Part shown: positions 1 to 64,000 of the stretch, piece after piece | How the letters are laid out: each line of letters begins with the position of its first letter | Position numbering within the stretch: position 1 is the stretch's first letter | Source of the DNA: Paludibacter sp. | GTDB lineage: Bacteria > Bacteroidota > Bacteroidia > Bacteroidales > Paludibacteraceae | Length of the DNA: 64,000 nucleotides | Assembly (NCBI GenBank): GCA_028691965.1 | Contig: JAQUYE010000002.1 | Coordinates: 17,206-81,205, forward strand | Direction: 5' to 3' | Position numbers and translations under genes: made by a program | Notes under the pieces: generated by a model | The model's database searches: none | What the model was told of the DNA's origin: nothing | Seen by the model: the letters and a program-made list of their open reading frames with translations, nothing else

Positions 1-127
1 TTGGATTAAACAATGGTGCAAGCTCAAACTGGGTAAATAATGGAATTGTGTCTTCTAATAATTTTACACTAACGGCTAGTATGCAAAGTCAATTGCCACA
101 AAACCAATATTACTGGAAAGTAAGGGC
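1..127 (+). repeat. Direct repeat copy 1 (identical to 346-472), inside the Fn3-like repeat gene
   Basis: By-eye alignment: identical over 127 bp at an offset of 345 bp; left edge limited by the window start. Confidence 0.9.
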
Positions 128-2510
128 CTTAAAAGCGAACCAGACAGCATTAACCGATTGGTCAGCACCAATTAGGGCTTTTACGTTGCTTGATCCACCA
201 CCCAATGCACCCTCGCTTTCAAGCCCGGCTAATAATTCAGAATACACTAAGGGAAGCAATATTTCTTTTACGTGGTCTAACGTGAGTAATGCAGTCTATT
301 ACGAAATTTGGGTTGACAACAATAGTGGCTTTGGGAGTCCGGAAGTTGGATTAAACAATGGTGCAAGCTCAAACTGGGTAAATAATGGAATTGTGTCTTC
401 TAATAATTTTACACTAACGGCTAGTATGCAAAGTCAATTGCCACAAAACCAATATTACTGGAAAGTAAGGGCTCTAAACAATGCCCAGGAACCTATAACA
501 GATTGGTCAAGTGAAACGCGCACTTTAGTGCTATATAATAACTACTCGAATCCGCAATCGTGGGGATATCCGTGTGAGCAATATAACCCCGGATCCTATA
601 ATGGTAGAACTTTTTATTATGACAAAAATCATTTAGGAGAAGATATACTTCTTCCAGAAGGAACTCCAATCTATGCTATTGGTGATGGAGTCATCAAAGT
701 ATATAGTTCTGCAAATGGATATGGAGAATTAGTTGTTGTAATAGAACATAGATTAGGAGCGCTCTATACTTTCAAAAATGCAAGAAACAATGACGTCTCT
801 ACTAATAATATTCTTTCAATTTATGGTCATTTAAGGAAAAGCAAAGTAAGAAATGGTAATCAATTAAATTACCAAGAAGGAGACTTTGTTACAAAAGGCC
901 AATTAATTGGTTATGTCAATGATGATGCAAACAACGGTGATGGAACCGAACATCTGCATATTGGAATCAGACTGTCTGATGCGTCTACAGCAATCTCTGT
1001 AGACAACAACTTTTGGTATCGCGGATATGAAGGTACAACAACTTTCGGAAATGATTTTGCTGCTTTTTCAAAAATAATTCTTCAATTATTAGAAAGAACA
1101 TCACCGTTAGAACTAACAGCACCCTCCACCGGGTTTGAACATATAAAAGGCTCAAACCTTTCATTTACGTGGACAAGTATTGTTGATGCATCCTATTATG
1201 AAATATGGATTGATAACAATAGTGGATTCGGAAGTCCAGAAATTGGCTTTAGTAATGGAGCAAGTCCAAATTGGCTTCATGACGGGATTGTAAATACAAA
1301 TACTTTTACATTAACTTCTGTCATGCAAAACTCCTTACCTCAAAACAGCTATTATTGGAAAGTTAGGGCTCTTGATTCTGGAAAAAATCCATTGTCTGAT
1401 TGGTCTTCATCACAAAGTAGTTTTGTATTAAAGAATGATTTGTTAGAAGCACCAGCTTTGTCGATGCCTACTGATAATACCGCTTTCACAAAGGGAAACG
1501 ACATTTCCTTCACATGGTCTACAGTAAATGAAGCCATATTTTATGAAATTTGGGTTGATAATAACGATGGTTTTGGTAGCCCCGAAATTGGTTTTAGTAA
1601 TGGTGTCAGTTCTGATTGGATAAACGATGGTATTGTTAATACTACATCATTTATACTTACACCTACAATGCAAAATATGTTGCCTCAAAATGTCTACTTT
1701 TGGAAAGTAAGAGCACTTGATGCTGAGAAGAATCCATTATCACATTGGTCTGCTACGCCATTGAGTTTTATTTTAATTGACAATACTCCATGTACACCTC
1801 CAACTCAACCGGGCATAGTTAATGGAGAATTATATGTTTGTATGGGTAACTCCTATGATTATAGTATTGAGAACATTGAGGGAGCTACCAGTTATATATG
1901 GACACTACCAGAAGGAGGATTGGGTGACAGCGAATCAAATAGAATTACAGTTACTTATGGTGCTTCTGCATCCTCAGGTCTGATTTCTGTAAAAGGAGTC
2001 AACGACTGTGGTATAGGTGAACCAAATATAATAAATATTACAGTTAATCCTAAACCTCAACAGCCGACTATTACACTTATTGGACAAACTCTCTATTCAG
2101 ATGCTCTTGTGGGCAACCAATGGTTTAATCAAAATGGAATTATAGAAGGAGCCGAAAGTCAATCAATATCAATCGAAGAAAATGGGGAGTATTATGTGAT
2201 TGTAACTTTGTTTGGTTGTAGTTCAGATGCTTCTAATGTAATTAATGTCAATTTAACAATTACTAATTTAATTGAAAACAGCAAAGCAATAAAAGTATAT
2301 CCTAACCCATTTTCCAATGAATTAGTTATTTCATCAGATAATTCAGGTAGTCATCAAATTGAGATTATCAACACTCTGGGTCAAATTATATGTAAATTAA
2401 ATATGTATGAAAAACTGACACTACAAACGAGTGATTTCGAACCAGGGATATACACCATTAGAATTAGCAATAATAGTAATCACTTTTATAAAATGGTGTT
2501 AAAGAAGTGA
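1..2510 (+). CDS. Surface/secreted protein with Fn3-like repeats, internal M23 (LytM) peptidase domain and C-terminal T9SS sorting domain; 5' end outside the window
   Basis: Reading frame is open from base 3, so the ORF-track start at 48 is not the real start. Repeats of the type 'FTWSNVSNAVYYEIWVDNNSGFGSPE...YYWKVRAL'. M23 motifs HLGED (HxxxD) and EHLHIG (HxH). C-terminus 'KVYPNPFSNELVIS...GIYTIRISNNSNHFYKMVLKK' is typical of type A T9SS tails. Confidence 0.85.
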   Translation, partial: GLNNGASSNWVNNGIVSSNNFTLTASMQSQLPQNQYYWKVRALKANQTALTDWSAPIRAFTLLDPPPNAPSLSSPANNSEYTKGSNISFTWSNVSNAVYYEIWVDNNSGFGSPEVGLNNGASSNWVNNGIVSSNNFTLTASMQSQLPQNQYYWKVRALNNAQEPITDWSSETRTLVLYNNYSNPQSWGYPCEQYNPGSYNGRTFYYDKNHLGEDILLPEGTPIYAIGDGVIKVYSSANGYGELVVVIEHRLGALYTFKNARNNDVSTNNILSIYGHLRKSKVRNGNQLNYQEGDFVTKGQLIGYVNDDANNGDGTEHLHIGIRLSDASTAISVDNNFWYRGYEGTTTFGNDFAAFSKIILQLLERTSPLELTAPSTGFEHIKGSNLSFTWTSIVDASYYEIWIDNNSGFGSPEIGFSNGASPNWLHDGIVNTNTFTLTSVMQNSLPQNSYYWKVRALDSGKNPLSDWSSSQSSFVLKNDLLEAPALSMPTDNTAFTKGNDISFTWSTVNEAIFYEIWVDNNDGFGSPEIGFSNGVSSDWINDGIVNTTSFILTPTMQNMLPQNVYFWKVRALDAEKNPLSHWSATPLSFILIDNTPCTPPTQPGIVNGELYVCMGNSYDYSIENIEGATSYIWTLPEGGLGDSESNRITVTYGASASSGLISVKGVNDCGIGEPNIINITVNPKPQQPTITLIGQTLYSDALVGNQWFNQNGIIEGAESQSISIEENGEYYVIVTLFGCSSDASNVINVNLTITNLIENSKAIKVYPNPFSNELVISSDNSGSHQIEIINTLGQIICKLNMYEKLTLQTSDFEPGIYTIRISNNSNHFYKMVLKK
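346..472 (+). repeat. Direct repeat copy 2 (identical to 1-127)
   Basis: See copy 1. Confidence 0.9.
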
Positions 2511-2611
2511 GGTTATAGTACACTTCATTAAAATCATCATCCAAGAAATGACAATATACAATCGAAGTGATATAATAGCTTTCGAACGTATTTATTTTTA
2601 AAAAAACAATC

Positions 2612-2653
2612 AAAACGCCGCCGCTGTATCCCTACACCGCCGGCGTTTTTTTT
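2612..2653. terminator. Intrinsic terminator-like hairpin between convergent genes
   Basis: cgccgccgctgta-tccc-tacaccgccggcg stem with two C-C mismatches, followed by T8. Confidence 0.65.
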
Positions 2654-2704
2654 AAAAAGACAAACTAACCATTAAGCTAAACAAACAATCAAGAAACACA
2701 AATG

Positions 2705-3853
2705 TCACTTCCATTTCGACGGATCCACCAGGGTCGATGCAATGTACCGGTAAGGGGTTTCGCCCTCCTGGTTGGCATGATTCCAGTAGTATACGAGCAA
2801 TAGTTTTCCGTCGGGGCGCTGTACCATGCGGGGGTAGCCGCAGTCGCGGTTGGCGCCGTCGTTGCAGCGGAGCACGATCTCTTCGCCCCAGCTCTGGCCT
2901 TCGTCGGTGCTGAAGCGGAGGTTGACACGTGAACCGTAGGTGCTGCGGTAGATATAGGCAAGGGCCAGCCTGCCGTCGATCATCTTGACCAGCGCCGGGG
3001 GCGTGCCGCCACGACCGGTGTCGGGGACGGGGTCGGTGAGGTGCTGCCAGCTTTTGCCATTGTCGTTCGACAAATGTGCGGTAAGCAGGTTGCGGCCTAT
3101 CTCGGTGCGGGTGCGGATAATTGTAAGAATGCGATTGTTGGTCAGTTGCAACGATGTCGGCATAATGTCGAAGCCTTCGTGTTCCTCGCCCAGCCACGAC
3201 ACGATCTCCCAGCTTTTGGCTCCGTCCTCTGTCCTCGCCATGGCTACGCGTCCTTCCTTGCCATTGGCCTTGGCGATGGTGAGAAAGGCATTCATCGATT
3301 GCCTGCCATCCACTAAATAGTCGGTGCGCGAAGCTATGCCGGGGGTGTTCAGGTCGGGGAAGCTGTAAGGACCTTCCCACTGCTGGCCGCGGTTGGTGGA
3401 GTAGTAGAAGTGCGACGGACCGTTATGGTTGTTGTGGCGCATAAAAGTGAAGATGAAATCGGGATGCGTAAAGTCGCGGATGGCATGCTCGAGGGACCGC
3501 GGCTCCTCACGCTGTGCGGCGGGGACGACATTGTCGTAGGCCGTGGCAGTCTGCCCGAGCGTCAGGGCTTCCTCCACCTTCCAGCTTTTGCCGCCGTCCA
3601 TGCTGCGTGCTGTCAGCGGGTCGTAGGTGTGAAGTCCCTCGGCATCGGCCTTGTGGTCGGCCACTACAAAGCCTACGAGTACCTCGTCGCCCCAGATCCA
3701 CATCCCGTTGTTGGCGGGCCAGGCGGCAAACATGCCGTCTTCTTTCCAGATGATGCCGTGCTCGATGCCGGTATCGGCTTTCCGGCAGGAACTAAAGGCA
3801 CAACTCAATGCTAAACTGATTAAAAATACTATTGCTGTTGATGTCTTTTTCAT
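2705..3853 (-). CDS. BNR-repeat / sialidase-like exported lipoprotein
   Basis: Lipoprotein-type signal 'FLISLALSCAFSSC'; Asp-box-like motifs 'SMDGGKSWKVEEA', 'SNDNGKSWQHL', 'STDEGQSWGEE'. Confidence 0.8.
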   Translation of the reverse strand: MKKTSTAIVFLISLALSCAFSSCRKADTGIEHGIIWKEDGMFAAWPANNGMWIWGDEVLVGFVVADHKADAEGLHTYDPLTARSMDGGKSWKVEEALTLGQTATAYDNVVPAAQREEPRSLEHAIRDFTHPDFIFTFMRHNNHNGPSHFYYSTNRGQQWEGPYSFPDLNTPGIASRTDYLVDGRQSMNAFLTIAKANGKEGRVAMARTEDGAKSWEIVSWLGEEHEGFDIMPTSLQLTNNRILTIIRTRTEIGRNLLTAHLSNDNGKSWQHLTDPVPDTGRGGTPPALVKMIDGRLALAYIYRSTYGSRVNLRFSTDEGQSWGEEIVLRCNDGANRDCGYPRMVQRPDGKLLLVYYWNHANQEGETPYRYIASTLVDPSKWK

Positions 3854-3857
3854 ATTC

Positions 3858-5618
3858 TTATTGTTGAATGCTAAATGTATATTCGCCCGATCCTATCTCT
3901 ACCACTACACCCTTAGCATCCTGACTGATCAGGGTGATCTCGTCGCTGAGCTGAGAGAGCTTCCGGCCTCCTTCGGTGACCGAAGCGGGCGAAGAGGTAG
4001 GTAGATGCACCATCGCGGAGCTATTTTCGGGAATGCGAATGGTCCACTCCAGCTGCTTGCGGCTTTTCTTCCAGTGACTTTTAATGGTGCCGTAAGGGGA
4101 GTTGTAGGTGGCGTTCACGTAGTCGAGCTGACCGGTCTGCGGTTGCATAATCAGCTTGCGGAAGCCGGGCTGGTCGTCGGCCGTGCGGATGCCGGCAAGG
4201 TCCTCGTAATACCAGATCATCAAATCACCCAGCATCATCACATGGTTGTAGGAATTCATATTAGGGGCGGCGGTGTTGCCGTTCCACAGTTCCCAGATAG
4301 CTGTAGCTCCGTTCTTAATCATATAGCCCCAGCTGGGATAGGTAGTGTTGGTAGCCAGACGATGAGCCAGGTCGGGTCGTCCGCCGCGACTGACTGCCCG
4401 CATCAGCCATTGCACGCCCACCAGACCGGTACTCAGGTGTCCGTTGTTGGTTACTTCGATGGTGTGTACAATGGTGTTGAATACCTTATCGCGCAACGAG
4501 TCGGGAACCAGGTCCATGCTGTAGGCAAGAAGGTTGTCGGTCAGACTGTTACCGCCGTACGACGCAAGTTCGGGATGGTAGAAGGTGGCGTTGAAGGCTT
4601 TCTTTACCCGCCCGGCCATAGCGCGGTAGGCGGCTACATCCTGCTCCTGCCCGGCAACCACTGCAAAGTCCTGCATAAGTTGCAGGTAGTGGTAGTGGTA
4701 GGCGGTGGAGATCAGCATGCTGGGGTACTTGCGGTCGGCACTTTTGCCGCGACCTGCTTCGATGGTGACAGGCGGTTTGCACCAGTCGCCATAGCTGTCC
4801 TTGGTCATAATATCCCGCTCGTCGAGGTAGTTGGCTTCCATATAGTTGAGCCAGCGTTTCATGTGGGGGTAGTGATGGCGGATCACCATCGAATCGCCAA
4901 ACTGCCGGTACACCATATCGGCTACCATCAGGTAGGTGCCTGCCCAGGTCATGTTATCGCTATAGTACCGCCAGAAGGCAGGGGCTACATTGGGGATGGC
5001 CCCGTCGGCGCGCTGTGAGTAGCGGATATCATCCAACCATTTGGCATAGAGGGCGTGGTTATCGAACAGGAAACTCTCGCCCTTGGCAGGTGTGGAGCGG
5101 TCGCCGAGCCAGGGCTGGCGTTCGTTGCGTTGCGGACAGTCGAGCGGCATGCCTTTGTAGTTGCCGTTGATGCCCCACCAGGCGTTTTTATAGATCTGGT
5201 TTAAAAGCTTGTCGGAGCTTTCGAAGCTGCCAATCTGGTCCATGGCGTCGTAGATTACCTGTCCCTCGAAGTCGGAGAGCGTAGGCGTGCCCGGGTAACC
5301 GGTGATTTCCACATATTGAAAACCACGGTAGCTAAAGGTGGGCTCCCAGCTTTCTTCGCCACCGCCCCTGAGGGTGTAGCGGTCGGTGTTGATGGCATCG
5401 CGCAGGTTGGCCCTGTTGAGTTCGCCCTTGTCGTCGAGGATTTCGGCATAACGAAGCGTCACCTGATCGCCGGCCTTGCCCCTTACTTTCATGCGCAGCC
5501 ATCCGACCATGTTCTGTCCCATGTCCATGATAAATACGCCGGGGCGCAGTTCGTTGATGGCGACGGGGGTGCCTTTCCAGCTATCATCCGTTTTTACTTT
5601 GCTCCGGCTGTCGCCCAC
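3858..5618 (-). CDS. GH78 alpha-L-rhamnosidase, N-terminally truncated (likely non-functional remnant)
   Basis: 'GVFIMDMGQNMVGWLRMKV', 'YRGFQYVEITGYPG', 'MPLDCPQRNERQPWLGD', 'SWGYMIKNGATAIWELWNG' are GH78 hallmarks. The ORF begins just before the GQNMVGW region, lacks the N-terminal domains and signal peptide, and has an in-frame TGA 5 codons upstream of its GTG. Confidence 0.85.
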   Translation of the reverse strand: MGDSRSKVKTDDSWKGTPVAINELRPGVFIMDMGQNMVGWLRMKVRGKAGDQVTLRYAEILDDKGELNRANLRDAINTDRYTLRGGGEESWEPTFSYRGFQYVEITGYPGTPTLSDFEGQVIYDAMDQIGSFESSDKLLNQIYKNAWWGINGNYKGMPLDCPQRNERQPWLGDRSTPAKGESFLFDNHALYAKWLDDIRYSQRADGAIPNVAPAFWRYYSDNMTWAGTYLMVADMVYRQFGDSMVIRHHYPHMKRWLNYMEANYLDERDIMTKDSYGDWCKPPVTIEAGRGKSADRKYPSMLISTAYHYHYLQLMQDFAVVAGQEQDVAAYRAMAGRVKKAFNATFYHPELASYGGNSLTDNLLAYSMDLVPDSLRDKVFNTIVHTIEVTNNGHLSTGLVGVQWLMRAVSRGGRPDLAHRLATNTTYPSWGYMIKNGATAIWELWNGNTAAPNMNSYNHVMMLGDLMIWYYEDLAGIRTADDQPGFRKLIMQPQTGQLDYVNATYNSPYGTIKSHWKKSRKQLEWTIRIPENSSAMVHLPTSSPASVTEGGRKLSQLSDEITLISQDAKGVVVEIGSGEYTFSIQQ

Positions 5619-5785
5619 GGACGTATCACTCCTTCACTGACGGCCCTTCGCTCAAAAAATCATTCCTTTGCAAGCGAAAATCCTCCAAACTCGCCCTTCG
5701 GGCTCAGACAGGAGGATTTTTTACGCTTGCTGCAGGAGATTTTTTGGCTCATGGCCTGAGGTTCGGAGTGATAAGTCCGTGGGCT
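5613..5785. repeat. ~173-bp imperfect palindrome (giant hairpin) spanning the hipA 3' end and the truncated 5' end of GH78
   Basis: Ends gcccacggacgtatcactcc / ggagtgataagtccgtgggc (20 bp, 1 mismatch). Internal blocks aaaaaatc, caagcg and aaatcctcc are mirrored; apex gccc-ttc-gggc. Confidence 0.85.
5678..5719 (-). repeat. Dispersed hairpin element copy 1 (inverted relative to the copy at 59696-59739)
   Basis: Minus strand AAATCCTCCTGTCTGAGCCCGAAGGGCGAGTTTGGAGGATTT, nearly identical to 59696-59739 on plus. Confidence 0.85.
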
Positions 5786-6882
5786 CCAAGGGTGGTTTTT
5801 ACCTCGTCGAAAATTTCGGCTGCCTGTTTTTTGGGGATGCCGGCATCATCGGCTACCTGCCGGATATCGTTCAGGGTGGGGTTGCCCTGGTTGTTAATGG
5901 TGGTGGTGTGGAGGCCGTTGAAGCCTGCTGAGGGAAGCAGGTCGTAGGCAGGGGATAGTATCCAGTGGGTGCCGTCGTACTGAAACGAGAAGTTGTTGGC
6001 ATGATCGTCGCGATTGGATATCAGTACGTTAAAGACCATCTGTCGGTACAGGGCTTTCACTTCTTTCATGTTGCGGGTAAGGTGCAGGCACAGCTTCAGT
6101 AGTGCCAGGTAGTCGAGCGAGGGGATACGGTAGTCGGCATGCAGCAGTCCAGCAGCACTTACAGTATGAATTTTTCCCTGCCGGCTGCGGTCGAATCGTT
6201 CGGTGGCGAAATACCTTCCTTCAAGGAGTCGCGTTTCGGGCATCCTGATGCCACAGTCGACTGCCAGCTGTGCATATTCATATTCGGTTTTTCCCACATC
6301 AGCCGGATCGCTTCCTGCCCTGAACTTCACCAGCCATTCTTTTCCGTCGATGTTCACAAAGACTTTAGGGCGGGCTCCTCCCGAACTACCTCCATGCCGG
6401 AAGAGGGTTTCCAGTCCTTCGCCGGCATATTCCGAATGAAGTAGTTGTTGGGCAGCAGCAGCCAGTTGGTCGAAATGCACGACCTCGTTTTCGGGGCTGA
6501 TGCTGTTGTCAGGAATATATTCCAGTCCGCCCCTGCCTGTACTTCCCACCAGGGCTAAGCGTTGCAGTACCGTAAGTCGCGATGCCGCGATACCAATGGA
6601 TCGTAAATACCTGTCGAGCAGTAAGCTTCCCCAGCCGTCGGGCAGACTGTCGTTGAAAACACCGAAGTTTCCCCCGAAAGGAGTCGCTTTGGCAACAGCA
6701 ACTCCCTGTTGCAGGGGCAGAAATAATGGGGAAATGGAGAATCCGCCCTGTAAAAAGGCAGCGTCGTATTCGAACGCGCAGAGGCGGTCGCTCGTTTGCG
6801 CCAGCCGCCCCACACGGGTTCCCCGGTAAACTACTTCTACTACCTCAATTGGTGCGAGGATGGAATGGGTAATCTCGTTCAT
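5749..6882 (-). CDS. hipA: HipA-family serine/threonine kinase toxin
   Basis: 'FNDSLPDGWGSLLLDRYL', 'GSSGGARPKVFV', 'WLVKF', 'MVFNVLISNRDDHANNFSF', 'ILSPAYDLLPS' are HipA-type motifs. Confidence 0.9.
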   Translation of the reverse strand: MNEITHSILAPIEVVEVVYRGTRVGRLAQTSDRLCAFEYDAAFLQGGFSISPLFLPLQQGVAVAKATPFGGNFGVFNDSLPDGWGSLLLDRYLRSIGIAASRLTVLQRLALVGSTGRGGLEYIPDNSISPENEVVHFDQLAAAAQQLLHSEYAGEGLETLFRHGGSSGGARPKVFVNIDGKEWLVKFRAGSDPADVGKTEYEYAQLAVDCGIRMPETRLLEGRYFATERFDRSRQGKIHTVSAAGLLHADYRIPSLDYLALLKLCLHLTRNMKEVKALYRQMVFNVLISNRDDHANNFSFQYDGTHWILSPAYDLLPSAGFNGLHTTTINNQGNPTLNDIRQVADDAGIPKKQAAEIFDEVKTTLGAHGLITPNLRP

Positions 6883-6919
6883 GCCTTTTCCGGATTAGTT
6901 GGTTGTATGCTGATGCCGG

Positions 6920-7243
6920 CTACGAACGCCGTTTGCCTCTTTTGGGCTTTTTGCTTGCCGGGTCGAGTAATTCGTCGATGCTGCTGTACGATTTTGCCGC
7001 AAATAAGTCGGCAAAAGCCCCCGTGGCATCCAGTGCAATGCCCAGCATGATCAGACTTCGCAATGCTATTTCGCCACTGCGCTCAAACCGTCGATAGGTG
7101 GGTAAGGGAATACCCGCCCGCCCGGCCAGCTCCTGCTGCGTATAGCCCAGTTCCAGTCGCCTTGCTTTAACGCGCGACGAAATTCCGCTTAGAATAGTAG
7201 CCGGAGAATTGTCGATAAGTGATAATATAGTATCAATATCCAT
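6920..7243 (-). CDS. hipB: HipB-like XRE-family antitoxin
   Basis: HTH_3-type helix 'VKARRLELGYTQQELAGRAGIPLPTYRRFERSGEI'; immediately upstream of hipA. Confidence 0.8.
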   Translation of the reverse strand: MDIDTILSLIDNSPATILSGISSRVKARRLELGYTQQELAGRAGIPLPTYRRFERSGEIALRSLIMLGIALDATGAFADLFAAKSYSSIDELLDPASKKPKRGKRRS

Positions 7244-7355
7244 GTATATAGGGTGTAAATGTGTTGATTATTATCACTTGTAAAGATAGGGATAATTGTT
7301 GAAGTGCGCAATAGTTGCAAGTGAAGTCGTTGTTTCAAAATAGGGAATCATTGTT

Positions 7356-7363
7356 TATCTTTG
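7356..7363 (+). promoter_or_regulatory. Candidate Bacteroidota -7 element (TATCTTTG) for the SWIM gene
   Basis: TATCTTTG about 55 bp upstream of the start; the -33 element is not clear. Confidence 0.45.
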
Positions 7364-7417
7364 TATTTTCTGAAGATGCGTATCTATAATAATTCACAAA
7401 TTTCAACTAAATGAGTT

Positions 7418-9133
7418 ATGCGCTTTCCCCTCAATGAATTTGAATCCTATATCGAAGAGCCGATCCTGAAACGCGGACTTCAGTATTTTCGTGCCGGAAA
7501 GGTGTGCGACTGTCAGGAGGTGGCGCCGGGACTGTATCAGGGTGTGGTGGAGGGATCGGAGCTTTATTCGGTGGAGCTGACGGTCGACAAGGGGATGCTG
7601 GAGCGGAATGTGTGTAGCTGTCCGTACGACCAGGGTCCGGTTTGTAAACATGTTGCGGCTTGTTTGTTTTTCCTGATGCAGGAGGACCTTGGTATTAGCG
7701 TGAAAAAGCCGACCCGGAAAGCGACTCCGAAAGTGAAGCTGATGGCCGTGGATCCGGTGGAGGAGGTGCTCGCTAAGCTTTCGCACGATAGCTTGCGCGA
7801 TTTTGTTGCCGATAGGGCCCTTAACGACGAGCAGTTTAAGGCGGTGTTTCTGTCGCATTTCTCCGATAAGGGTTCGGATTCGGCTCATAAGGAGATTGCG
7901 GATGCCATCAAGCGCATTTTCGTGGGACTCCGCAATTCGCGGGGATGGATAGATGCTACCCGGGGAAGAGCGGCTGCCCGTTCCATTCAGGAATGGATCG
8001 ACCGGTCGGCTACCCGTTTCAAGTCGGGAGATTACGGGATGGTCTTTGTAATCAATACCACCCTGCTCGACCGCCTGAACCGTTTTGTGTCGTTTACGGA
8101 TGATAGTTCGGCAATTATAAGTCCCTATATTTATACGGTGCTGGAAAATTTGTATGCCCTGGAGGAGGCACCGCTCGGTGAAAAGCTGCGTAAAAAATGC
8201 TATGCGCATTTTGTGAAAAAGGTGCGGAAAGGTGAGTATGCGGGGTGGGACTGGCACCTGAGTGCTATGCGCATTGCATCACGATTGGCACGTACACCAC
8301 AGGAGTATGATGAGCTGAGTGCATTGCTTGAAGTGGAGGGAGATACTCCTTATAAGTATCTTGCCGATGGTGCCCGGGTGCTGAAGTACGACCTGATGAA
8401 GCGCATGAAAGGGGAGGCGATGGCAGAAGAGTTTATGGCCCACAACCTGGCGTATCCCGGATTGCGCAGGATGGCACTGGATGCTGCGTTGGCCGGTAAG
8501 CAGTATGAAAAGGGCATTCGGCTGGCTATGGAGGGGATGGAACAACACAAGGATAAGGCTTTCGGTCTGTACCTGGAGTGGGTCGAATACCTGTTTGCGA
8601 TTGCATTGGCCATGGAAGATGTCCCGAACATCATTCAATGTGGCAGGTACCTGCTCATGGAGTCGTATTCGCGTGCCCGGTACGACTATTACGCCGAACT
8701 TAAAAAGCAGATTGCTCCGGCCGACTGGAACGCCTTTGTGGATGAGTTGATAGATGAGTTGTGGGATAACCATAGCCTGGTACATGAGGAAACACTCGAG
8801 CTGTTGCTGCTAAAGGAAGAGCGATGGGAGAGTTTGTTGCAGCTCCTGCGCGACAAACGCGACTCGCATCCCTCGTCGGTGCTTAGCCGGACCGAACGAT
8901 TCGAACAGTACCTCGCCGGCTTGTATCCCGAAGAACTGGCACTGGAGTACAGGGAGGGGATTTTCTATTTGCTAACGTACAAGACCGGGCGCGACGTGCA
9001 CCAGCTTGCAGTGAAATACCTGCGTCGCATGATCAAATTGGGACAGGATGCCATTGCCGAAACAACCATCCGGGAGCTGCGAAGCATGTACTCCTTTCGC
9101 CCGACTCTGCTTCAGGAGCTCGAAAAGGTGTGA
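7418..9133 (+). CDS. SWIM zinc-finger domain protein
   Basis: CxCx(n)CxH signature 'NVCSCPYDQGPVCKHVAACLFFL'. Confidence 0.85.
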   Translation: MRFPLNEFESYIEEPILKRGLQYFRAGKVCDCQEVAPGLYQGVVEGSELYSVELTVDKGMLERNVCSCPYDQGPVCKHVAACLFFLMQEDLGISVKKPTRKATPKVKLMAVDPVEEVLAKLSHDSLRDFVADRALNDEQFKAVFLSHFSDKGSDSAHKEIADAIKRIFVGLRNSRGWIDATRGRAAARSIQEWIDRSATRFKSGDYGMVFVINTTLLDRLNRFVSFTDDSSAIISPYIYTVLENLYALEEAPLGEKLRKKCYAHFVKKVRKGEYAGWDWHLSAMRIASRLARTPQEYDELSALLEVEGDTPYKYLADGARVLKYDLMKRMKGEAMAEEFMAHNLAYPGLRRMALDAALAGKQYEKGIRLAMEGMEQHKDKAFGLYLEWVEYLFAIALAMEDVPNIIQCGRYLLMESYSRARYDYYAELKKQIAPADWNAFVDELIDELWDNHSLVHEETLELLLLKEERWESLLQLLRDKRDSHPSSVLSRTERFEQYLAGLYPEELALEYREGIFYLLTYKTGRDVHQLAVKYLRRMIKLGQDAIAETTIRELRSMYSFRPTLLQELEKV

Positions 9134-9208
9134 TAGTTGCCTCCGGGAGTAGAACAGATAGTTAGTTAAAAACACTGTATGGTGTTTTGCTGAAATAATC
9201 ATTAAAAA

Positions 9209-9241
9209 TTTGACTTATTCAAATATATAGTTATATATTTG
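9209..9241 (+). promoter_or_regulatory. Bacteroidota-type promoter (TTTG - 21 bp - TATATTTG) for the RloA-like gene
   Basis: TTTG 9209-9212; TATATTTG 9234-9241; start codon at 9270. Confidence 0.6.
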
Positions 9242-9269
9242 CAATCTATTTACATAATAGACTCAAAAA

Positions 9270-10559
9270 ATGATTATAAGTTTCAGTGTTCAGAATTTTG
9301 GCTCAATAAAAGATAAACAAACATTATCGTTTGAAGCCGAAAAATCAAACCATCTTGAAGATGCTTATGTGATTAAAGTAGGGAGCTTGCGATTGTTGAA
9401 GTTGGCGTTAATTTATGGTGCAAATGCATCTGGTAAAACTACTTTGCTTAAAGCACTTACATTTCTTCGTGATCTTGTGTTGCATCCCCGATCAACAAAA
9501 TCGGAAACCTTAAACTTTGAACCCTATTTGTTTGATTCGCTTACACCCACGCAATCAACTGTTGTGTCGATCGCGTTTATTCACAATGGGATCAGGTATG
9601 CTTATGAGGTAGAGTTTGTTAAGTCAGCTATCATAAGAGAAGAGCTATACTTTTTTAATCCTAACAGAGCAGTTCTATATAAGCGGGTTACTAATTTGGA
9701 AACTCAATATGCTGAGTTGACCCTTGGGAGTAAGGTGAAAGTTGATAAAGTAGTAGTTAATACATTGTCAGCTAATACACTATGGAATAATACAGTATTA
9801 GGTGCTTTTTTAAAAATCAATGTTGATTTTCCTGAATTAAAAGAGGTGCTGGGATGGTTTGATACCTATTTACAGCCGATAGTATATACACATTCCGATC
9901 TGTCAACTTTTGTGTCAAAACGAATCATGAAAGGTGATATTGTAAAGGCAGATATTCTAAAAGTATTGCAGAAAGCTGACTTTCATATTACTGACCTGGC
10001 AGTCAGTGAAGAAGTTCAGGAACTACCGGATATGATTTATGAACTGTTGAAAAAAGATGCAGAAAGTAAAGGTCAGCCTGTCGCAGAATTGACAAAACAA
10101 GTTGCTGCACTGAAACTGGAGTTAGAGCATAGTGTTAATTCTTCAGTATATAAGCTTCCGTTCAATTTAGAGTCGAATGGCACTCAGCGTTTTTATGGTT
10201 TCGCCGGTTTGTTGACCATGTTGTTACGTGTGCCGGCTGTACTTCCGGTAGATGAGTTAGAAACATCGTTGCATCCCGATTTAGTGCGACATTTCTTGTT
10301 AAGTTTTATAATGAATTCTAAGAATTCGCAACTGATAACAACAACGCATTACAGAGAGTTACTTAACGACAGAGATTTTTTTAGAAATGATGTTGTTTGG
10401 TTCGCAACTATGAATGAGAATTGTGCAACGGAAATCTATTCACTTTCCGATTTTGGAAGCGACGTAGTACGCGATACAACAAATGTGTTGAATGCATACA
10501 AAACAGGTAAACTTGGTGGTATTCCTAATCCGGGTGACTATTATATAGAATTTGAATAA
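9270..10559 (+). CDS. AAA family ATPase, RloA/AbiL-like (AAA_15/21 type)
   Basis: Walker A 'GANASGKTTLLKAL'; late 'PVDELETSLHPDLVRHFL' Walker B/D-loop typical of the OLD/RloA type. Confidence 0.85.
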   Translation: MIISFSVQNFGSIKDKQTLSFEAEKSNHLEDAYVIKVGSLRLLKLALIYGANASGKTTLLKALTFLRDLVLHPRSTKSETLNFEPYLFDSLTPTQSTVVSIAFIHNGIRYAYEVEFVKSAIIREELYFFNPNRAVLYKRVTNLETQYAELTLGSKVKVDKVVVNTLSANTLWNNTVLGAFLKINVDFPELKEVLGWFDTYLQPIVYTHSDLSTFVSKRIMKGDIVKADILKVLQKADFHITDLAVSEEVQELPDMIYELLKKDAESKGQPVAELTKQVAALKLELEHSVNSSVYKLPFNLESNGTQRFYGFAGLLTMLLRVPAVLPVDELETSLHPDLVRHFLLSFIMNSKNSQLITTTHYRELLNDRDFFRNDVVWFATMNENCATEIYSLSDFGSDVVRDTTNVLNAYKTGKLGGIPNPGDYYIEFE

Positions 10560-10564
10560 CTACT

Positions 10565-10861
10565 ATGAGAACTTCTAAACCAAGACTTCCATTCCGACCA
10601 AGTTATGCAATGGTTGTAGATGGAGAAACCGAAATTTGGTATTTTCAGATGTTAAAGCAGTATGAGGGAAAGTACAACAGTATCAGGTTAAATATCAAAC
10701 CTGAAATTCCTCAGAAGAAAGACTTGAAGAGTCAGTTTGAATTAGTAAAGGAGCTGTCAGGAGCAGAATTCAATCGTGTGTTTTGGATAGTGGATTTTGA
10801 TACAATTTTAAAAGAAACAAGAGAAATGGACTTCATAAACATCTACAGCAATCAGGCGTAG
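10565..10861 (+). CDS. RloB-like protein, C-terminally truncated
   Basis: 'PSYAMVVDGETEIWYFQMLK' and 'NRVFWIVDFDTI' are RloB N-terminal motifs; stops at 98 aa without the usual C-terminal half. Confidence 0.7.
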   Translation: MRTSKPRLPFRPSYAMVVDGETEIWYFQMLKQYEGKYNSIRLNIKPEIPQKKDLKSQFELVKELSGAEFNRVFWIVDFDTILKETREMDFINIYSNQA

Positions 10862-11325
10862 GTCTTGCTGTTGTTAAGTATCCTGGAGTTGATGTCTATT
10901 AGTATAAATCGAATTAAATATGGCTCAGCCCGGTTTATTTTCCTTACAGTTAATATATATTCAGACCTTTCTTCATAGTAAAATCCTTCAATCTCAATTA
11001 GTGCCATCCAATTGTCTGTGCCTGTCATCTTCGCATGTAAAGCTCTGTAAATATTTGGTGATGATCCTGTTTCTTCGTATTCATTCGGGAATTTTGGTGT
11101 AAACTTAACTGTTTTTGAAGCGACAATAAGTTCAAGATTTTCTTCACTATCTTCAGTAATAGTTTTCTTTTTTGAAAGCTGTTCTAAATACACATATTTT
11201 ATCGAAGAAACGTCCAGTGGAAGATTACTTATCCATACTTTTTTAGCTTTTAACGTAAAGGGATATCCCAGTTCATACTTAATTGTTGATGTATAAAACT
11301 GATAATTAGTTGCATTCCTGTGCAA
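10852..11325 (-). CDS. Hypothetical protein, possibly a truncated fragment
   Basis: 157-aa ORF antisense to the plus-strand genes; non-ATG (TTG) start just after an in-frame stop; no family recognised. Confidence 0.4.
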   Translation of the reverse strand: MHRNATNYQFYTSTIKYELGYPFTLKAKKVWISNLPLDVSSIKYVYLEQLSKKKTITEDSEENLELIVASKTVKFTPKFPNEYEETGSSPNIYRALHAKMTGTDNWMALIEIEGFYYEERSEYILTVRKINRAEPYLIRFILIDINSRILNNSKTYA

Positions 11326-11340
11326 TATTTCTTCTTGTGC

Positions 11341-11423
11341 CTACAGTGTCGCAGCTCTACCCGGTGGAGCTGACGGTCGACAAGGTGATGCTGGAGCGGA
11401 ATGTGTACTTGTCCGTTCAGTAA
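11341..11423 (+). pseudogene. Decayed fragment of a SWIM-protein gene
   Basis: 11362-11406 matches 7569-7613 with one mismatch (cggtggagctgacggtcgacaag[g/t]g/atgctggagcggaatgtgt). Translates SQLYPVELTVDKVMLERNVYLSVQ* versus SELYSVELTVDKGMLERNVCSCPYDQ. Confidence 0.85.
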
Positions 11424-11437
11424 AAAGCAAAAAGAAA

Positions 11438-11469
11438 TTTTGTCCGCTTAATCAATTACTATATCTTTG
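11438..11469 (+). promoter_or_regulatory. Bacteroidota-type promoter (TTTTG - 19 bp - TATCTTTG) for the HTCS gene
   Basis: TTTTG 11438-11442; TATCTTTG 11462-11469. Confidence 0.65.
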
Positions 11470-11631
11470 CTCACCTTTTAAAAAAAAATACGGCCTCAGA
11501 TCTAAGAAGTAAAGCGTTGAAATGTACACTTCCTCATTAATTTTAGTGTGCAACAGTTTCGTGAAGTTAACACATACTGTCGGAGGGGTCGGAAATTTAG
11601 AAAAGCAATTGTAAAGATAATACATGACAAA

Positions 11632-14600
11632 ATGAGGTCTCTTTTCACTATAGTGCTGTTAATCTGTTTCCCTTTCTTGGGATTTACCCTGAGTATTTCA
11701 GATTATAGATTCCATAGCATGCCTGAAACCTCCTATTATGGTGGGATACATAGCATAGTAAAAGATAGTATTGGCCGGATGTGGTTTAGTGGATATGATG
11801 CGTTATTTATATACAACGGTAATTCATTCAGTCAGTTAAATGATCTTGTCACTAAGATATTACCTGATTCATACTGGACCTATGGCCAGGTAGTCACAGA
11901 TAAGTCGAAACAATTATATGTAGGTACCAATCATGGCTTATTGCGATTCAATTACCAGACACAAGATTTTGAACGCGTTTTAGATGGAAATATCGGATGG
12001 CTTCTATCTGATACTGATGGGGATTTATGGCTTATCAGAAATAATAAGATTCAGTCCTATCACCCTGACCAATCGCCTGATGTAACAGACTATCCTTTAC
12101 CTGAAGAAGTTGATATTGCTACCTTAACGCTGCTATGTACTAATAAGAATGATATTTATATTGGTTCGCAAGGGAAAGTTTACAGGTTAAATAAGAAAAC
12201 CGGGCACTATAGCTTATTTGCTGCTTTAGGAATTAAGGGTATAATAAGAGATATAATTGAATATAACGAGTCAGTATATATTCTCACTCATATGAATGGC
12301 TTGTATGAATACGACAAAAGCGGAAAACTCATACAACTTCACAGTCTTGCACGTGAATATGGAAAATCACCCAGTACGAAACAACTATTCCTCGACTCCT
12401 CTAATACCATTTGGGTTGCAACTCAATCAGGACTTTTTCTTTTAGATCCTCTTACATCTGAAACTCGTCATTTACGGTTTAATCTCCATGATACCTACTC
12501 GATCCCCAATAACTCGATTTGGTCAATATATTCCGATCCGGATGGAGGTGTCTGGGTAGGAACGTACGGAGGTAAACTTGCTTATATGACTTTTTACGAC
12601 AATAATGTGAATTTTTTTAAAGCCGCCCCGGGAAGATTGAATCATCCTATTGTCAGTTGTTTTGAAGAAGACAAAGAAGGCAATTTGTGGATAGGAACTG
12701 AAGGGGGTGGAGTGAATTTTTGGGATAGGAGAACAGGGCTTATTTCTTACTATACTCAAGAGAATAAAACAGGTGTAACATCAAATATGATTAAAATGTT
12801 GCGCTATGATGAGAAAGGAAATACCCTTCGGATTTCGGCTTTCAACGGAGGTATGGGGCAATTCGACAATGTTCAAAATCGTTTTCTGGATATGCGGATG
12901 TATCATCCGGTTAGTTCTCAGCAGCTGAGCATTTATGATTTTGTTTTGGAGGGTGATTCAGGAATTTGGATGACAGATCCCGATTCGGAACTTATGTATA
13001 AGGATCTGAAAAGGAAGGTTGTTAAGGTTGTTCCTTTAGTAGACTCAAAGGGGAATCTGGTGAAAATGCAGATAGAAACATTATTTCGTCATAAAGGGAA
13101 TAATTTGTGGCTGGTAACGCATAAAGGAGCATATATTATAAATGTAAAGACGAAACGTATTGTAAAACATTATTATATAGAAGATGCACCCTATTCGGTC
13201 AATAATCTGTGTTCTTATTGTATCACGTCAGATTCTGACATTTGGTTCGGCACACGGGGCGGTGGCATTAACAGGTTAAGTAAAGATGGTACGTATGTGA
13301 ATTTCTCAGAGAAAGACGGTTTATTCGGAAAAACTGTTTTCGGGATATTGGAAGACAACTCTTCAAAGAATATCTGGTTCAGTACCAATAATGGATTGTA
13401 TTATTATGATTATAAAGCCAGGAGCATACACAAATCCCCAATAGATAATCTAAAACTATGTGGGGCATTTTATGTGCGATCATGTTTTAAAACCTCGAAG
13501 GGAGAAATGTTGTTTGGTGGAACCGATGGCTTTATTATGTTTACCCCGGACAAAATCAGATATAACAATCAAAAACCAAATGTTTTTTTTACAGAGTTAT
13601 TAATCAATAATAAAAGGGTTATTCCGGAGAGTGATAATGCTCCATTAAAACAGGATATATCAACCTTATCCTATAAAGGAGGTGCTAATAATAAGATAAT
13701 ATTATCTCATAACCAATCGAATATAGAGATACGTGTTTCGGCGAACAGTTATTTGCACGCCGGGAAAAATCAATATGCATACAGAATGCTTGGATTTTCT
13801 GATGACTGGAATATTTTACCACAAGGGCAAAAAAGCATACAGTTTTTCAATTTGCCGGCAGGAAATTACTTGTTTGAAGTGAAAGTTGCGAATAACGATG
13901 GTTTGTGGGGAGATGAGGTTTCAGCTTTGTTTTTTGATGTTCGACCATCACCTTTTTTCTCAGTATGGGCGTATATTGCCTATTCCATATTGTTAATGTA
14001 TTTCGTGTATTTTATATGGAGATATTTTACCAACAAAAAGATTTTTGCAAACAGGCTCGAGATGGAGCAGATTAAGGAGCAGAACATGAGGGAACTGACT
14101 CAGGCGCGCATCAACTTCTTTACAAACATATCACATGACCTTAAAACTCCTCTCACCCTGGTCATCGACCCGCTAAAACAACTAAAAGAATATTTGCCGG
14201 AAGATAAATCATTAACTGCATATATCCAGCTTATTGAAAAAAATGTAGGTCGTATTCAACGGATGATTAGTCAGTTACTCAAGTTCAGGGAAATTGAGAG
14301 TCAAAAAATTACTTTTAATCAACAGCCAGGCGATTTGGTTCAATATATCAAAGATATTTTCTCACTGTTTGAATTGTACGCAAATAAAAAAGGTATTGAA
14401 ACTGATGTAAATGCTGAGTTGGGAGAGATTTATACAAAGTTTGATCATGACGCAATAGAAAAAATTTTCACCAATTTATTTTCTAACGCCATCAAATATT
14501 GTTCAGAGAATGGGTTTGTCGGCGTAAAGATTAACAAAACCAGCAGGGAAGTAATAACCGGACTCTCTTTACCATCAAAAACTGATGCAGAGTACATTTC

Positions 14601-15690
14601 TGTTTCCGTGACCAATACCGGAGCAGAAATTCCGGATGATAAAAAAGAACAGATATTTGAGTCTTTTAATCGTTTATCTTCCGGCACACTTGCATTCGAT
14701 GATAGTACAGGGTTGGGCTTAGCTATTGTAAAAGAGTTGGTTTCCAGTATGGAAGGGGAAATAATATTACAATCAGGTGATTCGAGGGTTTCTTTTACGG
14801 TAGTACTTCCTTTTGCATTAAATGCAGAGAAAACCGATAGCAATCTGGTCTCCTATGAATATACAATTTCGGAGATTGACAATGTACTGGCTGAATCAAA
14901 AGATGTGAATCTGCATGATAACCGGAGTCGTAAAACCTATAGTATTCTAATTGTTGAGGATGATTCAGATTTAAGAACCTATATGGAACAACGGCTTTCG
15001 GAGTCATACAATGTTTACACTGCAGTAAATGGTTACGAAGGTATTGCTAAAACTGAAAAAATTCATCCACAGATCGTAATTACTGATTTAATGATGCCTG
15101 GTGCAAGTGGATTTGATGTTTGTCGAACGCTTCGCTCTAATATTAAAACAAGCCATATTCCTATAATTGTTTTGTCAGCATTAGGTAAAAATACCGATGA
15201 TAAGATAAAAGCACTCGAATATGGTGCCAATGTGTTTGTAGATAAACCTTTCGATATGACTTTCCTGTTGAGGCAAGTGGAAAACCTGATAAAAAGCCAG
15301 AATGAACTTAAAGAATTATATAGTAAAAAGTATATTGCCGAACCATCAAAGGTCACCATATCTTCGATGGATGAGAAACTGCTGGAAAAGGCAATGGAAC
15401 ACATTGAAAAAAATATGAGTAACTGTGATTATAATGTCGAATCGTTTGTGTCGGACATGGCAATCGGACGTACGCTTCTCTATCAGAAGGTAAATGATAT
15501 TACAGGAATGTCTATTAAAGAATTTATCATGGATATCCGACTTAAACGAAGTGCACAGTTGTTAAAAGAATCGGATTTGACTATTTCAGAAATCGCTGAC
15601 TTAACAGGATTTGTCAACCCCAAATATTTTAGTGTGTGTTTTAAAAAACACTTCGAATTAACTCCGACAGAATTTAAAAAGAAGTCCTGA
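11632..15690 (+). CDS. Hybrid two-component system regulator (HTCS) of the polysaccharide utilisation locus
   Basis: Reg_prop repeats ('IWSIYSDPDGGVWVGTYGG', 'LWIGTEGGGVNFW'), Y_Y_Y-like region, TM, HisKA 'NFFTNISHDLKTPLTLV', HATPase, receiver 'ILIVEDDSDLRTYM', AraC HTH at the C-terminus. ATG at 11632 followed by a signal peptide is preferred over the GTG at 11548. Confidence 0.93.
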   Translation: MRSLFTIVLLICFPFLGFTLSISDYRFHSMPETSYYGGIHSIVKDSIGRMWFSGYDALFIYNGNSFSQLNDLVTKILPDSYWTYGQVVTDKSKQLYVGTNHGLLRFNYQTQDFERVLDGNIGWLLSDTDGDLWLIRNNKIQSYHPDQSPDVTDYPLPEEVDIATLTLLCTNKNDIYIGSQGKVYRLNKKTGHYSLFAALGIKGIIRDIIEYNESVYILTHMNGLYEYDKSGKLIQLHSLAREYGKSPSTKQLFLDSSNTIWVATQSGLFLLDPLTSETRHLRFNLHDTYSIPNNSIWSIYSDPDGGVWVGTYGGKLAYMTFYDNNVNFFKAAPGRLNHPIVSCFEEDKEGNLWIGTEGGGVNFWDRRTGLISYYTQENKTGVTSNMIKMLRYDEKGNTLRISAFNGGMGQFDNVQNRFLDMRMYHPVSSQQLSIYDFVLEGDSGIWMTDPDSELMYKDLKRKVVKVVPLVDSKGNLVKMQIETLFRHKGNNLWLVTHKGAYIINVKTKRIVKHYYIEDAPYSVNNLCSYCITSDSDIWFGTRGGGINRLSKDGTYVNFSEKDGLFGKTVFGILEDNSSKNIWFSTNNGLYYYDYKARSIHKSPIDNLKLCGAFYVRSCFKTSKGEMLFGGTDGFIMFTPDKIRYNNQKPNVFFTELLINNKRVIPESDNAPLKQDISTLSYKGGANNKIILSHNQSNIEIRVSANSYLHAGKNQYAYRMLGFSDDWNILPQGQKSIQFFNLPAGNYLFEVKVANNDGLWGDEVSALFFDVRPSPFFSVWAYIAYSILLMYFVYFIWRYFTNKKIFANRLEMEQIKEQNMRELTQARINFFTNISHDLKTPLTLVIDPLKQLKEYLPEDKSLTAYIQLIEKNVGRIQRMISQLLKFREIESQKITFNQQPGDLVQYIKDIFSLFELYANKKGIETDVNAELGEIYTKFDHDAIEKIFTNLFSNAIKYCSENGFVGVKINKTSREVITGLSLPSKTDAEYISVSVTNTGAEIPDDKKEQIFESFNRLSSGTLAFDDSTGLGLAIVKELVSSMEGEIILQSGDSRVSFTVVLPFALNAEKTDSNLVSYEYTISEIDNVLAESKDVNLHDNRSRKTYSILIVEDDSDLRTYMEQRLSESYNVYTAVNGYEGIAKTEKIHPQIVITDLMMPGASGFDVCRTLRSNIKTSHIPIIVLSALGKNTDDKIKALEYGANVFVDKPFDMTFLLRQVENLIKSQNELKELYSKKYIAEPSKVTISSMDEKLLEKAMEHIEKNMSNCDYNVESFVSDMAIGRTLLYQKVNDITGMSIKEFIMDIRLKRSAQLLKESDLTISEIADLTGFVNPKYFSVCFKKHFELTPTEFKKKS

Positions 15691-15976
15691 AATTATCTTT
15701 TTTATCTAAAAACGACTGTTTCTAAGCAGTTTTGTACAAACTGAAACCATTTTTGAATAAACCAATAACCTTGTGCATTCGCACTTAGGTTACTTTTGCT
15801 ACGAAGATAATCAGCATTGTCTTCGCTTGAATTTTATATAAGCTATAATTACCTAATAAGAATAATACATGAGAAACACAAGAGAATTTCGTAGCATAAG
15901 AGCTCCTTCCCTGCAGCTTAACCATTGAAAATTTATATGCAGCACTAAATTTAAATTTTATCTTAAATATCAAAAA

Positions 15977-18900
15977 ATGAAAATACACAGAAAATTAAAA
16001 AATCGCTTAGTTATTGCGGCTTTATTTCTTTTCTCTGCTTTACAAATGTATGCAGGTTCGCAACAAGATGCTATGAAAGTGAGTGGGAAAGTCGTTGATG
16101 GAAACGGTGAAGCCCTGGTTGGTGTAACTGTCCGTGTTAAAGATGGAACTACAGGAACAATTACCGATTTTGACGGAAAATTCATGTTGCAGGTGTCTTC
16201 GGCGTCTACCCTGGTTTTTTCCTACGTCGGATATGTAGCTCAGGAAGTTAAAATCAATGCTTCCGGGATAGTAAATGTAACGATGAAAGAAGGAGATGCA
16301 CTACTGGAAGAGGTAGTAGTGGTAGGTTATGGTACACAACGTAAAAAGGATTTAACCGGAGGTCTTTCAGTTGTTGGAAAAGAGCAATTGAATATGGTAT
16401 CAACAAGTAACTTAATGGACCGTCTGGTAGGACAGGTGGCGGGCTTAAACATTACGACTTCCAATGCAGCTCCCGGGAGCGATCAGTCGTTGTTGATCCG
16501 TGGTCAAAACTCGATTTCTGCGAGCAATGATCCCTTAATTATTTTAGATGGAATCCCATACAGTGGTTCTTTCTCGGATTTGGATCCTAATATTATCGAG
16601 AGTCTGTCAGTTTTAAAAGATGCTTCTGCCGTAGCAATATATGGGTCGCGTGGATCCAATGGCGTAATTCTGATTCAGACTAAAAGAGGCGTAATCGGAA
16701 AACCGCAGGTAACCTACAAGGGTCAGTTCGGTTTTTCAGAGCCAATGCAGCAGATCCAGGTGATGGGACCTAATGAATTCATACGCTTTAAGCAGGATAT
16801 TGGACGCCTTAAAAACGGATATTCAGGCGATCAGCTTGACCCGATAGCCGGAAATATTATCAGTATTAGCGAGCGTGAAAATTTTATTAACGGAGTAACG
16901 CACGATTGGCAGGATTATATCTTCCGTACCGGGAATACCATGGACCATCAGATTGGAATTTCAGGAGGTACCGAAACTACCAAATACATGGCTGCTATTT
17001 CATACCTGGACGAAGAAGGGGTCGTATATAATTCGAACTTAAACCGTGCCAATATTTCTGCCAATATTGATCAGACTTTTAATAAATGGTTGACAATCGG
17101 TGTCGGAACCCAGTTTGTACAAAAAGAAACAGGTGGTGTTACCCCCAACATTGAACATGCCATAAAACAAAGTCCTTATGGAAAGTATAAAGACGATGCC
17201 GGTTATTACGTTACTGAGCCGATGGAATACTCGCTCATCACCAATCCGATGATTAATGTAAATGCCGATCAGGATCGAACTGGCCGGAATTTTTTCCTGA
17301 ATGCTTATGCTAACATTTTGTTTCCTGTTGAAGGATTGAGTTTTAGGATCAACTACGGATATAACTACAGAAGTAGTTTTACCGGAACATATTACGGACG
17401 GGATACCTTTGAAGGTAGAGAACAAGCCGGGAAAGTAGGTGGTAAAGCAAGTATCAGCAATGGTCATTATAATGATTATACCTGGGAAAACGTACTCCGG
17501 TATGAACGGGAAATTAATAACCATCGTTTTGACGCAACAGGTTTATTCAGTATGCAGGAAACTAAAAGTGTTTCATCGTCATTAAGCGGCGAGGGTTTTG
17601 TGACCGACGATACAAGCTATTTCATGATGGGTACTGCCGAACGCAATCAAACTATTTCTTCTGGTACGTCAGAAACATCGATGTTGTCGTATATGCTCAG
17701 GTTAAATTATGCGTACAAAGGAAAGTATATGGCTACCCTGACCGGACGTTCAGATGGAGCATCGGTTTTTGGAGAAAATAACAAATATGCATTTTTCCCT
17801 TCAGCTGCTCTTGCCTGGCATTTGGGTGAAGAGAGTTTTATCAAAGATAATGTTGAATGGATGGATATGCTTAAACTAAGGACTTCTTATGGTTCAAACG
17901 GGAACCAGGCAATAACCGCATATCGAACGCTGGATCGTCTCTATTCGAAAGTAAAATACATTTGGGGTGATGGAGGTCAGGCCGCTAACTCTGCCTATTT
18001 GCCCAGCGATGGAATTGGTAATCCTAATCTCAAATGGGAAACAACCAGTACAGCCAATGTTGCAATTGACTTCCTGCTATTTAAAGGCCGTTTAGGTGGA
18101 ACTGTTGAAGCCTATCTCTCGAATACAAACGATTTGCTTATGACCCGTACAGTACCTATCATGAATGGTTACAGCAAAATATGGGATAATATTGGCCAAA
18201 CTCAAAATAAAGGTATTGAAGTAACTCTGAATACGGTTAATGTGAGTAACCGTGACTTCAAATGGAATACTGATCTTAATTTTTCGCTGAACAGAGATAA
18301 AATTGTAGAGTTAAGAGGCGATCAGATTGACGATATAACCAATAAATGGTTTATCGGGAAACCCCTGAGTGTTTATTACGACTACAATGTAACAGGGCTT
18401 TGGCAACAAGGAGATGAGTATTTTTATACTGATGATAATGGAGTTCAGAAAAACATACAGGCTGGTGCTGCACCGGGTGCTGCTAAGGTTGAAGATGTGG
18501 ACGGAAATGGATACATTGACGCAAATGATAAGAAAATTATCGGCTCAAGAAGACCGGATTTTACTATGTCGATGGCTAATAAGCTAACATACAAAAATAT
18601 CTATCTCTCCTTCCTTGTAAATGGCGTGTTTGGAGTATGGCGTGAAAATAATGTTGCAAATGTTGGATCGTGGGCATATAGTACTACTAATTATGTGCAT
18701 GGCGCTAACTACTGGACTCCCGAAAATACAGATGCTGAAATTGTATCTCCGGGTTATATAAATAGTTTAGGACATGGTTTTTATAAAAAACAAACCTATG
18801 TGCAAATCAAGAATATTACTCTGGGCTATAGCATAGCGAAGGAACTTGTTAATAAGTTAAACTTCAGTTCTGCAAATATAAACCTGAGTGTCAATAATTT

Positions 18901-19006
18901 GCATACATTCTCTAATATGAGACAGATTTTAAACTATGATAACGGATGGATGGCGTCTTACCCTACTGCCCGCTCATATATGTTAGGATTAAATATCAAC
19001 TTCTAA
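15977..19006 (+). CDS. SusC/RagA-family TonB-linked outer membrane transporter
   Basis: CarboxypepD_reg-like N-terminus, 'EEVVVVGYGTQRKKDLTGG', plug 'ILRGQNS..'-type, C-terminal beta-barrel ending in F. Confidence 0.95.
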   Translation: MKIHRKLKNRLVIAALFLFSALQMYAGSQQDAMKVSGKVVDGNGEALVGVTVRVKDGTTGTITDFDGKFMLQVSSASTLVFSYVGYVAQEVKINASGIVNVTMKEGDALLEEVVVVGYGTQRKKDLTGGLSVVGKEQLNMVSTSNLMDRLVGQVAGLNITTSNAAPGSDQSLLIRGQNSISASNDPLIILDGIPYSGSFSDLDPNIIESLSVLKDASAVAIYGSRGSNGVILIQTKRGVIGKPQVTYKGQFGFSEPMQQIQVMGPNEFIRFKQDIGRLKNGYSGDQLDPIAGNIISISERENFINGVTHDWQDYIFRTGNTMDHQIGISGGTETTKYMAAISYLDEEGVVYNSNLNRANISANIDQTFNKWLTIGVGTQFVQKETGGVTPNIEHAIKQSPYGKYKDDAGYYVTEPMEYSLITNPMINVNADQDRTGRNFFLNAYANILFPVEGLSFRINYGYNYRSSFTGTYYGRDTFEGREQAGKVGGKASISNGHYNDYTWENVLRYEREINNHRFDATGLFSMQETKSVSSSLSGEGFVTDDTSYFMMGTAERNQTISSGTSETSMLSYMLRLNYAYKGKYMATLTGRSDGASVFGENNKYAFFPSAALAWHLGEESFIKDNVEWMDMLKLRTSYGSNGNQAITAYRTLDRLYSKVKYIWGDGGQAANSAYLPSDGIGNPNLKWETTSTANVAIDFLLFKGRLGGTVEAYLSNTNDLLMTRTVPIMNGYSKIWDNIGQTQNKGIEVTLNTVNVSNRDFKWNTDLNFSLNRDKIVELRGDQIDDITNKWFIGKPLSVYYDYNVTGLWQQGDEYFYTDDNGVQKNIQAGAAPGAAKVEDVDGNGYIDANDKKIIGSRRPDFTMSMANKLTYKNIYLSFLVNGVFGVWRENNVANVGSWAYSTTNYVHGANYWTPENTDAEIVSPGYINSLGHGFYKKQTYVQIKNITLGYSIAKELVNKLNFSSANINLSVNNLHTFSNMRQILNYDNGWMASYPTARSYMLGLNINF

Positions 19007-19017
19007 ATCAAATAAAT

Positions 19018-20664
19018 ATGAAAATATTAAATCATATTAAATCAGGGATTGTCTTTTTGTTCTTGATTTTTGTAACCGGATGTGAAGGTTTTCTTGATGA
19101 GGACTTAAAATCAGAATTATCTCCCAACAATACGTTGACAAGTACGTATGGATTTGAAGTGGGTTCGACTGGTCTTTATGCTCTTGCGCGTGCCGAATAT
19201 AATACATGGGGTGAATCAGATGCATACATGCATGGTAATGCATGTCCGTACGAAGCATTACATGTTGCAACAGATATTGTAGAAGCAATAAATAGTGATG
19301 GTTCACTGACGGCCTTTGCTAATCTGACACTTACACCTGAAGAAAGGTTTGTTGGTTCATACTGGAACTGGGCATACAGCCTGATTTCGTCAGCAAATGA
19401 GATCCTGCTTTTTTCTGAAAAAAATACCAATTGGGATTCTCCAACCGATAAGATGCACTACCAGGCTGAGGCTCGATTTTTTCGTGCATATGCTTATCGA
19501 ACGTTGATCTATCTTTTTGGCGATGTGCCGTATGTGGAAACAATATTATATGATTTCAAACTCAACTTCACTCGTACTCCCAAAGAAGAAGTACTTGGTC
19601 ATATTATCGACGATCTTAAATTTGCGACAGAGCATCTGCCTGCAAATCCGGATGATGTAAAAGACGGAAAGCTGACACAATGGGCTGCGTTTCATTTGCT
19701 AAGTGAAATGTATCTGTTCCGGAAAGAATATGTGTTGGCGGAAAAAGCGGCATTGGAGGTGATTGATAGTAAGTACTTCCAACTGATGAAATCACGCTTT
19801 GGTGTGAATAAAGACAAACCCGGAGATGTATTTAGTGACTTGTTTGTCGAAAACAATCAAAACAGGAAAAGTGGTAACCTGGAAAGTATATGGGTATTGC
19901 AACTCGAATACAATGCCATTGGAGGAGGTTCTAATTCTACCGACTGGACACGTAGAGCCTGGATACCTAATTATTCTACAATTACAGGTTTTGTTTTAGC
20001 CGACACACTGGGTGGTCGTGGTATTGCACAGATTGTTCCCATGAAATGGTGGATAGGTACCGGGGGTACTAATGCAACCGGAGATTTTCCAGGGATCTTT
20101 GATACAAATGATATCCGGAACTCCAATTATAATATCAAACGCAACTGGTATTATAACAATGAGAGCAATGCATCATTATTTGGTAAGAAATGTAACATAA
20201 CCGAACAAACCTGGTTCTCAACGAAGCAATTGTTTCCCGCATTGACCAAATTCTTTTACGGACGTGAAGAGAATTTGAGTCTAACCGGAAGTTACCGTGA
20301 CCGAATGAAATTTCGTTTGTCTGAAACCTATTTGTTACTTGCAGAAGCATACCTCGGTCAAAATGAACCGCAAAAAGCAGCCAATGCACTGAACGAAGTA
20401 CGTCGTAGAGCCGGGGCACCCGATATTGATGCTGCAACTATGTCCATGGATGAATTGCTCGATGAACGGATCCGTGAATTGGTAGGAGAAGAAAGCAGAC
20501 GTTTTACTCTGGTGCGTACCGAAAAGCTGGTAGAACGGGTAAGAGCTTACAATACAACAATTAAAGACAAAATTACTGAAAATCATGTGTTATGGCCTAT
20601 TCCCCAATCAATAATTGATTCAAATCGTGATGTTGAATTTCCTCAAAATCCGGGCTATAATTAA
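19018..20664 (+). CDS. SusD/RagB-family nutrient-binding lipoprotein
   Basis: Lipobox 'LIFVTGCEGFL', 'YQAEARFFRAYAYRTLIYLFGDVPYVE', 'AANALNEVRRRAG'; ATG at 19018 just after the susC stop. Confidence 0.95.
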   Translation: MKILNHIKSGIVFLFLIFVTGCEGFLDEDLKSELSPNNTLTSTYGFEVGSTGLYALARAEYNTWGESDAYMHGNACPYEALHVATDIVEAINSDGSLTAFANLTLTPEERFVGSYWNWAYSLISSANEILLFSEKNTNWDSPTDKMHYQAEARFFRAYAYRTLIYLFGDVPYVETILYDFKLNFTRTPKEEVLGHIIDDLKFATEHLPANPDDVKDGKLTQWAAFHLLSEMYLFRKEYVLAEKAALEVIDSKYFQLMKSRFGVNKDKPGDVFSDLFVENNQNRKSGNLESIWVLQLEYNAIGGGSNSTDWTRRAWIPNYSTITGFVLADTLGGRGIAQIVPMKWWIGTGGTNATGDFPGIFDTNDIRNSNYNIKRNWYYNNESNASLFGKKCNITEQTWFSTKQLFPALTKFFYGREENLSLTGSYRDRMKFRLSETYLLLAEAYLGQNEPQKAANALNEVRRRAGAPDIDAATMSMDELLDERIRELVGEESRRFTLVRTEKLVERVRAYNTTIKDKITENHVLWPIPQSIIDSNRDVEFPQNPGYN

Positions 20665-20746
20665 TTACAGAAAATTATACAGGAGAACTGTCAGGAAATG
20701 AATTTCAGACTATCTCCAAAAAGAATAATTTAATAAAATACATAAT

Positions 20747-21979
20747 ATGAAAAGAGTAAAGTCTTTATATAAAATATTAGCTGTTGTGGTTGTCGGACTT
20801 AGCTTGTATGCCTGCGACAGTGAAATTCAGGACATTCCAAAAGTGGAAGAAAAACTGGAGCTTATTGCTTCTAACGACAGTATTGCGATTGATTTGGATA
20901 ATCCCAGAGAAGTTATCTTAACATTCGACTGGACAGAAGCCAGAGAAGTTTCGGGAGATAATATGGTCTTTTATACCACAAAACTGGATGTTGTCGGAAA
21001 TAACTTCGGGACATCTACTGCTATCATTTCTTCAGAAGATGAAGGAGTTTTTAGTCGTAGTTTTACTTCTGAACAACTATATAACTGGATGGTAGACAGA
21101 TGGGGTGTGCCCTTGACCAAGCCGCTTAAACTGGAATTCAGGGTAGTTGCTCAGTGGGAAGGAGGTGCTGTGTTTGAAGCTCCTGAAGTTCGTACCATTA
21201 CTGTTCATGTAGCTGCTGTTAAAGAAGAAATTCCGGTACCTGAAAAGGTGACTTTATCCGGAAGTTCTTTGAATAACGCCCTGCTAGAGGTAGAAAAGAC
21301 CATCGAGAACGAAAACAGGTATGCAGCATTGGTTAATCTGAATGTTGGTGAGTTAGTAATTCCATTGGTTACAGCCGGAGATAAACAATATTATCTGAAT
21401 CCGAAAGACGGCGAAGGTACACTCCTGGATGGTGAAGCCGAAGCAGTCGAACAACAGGGTGAGCGTATTGCATGGAATATAACAACAGCTGGTGAATATC
21501 GGATTGTTGTTGATTTTGAGAATTCGAAAGTAACTATCTATTCACCGGCTAAGGCCCTTGAACCAGCCGTTGTTACATGGGTAAAGAATACAACCCCGGC
21601 TGAAGAGGTGAATACCGTTGTTACCGATTTGTATCTTTTTGGAGGAGGAACAGGTTGGGGCTGGTGGAAAGGCAATTGTTCTGTAAGTCTGGCCGATCCA
21701 CAAGTGCTTATTTATCAGGGAAAAGCGCTGAGCAGTGGCGATGGAGTAAAATTCGTGGTATATGGAGAAAGTGATTTCAGAAATCTTGCATATACCTTTA
21801 CAAATCCACTAACATCAGAAGGTAAACGACAAAGTGTGACGCTTGCTTTGGATAAAGTTGGCGAATTGAATGGAGGTTATGACGGTGAAACCCGTAACTC
21901 TTATTATAAACTTCCGGCTGGCACAAACTTTATTGTTTTTGATTTGAGGAATAAGACAATACTGCCCAAAATAAAATAA
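20747..21979 (+). CDS. SusE/SusF-like outer membrane glycan-binding lipoprotein
   Basis: Lipobox 'VVGLSLYAC', SusE-type N-terminus 'VILTFDWTEAREVSGDNMVFYTTKLDVVGNNF', tandem Ig/CBM-like region. Confidence 0.8.
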   Translation: MKRVKSLYKILAVVVVGLSLYACDSEIQDIPKVEEKLELIASNDSIAIDLDNPREVILTFDWTEAREVSGDNMVFYTTKLDVVGNNFGTSTAIISSEDEGVFSRSFTSEQLYNWMVDRWGVPLTKPLKLEFRVVAQWEGGAVFEAPEVRTITVHVAAVKEEIPVPEKVTLSGSSLNNALLEVEKTIENENRYAALVNLNVGELVIPLVTAGDKQYYLNPKDGEGTLLDGEAEAVEQQGERIAWNITTAGEYRIVVDFENSKVTIYSPAKALEPAVVTWVKNTTPAEEVNTVVTDLYLFGGGTGWGWWKGNCSVSLADPQVLIYQGKALSSGDGVKFVVYGESDFRNLAYTFTNPLTSEGKRQSVTLALDKVGELNGGYDGETRNSYYKLPAGTNFIVFDLRNKTILPKIK

Positions 21980-21994
21980 AGAGGATGTAAATGA

Positions 21995-22051
21995 AAATAT
22001 TGCCGTAGCAGGCTGACATATTCCTGAATTCAAACTACGGCAATATTTTTT
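21995..22051 (+). terminator. Intrinsic terminator/attenuator between the susE-like and DUF4832 genes
   Basis: Perfect 14-bp stem aaatattgccgtag/ctacggcaatattt followed by Ts. Confidence 0.8.
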
Positions 22052-22089
22052 ATTGAATTAAAGTAAAGTAAAGCGTAATTTTTTAAGAT

Positions 22090-23655
22090 ATGAATAAGTT
22101 AAATGTGAATGTATTGGTTGCTAGTATCCTTATTTCGTTTTTATGTTTCGCAGCCTGTTCCTGCTCGATCCATAAACCTGATGAGGTTGATACTGTTTCG
22201 GGTACATTGGTGAAGCCGAGGTATAATAAGACCAAAGTGCTTAAGAATCCTTTGAATGGTTGGGTGATGTATGCAGCCCGGAATGCTGATGAATCGTATT
22301 GGGATACTGAATTTTGGGTCTCAGATATTGGAAAAACAGTGAAGGCAAGAGAGTATGCCTCTGCTTGTTATATTCGTACAAGTTGGTCATCACTCAATCC
22401 TGCTAATGGAGTTTATGCGTGGAAAGACCCCAATTCTCAGATAGGTAAATTGATTAAAGGAGCTGAGAAGAGAGGGTTGCCAATTGCATTCCGTATCGTG
22501 GTCGACGGACGTGATCAGGGCATGAATACGCCTGAATGGGTTTTCAATGCCGGAGCTAAGTACTATTTGCAGGATTCAAATTATCCGACCAGAAGAACTC
22601 CATATCCTCAGGATCCTGTCTTTCAACAATACTATTCTAAATTTATAGAGGCTCTGGCAGAAGACTTTAACGATCCGGAACGCACATCCTTTATCGATGC
22701 TTATGGGTTAGGTAAATGGGGAGAGGCACATAACGTGATTTATGAGAGTGTTGGAGAAAAAGTTACTGAAAACACCGAAAAACTTAAGCTGGAGGTTTTT
22801 GATTGGGTTACCGACTTATACAGCAGAAACTTCACAAAAGTACCTCTTGTAATCAACTACCATAGGGTAGTCGGTCACCCGTCGAGCTGGGGTGCTGCCA
22901 ACGAAAATAGTGCAACTCTATTGAATCTTGCAATAAGTAAGGGTTATAGTTTAAGGCAAGATGCATTTGGGATGTCGGATTATTACCAGAGTTGGGAAAA
23001 GAATTTTGCCAAATCGTGGAACTTCAAACGACCAATTATTATGGAGGGTGGCTGGATTACCGGCGGAACACACCGCTATTGGATTGATTCGAGTGGAAAA
23101 TACAGAGAAGGGCATCCGGAAGATGTGAGACTTGGAGAGTATGACGCTTCAAAAGAGGCTCATGTGAATATGATGGATTTCAGAGCCGGATACGAAACGG
23201 AGACCTGGTTTACCAAAAGTTTCTCTCTTGTGCAAAATTTCGTTTCAGAAGGTGGATACCGCCTATATCCGGATCAGATCTATTTGCCGGAAACCCTGAA
23301 TTCAGGTGAAGAAATAGAAATAAATCATCGCTGGAGGAATATGGGTTGGGGCTATTTCCCGAATAACATACCACAATGGAATTTTAAATATAAAGTGGCT
23401 TTTGCGTTGCTGGATTCGGATGATAATGTGAAAGAGCTATTTGTCGATAAAAGATGCGAACCGTCGGATTGGTTAAAAGATAATCCTACTACCTATGATT
23501 TTACACTAAAAGTAAATCTTCCCGCCGGAAAATATAAATGGGCTGTAGCTATAGTAGATACTGAAAAAGAGAATAAACCGGCGATACAGCTGGCTGTAAA
23601 TGATGAAACATCAGAGGAAGGTTGGGTTAAACTGCTCGATGTTCAGGTAAAATAA
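22090..23655 (+). CDS. DUF4832-domain lipoprotein (TIM-barrel glycosidase-like)
   Basis: 'LKNPLNGWVMYAARN' N-terminus and C-terminal beta domain 'LPAGKYKWAVAIVDTEKENKPAIQLAVN'; lipobox 'CFAACSC'. Confidence 0.7.
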   Translation: MNKLNVNVLVASILISFLCFAACSCSIHKPDEVDTVSGTLVKPRYNKTKVLKNPLNGWVMYAARNADESYWDTEFWVSDIGKTVKAREYASACYIRTSWSSLNPANGVYAWKDPNSQIGKLIKGAEKRGLPIAFRIVVDGRDQGMNTPEWVFNAGAKYYLQDSNYPTRRTPYPQDPVFQQYYSKFIEALAEDFNDPERTSFIDAYGLGKWGEAHNVIYESVGEKVTENTEKLKLEVFDWVTDLYSRNFTKVPLVINYHRVVGHPSSWGAANENSATLLNLAISKGYSLRQDAFGMSDYYQSWEKNFAKSWNFKRPIIMEGGWITGGTHRYWIDSSGKYREGHPEDVRLGEYDASKEAHVNMMDFRAGYETETWFTKSFSLVQNFVSEGGYRLYPDQIYLPETLNSGEEIEINHRWRNMGWGYFPNNIPQWNFKYKVAFALLDSDDNVKELFVDKRCEPSDWLKDNPTTYDFTLKVNLPAGKYKWAVAIVDTEKENKPAIQLAVNDETSEEGWVKLLDVQVK

Positions 23656-23676
23656 CAGGTGGTAAAGAGCTAATGA

Positions 23677-25566
23677 GTGATGAAATTGAAAAAAAATAAA
23701 AGAAGGCTATTGCTGGTTGTTGTGTCGGCATTCCTGTGTTATAATTCATTTGCTGCCGATGTATTGGTTGAAGCCGAGAGTTTTGAAAATAAAGGTGGGT
23801 GGATACTGGATCAGCAGTTTATGGATCAAATGGGGTCGCCGTATTTGATTGCTCATGGAATGGGAAAACCTGTTTCGAATGCATCCACAACAATACAATT
23901 TCCCGAATCAGGAACATATCATTTGTATGTGCGTACTTACAATTGGACATCACCATGGACCGAAAATCAGGGTCCCGGTAAATTCACTGTAAAGGTCAAC
24001 AACAAAAAGCTCCCGGTTGTATTAGGTGCAAAAGGTTCTGGCTGGTTATGGCAAAGTGCTGGAAAGGTGAAAATCAATACAATTGATGCAACCGTTTCCT
24101 TAGTTGATTTGACCGGATTCAATGGCCGATGTGATGCTGTTTATTTTACAACCGAAGGTGGTAAAATGCCACCTTCGGATGTGAAAGAACTGAGCAGATT
24201 CAGAAAGGTAAAACTAAATATACCGGAAATTCCTGCTGAAACTGCATCTTTCGACTTTGTAGTTGTGGGTGGGGGTATAGCCGGAATGTGTGCCGCTGCT
24301 ACTGCTTCCCGATCGGGTTGCAACGTGGCATTGATTAATGACCGTCCGGTTTTGGGCGGAAATAATAGTTCTGAAATCAGGGTTCATCTGGGGGGAAGTA
24401 TAGAATTAGGTCCTAATAAAGGACTTGGGCGTATCATCCGCGAGTTCGGACATTCAAAATCCGGGAATGCTCAACCCGGATCCTATTACGAAGATGAGAA
24501 GAAAAGCAGGTTTATTGCAAACGAAGAAAACGTAACGCTATACTCAAACTACCGTGCCATCGCTGTTGAAATGGATGGAAATAAAATCGCTTCTGTAACT
24601 ATCAAACATATTGAAACAGGAAAAGAGATGCGGTTGAAAGCTCCTTTGTTCTCTGATTGCACGGGGGATGGAACAATCGGTTATCTTGCCGGGGCTGATT
24701 ATAGCATGGGGCGTGAAAGCCGCGATGAATTCGGGGAAGAGCTTGCTCCTGAAATTGCCGACAAGATGACGATGGGTTCTTCTGTACAATGGTATTCAAA
24801 GAAAACAGACAGGAAGACCAGTTTCCCGGATTTCAACTACGGGCTGGTATTCAATGAAGATAATTGCGAAAAAGTGACCATGGGTGAGTGGAAATGGGAA
24901 ACGGGCATGAATCTGAATCAAATAGATGATTTTGAACGTATACGTGATTACGGACTTATGGTTGTTTATTCCAACTGGAGCTTTCTGAAAAACGGATTGA
25001 AAGATAATGCGGCTTATCAAAACCTGGAACTTGACTGGGTAGCATGTATTGCCGGCAAACGGGAATCCCGGCGATTATTGGGCGATTATATATTAAAACA
25101 GGATGATATCGACAAGAATGTCTTTCACGAAGATGCTTCGTTTACTTCTTCCTGGAGTATCGACCTTCACTTCCCCGATCCGGAAAACTCCAAAAAATTT
25201 CCCGGGGCTGAGTTTAAAGCTGCTACCAGGCATATTCAGATTTATCCGCATGCAGTGCCTTACCGCTGCCTTTACTCGCGAAATATTGATAATCTTTTTA
25301 TGGCCGGACGAAACATAAGTGTAACGCATGTTGCGCTGGGTACCGTAAGGGTTATGCGTACTACCGGAATGATGGGTGAAGTAGTGGGAATGGCCGCTGC
25401 ACTGTGTAAGAAACACGATGTAACTCCCCGTAAAGTTTATCAACAGTACCTGGATGAACTGAAAATAATGATGCAGGAAGGAGCCGGAAAAATTAATAAT
25501 GTCCCCGACAATCAACGCTTTAATGAACAGAAGTTCTTGAAAATGCCCAGAGCCTTAAAAGAATAA
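23677..25566 (+). CDS. Secreted FAD-dependent oxidoreductase with N-terminal CBM-like domain
   Basis: Signal peptide, 'VLVEAESFENKGGWILDQQF' jelly-roll-like region, then 'FDFVVVGGGIAGMCAAATASRSGCNVALINDRPVLGGNNSSEIRVHLGG'. Confidence 0.88.
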   Translation: MMKLKKNKRRLLLVVVSAFLCYNSFAADVLVEAESFENKGGWILDQQFMDQMGSPYLIAHGMGKPVSNASTTIQFPESGTYHLYVRTYNWTSPWTENQGPGKFTVKVNNKKLPVVLGAKGSGWLWQSAGKVKINTIDATVSLVDLTGFNGRCDAVYFTTEGGKMPPSDVKELSRFRKVKLNIPEIPAETASFDFVVVGGGIAGMCAAATASRSGCNVALINDRPVLGGNNSSEIRVHLGGSIELGPNKGLGRIIREFGHSKSGNAQPGSYYEDEKKSRFIANEENVTLYSNYRAIAVEMDGNKIASVTIKHIETGKEMRLKAPLFSDCTGDGTIGYLAGADYSMGRESRDEFGEELAPEIADKMTMGSSVQWYSKKTDRKTSFPDFNYGLVFNEDNCEKVTMGEWKWETGMNLNQIDDFERIRDYGLMVVYSNWSFLKNGLKDNAAYQNLELDWVACIAGKRESRRLLGDYILKQDDIDKNVFHEDASFTSSWSIDLHFPDPENSKKFPGAEFKAATRHIQIYPHAVPYRCLYSRNIDNLFMAGRNISVTHVALGTVRVMRTTGMMGEVVGMAAALCKKHDVTPRKVYQQYLDELKIMMQEGAGKINNVPDNQRFNEQKFLKMPRALKE

Positions 25567-25578
25567 TGCTTACTATCC

Positions 25579-27642
25579 ATGGAAAAACTCAAATTAATTA
25601 TCTTATTCATCCTGCTTGTTTTTTGTTTTCCGGCTAATTCTCAGAAGAATTACTATAGCCGGTTGCAAAACGATACCCTCGTTATCGGAAATTCGTTGGT
25701 GGAAAGGAAATTTATATGGAACGACGGGAATCTGATTACTTACAGCCTTACTGATAAAGTAGGGAACCATGTTTGGTATAATAAGAATAAGCGACCGGAT
25801 TTCCATATTTCCAATAACACGCCCAAAGCGATTAATGCGGTTTTCAATGCTCAGGAAATAAAAGAGAATGCTATTCATCCGGCTTATTGGGAGACTACCG
25901 TGTCGTTTACTCTTGATGAACTTGATATAAAACGAGTTTTCCGGGTTTACGGGAATAGTCCGGTGATTGTTTGTGACACTTATCTGAAAGGCTACATCAA
26001 CAGTGTGTTCGGAGGAAGAACCGAGAATCTGGCTGATAAAAAGAACATCGAGTTCGCGGAAGATATGAAAACAAAGCAGGTTACTGCCATTCTTGATCAG
26101 TTCAATCCGGGGGGAAATCATTGGCAAATGAAAACAGTCGAATTTTATGATGTTACCGATTGGAATAATAACCTCGTTTTTGAAACCAACGTAATTCCTT
26201 ACCGTAAAAACTCTTACCGTGGCAATCTTTTATTTGCACATAATCCGACGGAAGAGAAAGGATTCTTCTTCCTGAAAGAAGCTCCCTGCTCAAGTGTACA
26301 ACTGGCGTACAATGGAAACGATTTTACTGCCGAGTTCGGACATTTTACGGTCACGGGGCTGGGCATTAACGAACACGACCTGAAAAAAGATGAATGGGTG
26401 AAAACCTATGGTGTGGTCACAGGGATTTATAAGGGTGGAGAGTTGGAACAGTTAAGCGCTTTGCGTAGCTATCAGAAAAACCTTCGTAGGCTTTTGTCCG
26501 AAAGAGACGAAATGGTGATGATGAATACCTGGGGCGACCGCAGTCAGGACTCGAAAGTGAATGAGAAATTCAGCCTGATTGAAGTCGAGCGGGCTGCTGA
26601 ACTGGGAATGACGCATTTTCAGATTGACGATGGCTGGCAGGCAGGCCGAAGCCCTAACTCGGCTATTGCCAAAGGCTCGTTCAAAAACATCTGGGATAAT
26701 CCTGATTACTGGAAACCAGATCCGGTGAAATATCCACGGGGATTACATCCTATTGTGAAAAGGGCTAAAGAGTTAGGCGTTGAAGTTTGTCTGTGGTTTA
26801 ATCCAAGTGTTCAGCACGATTATGCCGATTGGGAAAAGGATGCTCAGGCAATGATAGATTTGTACAATGAATACGGAATACGTACTTTCAAGATAGATGG
26901 ACTCGCTATACCGGCAAAAAAATCGGAAAAAAACCTTAAAAAGCTTTTCGACAAAGTGTTGGAGGGAACAAATAACAATGCTGTTTTCAATCTGGATGCC
27001 ACAGCCGGACGACGGGCAGGTTATCATACGTTTAACGAATATGGTAATATCTTCCTCGAAAATCGCTATACCGACTGGGGAAATTATTATCCGTACCATA
27101 CGCTACGCAATTTGTGGCAACTGGCGAAATACGTACCTGCCGAGAAGCTGCAAATCGAATTTTTAAATAAATGGCGCAATGCCGATAAATACAACAATGA
27201 TCCGTTTGCTCCGGCAAATTATTCATTTGAATACCTGTTTGCCATCACCATGGCCGGACAACCGCTGGCCTGGTTTGAAGGTAGCGGATTACCTGATGAA
27301 GCGCTAAGCATTAAGACTCTGATAAACAACTATAAAAGTATTCAGCACGATTTCCATTCAGGCATAATTCTGCCGATAGGCGATGAACCATCCGGAAAAT
27401 CGTGGACGGGTTTCCAGTCATTAAATGGTAAAAAAGGCTATCTGCTTTTCTTCCGTGAGAATAACCCTGATAAGCAAGGATATGTTGAAACCTGGTTTGA
27501 AGAAGGAACAAAAATCAGTTGTAAACCGGTGCTCGGCAATGGAAAGAAAGTAAAAAAGACCATCGGACGAAAGGGAGTAATTGAAATAGAATTACCACGC
27601 ATCAACGATTTTGTTTTGTACGAATATACAATCATAAAGTAA
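25579..27642 (+). CDS. GH36-like alpha-galactosidase
   Basis: 'MMNTWGDRSQDSKVNEKFSLIEVERAAELGMTHFQIDDGWQ', 'LGVEVCLWFNPSV', 'GIRTFKIDGL'. Confidence 0.75.
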   Translation: MEKLKLIILFILLVFCFPANSQKNYYSRLQNDTLVIGNSLVERKFIWNDGNLITYSLTDKVGNHVWYNKNKRPDFHISNNTPKAINAVFNAQEIKENAIHPAYWETTVSFTLDELDIKRVFRVYGNSPVIVCDTYLKGYINSVFGGRTENLADKKNIEFAEDMKTKQVTAILDQFNPGGNHWQMKTVEFYDVTDWNNNLVFETNVIPYRKNSYRGNLLFAHNPTEEKGFFFLKEAPCSSVQLAYNGNDFTAEFGHFTVTGLGINEHDLKKDEWVKTYGVVTGIYKGGELEQLSALRSYQKNLRRLLSERDEMVMMNTWGDRSQDSKVNEKFSLIEVERAAELGMTHFQIDDGWQAGRSPNSAIAKGSFKNIWDNPDYWKPDPVKYPRGLHPIVKRAKELGVEVCLWFNPSVQHDYADWEKDAQAMIDLYNEYGIRTFKIDGLAIPAKKSEKNLKKLFDKVLEGTNNNAVFNLDATAGRRAGYHTFNEYGNIFLENRYTDWGNYYPYHTLRNLWQLAKYVPAEKLQIEFLNKWRNADKYNNDPFAPANYSFEYLFAITMAGQPLAWFEGSGLPDEALSIKTLINNYKSIQHDFHSGIILPIGDEPSGKSWTGFQSLNGKKGYLLFFRENNPDKQGYVETWFEEGTKISCKPVLGNGKKVKKTIGRKGVIEIELPRINDFVLYEYTIIK

Positions 27643-27661
27643 TTACAGCGATTCTTAAAAG

Positions 27662-29668
27662 ATGAAGAGAATAATGACCAGAAATTTAATTATACTTATA
27701 ACATCAATGCTGTTGACAACACATGTTGTGGCGCAGAAAAGCTATCAGTTGAAGTCGCCCGATGGAAAACTGAACATCAGCGTTTTTGTCGGCAATAAAA
27801 TTAGCTATACGGTTACCCACGAAAACGACAAGGTGATTACTCCTTCATCTGTTCTGATGGAAGTAGAGGGACGTGAAAGTTTTGGTGTCAATTCTAAATT
27901 AAAAAATGTAAGAACAACTTCGGTTGATAACACAATTGCGTCTCCATTTTATAAAAGAAAAGAGATAAGAGACCATTACAACGAAATGACACTGAATTTC
28001 AGGGAAGATTTCAGTCTTATTTTCAGAGCTTACAACGAAGGAATGGCCTACCGTTTTGTGTCGACCGGAAAAGATGATTTTATTATGAAGAATGAGGAAG
28101 CTACATTTAATTTCGACAAAGACTACAAAGCGTATATTCCTTATGTGAAAACAAAACAGGGGGATTTTGAAGCGCAATATTTCAATTCTTTTGAAAACAC
28201 TTATACACATACTTTATTGTCGGATATTAATCCGGAACGCCTGATGTTTACTCCTGTTGTTGTAGAGATCGGAGGAGGTAAAAAGGTTTGTATAGCCGAA
28301 TCCGACCTTGAAAGTTATCCGGGCATGTTTCTGCAAAACAGCGATGCTTCTGCTTCTCTGAAGTCTCATTTTGCTCCTTTTCCTGCCGGAACAAAACAAG
28401 GCGGACACAATCAATTGCAACAAATTGTGACTAAACGAGAGCCATATATTGCCGGATGCAAGGCGAAAACCAATTTCCCGTGGCGTATAGTTATCGTTGT
28501 GTCTGAAGATAAAGGCCTGGCAGATAATGATATGGTTTACAAATTAGCTTCACCTTCTCGGGTAAATGATATTACATGGATTAAGCCGGGAAAAGTTGCC
28601 TGGGAATGGTGGAATAACTGGGGAATTTATGGGGTCGATTTCAAGGTCGGTGTAAATAATCAAACTTACATGGCGTATATCGATTTTGCTTCGCGCAATA
28701 ATATCGAATATGTGATTCTGGATGAAGGTTGGGCGGTAAACCTGCAGGCAGATTTATTCCAGGTTGTTCCTGAAATAGATTTGAAAAAGTTGGTCGACTA
28801 TGCCGGTTCGAAGAACGTAGGACTGATATTGTGGGCTGGTTATTATGCATTTGAACGGGATATGGAGCGGGTTTGTAAGCATTATGCCGATATGGGAATC
28901 AAAGGGTTTAAGATAGATTTCATGGACAGAGATGATCAGGCAATGGTTGATTTTCATTACAAGGCTGCCGAAATAGCAGCAAAGTACAAATTGCTGGTTG
29001 ATTTTCACGGTACGTATAAGCCGACGGGGTTAAACCGGACTTATCCGAATGTGATCAATTTCGAGGGAGTACACGGACTGGAGCAGTTAAAATGGTCGGA
29101 TATCAATACCGATCAGGTTACTTACGATGTGACCATGCCGTTTATCCGCATGGTGGCAGGTCCTGTGGATTATACGCAAGGGGCAATGCGTAACGCGACA
29201 AAGAAAACCTTTCGCGCAATCAATAATGAGCCTATGAGTCAGGGAACACGTTGCCGGCAGTTAGCTCAATATGTGATTTTTGAGTCGCCGCTGAATATGC
29301 TTTGCGATAGTCCGGATAGCTATGAAAACCAAACGGAATGTACCGAATTCATAGCTGCAATTCCTACCGTATGGGATAATACTATTGCCATGAACGGGAA
29401 GATTGGGGAATATATTTCAATCGCCCGCAGGAAAGATGATATCTGGTATGTAGGTTCGCTTACGAACTGGGATGCACGTACATTGTATCTTGATCTTTCA
29501 TTTCTTGGCGAAGGAAGCTGGCAGGCTGAAATTTTTAAAGACGGTTTAAATGCCGACAGAATTGCCGCTGATTATAAGAAAGAAATCATCAATATACCCT
29601 CAGATCGAGAAATTAATATATCGATGGCAGCAGGGGGAGGATATGCCATGAAAATTTTCAGAAAATAA
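27662..29668 (+). CDS. GH97 alpha-glycosidase
   Basis: 'YQLKSPDGKLNISVFVGNKISYTVTHENDKVITPS', 'AYNEGMAYRFVS', 'WEWWNNWGIYGVDF', 'GFKIDFMDRDDQ', 'MRNATKKTFR'. Confidence 0.93.
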   Translation: MKRIMTRNLIILITSMLLTTHVVAQKSYQLKSPDGKLNISVFVGNKISYTVTHENDKVITPSSVLMEVEGRESFGVNSKLKNVRTTSVDNTIASPFYKRKEIRDHYNEMTLNFREDFSLIFRAYNEGMAYRFVSTGKDDFIMKNEEATFNFDKDYKAYIPYVKTKQGDFEAQYFNSFENTYTHTLLSDINPERLMFTPVVVEIGGGKKVCIAESDLESYPGMFLQNSDASASLKSHFAPFPAGTKQGGHNQLQQIVTKREPYIAGCKAKTNFPWRIVIVVSEDKGLADNDMVYKLASPSRVNDITWIKPGKVAWEWWNNWGIYGVDFKVGVNNQTYMAYIDFASRNNIEYVILDEGWAVNLQADLFQVVPEIDLKKLVDYAGSKNVGLILWAGYYAFERDMERVCKHYADMGIKGFKIDFMDRDDQAMVDFHYKAAEIAAKYKLLVDFHGTYKPTGLNRTYPNVINFEGVHGLEQLKWSDINTDQVTYDVTMPFIRMVAGPVDYTQGAMRNATKKTFRAINNEPMSQGTRCRQLAQYVIFESPLNMLCDSPDSYENQTECTEFIAAIPTVWDNTIAMNGKIGEYISIARRKDDIWYVGSLTNWDARTLYLDLSFLGEGSWQAEIFKDGLNADRIAADYKKEIINIPSDREINISMAAGGGYAMKIFRK

Positions 29669-29686
29669 GATTATTCAATATAGATT

Positions 29687-31468
29687 ATGAAGGAAATAAA
29701 AAGTATTCTTATCGTATTATTAGTAAGTGTTTTTTATCATGATATCGCTGCTCAGGAGCTGATGACTAATATCTATGGCAGAGAAACTCAGTCTTTAAAC
29801 GGAAAATGGGATGCCATTATAGATTTATACGATCAGGGACGAAAAAATAAAATATATCTCAATCAAAAGCCTCAGGGCAAGACCGATTTCTTTGAGTACT
29901 CGTTTGATCATGGTTTGCGTCTGAATGTACCATCCGACTGGAATAGTCAACTGGCAGAATTGAACTACTATGAGGGTACTGTTTGGTATGCCCGTAGATT
30001 TGACGTGCAGGTTCAGAAGGATAAACGATTGTTTATTTATTTCGGTGCGGTAAGTTATCGTTGCCGCGTATATTTAAACGGCAGGGAAGTGGGACGCCAC
30101 GAAGGTGGTTTCACCCCTTTCCAGTTCGATATAACCGGCTTGGTAAAAGAAAAGGATAACTTCTTGGCTGTAGAAGTAAATAATACTCGGACTATCGATG
30201 CTATTCCCGCAATGGCATTCGACTGGTGGAACTACGGTGGAATTACCCGGGATGTATTTCTTGTAACAACTCCTCAGACCTATATTCAGGATTATTTTGT
30301 CCAACTGGATAAATATAAGTCGGATAAAATTGATGTTCGTGTTCAGCTTTCTGCAAACAACAACAATGTGCCGGTTCAAGTCGAAATACCGGAGCTTAAG
30401 ATTAAACAAAATCTTGTAACTGATGAAAAGGGAAGCGCAAAAATATCTTTTAATGTAAAAAAATTACAGCGTTGGTCTCCTGATTCACCAAAACTTTACA
30501 AGGTTATCATTTCATCTGCTGATGAAAAAATAGAAGAAATGATCGGTTTCCGCAATATCTGGGTGAAAGGGGAAGATATTTATCTGAACGACAAACCTGT
30601 TTTTCTCAAATCAATTAGTTTTCATGAAGAAATACCACAACGCAAAGGACGTGCATTCTCCGAAGCCGATGCGATCATGTTATTGTCGGAAGCAAAAGCG
30701 TTGGGATGTAATATGATACGTCTGGCCCATTATCCGCAAAACGAATATACAGTAAGATTGGCTGAAAAAATGGGTTTCCTGCTTTGGGAAGAAATACCCA
30801 TCTGGCAAGGAATTGATTTCGAAAATGAAGCTACAAAAATAAAGGCCGGTACTATGATCAGAGAAATGGTAATGCGCGATAAGAATCGTTGTGCAGTAAC
30901 ATTCTGGGGTGTTGCCAACGAAACGCAACCTTCGGCTCCTCGTAATGAATTCCTGAAATACCTGATTCAGTGCTGTACCGAAATGGATACGACCCGCCTG
31001 ATAACGGCAGCTTTTGACCTTGTTCGCTTCGACCGGGGCAGACAAGTGTTTTTTATGGATGATCCTTTTATAAAAGAACTTGATGTTATTGCAATAAATA
31101 AATACATGGGATGGTATCATCCGTGGCCGGTAGCACCTGAGAAAGCCGTATGGGATGTCGCTGCAGGTCAGCCTCTGATTGTTTCTGAATTTGGAGGAGA
31201 AGCTCTTTACGGACAGTCGGGTGACAGAGAAGTCGCCAGTTCATGGAGCGAAGAATATCAGGCTAAATTATATGATGATAATATTGCCATGTTTAATAAC
31301 ATCCCGAATCTAAGAGGTGTTTCTCCCTGGATTCTGTTCGATTTCCGTTCTCCATTCCGCTTTCATCCGACTAATCAGGAAGGCTGGAACCGCAAAGGTC
31401 TGGTGTCGGATCAGGGATACCGTAAGAAAGCATGGTACATCATGAAAGAATATTTTGATAAAAAGTAA
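29687..31468 (+). CDS. GH2 beta-glucuronidase/beta-galactosidase-like enzyme
   Basis: GH2 sugar-binding N-terminus; acid/base 'FWGVANETQ', nucleophile region 'LIVSEFGGEAL'. Confidence 0.88.
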   Translation: MKEIKSILIVLLVSVFYHDIAAQELMTNIYGRETQSLNGKWDAIIDLYDQGRKNKIYLNQKPQGKTDFFEYSFDHGLRLNVPSDWNSQLAELNYYEGTVWYARRFDVQVQKDKRLFIYFGAVSYRCRVYLNGREVGRHEGGFTPFQFDITGLVKEKDNFLAVEVNNTRTIDAIPAMAFDWWNYGGITRDVFLVTTPQTYIQDYFVQLDKYKSDKIDVRVQLSANNNNVPVQVEIPELKIKQNLVTDEKGSAKISFNVKKLQRWSPDSPKLYKVIISSADEKIEEMIGFRNIWVKGEDIYLNDKPVFLKSISFHEEIPQRKGRAFSEADAIMLLSEAKALGCNMIRLAHYPQNEYTVRLAEKMGFLLWEEIPIWQGIDFENEATKIKAGTMIREMVMRDKNRCAVTFWGVANETQPSAPRNEFLKYLIQCCTEMDTTRLITAAFDLVRFDRGRQVFFMDDPFIKELDVIAINKYMGWYHPWPVAPEKAVWDVAAGQPLIVSEFGGEALYGQSGDREVASSWSEEYQAKLYDDNIAMFNNIPNLRGVSPWILFDFRSPFRFHPTNQEGWNRKGLVSDQGYRKKAWYIMKEYFDKK

Positions 31469-31489
31469 TTAACAAGGAGTTCTGATAGC

Positions 31490-33940
31490 ATGAAAAACAA
31501 CTATATATTTCTCTTTTTGTTTCCGATGATATTCGTAGTTTGGTGCAACGCGCAGCGAACAGAGTTCTTGTTGGAGAAAAACTGGAGATTTACAAAGGGC
31601 GATTATCCGCAAGCAAAAAAAGGGGAATTCAATGATGCCGGTTGGGAAATTGTTACCATACCACACGATTGGGCTATCTACGGACCATTTGACCGGAATA
31701 ATGATTTACAGAAAGTGGCGGTTACTCAGAACTTCGAAACAATTTCTTCCGTAAAAACAGGTCGTACCGGAGGATTACCATACATCGGCGTAGGGTGGTA
31801 CAGAAATTATTTTGACATCGAAGCTTTTGATATAAACAGTCAGGAGGTCAGACTTCTGTTCGATGGAGCAATGAGCGAAGCGCGTGTTTTCGTGAACGGA
31901 CATGAAGTTTGTTTCTGGCCTTATGGGTATAATTCTTTTCATTGCGATGTAACAAACTATCTGAATGCAGATGGCAAAAATAATCTGCTGGCGGTACGTT
32001 TGGAAAATCTTCCGGAGTCATCCCGTTGGTATCCGGGTGCGGGTTTATATCGTAATGTTCACGTTATAAAAACGAATAAAGTGCATGTCCCTGTTTGGGG
32101 AATGCATGTAACTACCCCTTTCGTATCGAAAGAATATGCTGCTGTAAAACTGAAGACAACAATAGCCAATAACAATGGAGAAAACATCCGGGTTGTCACT
32201 TGTATAACGGATAAGAATGGAAATGTTGTAGTAAGCCGCGATGACACACAAAAATTAAATCCGGGAAAAGCTTTTGAACAAAATTTTATTGTGAATGATC
32301 CTGAATTGTGGTCGCCCGAAAATCCTCACTTGTATAGAATAACTTCCGGAATTTATCAGAACGAGATCCTGGTTGATCAATATAGCCTTTCGTTTGGCAT
32401 TCGCGATATAAAATTCATTGCAGAGAAAGGTTTCTTTTTGAACGGAGAAAGACGAAAATTTCAGGGAGTATGTAATCACCACGATTTAGGACCTTTGGGC
32501 GCTGCCGTTAATGAAGCGGCTTTGCGTCGTCAGTTGACTTTATTGAAAGATATGGGTTGTGATGCTATCCGCACCACGCATAATATGCCTGCTCCTGAGT
32601 TGGTGCGGCTGTGCGACGAGATGGGATTTATGATGATTGTAGAAAACTTTGATGAATGGGATATCGCTAAGTGTAAAAACGGATATCATCGTTTTTTCAA
32701 TGAATGGGCGGAGAAAGATATGGTGAATATGTTGCATAATTTCCGTAATAATCCTTCGATTGTAATGTGGAGCATTGGTAACGAGGTACCCAGTCAGTGT
32801 GATGATGAGGGCTATAAAGTGTCGGATTTCCTGCAAAAGATCTGTCATCGCGAGGATCCGACCCGCCCGGTTACTTCCGGTATCGATCAGGTTAGCTGTG
32901 TGTTGAAAAACGGTTTTGCTTCAACTATTGAAATACCGGGACTTAATTACCGCACGCAGCGTTATGCCGAAACCTATGAAAATACACCTCAAAAGTTGAT
33001 TCTGGGATCTGAAACAGCTTCAACGGTTAGTTCGAGAGGTGTTTATAAATTTCCGGTTGAGAAAAAGGCAAATGCTTTATACGAAGATCATCAGTCATCT
33101 TCTTATGATTGGGAGTATTGTCCCTGGTCTAACGTGCCCGATGAGGATTTTGCTTTGGCCGAGGATTATGAATGGACGCTTGGACAATTTGTTTGGACGG
33201 GTTTCGATTACCTCGGCGAACCAACACCCTATCATACCGATGCATGGCCTAACCATAGCTCGATGTTCGGAATTATTGACCTCGCCAGTATTCCCAAAGA
33301 CCGCTATTACCTCTACCGGAGTGTGTGGAATAAAGAGGAAACCACGCTCCATATTGTTCCTCACTGGACATGGACAGGTCGGGAAAATGAAATTACCCCT
33401 GTTTTTGTCTATACCAGTTATGAGTCGGCCGAATTGTTTGTGAATGGCAAGAGCTATGGCAGGAAGACCAAAAACAGCAAATCGTTTGACGACCGCTATC
33501 GCCTGAGGTGGATGGATGTGGTGTACGAACCAGGCGAATTGAAAGTGGTTGCGTATGATAAGGATACTAAAGCAGTGGAGGTTAAAACGGTTAAAACGGC
33601 AGGCAAACCTTACCGTGTAGAGCTGATTCCCGACAGGACATCCTTGCGTGCCGATGGGAGAGACCTGGCCTATGTCAATGTCCGTGTGGTGGATAGAGAG
33701 GGAAATTTGTGTCCGCACGACGACAGCATGATTCAGTTCTCGGTGAAAGGAGAGGGTAACTACCGGGCTTCAGCTAACGGAGATCCAACTTGTCTGGAAT
33801 TGTTCCATTTACCTAAAATGTCTGTGTTTAAAGGTCAATTGACAACCATTGTTCAATCCGGGGAGAAATCAGGAGTAGTGGTGTTGGAAGCAAAAGCAAA
33901 GGGCCTGAAAACAGGGGTACTCAGAATCAATGTGGAATAA
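31490..33940 (+). CDS. GH2 beta-galactosidase-like enzyme
   Basis: 'WEIVTIPHDWAIYGPF', 'GVGWYRNYF', 'GVCNHHDLGPLGAAVNEAALRRQLTLLKDMGCDAIRTTHN', 'IVMWSIGNEVP'. Confidence 0.92.
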   Translation: MKNNYIFLFLFPMIFVVWCNAQRTEFLLEKNWRFTKGDYPQAKKGEFNDAGWEIVTIPHDWAIYGPFDRNNDLQKVAVTQNFETISSVKTGRTGGLPYIGVGWYRNYFDIEAFDINSQEVRLLFDGAMSEARVFVNGHEVCFWPYGYNSFHCDVTNYLNADGKNNLLAVRLENLPESSRWYPGAGLYRNVHVIKTNKVHVPVWGMHVTTPFVSKEYAAVKLKTTIANNNGENIRVVTCITDKNGNVVVSRDDTQKLNPGKAFEQNFIVNDPELWSPENPHLYRITSGIYQNEILVDQYSLSFGIRDIKFIAEKGFFLNGERRKFQGVCNHHDLGPLGAAVNEAALRRQLTLLKDMGCDAIRTTHNMPAPELVRLCDEMGFMMIVENFDEWDIAKCKNGYHRFFNEWAEKDMVNMLHNFRNNPSIVMWSIGNEVPSQCDDEGYKVSDFLQKICHREDPTRPVTSGIDQVSCVLKNGFASTIEIPGLNYRTQRYAETYENTPQKLILGSETASTVSSRGVYKFPVEKKANALYEDHQSSSYDWEYCPWSNVPDEDFALAEDYEWTLGQFVWTGFDYLGEPTPYHTDAWPNHSSMFGIIDLASIPKDRYYLYRSVWNKEETTLHIVPHWTWTGRENEITPVFVYTSYESAELFVNGKSYGRKTKNSKSFDDRYRLRWMDVVYEPGELKVVAYDKDTKAVEVKTVKTAGKPYRVELIPDRTSLRADGRDLAYVNVRVVDREGNLCPHDDSMIQFSVKGEGNYRASANGDPTCLELFHLPKMSVFKGQLTTIVQSGEKSGVVVLEAKAKGLKTGVLRINVE

Positions 33941-33964
33941 ATAAATTAAGAATTAAATAGAGAT

Positions 33965-35164
33965 ATGAGACAGTATTGTTGGTTAAGTTGTATTCTGGTT
34001 TTGCTTTTGATGAGTGGTTGCGCTAGTGAACGAAAACTGGAAACAGTTATTGATGAAGCGCTACTCTTTTCAGAGCAACAGAGTCTGTTGATGGCCGAAA
34101 AATACGCCGATCAGGAGGGCGTTTTACCCCGTTCGTATGTGGATGGTCGTGATACTTATTCTGATTCCCGTTGGTGGTGTAGTGGTTTTTTTCCGGGCGT
34201 ATTGTGGTATGTTTATGAGAATGGTAATAGTCCTGAAGTGCTGAGATATGCCAAAGCGTATACCCAACGAGTGGAAAGAGAAAAATATACAACCGATAAT
34301 CATGACGTTGGCTTCATGTTGTACTGTAGTTTCGGCAACGGACTTCGCCTGACGGAAGATGAATCATATAAGGAAGTGTTGCTTACAGGAGCAAAATCCT
34401 TATCAACCCGTTTTAATCCGAATGTTGGGTTGATTAAATCCTGGGATCATAATAAGCAGATATGGCAATACCCGGTTATCATCGACAATATGATGAACCT
34501 GGAGTTATTGCTTTGGGCTGCAAAGTATTCAGGCGACTCTGCCTTTTTGAAAATGTCGGTGTCGCATGCCGACAAAACCATGGAGCATCACTTCCGACCC
34601 GATTACAGTTCCTATCATGTAGTGTCGTATGATACTATCACCGGATTACCGCATCATAAACAAACTCATCAGGGATATGCTGATGAATCGTCCTGGAGCC
34701 GGGGGCAAAGCTGGGGTCTATATGGCTATACCTACCTTTACCGGGAACTGAAAGATCAGCGTTACCTGGATCAGGCGGTCAGTATTGCTGAGTATTTAAT
34801 TGCACATCCACGGATGCCCAACGATTATATTCCTTATTGGGATTATGATGCCCCTGATATTCCCGATACATACAGGGACGTGTCTGCTGCTTGTATTATG
34901 GCATCAGCATTAATAGAGTTGAGTGAATTCGTAGATGTAACAACTGCCCGAAAATACATGAATGTTGCTGAAAAGCAAATCAGAATACTGGCTTCCCCGG
35001 CTTATACTGCCAGATTAGGTGAAAATGGTTCTTTCATTCTCATGCACAGTGTAGGAGCTTATCCATTTAATTCGGAAGTTGACGTCCCGCTTACTTATGC
35101 GGATTATTATTACGTAGAAGCACTAACGAGGTTTAAAAGAAAATTATCTGACAATCAGAAATAA
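33965..35164 (+). CDS. GH88 unsaturated glucuronyl hydrolase
   Basis: 'SRWWCSGFFPGVLWYVYE', 'NHDVGFMLYCSFGNG', 'HQGYADESSWSRGQSWGLYGYTYLYREL'; lipobox 'LLLMSGC'. Confidence 0.92.
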   Translation: MRQYCWLSCILVLLLMSGCASERKLETVIDEALLFSEQQSLLMAEKYADQEGVLPRSYVDGRDTYSDSRWWCSGFFPGVLWYVYENGNSPEVLRYAKAYTQRVEREKYTTDNHDVGFMLYCSFGNGLRLTEDESYKEVLLTGAKSLSTRFNPNVGLIKSWDHNKQIWQYPVIIDNMMNLELLLWAAKYSGDSAFLKMSVSHADKTMEHHFRPDYSSYHVVSYDTITGLPHHKQTHQGYADESSWSRGQSWGLYGYTYLYRELKDQRYLDQAVSIAEYLIAHPRMPNDYIPYWDYDAPDIPDTYRDVSAACIMASALIELSEFVDVTTARKYMNVAEKQIRILASPAYTARLGENGSFILMHSVGAYPFNSEVDVPLTYADYYYVEALTRFKRKLSDNQK

Positions 35165-36309
35165 TGAGATCATTTTTCACATACGGAATTTGCGTGATAT
35201 TACTTTTTTCTTGTAAAGGAAAGAGTAGGTATGATGCTTTCAGTCCCGGCAAATTGTGGCCCGACAATAATGGTGTCCATATCAATGCGCATGGAGGTGG
35301 AATCTTATTTGAAAATGGTCGCTATTACTGGTTTGGCGAACATAAAACGCCGGGTAACGAAGGGAATGTTGCCAATGTTGGTGTGCATTGTTATTCTTCA
35401 GAAGACTTGTATAACTGGAAAGATGAAGGTGTTGTATTGACTGTTGATCCGGTAGGGTCAGGTAGTGATATTGAAAAAGGATGTATCATTGAACGACCCA
35501 AAGTGATTAAGAATCAAAAGACCGGTAAATATGTGATGTGGTTTCATCTGGAGCGTAAGAATAACAATTATTCAGACGCGCTCAGTGGTGTCGCCGTTGG
35601 TAATGAGATTACAGGACCCTATCAATATTTAAAGTCTGTAAGACCCAATTCCGGATTTTATCCACTCAATGTCAGTGAAATACATAAACAGAAAACGTCG
35701 TCTGTTGATAATATAAAGTTTAACGGTTGGAGTCTTCCTGCGGATGTGGATGCTTTGAGTATCCTGGTCAGGGATTTATCCAAAGGACAAATGGCCAGGG
35801 ATATGAATTTATTTGTTGATGAGGATCAGAAGGCCTATCATATTTATTCCTCAGAAGAAAACAGTACGTTGCATATTGCTGAATTGACGGATGATTATCT
35901 TTCACATACGGGAAGATATATCCGCTGTTTTCCGGGGCGATTCATGGAAGCGCCTGCCATGTTCAAAAGAAAGGGAAAATATTACCTGATGATGTCGGGA
36001 TGTACAGGTTGGCGTCCCAATCAGGCACGTTCAGCAGTAGCCGATTCAATTATGGGTGAGTGGGTTGAATTGGGAGATCCGTGTCTGAATGATACGACAG
36101 GCACCACTTTCTACTCTCAAAGCACTTGTATTTTCCCCGTGCAAGGGACTGAAGATGCCTTTATCTATATGGGTGACCGCTGGAATCCGGAAGACGCGAT
36201 TGATGGGAGGTATGTATGGCTTCCGGTAAAATTTGAGGATGATCGTTTTTTTATCGAATGGAAAGATTCGTGGAAAAAAGATTTGTTTGATTCGTCGGGA
36301 GAGAATTAA
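35164..36309 (+). CDS. GH43-type enzyme (exo-beta-1,3-galactanase-like)
   Basis: 'INAHGGGILFENGRYYWFGEHK', 'GVHCYSSEDLYNWKDEGVVL', 'ERPKVIKNQKTGKYVMWFH', 'MFKRKGKYYLMMSGCTGW'; TAATG overlap with GH88. Confidence 0.85.
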   Translation: MRSFFTYGICVILLFSCKGKSRYDAFSPGKLWPDNNGVHINAHGGGILFENGRYYWFGEHKTPGNEGNVANVGVHCYSSEDLYNWKDEGVVLTVDPVGSGSDIEKGCIIERPKVIKNQKTGKYVMWFHLERKNNNYSDALSGVAVGNEITGPYQYLKSVRPNSGFYPLNVSEIHKQKTSSVDNIKFNGWSLPADVDALSILVRDLSKGQMARDMNLFVDEDQKAYHIYSSEENSTLHIAELTDDYLSHTGRYIRCFPGRFMEAPAMFKRKGKYYLMMSGCTGWRPNQARSAVADSIMGEWVELGDPCLNDTTGTTFYSQSTCIFPVQGTEDAFIYMGDRWNPEDAIDGRYVWLPVKFEDDRFFIEWKDSWKKDLFDSSGEN

Positions 36310-36345
36310 AGGAAATATAAATTATAAAAGGGAAAAGAAGATAGA

Positions 36346-39075
36346 ATGGAATTGAAAATACAGGTGTTGAGGATTGTATGCTCATTTATGATGATGTGCC
36401 TGGTTGGTAATCTTTCGGGAGGTACAGTTGAAATCGATTTGTCGGGAGAATGGGGGTTTCAGACGGATGTAATGGACTTCCGGAGAGGATCGTTATCACC
36501 CCGTTATAATCATAAGTTACAGGAGAAGATAGTGCTGCCGGGAATAACCGATGATTTTCAGATTGGTTATAAATCGCCTTATCGGCACATCGACCGCCTG
36601 ACACGTAAATATGAATATATGGGACCGGCCTGGTATCAACGCGAAATAACTATTCCCGCAGAATGGAAAGGTAAAAGGATATTCGTTTATTTTGAAAGGA
36701 CACACTGGTTAAGTTCTATCTATGTTGATACAAAGGAGATTAGTAAGGTTGATTATATCAGTGTGCCTCATGTACATGATCTTACCGGTTTTGTGACGCC
36801 GGGTAAGACTCACCTGATTACAGTCTGTATCGACAATCGTTTTCAGTACAATACACATAAATGGAATCATGCACATACTGAATTTACCCAGATTAACTGG
36901 AATGGAATCCTCGGTGAGATGAAACTGATGGCTTTAGATCCTGTTTATCTCGATGATTTACAGGTTTATCCTGATATCAGCGATAATTCGGTGAAAGTAA
37001 AAATTCAGATTAAGAATTATTCAAAATCAAAATTCACAGGAAAAGCTGCTTTTTCAATTCAAGGAGATAATTATAATTTAAAGAAAGAGATTGCAGTTAG
37101 CGGAAAAGATTCTGTTTTCGTCGTTGAGGAGAAAATATTATTAGGTGACAATATAAGATTGTGGGATGAATTCAATCCCCATCTTTATAACATAAGTTGT
37201 GAGTTGACAACCCAAACAGAAGAAAAAACCTGTCAGCACGAGAAGGCGACAGTTTTCGGTATGCGGGAAGTTAAACAGGGGAAAAACCATGTTTTAATTA
37301 ATAACCGGCCTGTTCATCTGAGAGGCAATGTTGAAAATGCCGTATTTCCGAAGACCGGTTATGCTCCTGTTGACGACGCTTCGTGGGAACGTTTGATGTT
37401 AATTATGAAAGACTATGGAATGAATCACATGCGTTTTCACTCCTGGTGTCCTCCGAAAGCCGCATTCAGAATGGCCGATAAGCATGGCATTTACCTGGAA
37501 GTAGAAATGCCTATGTGGGGCAGGGATGCCGAACCGGATGAAGACCGCTATAATTTCTTTCGCCGGGAACAACTGGCAATACTCAGGGAATATGGTAACC
37601 ATCCATCCTTTATTTTGTATTGTAACGGGAATGAGATAACCGGCAATTTTGATTTCATAGAAGAATTAACAGCCAATGGACGTGCCATTGATAACCGGCA
37701 CCTTTACAGCGGTTCCACTGCCCGTACCCGTGTAAAGTCGGATCAGTATTATGTGTCACAGCAAACAAACAAAGGACCGGTTAAAGTGTATGAAGGTTTA
37801 CCTCAAACCAACTGGGACAGAAGTGCAGAGTCGGATGTAGATGTGCCTGTTATTTCGCATGAGTCCGGTCAGCGCTGTATTTATCCGAATTTTGATGAAA
37901 TCGCAAACTTTACCGGACCGGTTGAGGCCAGGAACTTTGAGGTGTTCAGAGAAATGCTGGAGGCAAATGGAATGCTCGACCAGGCTCATGACTTTTTCCG
38001 GGCATCGGGAGCACTTACTGTGGTAGAATACAAAGCAGTTATCGAGGCCTTACTCAGATCGGGTAAATCCGCTGGTTTCCAGTTACTGTCGATCAACGAT
38101 TTTCCTGGTCAGGGATATGCACCGGTAGGTATACTTGATCCGTTCTGGGAGTCGAAGGGGTTGATAACGCCTGAAAAATTCAGGGAGTTTTGTGCGCCTA
38201 CGGTCGCATTGCTGCGCTATGATAAGAGTGTATTTTATGCGAATGAGACTTTTACAGCAAAGGCTGAAGTGTACAACTATAGTCGTGCCGCAATAAAAAA
38301 CGCAAAAATATCGTGGAGTGTAACTGACAACTCAGGAAAGATTCTCCGGAAAGGAAGATTAAAAACGCAAACCATAGCTAATGACGGAGTTTTTCCGGTA
38401 GGAGACTTCACGTTTAATCTCAGGGGAATTGATGTCCCACAGAAACTATCAGTCAACCTGTTCATTAATGAGGATATTAAAAACAGCTGGAATATCTGGG
38501 TATATCCACCTCATACTCTCCTGATGAAATCTACGGATGAGGTATTATACACAAGGGAATTTGATGAACAGGCAAAACAATACCTGTCACAGGGGAAAAA
38601 GGTAGTCTTTTGTCCGATGCCAACGAAGGTAAAAGGTCGCAAGTCGACTTTCCACAATCACTTCTGGAATCCTATCATGTTTGCCTGGCATCCAATGACA
38701 ATCGGCTGTCTGATTCATGAGAACCACCCTGTTTTTGATCACTTTGTTACTACTTATCATACTGATTGGCAATGGTGGGATATTCTTGAAAATGCGAAAG
38801 TAATTGAAATGAAAAATGCTCCGAATGGGTTACGCCCTTTTATTCAGGTAATTGATAGTTATGATAACAATGAAAAACTAGGAATTGGCTTTGAAGCAAA
38901 AGCAGGGAATGGGAAATTGCTTGTACTTGCACTGGATACGGAGAAAGATATGGAGAACCGTCCGGCTACCCGCCAGTTACTTATGAGTATTGATAACTAT
39001 GTTAACAGCGATAAGTTCAATCCGGAGATAACAGTAAATGAAGATATGATTCAGTCATTTTTAATCTCTGAGTAA
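36346..39075 (+). CDS. GH2-family glycoside hydrolase
   Basis: 'GPAWYQREITIPAEWKGKRIFVYFERTHW' sugar-binding domain; 'MNHMRFHSWCPPKAAFRMADKHGIYLEVEMPMW', 'FILYCNGNE'. Confidence 0.85.
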   Translation: MELKIQVLRIVCSFMMMCLVGNLSGGTVEIDLSGEWGFQTDVMDFRRGSLSPRYNHKLQEKIVLPGITDDFQIGYKSPYRHIDRLTRKYEYMGPAWYQREITIPAEWKGKRIFVYFERTHWLSSIYVDTKEISKVDYISVPHVHDLTGFVTPGKTHLITVCIDNRFQYNTHKWNHAHTEFTQINWNGILGEMKLMALDPVYLDDLQVYPDISDNSVKVKIQIKNYSKSKFTGKAAFSIQGDNYNLKKEIAVSGKDSVFVVEEKILLGDNIRLWDEFNPHLYNISCELTTQTEEKTCQHEKATVFGMREVKQGKNHVLINNRPVHLRGNVENAVFPKTGYAPVDDASWERLMLIMKDYGMNHMRFHSWCPPKAAFRMADKHGIYLEVEMPMWGRDAEPDEDRYNFFRREQLAILREYGNHPSFILYCNGNEITGNFDFIEELTANGRAIDNRHLYSGSTARTRVKSDQYYVSQQTNKGPVKVYEGLPQTNWDRSAESDVDVPVISHESGQRCIYPNFDEIANFTGPVEARNFEVFREMLEANGMLDQAHDFFRASGALTVVEYKAVIEALLRSGKSAGFQLLSINDFPGQGYAPVGILDPFWESKGLITPEKFREFCAPTVALLRYDKSVFYANETFTAKAEVYNYSRAAIKNAKISWSVTDNSGKILRKGRLKTQTIANDGVFPVGDFTFNLRGIDVPQKLSVNLFINEDIKNSWNIWVYPPHTLLMKSTDEVLYTREFDEQAKQYLSQGKKVVFCPMPTKVKGRKSTFHNHFWNPIMFAWHPMTIGCLIHENHPVFDHFVTTYHTDWQWWDILENAKVIEMKNAPNGLRPFIQVIDSYDNNEKLGIGFEAKAGNGKLLVLALDTEKDMENRPATRQLLMSIDNYVNSDKFNPEITVNEDMIQSFLISE

Positions 39076-39082
39076 AAAAACA

Positions 39083-39850
39083 ATGAAACTACTACTCACT
39101 ATAAAATTCCTGTTGATAACGGTTTGTGTTTCTTTTGCTCAGGAAATACGCCTGACTGAGTTTGCAGATCTGAAACAGATTTACGGGAAACCACTGTCAT
39201 CAGATGATTTGTTGCCCATGAATGAGTTGGGAGTTGACTTTGGTTATGTTTTATATGAATCGGAGGTTTTGATTGCTTCAGAAGAATCGGTACTAAAGGT
39301 AGAAAATATACGGGATTTTGCCGCTGTATATCTTGACAATGAATTACAGGGAGCGATTGCTGATAATCACAAGCAGCTAAGACTTAAATCGATGCCGGGA
39401 AAATACAGGTTGAGATTATACGTGGAAAATATTGGCAGGATTACTTATGGTCCGGAGATACTTGATAATTTAAAAGGCGTTTTCGGTGAGATACAATTAA
39501 ATGAAGAAATTATTAAACATTGGACATTGACCGAATTGAAAGTGAAATCATTTGATATTAAACATTTAAAATTTTCTGATATAGGACAACATACAACTCC
39601 CGGATTTTATAAGGCGACCTTTTTAACCAGAAGACCCCGGGATAAATATCTTGATTTATCAGGTTGGGGAATGGGTGAAGCCTGGATTAACGGGAACTAT
39701 TTAGGATCATTCTGGGAACAAGAAAATCAACAATCTATCCTGATTCCAGCTGCCCTTCTAAGAAAAGGGATGAATGAAATAGTTGTTTTTGAATTGAAAA
39801 ACAACCAGCAAAAGTCATTTAAATTTTCGGATGTTCCTGTATTTAAATAA
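39083..39850 (+). CDS. Secreted stand-alone module resembling the C-terminal jelly-roll region of GH35 beta-galactosidases (no catalytic barrel)
   Basis: 'MNELGVDFGYVLYESEV', 'VENIRDFAAVYLDNELQGAI', 'LYVENIGRITYGPEILDNLKGVFGEIQLNEE', 'PGFYKATFLTRRPRDKYLDLSGWGMGEAWINGNYLGSFWEQENQQSILIPAALLRKGMNEIVVFEL'; signal peptide; 255 aa total. Confidence 0.8.
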   Translation: MKLLLTIKFLLITVCVSFAQEIRLTEFADLKQIYGKPLSSDDLLPMNELGVDFGYVLYESEVLIASEESVLKVENIRDFAAVYLDNELQGAIADNHKQLRLKSMPGKYRLRLYVENIGRITYGPEILDNLKGVFGEIQLNEEIIKHWTLTELKVKSFDIKHLKFSDIGQHTTPGFYKATFLTRRPRDKYLDLSGWGMGEAWINGNYLGSFWEQENQQSILIPAALLRKGMNEIVVFELKNNQQKSFKFSDVPVFK

Positions 39851-39917
39851 GAATTTTTTAAAAGCGAAAACCAAACAAAATTTTATTCTCCTGTCAATCA
39901 CTAAACAACAATATTTC

Positions 39918-42128
39918 ATGAAAAAAGTGTTATTCTTCTTCTTAATCATACTAACCCATCGCTCCCTGATTGTGGCGCAAACTCCGGTTTACCTGGATGA
40001 AAATCAGCCGATGGAGAAACGCATTGAAGATGCATTATCGAGAATGACATTGGAAGAAAAGGTAGCAATGTGTCATGCTCAATCTAAATTCAGCTCTCCC
40101 GGGGTTCCTCGCTTGGGGATACCTGAGAATTGGATGACTGACGGTCCGCATGGTATACGTCCCGAAGTAGCTTGGGATAAATGGTATCAGGCCGATTGGA
40201 CCAACGATTCCTGTATCGCATTTCCGGCTTTAACTTGTCTTGCCGCTACATGGAACACCGATATGGCATTACTCTATGGAAAATCTATTGGAGAAGAGGC
40301 TCGATATCGCAACAAGAATGTGCTGTTAGGACCCGGGGTGAATATTTATCGTACACCCTTAAACGGACGTAATTTTGAATACATGGGAGAGGATCCTTTT
40401 TTGGCCTCACGGATGGTTGTACCTTATGTTAAAGGAGTGCAGTCGAACGGTGTAGCTGCTTGTGTAAAGCATTTTGCGTTGAATAATCAGGAGACAGAGC
40501 GACACAACATCAACGTTGTTGTAGATGACAGAGCCTTGTATGAGATATATCTACCAGCATTTAAAGCTGCAGTACAGAAAGGAAATGCATGGGCAATCAT
40601 GGGCGCATACAATAAGTATAAGAATCAATGGTGCTGCCATAATCAATATTTGTTGAATGACATTTTAAGAGGAGAGTGGGATTTTGATGGTGTGGTTGTG
40701 TCCGATTGGGGAGGTGTTCATGATACCATGCAAGCCATTTATAATGGATTGGATATGGAATTTGGTACATGGACAGATGGTATGTCAAAGAGCAAAACCG
40801 GAGGATACAATCAGTATTATCTGGCAGATTCTTTTCTGGAGAAGTTGAGGACGGGTCAAGTCCCTGTTTGTGAGCTGGATAAGAAGGTTCGGAATGTGCT
40901 TCGTTTGATTTATCGCACAACGATGAATAGTAAACGACCTTGGGGTGCTTTTGGTACAGAGGAACATGCTTTAGCCGGCCGTAAAATTGCAGCAGAAGGA
41001 ATTGTGTTGTTGAAGAATCAGGATAATGTGTTACCATTAATTACAGAGAAACTAAAAAGAATATTGGTTGTTGGCGACAATGCAGTGAGAATGATGACAG
41101 TAGGTGGAGGCAGTTCTTCACTAAAAGCAAAATATGAAATTTCACCTCTTGATGGAATAAGGAAAAGAGTTGGAGATAATATACAGGTTGTTTATGCAAG
41201 AGGATATAGAGGGCCCGAATTAAAATCATACAATGGTGTGTTGGCCAGACAAATTCCTGATGACCACAGAAGTGACGAAGAGTTACTGAAAGAGGCTTGT
41301 GACGAGGCAAAATTGGCTGATGTTATCATTTTTATCGGAGGTTTGAATAAAGCTGAGAGACAAGACTGTGAGTCACATGACCGACGGGACCTGGGATTGC
41401 CATACAATCAGGATGAACTAATAATCGAACTGTGTAAAGCAAATAAAAATATTGTTTTCGTAAATATTTCGGGAAATGCAGTAGCAATGCCATGGGTGAA
41501 GCAAGTTCCTGCAATATTGCAGGCATGGTATTCAGGTACTGAGGCTGGTAATGCCATTGCATCAATATTATTCGGTGATGTAAATCCTTCGGGAAAATTA
41601 CCTTTTACTTTTTTCGAAAAGCTTGAAGATATTGGTGCGCACAAACTGGGAGATTATCCCGGTATTAATAAGGAACAAACGTATAGGGAAAGTATTTATG
41701 TCGGTTACAGATGGAGTGACAAAGAAAATATCAAGCCGCTGTTTTCTTTCGGCCATGGTTTGAGTTACACAACTTTCGAATACGGAGAAGTAAAAGTTGA
41801 TACATGCGAAATGACAAAAGATGAACAAATAACATTTACTATTGAAATAACGAATACAGGGGAGGAAGATGGATATGAAACAGTTCAATTATACATTTCG
41901 GATAAAAAGTCATCCTTGCCCCGACCAGTTAAAGAATTAAAGGGCTTTAGTAAAGTTTTTTTAAAATCAGGAAGCAGTCAGAGTGTGACTTTCACAATCG
42001 ACAAAGAGTCATTGAGTTATTTTGATGATGTTCAGCATAAATGGATTGCCGAAGCGGGTGAATTTGAAGCTTTAATAGGGAGTTCTTCGACAGATATCCG
42101 ATCTAAAATAAATTTTTATTTACAATAA
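39918..42128 (+). CDS. GH3 beta-glycosidase
   Basis: 'IEDALSRMTLEEKVAMCHA', 'LGPGVNIYRTPLNGRNFEYMGEDP', 'GVVVSDWGGVHD', C-terminal Fn3-like. ATG at 39918 with signal peptide preferred. Confidence 0.95.
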   Translation: MKKVLFFFLIILTHRSLIVAQTPVYLDENQPMEKRIEDALSRMTLEEKVAMCHAQSKFSSPGVPRLGIPENWMTDGPHGIRPEVAWDKWYQADWTNDSCIAFPALTCLAATWNTDMALLYGKSIGEEARYRNKNVLLGPGVNIYRTPLNGRNFEYMGEDPFLASRMVVPYVKGVQSNGVAACVKHFALNNQETERHNINVVVDDRALYEIYLPAFKAAVQKGNAWAIMGAYNKYKNQWCCHNQYLLNDILRGEWDFDGVVVSDWGGVHDTMQAIYNGLDMEFGTWTDGMSKSKTGGYNQYYLADSFLEKLRTGQVPVCELDKKVRNVLRLIYRTTMNSKRPWGAFGTEEHALAGRKIAAEGIVLLKNQDNVLPLITEKLKRILVVGDNAVRMMTVGGGSSSLKAKYEISPLDGIRKRVGDNIQVVYARGYRGPELKSYNGVLARQIPDDHRSDEELLKEACDEAKLADVIIFIGGLNKAERQDCESHDRRDLGLPYNQDELIIELCKANKNIVFVNISGNAVAMPWVKQVPAILQAWYSGTEAGNAIASILFGDVNPSGKLPFTFFEKLEDIGAHKLGDYPGINKEQTYRESIYVGYRWSDKENIKPLFSFGHGLSYTTFEYGEVKVDTCEMTKDEQITFTIEITNTGEEDGYETVQLYISDKKSSLPRPVKELKGFSKVFLKSGSSQSVTFTIDKESLSYFDDVQHKWIAEAGEFEALIGSSSTDIRSKINFYLQ

Positions 42129-42142
42129 ATTTCCAGAATCAA

Positions 42143-44350
42143 ATGAGAAAGTACAAAGCAATTTATTCAGTATTGTTTGTTTTTTTAAGCATGGTTGTCT
42201 TTTCGCAAAACGAGAAAGAAAGTCCTGTATACAAAAACCCGAAACAAGACATAGAGAAACGGGTGGATGACTTGCTTTCCAGAATGACCCTGGAGGAAAA
42301 AGTATACCAGTTGAACCAATATACGCTCGGACGTAATGACAATAAGAACAATATTGAGGAAGTGTTGAAACAAAAACCGGCAGAGTTGGGATCGGTTATC
42401 TACTTCAACAATGATCCGAAACTACGTAACGAAGTGCAACGTCAGGCGATGGAGAAATCGCGTTTGGGTATCCCGATGATATTCGGTTATGATGTGATCC
42501 ATGGTTACAGAACAGTTTATCCAATATCACTGGCGCAGGCCTGTTCGTGGAATCCTGAACTGGTGGAGCAGGCTTGTGCAGTTGCAGCTCAGGAGGCAAG
42601 AATGTCGGGTGTTGACTGGACTTTCTCTCCTATGATCGATGTAGCACGCGATGGACGTTGGGGACGGGTAGCTGAAGGATATGGTGAAGATCCTTATACA
42701 AATGCGGTTTTCTGTGTGGCTTCGGTAAAAGGTTATCAGGGAAAAGACATGTCTGATCCCAAGAAAGTAGCGGCCTGTCTTAAACATTATATTGGTTACG
42801 GAGCTTCGGAGGGTGGACGTGATTATGTTTATACCGAAATATCTGCCCAGTCGCTGTGGGATACCTATATGTTACCTTATGAAGCAGGAGTTAAGGCCGG
42901 AGCAGCGACACTGATGAGTTCTTTCAACGACATAAGCGGAACGCCCGGTACTGCTAATGCATACATCCTGCGCGACATATTAAAGAACCGTTGGAAACAC
43001 GATGGTTTTGTCGTTTCCGATTGGGGAGCCATTCAGCAACTCAGGTCTCAGGGAGTGGCAGGTGATAAAAAGGAAGCTGCACTTAAAGCTTTTACTGCCG
43101 GTGTGGAAATGGACATGATGAATAATTGCTATGATATGCATCTGGCTGAATTGGTAAAGGAAGGAAAAGTACCAATGTCGATGCTCGATGATGCGGTAAA
43201 ACGTGTGTTGCGTGTGAAATTTCGCCTGGGACTTTTTGAAAATCCGTATACTCCGGAAACAGATGAAAAAGAACGTTTCCTCTTGCCCGCCAGTTTGAAG
43301 ATTGCTGAACAACTTGCAGAAGAGTCGCTGGTGTTGCTTAAAAATGAAAATAATACTTTGCCATTGTCGGGTCAAACGAAGATAGCCGTAATAGGACCAT
43401 TGGCAAAAAGCAGGTGGCATTTGCTGGGTTCCTGGGCAGCACATGGAAATACGGATGATGTGATAACGATTTATGATGGACTGGAAACTGAATTGGGAAA
43501 TAACGTTCAACTTTCGTATGCTGAAGGATGCGCATTTGATGGTAATGATACATCAAAATTTGCTGAAGCTCTGGATGCCGCAACAAAATCGGATGTCGTA
43601 ATTCTTTGTCTGGGAGAGAAAAAAGACTGGAGTGGAGAAAATGCATCACGTTCGACTATCGCTTTACCCAAGATCCAGGAGGATTTGGTAATGGAATTGA
43701 AAAAGGCAGGTAAACCGCTTATTTTACTGCTTTCAAGCGGACGTCCACTCGAACTTAACAGATTAGAACCGTTGAGTGATGCCATGGTAGCAATATGGCA
43801 GCCCGGTATTATGACGGGCAAAGCCGTTGCGGGCATACTAAGCGGACGGGTGAATCCATCCGGAAAGTTATCGATGACATTTCCTTACGCTACAGGACAA
43901 ATTCCGGTTTATTACAATGCCCGACAAAGTGCACGAACCCATCAGGGGAACTATCAGGATATACCAACAATTCCTCTTTATGAATTTGCCCATGGCCTGA
44001 GCTATACAAACTATGTGTACAGTGACATAAAGGCTTCTGCAACTACAATAAAACGCGGAGATAAATTGTCGTTTGAGATAGCTGTTACAAATGCAGGAAA
44101 AATGGATGGGAAGGAAACTGTACATTGGTTTATTACTGATCCTGTCTCAACCATATCACGCCCGGTAAAAGAACTGAAGTATTTTGAAAAGAAGTTGCTA
44201 AAAGCCGGAGAAACAAGGGTTTATAGGTTTGAAGTTGATTTGATGCGTGATTTCGCATTTGTGGATAGCACCGGGAAACGATTTTTAGAATCGGGTGATT
44301 ATTATGTGATGGTAAAAGATAAGAAAATAAAAATAGAATTAGTGGATTAG
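42143..44350 (+). CDS. GH3 beta-glycosidase
   Basis: 'VDDLLSRMTLEEKVYQLNQ', 'PMIFGYDVIHGYRTVYP', 'TFSPMIDVARDGRWGRVAEGYGEDP', 'GFVVSDWGAIQQL'. Confidence 0.95.
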   Translation: MRKYKAIYSVLFVFLSMVVFSQNEKESPVYKNPKQDIEKRVDDLLSRMTLEEKVYQLNQYTLGRNDNKNNIEEVLKQKPAELGSVIYFNNDPKLRNEVQRQAMEKSRLGIPMIFGYDVIHGYRTVYPISLAQACSWNPELVEQACAVAAQEARMSGVDWTFSPMIDVARDGRWGRVAEGYGEDPYTNAVFCVASVKGYQGKDMSDPKKVAACLKHYIGYGASEGGRDYVYTEISAQSLWDTYMLPYEAGVKAGAATLMSSFNDISGTPGTANAYILRDILKNRWKHDGFVVSDWGAIQQLRSQGVAGDKKEAALKAFTAGVEMDMMNNCYDMHLAELVKEGKVPMSMLDDAVKRVLRVKFRLGLFENPYTPETDEKERFLLPASLKIAEQLAEESLVLLKNENNTLPLSGQTKIAVIGPLAKSRWHLLGSWAAHGNTDDVITIYDGLETELGNNVQLSYAEGCAFDGNDTSKFAEALDAATKSDVVILCLGEKKDWSGENASRSTIALPKIQEDLVMELKKAGKPLILLLSSGRPLELNRLEPLSDAMVAIWQPGIMTGKAVAGILSGRVNPSGKLSMTFPYATGQIPVYYNARQSARTHQGNYQDIPTIPLYEFAHGLSYTNYVYSDIKASATTIKRGDKLSFEIAVTNAGKMDGKETVHWFITDPVSTISRPVKELKYFEKKLLKAGETRVYRFEVDLMRDFAFVDSTGKRFLESGDYYVMVKDKKIKIELVD

Positions 44351-44386
44351 TGCTCTTTTAAAACAGATTACCTTAAAGATTATAAA

Positions 44387-46405
44387 ATGAACAAGAAAAA
44401 ATTGAAATTGAAACTTTTATCGGTAGTTGCATTCCTGTTACTTAGTTTGAATGGTTATGCTGAAACGATTAAGATTTTAGCCATCGGGAACAGCTTTTCC
44501 GAAGATGCGATTGAGAATTATTTGTATGAATTGGGACAGGCTGATGATGTTACCTTCGTTATAGGTAATATGTATATCGGTGGTTGCAGCCTGGAAACAC
44601 ACTGGAATAATGCCTCCAATAACAGTGCAGCATACGAATACCGTAAAATAGTGAACGGAGTTAAGTCAAAAACGGCAGGTACGAATCTCGAAACAGCCAT
44701 TGCTGATGAGGATTGGGATTATATCACTTTTCAGCAGGTGAGTCAAAATTCCGGTGTGTACTCCAGCTATTTCCCCTATATAACCAATTTGCTGGCTTAT
44801 GTGAAAGAGAAGGCAACTAATCCGAATGTGAAATATGCTTTGCATATGACATGGGCTTATCAACAAAACTCAACTCATTCGGGCTTTGCGAATTACAACA
44901 AGGACCAGATGACTATGTTTAATGGTATCCTTGATGCGGTAAGCCGCTGTGCTACAGCAGAAAATATAAGTATTGTGATTCCTTCAGGAACGGCAATACA
45001 AAATGCTCGCACCAGTTTCATAGGTGATAACCTTTGTCGCGATGGATATCATCTGGATTATGAGATTGGACGCTTCACAGCTGCATGTACATGGTATGAA
45101 AGAATAACCGGAAATGATGTGCTTAGTAATACATATACACCTTCAGGCCTCTCAGATAGAAATGCTGAAGTTGCCAGAAAGGCAGCCCATAGTGCTGTAC
45201 AATATCCATCAAAGGTTACCGATGTGGATGTAGAACTACAACAACCAGATGGGAATTTCTATGCATGGAACCTGACTAATGTGGGTCATAATGGTTTGAA
45301 TAGCGGTGTTCTTGCTTTTCCTGAAAAAAGTATGACACTGGAATGCTGGCTTTATATTGATGATGCAAGTGGTAATAATGCAGCAGGTGTAAATGTCATC
45401 TCAAACAGGCACAACGGAAATCAGGGGTTCTCGCTTAATTTAGCAAACAATAGTGCTACCAGTACCGAGGATGTGAGATTCTTTTTTAAGAATACAAAGA
45501 ACGATGGAACGTATGATCAGGCCTTCGGTATTTACTTGCCTCGTGCGGCATTTTCTAATCAGTGGGGGCACCTTGCTTTTGTAATTTCTTCGGATGAATT
45601 AAAAGCGTATGCCTATCTGAATGGAGAACTATACGAAGTGATTGAAGATATTTTCACAAGTTGGGTTGGCAACAGGTTGACTGATCAGTTGTGGATAGGA
45701 CGCTGGTACTCGAACAGTCCCACCTTTTATGGGAAAATGGCAGATATTCGTGTCTGGAATGTTGCCCGGAGTGCATCTGAAATTGCAGAAAACTACAATC
45801 AACGATTGAAAGGAAACGAAACAGGTCTGAATGTGTATTATAACTTCGACAATTTTGATCAGACTATCATAAATGCTGCAAATCCCGGTACCAATAATGG
45901 ATCTTTGCTACCGGCTACTACCTGGACAACTATGCATTCTTCTGAAGTTCTTTCAGGGATACCTTTAAACCTGGCTATTGTGAACAATATGCTTACATGG
46001 GAAGCCACCGGCGATAGTTGGATGGTTGAGTGTGTTGAAAAAACAAGCGGAAATATTTTGCTGAGTGAACAGGTTGTAACGACCTCATACTCCCTTGAAA
46101 ATATCAATTTGCCGTATGGTGCAGCGTATTTTATCCGTGTGCGAACTTTCAATAATCAGGTGTACTCGGATTGGGCTACTATTGATGTGAGTACGACCGG
46201 ATTAACCGGAGCGCAGACAGATGTAAAGCTTTCTTTTGAAGGTGATTTGCTGGTTGTAAATTCTGATGTTGCCCGTTCGTTCAATTTTTTTGCAGTTGAT
46301 GGGCGTCTGGTTCGTTCGGTAAATCTGATTCCGGGTAGAAACGAAATCAGCGGACTTGCAAGGGGTTTTTACCTGGCTGAAAAGCAAAAGATAGTTGTGA
46401 AATAA
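44387..46405 (+). CDS. DUF4886 (SGNH-like) + LamG/ConA-like domain + T9SS sorting domain protein
   Basis: 'IKILAIGNSFSEDAIENYLYELG', 'WDYITFQQVSQNSG', 'DGYHLDYEIGRFTAACTWY'; LamG 'MTLECWLYIDDASGNN...GFSLNLANN'; tail 'LARGFYLAEKQKIVVK'. Confidence 0.85.
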   Translation: MNKKKLKLKLLSVVAFLLLSLNGYAETIKILAIGNSFSEDAIENYLYELGQADDVTFVIGNMYIGGCSLETHWNNASNNSAAYEYRKIVNGVKSKTAGTNLETAIADEDWDYITFQQVSQNSGVYSSYFPYITNLLAYVKEKATNPNVKYALHMTWAYQQNSTHSGFANYNKDQMTMFNGILDAVSRCATAENISIVIPSGTAIQNARTSFIGDNLCRDGYHLDYEIGRFTAACTWYERITGNDVLSNTYTPSGLSDRNAEVARKAAHSAVQYPSKVTDVDVELQQPDGNFYAWNLTNVGHNGLNSGVLAFPEKSMTLECWLYIDDASGNNAAGVNVISNRHNGNQGFSLNLANNSATSTEDVRFFFKNTKNDGTYDQAFGIYLPRAAFSNQWGHLAFVISSDELKAYAYLNGELYEVIEDIFTSWVGNRLTDQLWIGRWYSNSPTFYGKMADIRVWNVARSASEIAENYNQRLKGNETGLNVYYNFDNFDQTIINAANPGTNNGSLLPATTWTTMHSSEVLSGIPLNLAIVNNMLTWEATGDSWMVECVEKTSGNILLSEQVVTTSYSLENINLPYGAAYFIRVRTFNNQVYSDWATIDVSTTGLTGAQTDVKLSFEGDLLVVNSDVARSFNFFAVDGRLVRSVNLIPGRNEISGLARGFYLAEKQKIVVK

Positions 46406-46459
46406 GTCAGCTATATAATATAAATAACGTGTTAATAATAATTTTTTAATTTAAGTATC

Positions 46460-47740
46460 ATGAAAAAATTTTATGCTTTTAATCGTATGTTATTGTTCGT
46501 TTCAGTAGTGCTTTTATCCTGTGGATTGCATGCTCAAAACAACTTTTATGCCTGGGATATGACCACGGCCCGACCCGGTGCTACAGATGGGATGGCCTGT
46601 GGCGCACTCGGCTTTACAGAAACTGATATTACTATTGAGATGTGGCTCAATATCTCCACTGAGAATTTTACAAGTGGGGTAACAATTGTTTCAACAAGAC
46701 ATGATGGTGTGAAGGGTTTTAGTCTTGATGTTAGTAATGATGGTAGACTCAGAGGTTTTTTTCGTAACGATAATGGTGATAAGTTAAACGGTAGAACTGA
46801 TTTTGTATTTCCGTTTTTCTTTGAAAAAGCAGATATTGTTGATAAATGGGTGCATATCGCGATTGTTTTCTCATCAACAGATAATGTGGCACGCAGTTAC
46901 CTTAACGGGGAAGTTTATCAGGATCTTGTAAAAAGTGAAGACCCCTATTTACCCTATGAAATTGGTTGGATTGGTAATGCTACTGGTGCCATGCGTTTAG
47001 GTTACTGGTACGAAGCAAAAGCAAAATTAAATGCTAAAATTGCAGATTTTCGTATATGGTCTGTGGGACGTACTGATGAGCAAATTAAAGCCAACTATAC
47101 TAAAAACCTGACAGGTACATATGAAGAACATCCCGGATTATATTTGAATTACAGATTTTATACCTACGAAAGAGGCTTAGTTAACGATGCAAACCCGACT
47201 GTTACAACGAACAAAGCCTGGTGTAACCCGGAAACTGATTGGAATACTTATTACAAACGTGAAACCTTGTCGGCCTATCCCGAAAATCTGACTGTGAATG
47301 ACCAGGTTCTTTCCTGGGATACCGGTGTCGGCGAATGGGAAGTTTCTTTTTATAAATCTGCAGATGACACAAATGTTTTTACAGATACCATTTCTACAAA
47401 CCAGATCACAGTAAATGAAATTAATGCGCTAACTACAAATACCAGTTATTATGCGAAAGTAAGGACGCTAAACACTAATGTTTGGTCTGGACAAGTCACT
47501 TCTGAAGCCTTTACTGTATCCAGAGTTTCGACAGGCGTTGATAATGTTGAGAACCAAACTAAACTGAGTGTGAATAATGGTACGTTAATCATACATGCTG
47601 AGTTTCCTCAAACACTTGCAATCTATACTGTTAACGGACAGTTGATTCGTAGTGTCAAAGTCGTTGCGGGTGAAAATACCGTGTCAAACTTATCAAAAGG
47701 GTTGTATCTGGTTAATAATCAGAAAGTAGTTGTCAGATAA
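46460..47740 (+). CDS. LamG/ConA-like domain + T9SS sorting domain protein
   Basis: 'ITIEMWLNISTENFTSGVTIVSTRHDGVKGFSLDVSNDG', 'KIADFRIWSVGRTDEQIKANYTKNLTG', tail 'NLSKGLYLVNNQKVVVR'. Confidence 0.8.
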   Translation: MKKFYAFNRMLLFVSVVLLSCGLHAQNNFYAWDMTTARPGATDGMACGALGFTETDITIEMWLNISTENFTSGVTIVSTRHDGVKGFSLDVSNDGRLRGFFRNDNGDKLNGRTDFVFPFFFEKADIVDKWVHIAIVFSSTDNVARSYLNGEVYQDLVKSEDPYLPYEIGWIGNATGAMRLGYWYEAKAKLNAKIADFRIWSVGRTDEQIKANYTKNLTGTYEEHPGLYLNYRFYTYERGLVNDANPTVTTNKAWCNPETDWNTYYKRETLSAYPENLTVNDQVLSWDTGVGEWEVSFYKSADDTNVFTDTISTNQITVNEINALTTNTSYYAKVRTLNTNVWSGQVTSEAFTVSRVSTGVDNVENQTKLSVNNGTLIIHAEFPQTLAIYTVNGQLIRSVKVVAGENTVSNLSKGLYLVNNQKVVVR

Positions 47741-47762
47741 TTAATTGATCTTTTAAGTGAAT

Positions 47763-47797
47763 TACAATGGGGCAATAGAAAAAAATGCCCCATTGTA
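47763..47797 (+). terminator. Strong intergenic hairpin (weak or no T-run)
   Basis: Perfect 12-bp arms tacaatggggca / tgccccattgta. Confidence 0.5.
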
Positions 47798-47844
47798 CTA
47801 TTCACAGAAATCTCCATCCCCCCACCTTAAGCGTAAAATTACGA

Positions 47845-49815
47845 ATGAAAAAAAATATTACATTTCCATTTTGGCTATTGATCTTCCTGCTTTGTTTTTT
47901 AAACCCGATCAGTGTAAAAGCCGGGAGTGGTGATTTTGGAGCATGGAACTTAACTGCTGATCACAATGGGTTGAATTGCGGTAATATAACTTTTACAGAG
48001 AAAGAGCTTACTGTAGAGTTTTGGATTTACATTGATGAAAAGGATGGAAAAAATATGGATGGCACAGCCATCATAAGTAACAGACATGATGGAAGTCATG
48101 GTTTTACTGTCAGCCTGAATAAAAATGCTAAAAACCAGGATAAGATTGATCTTCGTTTTTGGTTTAAAACGGTTAATGATGCCATCTACGCTTTTTGGAT
48201 ACCCCGTGAAAATTTCTCCGGCAAGTGGAATCATGTGGCTTTTGTCATTTCATCGAAAGATAAAAAAGCATCGGCTTATTTGAATACGGAATTGTATAGT
48301 GTTATCGAAACGATCAACGGAGACTGGAAAGGAAACATCAAATCTGATGGTACTAATGTAGGCAATTTGTGGTTGGCTTCCTGGTATACTGCTCCCAAAT
48401 TCAACGGTAAAATTGCTGATTTCAGGGTGTGGAATACAGCGCGGAGTGTAGATGAAGTTAAGGCAAACTATACAAAATTCCTGACAGGAAACGAATCCGG
48501 CTTGCACAAATATTATACTTTCGACGATGAGGTGTTTGCCCAAAAGCCGGTTAATCTTTTGATAGTAAACGATAGCCTGACATGGACAGCCGAAGGTGAA
48601 GCATGGGAGGTGGAAGTACGTTCACTGGTTGATAACGCTGTTTTAAAATCTGAAATTGTAACAGAAAAATCATTTGCGCTGACAGGTTTAGACGCTAACA
48701 CTGTTGTGTACGTGAGAACCATGAACAACGGATTTTATTCAGCCTGGGCATTTCATTCGGATATCATAAAAGTGGGATGTGTGGGCGATAGTAATACCTA
48801 CGGTGCAGAGGCTACCGACAGGTTAAAATATGCGTGGCCTGTGCAGATACGCGAAATGCTAGGCGATACCTATGAAACCCGGAATTTTGGGGTCAACGGT
48901 GCGCTTATGATGAACCACCTGAATGATGCATGGAAGAATAAAACTGCTTACAGCGGGAATAAAGCTTATGATCCGGATATTATCGTAATCGCTTTAGGAA
49001 CAAATGACTCCAAAGATGGTTATTGGGATGCTGTGAAGTTTAAAAATTCGTACATCGATTTAATTAATGAGTTCAAAAGTTATTCTGCCGACCCTGAAAT
49101 TTATATGGCAACACCGATCAGGGCATATAGCAGTACCTGGTCGATAAACGATCAGACTATACGGGAGCAGGTAATCCCTGCCATGAAGGAAATAGCAAAA
49201 GAAAAGGGACTTACTCTTATTGACTTATATGCTGTGACAACTAATATCGCAAATTTAATGGCATCCGACGGAATTCATCCCGGGGATGAAGGATTGCGGA
49301 TTATGGCACGAAAAATTGCAGACATTATGCAGCTGAAAAAACCGGTAATACAAACAAACAGTAGCACGACTTCGGCCTCTTATGCAGCGTATTATTGGTA
49401 TAAGGACGATGCACTTATACATGATGCAACTACGTATAACTACACGGCAACGGAAGCCGGAATTTACAAAGTTGCCATTCAGCTCACAAGTAAAACTGAT
49501 GATGTTGTTGTATCGGAACCGGTAGAGGTGAACGAGGCGAATACGGTATTATATGCTACCGGCGATTTTCCCTTATCGGTTGATATATTACCGGTATATG
49601 ATGAGTTGAAAGTTGTTTCTTACTTCGACTATATTCAGGTTGCCAAAGGATTAGGTGCAAGTCTGACGCTTTATGATAGTGGCGGAAGATGTTTAAAAAA
49701 ACGGCAACTATCATCAGAATTAGAATTTATACGTATTTCATCGCTACCTAAAGGTGTGTATCTGTGTAAGATCATAAAAGGCGACTCGGTATATATAACC
49801 AAATTACTAAAATAG
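47845..49815 (+). CDS. LamG/ConA-like domain + SGNH/GDSL hydrolase + T9SS sorting domain protein
   Basis: LamG 'LTVEFWIYIDEKDGKNMDGTAIISNRHDGSHGF'; SGNH blocks 'VGCVGDSNTYGAEA', 'IVIALGTNDSKDGYW', 'SDGIHPGDEGLRIMA'; tail 'PKGVYLCKIIKGDSVYITKLLK'. ATG at 47845 preferred over 47785. Confidence 0.87.
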   Translation: MKKNITFPFWLLIFLLCFLNPISVKAGSGDFGAWNLTADHNGLNCGNITFTEKELTVEFWIYIDEKDGKNMDGTAIISNRHDGSHGFTVSLNKNAKNQDKIDLRFWFKTVNDAIYAFWIPRENFSGKWNHVAFVISSKDKKASAYLNTELYSVIETINGDWKGNIKSDGTNVGNLWLASWYTAPKFNGKIADFRVWNTARSVDEVKANYTKFLTGNESGLHKYYTFDDEVFAQKPVNLLIVNDSLTWTAEGEAWEVEVRSLVDNAVLKSEIVTEKSFALTGLDANTVVYVRTMNNGFYSAWAFHSDIIKVGCVGDSNTYGAEATDRLKYAWPVQIREMLGDTYETRNFGVNGALMMNHLNDAWKNKTAYSGNKAYDPDIIVIALGTNDSKDGYWDAVKFKNSYIDLINEFKSYSADPEIYMATPIRAYSSTWSINDQTIREQVIPAMKEIAKEKGLTLIDLYAVTTNIANLMASDGIHPGDEGLRIMARKIADIMQLKKPVIQTNSSTTSASYAAYYWYKDDALIHDATTYNYTATEAGIYKVAIQLTSKTDDVVVSEPVEVNEANTVLYATGDFPLSVDILPVYDELKVVSYFDYIQVAKGLGASLTLYDSGGRCLKKRQLSSELEFIRISSLPKGVYLCKIIKGDSVYITKLLK

Positions 49816-49872
49816 GTCTGAATCTCGTACCGAATCATTCACCTATTCAGGTATAAACATTCAAATAAATAT

Positions 49873-52800
49873 ATGAAGAACATTTTAATTGTTTTACTGG
49901 TATTGTCAGGTATTTTTACTACTTATGCTCAGTCGCCACTGGATCTGCGTATCGATGAGCTGTTAAATGCCATGACCACGCAGGATAAATTGGAGCAGAT
50001 GTATACTAACCGTACCAGCTTCGGAGGAACTTTGGCTAATGTGCGTTTAGGAATACCCGGTTTTGTAATGGGGGATAGTCCTCATGGAGTACGTTTAACC
50101 GCTGATCGTTTTGATCGTACTGCGACAGCTTTCCCTACAGGGATCGCTATGGCTGCTTCATGGGATGAAGAATTGGTAGGCAGGATCGGTGAGTCAATGG
50201 GCCTTGAATTCTGGTCGTTTGGTCGCCATCAGGCTTTAGGTCCGTGTCTTGATCTGGCACGTGATTCCCGTGGAGGACGAACTGCTGAAAGCGGAGGCGA
50301 AGATCCGTATTTAGCCGGACATTTAGCAAAATCATTTACCATTGGTATGCAGAAATATCCGGTAATTGCTACCTTAAAGCATTTTATGGGCGAGAGTATG
50401 CAGTCGAACCGCCTGAAAATGGATGTGATTGCCAGTCAGCGGTGGATGATGGATTTTTCAGGATATAATTTCCGTATTCCAATACAGGATGCAGGCGCCA
50501 TGAGTGTTATGGGGTCTTATAATAAGATTAACGGGACTAAAGCTGCTGAGAACAGTATGTTGTTAAGAACAATCTTGCGTGAACGCTGGGGATTTCCGTT
50601 TTATGTGGTTTCGGACTGGGCTAATATCGATGATGCAAGAAATGCGGCACGTGCAGGAACCGAGCTATGTATGGGTTCATCAATCTATGAAGCTGACTTG
50701 CCGTCGTTGGTTGAGAATGGACACATAACCATGGTGCAGATCGATAATGCAGTAAAGAATATTTTGAGGACAAAAATCCTCAATGGGATGTTAGACTATT
50801 ATCCGGCAGGTAGTGAATCTAACGTTAAGTCAAAAGAAATTTCAGATGTGAATCTGTTAGCTGCCAGGAAATCGATAATTTTACTTAAAAATGAGATTTC
50901 AGGAACTACCCCTATTCTCCCACTGCAGAAAACGGGAATAAAGATAGCCCTTATCGGACCTAATGCCATGGCCGAAAACCTGAATTGTTCGGGAAGTAGT
51001 GCTACAAATCCTCCATATGCTATTAGTATCAGAAAAGGATTGGAAGATAAAATAGGAAGTGCCGTTATAACCTATGTTAAGGGTTGTGATATCAACTCTA
51101 CATCCAGAACCGGTTTTGCTGAAGCGAAAGCGTTGGCAGCTACAGCAGATTATGTGATTTTTGCCGGTGGACTGGATAATACGCAGGAAGGAGAACAAAG
51201 TTTTGGTCCTCATAACGATCGCGTTGGAGGCTCATTTGCATTGCCGGCTATCCAACAGGAACTGATGAATGAATTGGCAAGTGTGAATCCAAATCTGATT
51301 GCAATTATTCAAAGTGGCGGAGTCTGTACACTTAATACTTGTTTTTCTTCACTCAAAGGACTCATTTATTCCTTTTATGCGGCACAGGAAGCCGGGCATG
51401 CGATTGCCGACGTGGTTTTTGGAGATTACAATCCTGCTGGTCGTATGCCGCTTTCAATGCCTATGCAGGACAGCGATTTCCCGGTATGGGAAGAAGAAGT
51501 GTTCCGTAAATTTGAACAAAATCTGGATGGAGGTTACCGCTGGTTGGATGAAAAAGGTATTAAACCCCGGTATGCATTTGGATATGGCCTGAGTTATACT
51601 GAATTTGCCTATTCAAACCTTCAACTGCCAGCTACAGTAACTACAGGTGAGCCATTTACTGTAAGTGTTGACGTGAAGAATACCGGAGAGCGTGCAGGTG
51701 AAGAAGTAGTTCAGCTTTATGTAAGTGCACCCACTGATAAAGTGTGGATGCCTAAAAAGGAACTGAGAGGATTTCGGCGAATAAAACTTGAAGTTGGCGA
51801 AACTCAAACGATTACATTTAAGTTCTGTGCTGATGATTTTTATTACTGGAATCAGACCGGACGTAAATATGAAGTTCAATCAGGTAACTATATATTCCGT
51901 GTGGGAGGTAGCTCTGATAATTTACCGCTCTCGCAAACGCTTCCATTTGTCGCGGGGACTGCCAAACCCGATTTGCGTGTCACCCGTGTGTATACCATGC
52001 CACGATATCCGCTGAAAGGTCAGAAAGTAAGTTTTTATGCTTTAGTGAAAAACCAGGGTAATGCAGCTACTACCTCGGCTTCTGTGTATGGAATTTCATT
52101 TTCAGTTGCGGGGCAGGATGTCGCTACTACAGGGCAAACGAAAACAATTATTGCACCGGGACAAGTCCGGCTGATAGGATCAGAAGGAGTGTGGAATGCA
52201 GAAACAGCCGGGAGTATGCAACTGGGAGCTCAGCTTGCATTTGTCAATGGAAATGCCGAATGGGATACAAGTAATAATCTTTATACTACTGATATTAAGA
52301 TTTATAATCCGGATGTTGTAGCTTCTGAATATAAAAATCTGGCGTATCTGAAAGAGCTTACTGTTTCTTCTGAAATTGGCAAATACAGGGGTAAACAGAT
52401 GGTCGATGGTGACTTGTCTACCCGTTGGGATTCGGGGAACGGTACCGAAGAGTCGGCTATAGTCGATTTGGCAGCTTTATGCGATGTTGATAAGATAGAA
52501 CTGTTTTGGGATACTGATTTTGCTAAGCACTATGTGCTGGAGAAATCGTTAGATGGTTCAAACTGGGCTGAATTAAAAAATGTTACAGAGGGTGCCGGTT
52601 CGGCAGAATATCATAGCTTTTCAGTGTTTGATACGCGTTATATCCGCATCCGATTTACTGAAAGAAATTCCGGTGCAGGTAAATTTTCATTACGTGAAAT
52701 AAGGGTGTTTGGAACTGAAAAGAGTAAAATGCCTGCAGCCAGGGTGATGTTACAAGAGAAGGCGGTGTTACTCCCTCATGCTAAAACCTACGTAGATGGA

Positions 52801-53946
52801 ACAGCCTCGACTAATCCGATAGATGGTGAGCTGACTTATCAATGGGAGCAAATCAGCGGACCGGAACAAGCTAATATAGTATCCCCTGATCTGTCTCTGA
52901 CAGAAATATTATTCAATACAGCAGGTACTTACCTGTTTCGATTGACAGTGACAAATGGCGTCGATATGGCTTTCAGGAATTTCCCGATTGTTGTGAGTTA
53001 TCCAACTATGGCCCATGATCTGGCACTTAAGAAATCGGCTTCAGCCTCTTCGTCGGAAAAAGTAAACATGTATCCGCAGGCGGGTGTTGATGCTAATGAT
53101 AATACCCGTTGGTCATCGACACATAGAAATGGCGAATGGTGGCAGGTCGATTTACAACATCAGGTTAAACCATCGCAAATTTCGATCGTTTGGCATACTG
53201 AATATGCAAAGAAGTTTAATATTCAGGTTTCCCCTGATGGACAGACCTGGCAAACTTATGCTACGAATGATGCTTTTTCGGGAGGAACTTCGAAAAGTAA
53301 TAATGAAGGTAATGTCTCGGGTCGTTATGTCAGGCTAAACTGTATAGAACGTTCTGGTCAATGGGAGAACTCTATCAAAACCTTCAATTTATATGGTGAT
53401 TTTGTCACTACGACAAACAAGGTCCCGGTTGCTAAAGCTAACTATGAAATGCAAGGAAGCCTGATTACCCTAAAGGCCGGCGAAAGTTCGGATGCCGATG
53501 GCGATAATCTGACATACAAGTGGGAACAAATAGCCGGTCCTGCTTATGTAACTTTAACCAATGCAACTCAGTTATCGGCCACCATCTCAAATGTCCCGGG
53601 AGGTACGTATTATTTCAAATTAATAGTTGATGACGGAAAAGATGTTGACTTCACGATTCTTCATGTTATCGTGGATGAAGTAAACACACAGATAACAGTT
53701 TCTCCCCGGGATCAGGATAAATTAATAGTTTATCCCAATCCGGTTAATGACAGGGTATTCATACAGTGTTCCGGAATGGAGATGGCAAACAGAGCAGATG
53801 TATACAGTGTATCCGGAGAATTAATAGCCTCAAAAAAGATGCTGAATGGAAGTGTTTCCTTAAAGGAACTACCGAACGGGATCTATTATTTGTGCTTGTT
53901 TTCGGATAAACACAAAATTGGTGATGTGAAAGTCATGAAAATATAG
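49873..53946 (+). CDS. Large multidomain GH3 glycosidase with CARDB-like, two discoidin/F5-8C (CBM32-like), PKD-like and T9SS domains
   Basis: GH3 'GFVMGDSPHGVR', 'SGGEDPYLAGHLAKSF', 'FYVVSDWANIDDA'; discoidin-like 'DGDLSTRWDSGNGTEESAIVDLAALCDVDKIELFW' and 'VDANDNTRWSSTHRNGEWWQVDLQHQVKPSQISIVWH'; PKD-like 'LTYQWEQISGP', 'LTYKWEQIAGP'; tail 'VYPNPVNDRVFIQ...GIYYLCLFSDKHKIGDVKVMKI'. Confidence 0.92.
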   Translation: MKNILIVLLVLSGIFTTYAQSPLDLRIDELLNAMTTQDKLEQMYTNRTSFGGTLANVRLGIPGFVMGDSPHGVRLTADRFDRTATAFPTGIAMAASWDEELVGRIGESMGLEFWSFGRHQALGPCLDLARDSRGGRTAESGGEDPYLAGHLAKSFTIGMQKYPVIATLKHFMGESMQSNRLKMDVIASQRWMMDFSGYNFRIPIQDAGAMSVMGSYNKINGTKAAENSMLLRTILRERWGFPFYVVSDWANIDDARNAARAGTELCMGSSIYEADLPSLVENGHITMVQIDNAVKNILRTKILNGMLDYYPAGSESNVKSKEISDVNLLAARKSIILLKNEISGTTPILPLQKTGIKIALIGPNAMAENLNCSGSSATNPPYAISIRKGLEDKIGSAVITYVKGCDINSTSRTGFAEAKALAATADYVIFAGGLDNTQEGEQSFGPHNDRVGGSFALPAIQQELMNELASVNPNLIAIIQSGGVCTLNTCFSSLKGLIYSFYAAQEAGHAIADVVFGDYNPAGRMPLSMPMQDSDFPVWEEEVFRKFEQNLDGGYRWLDEKGIKPRYAFGYGLSYTEFAYSNLQLPATVTTGEPFTVSVDVKNTGERAGEEVVQLYVSAPTDKVWMPKKELRGFRRIKLEVGETQTITFKFCADDFYYWNQTGRKYEVQSGNYIFRVGGSSDNLPLSQTLPFVAGTAKPDLRVTRVYTMPRYPLKGQKVSFYALVKNQGNAATTSASVYGISFSVAGQDVATTGQTKTIIAPGQVRLIGSEGVWNAETAGSMQLGAQLAFVNGNAEWDTSNNLYTTDIKIYNPDVVASEYKNLAYLKELTVSSEIGKYRGKQMVDGDLSTRWDSGNGTEESAIVDLAALCDVDKIELFWDTDFAKHYVLEKSLDGSNWAELKNVTEGAGSAEYHSFSVFDTRYIRIRFTERNSGAGKFSLREIRVFGTEKSKMPAARVMLQEKAVLLPHAKTYVDGTASTNPIDGELTYQWEQISGPEQANIVSPDLSLTEILFNTAGTYLFRLTVTNGVDMAFRNFPIVVSYPTMAHDLALKKSASASSSEKVNMYPQAGVDANDNTRWSSTHRNGEWWQVDLQHQVKPSQISIVWHTEYAKKFNIQVSPDGQTWQTYATNDAFSGGTSKSNNEGNVSGRYVRLNCIERSGQWENSIKTFNLYGDFVTTTNKVPVAKANYEMQGSLITLKAGESSDADGDNLTYKWEQIAGPAYVTLTNATQLSATISNVPGGTYYFKLIVDDGKDVDFTILHVIVDEVNTQITVSPRDQDKLIVYPNPVNDRVFIQCSGMEMANRADVYSVSGELIASKKMLNGSVSLKELPNGIYYLCLFSDKHKIGDVKVMKI

Positions 53947-54034
53947 GAACTGTTATTAGCATGTCTAACTCTGTTCACTCACTTGTCTGTACATCTCATG
54001 TTAAATTCATCATTCAACTGTTTTTTACTTTTTA

Positions 54035-54241
54035 TTACCTTGTGTGACACTTACGACAGCAATAATAACAACCATCTACTTTGTAGAAGTGTTTTTTTGC
54101 CTCCTTGATAGCTGATTCACAGTCATAAAAATTACCTAAATAGATACGATTTTCTATTGAGGGCATGAAAGAACATGTTGAAATGTGTACCTCATGTTCA
54201 CTAGTTGGTTGAGCAACTCTGTTTAAATAATAATCTGCCAT
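54035..54241 (-). CDS. Small conserved Cys-rich hypothetical protein
   Basis: 68 aa; 'EHEVHISTC', 'NRIYLGNFYDCESAIKEAKKHF', 'VDGCYYCCRKCHTR' resembles a known small Bacteroidota protein family (recalled, not searched). Confidence 0.75.
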   Translation of the reverse strand: MADYYLNRVAQPTSEHEVHISTCSFMPSIENRIYLGNFYDCESAIKEAKKHFYKVDGCYYCCRKCHTR

Positions 54242-54655
54242 AGTTCTTCTTTTTAAAGTTAGTTGGTTATTTATTTTTGATTTTTCATGAATTTATTTAG
54301 TATCAATCATTCATTATTTATGTGTTATTAAGTAACGTGGTAAAGCCGATTGCAATGATTTGCTCAGTCGGGATGTGCATAATTTCACGCTTAATATGTC
54401 TTGAGTTGAAGTTTGTAGAAATCAAATATGTGTTAGTATATCTAAGTATTTCCATGTTGAAAAACATAAAGGTTTTGGTTGTCAATTAGTTGGATGTGCA
54501 ATGTTAAGAATAGTTTTTGGGTTATGCAAAAAATAATCAAAAAATAATTACCTTGAAATATGAAGTTGTAATGTGACCTTACAGTAATGATTGGTGATAT
54601 ATAAAAAGGATTAATTGATGTGTTAACTTTTTTACACTCTTAATGTGTTAAATGC

Positions 54656-54686
54656 TTTGTTTTGTTTCCGAAATGCACTATATTTG
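54656..54686 (+). promoter_or_regulatory. Bacteroidota-type promoter (TTTG - 19 bp - TATATTTG) for the AbiE pair
   Basis: TTTG 54656-54659; TATATTTG 54679-54686; start at 54713. Confidence 0.7.
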
Positions 54687-54712
54687 CAGCATAATGGAAA
54701 TGAAATCAAGTT

Positions 54713-55330
54713 ATGACCTTTCCGGAGTTTAAAAATCAGTTGTTTGATCTGGCATGCTTCACCGGTTTTCAGGTGTACGCATGGAAGCCCGGTTTCGACC
54801 GGAATAACCTTACCCGCTGGGTGAAGAAGGGGTATCTAATCCGACTTCGTCAGGGATTTTATGCATTTCCCGAATATAAGAGCAAGCCGGATTATGCGCT
54901 TTATTTTGCCAATCGAATTTATCGTCCCTCCTATATAAGTCTTCACACGGCATTGTCGTTCTATGGAATGATTCCCGAAGCGGTGGTTCAAATTACCAGT
55001 ATAACTTCGTTAAAGACCGCATTCTTTAAAAATGACTTCAGCGAATATGCCTATAAGAACGTAAAGGAAAATCTGATATTTGGGTATGAATTGAAGCCCA
55101 TGGCTGATGGCCGAAGCTTGCAGTTTGCATCGCCCGAAAAGGCTTTGCTTGATTTGCTGTATCTGTATCCATTTTATGACAACGAACAGGAGTTGGAAGA
55201 ACTTCGCCTTGATGAAGATTTTCTGCATAATGAATTAAATAGGGAGTTGCTGATGGATTATTGCACGAAGTTTCAAAGCAAGGTGCTTGAGAGTCGGGTA
55301 AATTTACTTTTTAAAACCTACCATTTATGA
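54713..55330 (+). CDS. AbiEi-family type IV antitoxin
   Basis: 'LTRWVKKGYLIRLRQGFYAFPEYKS', 'YISLHTALSFYGMIPE', 'ASPEKALLDLLYL'. Confidence 0.82.
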   Translation: MTFPEFKNQLFDLACFTGFQVYAWKPGFDRNNLTRWVKKGYLIRLRQGFYAFPEYKSKPDYALYFANRIYRPSYISLHTALSFYGMIPEAVVQITSITSLKTAFFKNDFSEYAYKNVKENLIFGYELKPMADGRSLQFASPEKALLDLLYLYPFYDNEQELEELRLDEDFLHNELNRELLMDYCTKFQSKVLESRVNLLFKTYHL

Positions 55331-56115
55331 TACAGATAGAACAGATACGTAATTATTTCCCGGCTCACATTCGTGGAAAGTCAGGTTTTGATAAGTACTT
55401 ACTGAAAGAGTATTTGCAATTGATGATTTTGGATTATCTTTCTTCTACTCCTTTTGTTCAAAAGATGGCTTTTATCGGTGGAACACACCTGAGGCTGATA
55501 AAAGGGATCGACCGGTTTTCTGAAGACCTGGACTTTGACTGCAAAGATCTGACGAATGACGAATTTATTGAGATGACAAACGGGGTAATCCAATTCCTGG
55601 AACGTTCGGGACTGCGGGTTCAGGTGAAAGATAAAGAGAGTCCGAAACTGACCGCTTTTCGACGTAATATTCACTTCCCTGAATTATTGTTTGATTTGGG
55701 ATTAAGCGGTCACAAGGAAGAGCGTTTTCTAATTAAAATCGAAAGTCAGGATCAGAGAATAGTTTATTCTCCCGTGATCGTTAATATTAAGGGTTGCGGA
55801 TTCTTTTTCCCATTTCCGGTACCTTCCGATAGTATCATGTGCAGCATGAAAATTGCTGCCATGCTTTCCCGGGCAAAAGGACGTGATTTTTATGACCTTA
55901 TGTTCTTATTGTCACAATCGAAACCTGATTATGATTTTCTTTCCAACCGTTGCGGTGTGACAAGTTTACAGGAGTTCAAAAAGGCTACTTCCGATTTGCT
56001 AAAGACAATCGATTTGAAGAATAAACAGAAGGATTTTGAACACTTGCTTTTTAATAAAACTTCCGGTGAGCGGGTGTTGCGTTTCGGCGAATTTGTAGAT
56101 TCGCTAACGGAATAA
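55327..56115 (+). CDS. AbiEii-family nucleotidyltransferase toxin
   Basis: 'MAFIGGTHLRLIKGIDRFSEDLDFD'; ATGA overlap with the upstream gene. Confidence 0.85.
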   Translation: MIQIEQIRNYFPAHIRGKSGFDKYLLKEYLQLMILDYLSSTPFVQKMAFIGGTHLRLIKGIDRFSEDLDFDCKDLTNDEFIEMTNGVIQFLERSGLRVQVKDKESPKLTAFRRNIHFPELLFDLGLSGHKEERFLIKIESQDQRIVYSPVIVNIKGCGFFFPFPVPSDSIMCSMKIAAMLSRAKGRDFYDLMFLLSQSKPDYDFLSNRCGVTSLQEFKKATSDLLKTIDLKNKQKDFEHLLFNKTSGERVLRFGEFVDSLTE

Positions 56116-56220
56116 AATTCTCCATGTAACGAATAGAAAACTAAATGTTACAACTGCAAAAGTATGTAACAGAGAGCAAAAAACTTGTAATATTTATGTA
56201 AGTATTTGGTGTGTTAAAAC

Positions 56221-56251
56221 TTTGTCATATGGCTGATAATGAGTATATTTG
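56221..56251 (+). promoter_or_regulatory. Bacteroidota-type promoter (TTTG - 19 bp - TATATTTG) for the AraC regulator
   Basis: TTTG 56221-56224; TATATTTG 56244-56251. Confidence 0.7.
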
Positions 56252-56293
56252 TAGCTGACTGTCAAAGACTAACACCGTTAAATACTAATAAAT

Positions 56294-56857
56294 ATGCACA
56301 GAAATTGTATTCGACAGTTTAGCAAAAACCTTTGCCAAATTGTGAAAATGAGTTCTACCCCGGAACTGAGTATCGAGTTGTTTATCTACAACAATCTGTA
56401 TCACAACACTGATTCAGATAGGGAAGAACTGCTGAGTAGATTACAGGCACTGATGCCCCGGATGGAGGAGGTGCTGATTGAATTAATGAGCGATAACCGC
56501 TATCCGCTGGTAGTGCGCAAAGCTGTAGACTATATTGATAAATATTTTACGCAGACTAAAAAAATTCAGGGCGACGCTATTGCGGTGGCGGTGGGGATGG
56601 ACCGCTCGGCGCTGAGTAAACTTTTCAAATCCTGTTTGGGAAGTACTATCCATCAGTATGTTAACCAATTACGACTGATTATGGCAGTGGATAGGCTCAT
56701 GACTACCCAGCATCCGATTGCCGCTATTGCCGAAGAATGTGGTTTTCAGCATGAATCGCATCTTATTCGCCTTTTTTCACGTGAATTTACGGTTTCACCT
56801 TCCCGTTACCGCCAGTTAATCGTTCCCCAGCGGGTAACTCAGCGTATTGCCGTATAA
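56294..56857 (+). CDS. AraC-family transcriptional regulator
   Basis: 'IAVAVGMDRSALSKLFKSCLGSTIHQYVNQLRLIMAVDRLMTTQHPIAAIAEECGFQHESHLIRLFSREFTVSPSRYRQL'. Confidence 0.88.
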   Translation: MHRNCIRQFSKNLCQIVKMSSTPELSIELFIYNNLYHNTDSDREELLSRLQALMPRMEEVLIELMSDNRYPLVVRKAVDYIDKYFTQTKKIQGDAIAVAVGMDRSALSKLFKSCLGSTIHQYVNQLRLIMAVDRLMTTQHPIAAIAEECGFQHESHLIRLFSREFTVSPSRYRQLIVPQRVTQRIAV

Positions 56858-56882
56858 TCCTGATCGTTTCGCCAGGTCGTTT

Positions 56883-56931
56883 AACCAAAAACACCCCGTC
56901 TGCGTGAGTCGCAAACGGGGTGTTTTTGGTT
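56883..56931 (+). terminator. Intrinsic terminator of the AraC gene
   Basis: Perfect 17-bp arms aaccaaaaacaccccgt / acggggtgtttttggtt. Confidence 0.9.
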
Positions 56932-56965
56932 GTTCTATTCTGCGTAATTGCTTATTTTGTCCTGT

Positions 56966-56990
56966 CAAACTGACCCACACACCCTGCATG
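56966..56990 (+). repeat. Left arm of 25-bp inverted repeat bounding the 22-bp array (partner 57176-57200)
   Basis: caaactgacccacacaccctgcatg versus reverse complement of catgcaggatgtgtgggtcagtttg; one mismatch. Confidence 0.9.
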
Positions 56991-57208
56991 ATTGACCCGC
57001 ACATCCTTTGTGACAGACCGGCATATCTCGTGTGATGGTCTGCCACATCTCGCGTGATAGCTTGCCACATCTCGCGTGTGCGTCTGGCACATCTCGCGTG
57101 ATGATCTGCCATATCTCGTGTGCGCGTCTGGCACATCTCGCGTGATGATCTGCCATGCAGGATGTGATGATCTGCCATGCAGGATGTGTGGGTCAGTTTG
57201 GCAGGGCG
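56967..57208. repeat. 11 tandem ~22-bp units (consensus near TGATGATCTGCCACATCTCGCG)
   Basis: Exact 22-bp register, e.g. 57033 tgatggtctgccacatctcgcg, 57055 tgatagcttgccacatctcgcg, 57077 tgtgcgtctggcacatctcgcg, 57143 and 57165 tgatgatctgccatgcaggatg (identical). Confidence 0.9.
57176..57200 (-). repeat. Right arm of 25-bp inverted repeat bounding the 22-bp array
   Basis: See left arm. Confidence 0.9.
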
Positions 57209-57302
57209 TTACAGCTGATAAGGTTGGGCGTAACAGACAGATACATCAGGTCAGTTTGATCGTTTTGCGGGGAGCTTTCTGACAAAAAGGTTAAGTTTAA
57301 AA

Positions 57303-57337
57303 CAAAAAAAAGTTGCCCCGTTTGCACGGGACAACTT
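57303..57337 (-). terminator. Intrinsic terminator of the minus-strand GH108 operon
   Basis: Minus strand aagttgtcccgt-gcaa-acggggcaactt followed by a T-run. Confidence 0.85.
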
Positions 57338-57385
57338 AGTGTAGAAGGTCGAACCTTTCAGGTTAGAAGGACGAGCCCTGGTAGC

Positions 57386-58498
57386 TTACGATCGGTGTAC
57401 CCTTTTCCATCCGACGATACTGACAATCAGCAGGAGGGCGACGACCAGGATCCATCGAAGGATACGTTGCGGTCGGGACCGGTTGGTTGGGTCGGGGGAA
57501 GCCCCGGTGAGGGGGCGGTTAATGGTCACCGAGTCGTCGAGCCGGACGGTAGCGCCGGTACTGCGGGCATCGGTGCTGGCAGCTTCGGCAGCCCGGGTAA
57601 CGACCCTGCGCTGTATCCGCCGCTCCATCCGCACCACAGGTACCAGACTGTCCATCCATACTATCGGCATCAGGTTGTCAATCCGAACCTCCGGCACCTG
57701 ACTGTCAATCGATGCCACCGGTACCAAACTGTCCATCCAACCTGCCGGTGCCTGCTTGTCCAACCGGGTCACCTGAGCGGGCTTACCCATCCATACCACC
57801 TGCCATTCGTCGGTGCTTTCCTCCACCCGGTCGTGCGTTGTAACCACGCTTTCGCGGTGTGAAGTGCTGTCGGCCTGCGCCGCCATTTCCCGGACCTGGT
57901 GCTGAGTGGTCAGCTTCGGGGCGGTCGACCGGCACGCGGCGATGGAAGTAAGCACCATCAGCAGGACTACTGACAAGGTGAACTTCAGGGCACGTACGCG
58001 GTTGATCCAGCCCGCAAGGAAGATCCGGTTGGCGGGACGGTAATCGCAGATGCGGTACAGATGGGCATAGCGGGCTACCTTCAAGCGGTAAAACAACTCC
58101 CGCTGGTTGCCGTAGGTATTGATGGCCGAGAGGGTTTTGTTGCCGACAATCCCGTCCATCTTCACCTTCAACTCTTTTTGTGCCAGGCGGATGGAGTACG
58201 GTCCGCACATCCACATCCAGTCGACCAGCACCTCGGCAATGGCCTGCGTACGGATGCGGTCGGCTTGCCAGCGGTTCCAGAAGTGCGGGCGTAGTACCCG
58301 CTCTACCAGGTCGTGGGTCGACATCCGTAGCAGATCATCGGTGTTGATAATCCCATTCCCATCCTTATCCACGCCCACCTGTTGCCAGGTACGCAGGGTA
58401 ACGCCCTGGTTGGTAGGGCCTCCGCGATCGGCCGCATGGTTTACAAAACCACCTTCCCACCGGCGTAAAAAAGGAATATATTGCGAGATATCAGCCAT
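57386..58498 (-). CDS. GH108 lysozyme/N-acetylmuramidase fused to a lipobox + nonapeptide-repeat + C-terminal TM (spanin-like) region
   Basis: 'YIPFLRRWEGGFVNHAADRGGPTNQGVTLRTWQ' (GH108 catalytic EGG) and PG-binding region 'VDGIVGNKTLSAIN'-like to residue ~170; then 'LKFTLSVVLLMVLTSIAACRS' and 'RILRWILVVALLLIVSIVGWKRVHRS'. Confidence 0.85.
   Translation of the reverse strand: MADISQYIPFLRRWEGGFVNHAADRGGPTNQGVTLRTWQQVGVDKDGNGIINTDDLLRMSTHDLVERVLRPHFWNRWQADRIRTQAIAEVLVDWMWMCGPYSIRLAQKELKVKMDGIVGNKTLSAINTYGNQRELFYRLKVARYAHLYRICDYRPANRIFLAGWINRVRALKFTLSVVLLMVLTSIAACRSTAPKLTTQHQVREMAAQADSTSHRESVVTTHDRVEESTDEWQVVWMGKPAQVTRLDKQAPAGWMDSLVPVASIDSQVPEVRIDNLMPIVWMDSLVPVVRMERRIQRRVVTRAAEAASTDARSTGATVRLDDSVTINRPLTGASPDPTNRSRPQRILRWILVVALLLIVSIVGWKRVHRS
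57629..57790 (-). repeat. Six in-frame 9-aa repeats within the GH108-fusion protein
   Basis: MGKPAQVTR-LDKQAPAGW-MDSLVPVAS-IDSQVPEVR-IDNLMPIVW-MDSLVPVVR (27-bp period). Confidence 0.85.
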
Positions 58499-58500
58499 GA

Positions 58501-58746
58501 TTAGTCGTTAAGAGTTGAGTTCATTTCAGTTAGCATCTCGTGCTGTTGCTTTTGCAGGGAGAGTACCTCTTCGAGCAATTCCTGTTGCTTGACAATTATA
58601 TCGTTGACGATGCGCATGGTCCATTTCATAAAGATGAAGATGAGCGCCGATGAATATACGATATAGGCAGCAGCAGCGGTGATAAGGAAACCGTCATCGG
58701 CAATTGCCCTGCCGGTTTCCTGTAGCAAAGATGCACTTACATCCAT
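58501..58746 (-). CDS. Small single-TM holin-like protein
   Basis: 'MDVSASLLQETGRAIADDGFLITAAAAYIVYSSALIFIFMKWTMRIVNDIIVKQQELLEEVLSLQKQQHEML': TM plus coiled-coil tail; located between HU-like and lysozyme genes. Start at 58746 preferred. Confidence 0.55.
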   Translation of the reverse strand: MDVSASLLQETGRAIADDGFLITAAAAYIVYSSALIFIFMKWTMRIVNDIIVKQQELLEEVLSLQKQQHEMLTEMNSTLND

Positions 58747-59447
58747 TAAGCGGCAGTGGTGAGAGTTGTCTTCAGCGACCCTGTACACAGTTCCTTACCA
58801 TTCTTGCCCCTGGTACGCACGGTACACACATACTCTCCCGCGGCGATGGCAGGCAGCTGTAAGTGTACTTCCTTCGGAAGGATCTTCGCGTAGGTTTCGA
58901 TACGTACTTCGGGTTCCGATTCGTCGACCGGCTGCAGGAAGATGCCCTGTGCCTGGTCGTCCTTATCGAAGGCCAGCTGGGTGCCACGTACCATCGCGAT
59001 ACCTCCCGAGCTGATTTGCTCGTTGTTGGTGTTCGAGCAAACATCGATAAAGTTGGTCACTTCCGGCGACTGATCGCTGATGCGAACGCGCTCGGGCTTA
59101 ATGAGTTCCAATAAATCATTGAAACGGGAACCCGGGGTGCTGCGCAGGCGAACCTGATGACGTTCGGGGTCGAACAGGTCGTACTCCTCGTAAAACTTGC
59201 CGGTAATACTGGCCTTGAACTTCACGAGCGGGGTGCTGACAGCATAACCCTTACTGAGCCAGAAGGAAATCGACTGCATGAGGCGTTCGAAATAGGCCAG
59301 GGCCTGCGGACGGGTCAGCCCCGTACCCTCGTCGATCATCATCTCGAGAATGTCGTCGAGGTTCTTCGTGCCGGTGTTGGTTACCAGGGCTACATACTTT
59401 TCGTCGCCCTTAGTCAGGTGATTCTTCAATAAAACGTACTTTAACAT
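58746..59447 (-). CDS. HU-like DNA-binding domain protein with C-terminal Ig-like/DUF4469-type domain
   Basis: 'DDILEMMIDEGTGLTRPQALAYFERLMQSISFWLSKGYAVSTPLVKFKASITGKF' is the Bacteroidota HU-like pattern; C-terminus 'AGEYVCTVRTRGKNGKELCTGSLKTTLT'. Confidence 0.8.
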   Translation of the reverse strand: MLKYVLLKNHLTKGDEKYVALVTNTGTKNLDDILEMMIDEGTGLTRPQALAYFERLMQSISFWLSKGYAVSTPLVKFKASITGKFYEEYDLFDPERHQVRLRSTPGSRFNDLLELIKPERVRISDQSPEVTNFIDVCSNTNNEQISSGGIAMVRGTQLAFDKDDQAQGIFLQPVDESEPEVRIETYAKILPKEVHLQLPAIAAGEYVCTVRTRGKNGKELCTGSLKTTLTTAA

Positions 59448-59528
59448 ACTTGTAATTTTTAAAAATGAATAAATTGTTTACTTTTCGCATAGCGAACATC
59501 TGATCAGAATGTAACGAAATGACGGTTG

Positions 59529-59536
59529 CAAAGATA
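59529..59536 (-). promoter_or_regulatory. Candidate -7 element (TATCTTTG on minus strand) for the HU-like/holin-like/GH108 cassette
   Basis: Plus strand caaagata at 59529-59536, ~82 bp upstream of the HU-like start. Confidence 0.5.
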
Positions 59537-59552
59537 GAGTGCGATAAAATGG

Positions 59553-59594
59553 AAAAATTGCACGTTTGTGGTCAAAAATTGCACAATTGTGGGC
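59553..59594. repeat. Two tandem 21-bp repeats near the cassette promoter
   Basis: aaaaattgcacgtttgtggtc / aaaaattgcacaattgtgggc. Confidence 0.8.
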
Positions 59595-59667
59595 AATTTC
59601 ACCCCCCGAAGATCAATTCACACGTTCAGCGGAGCGGGGTATTGCCGGTGACAACCTTCGGCGGTGA

Positions 59668-59765
59668 GCCAACAAGGCCCCTGAAGGAAAGCCGGAAATC
59701 CTCCTTGTCTGAGCCCTTTAGGGCGAGTTTGGAGGATTTCGCTTTCCGAAGGTCGCCTTGTTGAG
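59668..59765. repeat. ~98-bp imperfect hairpin containing dispersed element copy 2 (core 59696-59739)
   Basis: Arms aacaaggc...gaaggaaagc..gaaatcctcc / ggaggatttcgctttccgaaggtcgccttgtt; apex gccc-ttta-gggc. Confidence 0.85.
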
Positions 59766-59998
59766 CGAAGCGACGACAGTTGGAACCCGGCAACACCCCG
59801 CGAGTGAAAGCCTGCGGGCAACACCCCGCGAGTCAAAGAAGACGAGTCAAGGAAGACGAGTAACACTCCGCGGGTAAAAGCCCCCGCAGTACATGTTTTT
59901 ATCCCCTACATTTTGTGTTATCACGAAAGAAGCGTATTTTTGAGGAATTTTTAACAGTAGTAACCGCTTTCAGCGTAGCAATACTCACCTTTACCCCC

Positions 59999-61666
59999 AT
60001 GAATAAGTTGGTAATAGTACTATTTATTAGTTGTTTCCTGCTGGCACACCAAGACCTGAATGCTCAGTCGACACCCGTGGGACTCCCCACAATGGATGAT
60101 TACCTGCGCCGCCAACAATTGCTCGGCGATAGTTCGGTGAAAGCATCGCTGATGTTGCGTCCGCTGCACAGCACTTCCGAAGGATTTAAAGGAACAGAGC
60201 TGCACCTGATGCCGCTGGTGTGGAAGCAGCAGTACGTTACCGATCATCCGCTGAGCATTAACGACGGAGCCATGATTCCCGCACGCGGCTATCAGACGAT
60301 GCTGTCGACCGGCTTCTTTGCACGATGGGGGATACTGTCGGCACAGCTGATGCCTGAACTGGTGTTTGCTGAGAACAGGGACTTCGACGGCTTCCCCGAC
60401 GAGCATTACTTCGTGATCTGGGATCGCTATAACTCCTATAAAGGTACTATCGACCTGCCCGAACGTTTTGGAGACGAAGCGTACCGAAGGGTGTTCTGGG
60501 GACAAAGCAACGTGCGACTGAGTTATAAGGCTGTGTCGCTGGGACTCTCGAACGAGAACCTCTGGTGGGGGCCCGGACAAAAGAATGCGCTGATGATGAC
60601 CAATAATGCCCCGGGCTTCAAGCACCTTACCTTCAACTCTACCCGTCCGCTGAATACCCCCGTGGGCAGTTTCGAGTGGCAGGTGGTGAGCGGCAGGCTC
60701 GATGAATCGGGATTCCCCGGACTGGATACGGCTGCCCTTGCTGCCCGTACCCTCAAGCCCCGCGAGAAGCCATCGAGCTGGCGCTATATAAACGGCATTA
60801 CCGTGAACTACCAGCCCCGCTGGTTACCGGGACTGAGTCTGGGCGCTGCCCGTGCCTATACCCTTTACGGCGAATCACTGAAGAAATACGGCATCCGCAC
60901 CTGGCTGCCGGTGTTCGAATCCTTCCTCAAAGATAAAACCGGGATACAGTCGGCCGATACCCTTGCCTCCGACCAGGTGGCCTCTGCCTGGGTGCGCTGG
61001 CTGATGCCGGACGACCATGCCGAGGTGTACCTGGAGTTTGGGAGGTCGGACCATAGCTGGCACCTCAACGACTTCCTGCTGGAACCGGGGCACGGGCGCG
61101 CCTACATCCTCGGCTACCGCAAGCTGGTGCCGCTGAGTAAGGGGCGCGGCGATTACCTCGACATCCACCTGGAACTTACCCAGTTCAGTATGAATGTGCC
61201 TACCTACCTGCGCACGCAGAAGGGTTACTCGATGTGGTACAACCATTACGGGGTGTCGCAGGGGTATACGCACGAGGGACAAATTCTCGGTGCGGGCATC
61301 GGTACAAGTAGTAATATGCAGCTGCTGAATATCGCCTGGGTGAGGGGGAGGAAGCGTGTCGGACTGGAACTGTATCGCCTTAATCACGATCAGGACCTGT
61401 GGAGTAACCTGCGCTGGGATGGGTATTTTGATCATCGTACGCACTGGGTGGATATCAGCGGGGCATTGGTGGCCGACTGGAACTACCGCAATTTTCTGGT
61501 GAACGTGAAGCTGCAGACAGTAGCTGTGCATAATTATATGTTCCTGTACGATCCGATCCCCACCGAGCCGCCTTACTTATGGGACGTAGGTAAAACACGC
61601 TATAATGTAAACGCGGAGCTATCGCTCGTGTACCAGTTTCGCCCTTTTAAAACGAAAAACAAATGA
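59999..61666 (+). CDS. Wzi-family capsule assembly outer membrane protein
   Basis: 'VFWGQSNVRLSYKAVSLGLSNENLWWGPGQKNALMMTNNAPGFKHLTFNS', 'GYRKLVP', barrel-like C-terminus. ATG at 59999 preferred over 59915. Confidence 0.87.
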   Translation: MNKLVIVLFISCFLLAHQDLNAQSTPVGLPTMDDYLRRQQLLGDSSVKASLMLRPLHSTSEGFKGTELHLMPLVWKQQYVTDHPLSINDGAMIPARGYQTMLSTGFFARWGILSAQLMPELVFAENRDFDGFPDEHYFVIWDRYNSYKGTIDLPERFGDEAYRRVFWGQSNVRLSYKAVSLGLSNENLWWGPGQKNALMMTNNAPGFKHLTFNSTRPLNTPVGSFEWQVVSGRLDESGFPGLDTAALAARTLKPREKPSSWRYINGITVNYQPRWLPGLSLGAARAYTLYGESLKKYGIRTWLPVFESFLKDKTGIQSADTLASDQVASAWVRWLMPDDHAEVYLEFGRSDHSWHLNDFLLEPGHGRAYILGYRKLVPLSKGRGDYLDIHLELTQFSMNVPTYLRTQKGYSMWYNHYGVSQGYTHEGQILGAGIGTSSNMQLLNIAWVRGRKRVGLELYRLNHDQDLWSNLRWDGYFDHRTHWVDISGALVADWNYRNFLVNVKLQTVAVHNYMFLYDPIPTEPPYLWDVGKTRYNVNAELSLVYQFRPFKTKNK

Positions 61667-62451
61667 TGAAGCTTGCTGTTGTCGTTTCGTCCTGTGATGC
61701 CTTCCGCGACTGTTGGGAACCGTTTCTGTATTCGCTGGATACCTACTGGCCGGATTGTCAATGGCCGGTGTATATGGTGTCGAACGAGCAGGCGATGCCA
61801 CACGACAAGGTGAAGTTTATAAGGGTGGGCGACGACCGTGGCTGGGCGTCGAACCTGAAGCTGGCCTTGCAGCAGGTGGAAGCTGAGTATATCCTCTACC
61901 TTCAGGAAGATTATTTCCTGAACCGGAGGGTGAAGACGGAAGTGTTGCGCGAACAGCTGGAGTATTGCCGGGCGGAGCGGGTGGATTACCTGCGACTCAC
62001 CCCTCCTTTTTTTGATGCGCACATTCTCCCCGGTAGCGACTATGCCGTGAGTCCCCCGTCGGCTCCCTACCGCCTCTGTCTGCAGGCTGCCCTCTGGAAA
62101 AAGGATACCCTCGACAAGCTCCTGATACCTGGTTTTAATGCCTGGCAGTTTGAACGGGAGATAGAAAGTTATATCCGTAAGCAGCAGTGGGAGGTGAACA
62201 GCAGGGTACTGCTCTCGTTGCACTATCCGGAGAAAGGCTTTTATTATGTGCCCGATACGGCGGTACACAAAGGGATGTGGTCGCAGAACGGCGTCGACTT
62301 CCTTATCAGTCACGGCTTTGAACACCTGCTCGCGAAACGAAAGATAGAGGGAAAGCTGCTCACGCGGCTGATCCATGTGGAGAACAAGGTGGCGCGCCTG
62401 TTTAGTACCTCCCTGGTGCGGATACTGTTAAAGCTGAAGGTAAATGTTTAA
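61663..62451 (+). CDS. Glycosyltransferase-like protein
   Basis: 'KLAVVVSSCDAFRDCWEPFLYSLDTYWPDCQWPVYMVSNEQ', 'EYILYLQEDYFL'; ATGA overlap with the wzi-like gene. Confidence 0.7.
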   Translation: MMKLAVVVSSCDAFRDCWEPFLYSLDTYWPDCQWPVYMVSNEQAMPHDKVKFIRVGDDRGWASNLKLALQQVEAEYILYLQEDYFLNRRVKTEVLREQLEYCRAERVDYLRLTPPFFDAHILPGSDYAVSPPSAPYRLCLQAALWKKDTLDKLLIPGFNAWQFEREIESYIRKQQWEVNSRVLLSLHYPEKGFYYVPDTAVHKGMWSQNGVDFLISHGFEHLLAKRKIEGKLLTRLIHVENKVARLFSTSLVRILLKLKVNV

Positions 62452-62542
62452 TACAAGTTGTGTTTTTTTAAATTTAACTATACTAATAAGTCGTTCGTTT
62501 CGTTTGTACTGAGATGAAGTGTGCTTAAAAAAATCAGAATAT

Positions 62543-63367
62543 ATGTCATTTGTAAAACGATTGTTGTGGATAGTGCTGCCCGTGGTACTGATGGCCTCGT
62601 GCCGGTCGTACGAAAAGGTAGCCTACATGAGGGAGTCGGGGATCAGCGTTGCGGGCGATAGTACCGTGAATTATACCACTCCCGACCCGCTTATCAAGGT
62701 GGGTGATGTGTTGCTGATAACAGTGAATACCTCGACACCCGAGGCTTCGGCGGCCTTTAACCTGCCCCTGATCCCTTCGGGGAATGAGAGTACGCGCGGC
62801 TATACCCTCGATAAGGGGGCTTCGCTTGCCATGGGGTACGGGATGCAGAACTACCTGGTGGAGAGCGACGGGTACCTGGCCTTTCCGGTAATCGGGAAGC
62901 TGAAGGTAGCCGGACTGCATAAATCGGAGCTGGTGGAGCTGATAAAGTCGAAGATCTATCCCGAATATATAAAGGAAGAGCCTATGGTGCTGGTGCGCTA
63001 TGCCAACTTTATGGTGTCGGTGCTGGGGGAGGTGTCGAAGCCGGGACAGTATCCCATCAATAACGAAAAGGCTACCCTGCTCGAGGCCCTGGCCATTGCG
63101 GGGGATATGACCATCTACGGCGAACGCTCCAATTTGTTGCTGGTGCGCGAGACCAACGGGGTGAAAGAGATGGTGCGCATCGACCTGCGCGATAAGTTCC
63201 TGGTGCATTCGCCTTATTTCTACCTGCAGCAGGGCGACGTGATCTACGTGGAACCAAACGGTGCACGTTCCCGTTCGGCGGGTGTGGGTTCGGCCGAATC
63301 GCTTACCATCTCGGTGGTGGGGACCTTTATATCGCTGGCAACATTGGTAATCACATTAATTAATTAA
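62543..63367 (+). CDS. Wza-like polysaccharide biosynthesis/export lipoprotein
   Basis: Lipobox 'VVLMASCRSYEKVAYM', 'IKVGDVLLITVNT', 'GYLAFPVIGKLKVAGL', 'VSVLGEVSKPGQYPI', 'QQGDVIYVEPN'. Confidence 0.93.
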   Translation: MSFVKRLLWIVLPVVLMASCRSYEKVAYMRESGISVAGDSTVNYTTPDPLIKVGDVLLITVNTSTPEASAAFNLPLIPSGNESTRGYTLDKGASLAMGYGMQNYLVESDGYLAFPVIGKLKVAGLHKSELVELIKSKIYPEYIKEEPMVLVRYANFMVSVLGEVSKPGQYPINNEKATLLEALAIAGDMTIYGERSNLLLVRETNGVKEMVRIDLRDKFLVHSPYFYLQQGDVIYVEPNGARSRSAGVGSAESLTISVVGTFISLATLVITLIN

Positions 63368-63384
63368 TAAAGAGGTGGAGGAGT

Positions 63385-64000
63385 ATGCAAAACACTACTA
63401 AACAAAAAGAGGAATTAATTAATGTACGGGAATTGTTCGAGAAATACCTCAGCTACTGGCGATGGTTCGCTGTGTCGCTGGTTGTCTGCCTGGCCTTAGG
63501 TGCCCTCTACTACCTGTCAACGCCCATGACCTTCTCGTTTAAGGCGCAGGTACTGGTGGTGGATCCGAACAATGAGATGTCGCAGATGTCGGTGCTCAAT
63601 GAACTGAGCAGCATGGGTGGTATTACGTCGGGAATTGCCAAGAGTACCACCAACAACGAGGAACTGGTTATCCGATCCGGGATGATCGTGGAGCGCGTGG
63701 TGGATAAGCTGAAGCTGCACACTACCTATCGGTACCGTCCGCGCCTGCGCATGACGGAACTCTACACGGAAACACCTTATACAGTGGAGGCCGACAGTGC
63801 CCTGCTGCACACGATAGGGCGCGAGATTTACTTTACCATCGACCGCACGGATAAGGGTTACCGCATTAAAGGGGGCGAGGTGGATAAGCTCAAGCGCAAG
63901 ACGAAGTTTGAGGTGATGGCGCCCTCGCTGCCGTATACGGTGAAGCTGAAGCGCGGAACCATGACCATCAGCGCTACGGATCAGACGGCCCTCGCCGACG
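63385..64000 (+). CDS. Wzc-like chain-length determinant / tyrosine kinase, truncated by window end
   Basis: ATG at 63385: MQNTTKQKEELINVRELFEKYLSYWRWFAVSLVVCLALGALYYLSTPMTFSFKAQVLVVDPN...; open to the end of the window. Confidence 0.85.
   Translation, partial: MQNTTKQKEELINVRELFEKYLSYWRWFAVSLVVCLALGALYYLSTPMTFSFKAQVLVVDPNNEMSQMSVLNELSSMGGITSGIAKSTTNNEELVIRSGMIVERVVDKLKLHTTYRYRPRLRMTELYTETPYTVEADSALLHTIGREIYFTIDRTDKGYRIKGGEVDKLKRKTKFEVMAPSLPYTVKLKRGTMTISATDQTALAD

Follow-up and report, generated by a model that had tools for sequence, protein, structure and literature searches.

How can an enzyme that is needed outside the inner membrane work when it is attached to a lipoprotein signal? The question is raised by a single open reading frame (ORF) in the window, by which we mean the whole stretch of 64,000 nucleotides analysed here. 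The sequence-only reading of this DNA had described a GH108 endolysin joined to a u-spanin-like lipoprotein in 370 aa at 57386-58498 on the minus strand, and its coordinates, length and translation were all reproduced. The parts of the ORF are as follows.

57386 to 58498, minus strand: fused ORF, 370 aa, comprising a GH108 endolysin, a lipoprotein signal, a tail and a C-terminal transmembrane (TM) segment
57986 to 58498, minus strand: GH108 muramidase domain with PG_binding_3 region, residues 1-171, with invariant Glu15
57935 to 57985, minus strand: internal lipoprotein-type signal, residues 172-188, hydrophobic, preceded by basic NRVRAL; AlphaFold (AF2) helix 177-191
57932 to 57934, minus strand: Cys189, presumed lipidated cysteine of the lipobox I-A-A-C, invariant in the aligned fusions
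57464 to 57934, minus strand: presumed periplasmic part of the u-spanin-like tail, residues 189-345, without further cysteine
57633 to 57749, minus strand: 27-bp tandem repeats coding for nonapeptides (W/S/R)(M/I)D(S/N)..P..
57413 to 57463, minus strand: core of the C-terminal TM segment, residues 346-362, from hydropathy; AF2 helix 342-369

Residues 1-170 had been taken for a complete GH108 lysozyme with its peptidoglycan-binding region, and this holds. Pfam places GH108 (PF05838) at residues 10-99 (E 1e-17, 64.7 bits against a cut-off of 21.2) and PG_binding_3 (PF09374) at residues 105-168 (E 5e-12, 46.2 bits against a cut-off of 24.6). Solved GH108 structures align up to residues 169-171 (2ikb over 4-169, 7dnp over 7-171, 2nr7 with its last segment reaching 171). 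In an AlphaFold model built on an 18-row alignment, pLDDT exceeds 90 across most of residues 1-170 and the final GH108 helix occupies 155-170; then come a break, the separate helix 177-191, a mostly disordered stretch, a helix at 282-314 and the C-terminal helix. Foldseek with this model retrieves the GH108 fold (2nr7 at E 4e-12, 7dnp at E 1e-7), and Glu15, the EGG-type glutamate, is the same in 18 sequences. Extension of GH108 past residue 171 in structural models, raised earlier as a point to check, is ruled out by the solved-structure alignments together with the AlphaFold break: the domain stops at 171. Judged by its sequence, then, the GH108 part is a complete muramidase domain, and peptidoglycan hydrolysis is predicted for it. 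It shares the complete domain, the fold and an adjoining small TM gene with known GH108 muramidases (P. gingivalis 2NR7, Brucella SagA 7DNP, phrog_315 phage endolysins), but these end after about 170-195 residues, whereas the window ORF runs on into a spanin-like part. It does not have the N-terminal signal-anchor ahead of the catalytic domain that characterizes SAR endolysins, since GH108 starts at the N-terminus.

Directly after GH108, where a lipoprotein signal had been proposed, there is indeed a hydrophobic segment followed by SIAAC with Cys189. I-A-A-Cys189 agrees, as a pattern match only, with the lipobox consensus [LVI][ASTVI][GAS]C (PMC6139136), and the cysteines of the ORF lie at 98, 151 and 189 only, so that Cys189 is the sole one after 151. 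Hydropathy peaks at 168-184 and at 346-362, the latter reaching 2.91 within the last AF2 helix, which bears out the proposed C-terminal TM. The nonapeptide repeats are also real (27-bp period, about 4 copies), and most of the repeat stretch is absent from the aligned fusions. The tail is predicted to be lipidated, inserted into membrane and exported.

A lipobox combined with a C-terminal TM is the layout of u-spanins such as phage T1 gp11, as had been noticed before; here it is placed behind GH108. The tail resembles u-spanins (Kongari et al. 2018, PMC6139136) in its lipobox, in a soluble stretch with no other periplasmic cysteine, in its one C-terminal TM domain and in its lysis-gene neighbourhood: it is fused to an endolysin, directly behind a phrog_19698 TM gene with a presumed holin role. 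It differs in that known u-spanins have genes of their own and carry the signal at the extreme N-terminus of their product, whereas here the signal is internal, from residue 172 onward behind the enzyme, with no conserved start codon there. A lipobox behind a folded 171-residue domain is unusual and counts against reading the ORF as a u-spanin fusion. If the reading is correct, a lipoprotein signal can follow a folded domain of this size.

The tail is fast-evolving and, according to AlphaFold, mostly disordered. The window tail had no significant sequence match to any stand-alone spanin, and BLASTP against the prophage u-spanin candidate of genome G001 gave no match. Alignment of the fused tails with 16 split u-spanins by hhalign ran mainly over the TM and is taken as weak; profile matches of the tail to an Rz-like spanin, phrog_3198 (E 0.04-0.13), and to lipo-invert (E 0.09) were below significance and were not used (PHROG/NCBIfam). 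A codon-usage test was uninformative, because the true frame of the tail (0.045) was not better than frame 3 (0.048). It is the openness of the frame and its recurrence, rather than codon usage, that carry the case for the tail.

The same fusion is present in five more cassettes from three other genomes of the genus, G027 (C90, C78 and C117), G045 (C34) and G010 (C312); with the window's included, fused cassettes were found in 4 of 48 genomes of the genus. C90 and C34 share 98% DNA identity and, being near copies, are not independent. The three cassettes of G027 lie in one assembly; over 1.9 kb C78 and C117 share 96% identity, and their flanks differ. The contig of C117 stops short of the tail's end, that of C78 stops inside the last hydrophobic segment, and the GH108 part of C312 is split by a frameshift. 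In the window, C90, C34, C78 and G010 the frame stays open as far as the C-terminal hydrophobic segment. Tails of the genus fusions are only about 20% identical, yet the cysteine is invariant; some of the other lipoboxes are loose (WGGC, TGGC, FMSC). The layout recurs in six cassettes of the genus, in which the cysteine is invariant while the tails diverge, and in an unrelated family; it is beyond chance. That the 370-aa ORF is a GH108-u-spanin fusion, with neither a stop nor a start codon between the parts, is well supported. As to an assembly or frameshift artefact as the origin of the fusion, its occurrence in six cassettes and one other family rules this out.

Could a free u-spanin nevertheless be made from the same frame? 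The sequence-only reading had left two possibilities, endolysin and outer-membrane disruption functions in one frame, or an internal CTG start making both. Recurrence and split homologues favour the one-frame fusion; the CTG start fares worse. This CTG (57988-57986) is codon 171 of the fused ORF. At the aligned position C90 has TTT, C78 a Phe codon, C312 ATC, and G295, a genome of another family, CTC. Internal initiation is disfavoured, since the other fusions do not keep the CTG as a start codon, and no ATG, GTG or TTG near the junction is shared across the compared fusions. If the frame gave two products, the complete fusion and, from CTG 57988 or some other internal codon, a free u-spanin, this would have a precedent in phage lambda, whose lysis gene S has dual starts, and C78 of G027 does have an in-frame ATG one codon past the CTG-aligned position, although it is absent from the other fusions. 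However, split relatives begin mostly with ATG, which implies that a start codon was lost rather than kept, and we regard such double use of the frame as very improbable.

Homologues in which the two parts are separate ATG genes, a check proposed earlier, do exist. A separate ORF with a lipobox and a C-terminal TM comes next after GH108, at -40 to +118 nt, in 42 of 95 distinct scorable relatives, which is a lower bound, as the split candidates L203 and L070 were missed by the scoring rule. ATG is the start codon in 40 of these 42 ORFs, and 21 of them overlap the GH108 stop by exactly 4 nt. As background, the u-spanin layout occurs in 88 of 1195 ORFs (7%) of that size in the same loci, spanins included. 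Among GH108 relatives the split arrangement is the common state. At L075 and L158 the GH108 and u-spanin genes are already in the same frame with a stop and a few bases between them, so that loss of one stop would fuse them. In Bacteroidales phages and prophages, split cassettes run from a phrog_19698 TM protein through an amidase or GH108 to a u-spanin. Their parts and order are those of the fused cassette, except that endolysin and spanin are separate genes there, often with a 4 nt overlap. These split cassettes are clearly the evolutionary source of the fusion. According to a 2025 survey (PMC12596118), u-spanins are the only spanins used by Bacteroidetes phages; among the viral contigs examined the fusion was not found.

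This step appears to have been taken more than once. In G295, from a different family within the order, a 378-aa ORF combines GH108 with LVSC and with a hydrophobic C-terminal region, whose TM hydropathy falls under the threshold used; no small TM gene adjoins this fusion. Stand-alone ORFs in relatives match the tail of this fusion, with E values as low as about 1e-29 to 1e-30; one such ORF is at another place in G295. These ORFs combine a lipobox with a C-terminal TM and immediately follow genes for amidase or GH108 endolysins. G084, of the same family, still has GH108 and lipoprotein as two genes, with an ATGA overlap. With dissimilar tails and different families, the fusion is judged to have arisen at least twice.

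Is the fused gene maintained? Between C78 and C117 the GH108 part has a pN/pS of 0.06 (P 1e-8), indicating strong purifying selection. For the tail the value is 0.58, not significantly below 1 (P 0.12). In pairs of similar divergence, stand-alone u-spanins mostly show 0.33-0.62 and their GH108 neighbours 0.03-0.42; exceptions are the L096/L099 spanin (0.11) and L075/L079, with small numbers. The tail evolves as stand-alone u-spanins do. These values bear on the suggestion that the join arose by accident in a decaying prophage cassette and does no harm, which would fit its rarity in the genus, the frameshifted GH108 in G010 and the lack of a small TM gene next to the G295 fusion. Selection on GH108, an open frame down to the last hydrophobic segment and the kept cassette neighbours all oppose decay, and we consider it improbable.

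The neighbours are these.

58501 to 58746, minus strand: holin-like small TM protein, 81 aa, a short phrog_19698 member; an ATG start is preferred over the listed GTG
58746 to 59447, minus strand: HU-DNA_bdg/DUF4469 protein, first gene of the cassette
57310 to 57337, minus strand: intrinsic terminator, 12-bp stem and T-run, just past the fused ORF
59529 to 59536, minus strand: TATCTTTG upstream of the cassette, a sequence match only to TAnnTTTG, which we take to be the consensus of a Bacteroidetes-type promoter element
56294 to 56857, plus strand: AraC-type regulator, convergent with the cassette

The cassettes have in common the HU-like gene, the small TM gene and the fusion, tightly packed in the window, and an AraC-type gene is convergent in all four cassettes with a visible flank (window, C90, C34, C312). 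Within the genus the small TM protein occurs only in the six fused cassettes, apart from one more weak match (E 0.002) in a 798-aa frame. It aligns with the first portion of phrog_19698 (E 1e-10; 4e-14 for the G010 homologue), whose full-length members (L203, L213, L224) adjoin amidase or GH108 and u-spanin genes, and for this reason the cassette is considered phage-derived. Position and a single TM make the small protein a holin candidate; a search of viral contigs with the holin-like profile gave no confirmed relative. In length it has 81 aa against about 200 aa in the phrog_19698 relatives, the C-terminal part being missing from all fused cassettes.

No phage structural genes were recognised among the window proteins scanned, and the other fused cassettes likewise have none nearby. 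The flanks in the window encode Wzi, polysaccharide export, AraC, AbiEi/AbiEii, GH3, rhamnosidase, SusC/SusE-type proteins and regulators. Type 10 secretion systems, i.e. domesticated holin-endolysin-spanin cassettes (Yersinia entomophaga, PMC10847048), likewise have no phage structural genes and a regulator nearby; they have one gene per function, whereas here two are joined, and no released cargo, nor a cargo gene beside the cassette, was recognised.

From the domain order, the recurrence, the split relatives and the conserved cysteine we infer a topology, a processing step, outer-membrane sorting and a route to lysis. We think it probable, though by no means assured, that a Bacteroidales-type chromosome here carries a lysis cassette of phage origin whose endolysin and u-spanin genes have merged, and that processing splits the single product into both again. 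GH108 would fold in the cytoplasm. The internal signal would insert N-in/C-out with the basic C-terminus of GH108 as its n-region, for which the basic residues kept there, ahead of the hydrophobic stretch, may serve. Lgt and signal peptidase II would then act at Cys189, cutting the chain in two. The N-terminal product would be an endolysin tethered to the inner membrane through the signal remnant, and the C-terminal one a mature u-spanin with its lipid in the outer membrane and its TM in the inner membrane. Once the inner membrane had been opened by the small TM protein, the endolysin would reach the peptidoglycan, and the freed u-spanin would then fuse or tear the membranes.

If the chain is not processed, both hydrophobic segments might merely anchor GH108 to the inner membrane, with no spanin function at all. 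Enc34/M4Lys endolysins, with an N-terminal catalytic and a C-terminal TM domain (PMC8943055), lend this some plausibility, as does a fast-evolving tail mostly predicted to be disordered. Yet a plain anchor would require no invariant cysteine closing a signal-like segment, and no stretch of roughly 150 residues that ends in a second TM, and in relatives the lipobox-tail-TM unit is a separate gene behind various endolysins; a mere anchor is unlikely. Enc34/M4Lys are in any case the nearest precedent for hydrophobic segments behind a catalytic domain, and access to peptidoglycan is unexplained there too. Enc34/M4Lys/Siskin-type enzymes share that order, by which the enzyme should sit at the inner membrane, but they belong to another enzyme family, have a TM pair without a lipobox and leave the spanins as separate genes (ORF40/41; PMC8943055).

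Processing at Cys189 would also permit a more speculative proposal, which we hold only tentatively: the ORF may encode a lysis polyprotein that supplies the activities for cutting peptidoglycan and for breaking the outer membrane in equal numbers, is divided by the host signal peptidase II and is kept by chromosomes as a regulated self-lysis device with AraC and HU-like partners.

We found no natural endolysin-spanin fusion in the open-access literature searched, and the joined endolysin-spanin is a real arrangement that has apparently not been described. Endolysin and spanin are treated as separate lysis steps; a natural and recurrent fusion, made at least twice, links the two. It also points to overlooked chromosomal lysis cassettes of Bacteroidota, to which gene callers give no more than the label GH108 or secretion activator.

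A few further observations concern the surroundings. Between the AraC gene and the cassette terminator (57020-57188) there are 22-bp direct repeats (ATCTCGCGTGATGGTCTGCCAC, 44- and 66-bp periods), and this array gives rise to a spurious ORF at 56816-57178. An AbiEi/AbiEii type IV toxin-antitoxin pair with strong PADLOC matches adjoins the cassette (54713-56115). Over 53000-64000 of the window, GC is about 0.28-0.43 left of 56.5 kb and 0.47-0.63 to the right, the cassette sitting on the GC-richer side together with the polysaccharide export genes. Finally, in a distant genome of the class (L222, G1170:C2:13065-13550), a GH108-like match lies inside a 1374-aa open frame.
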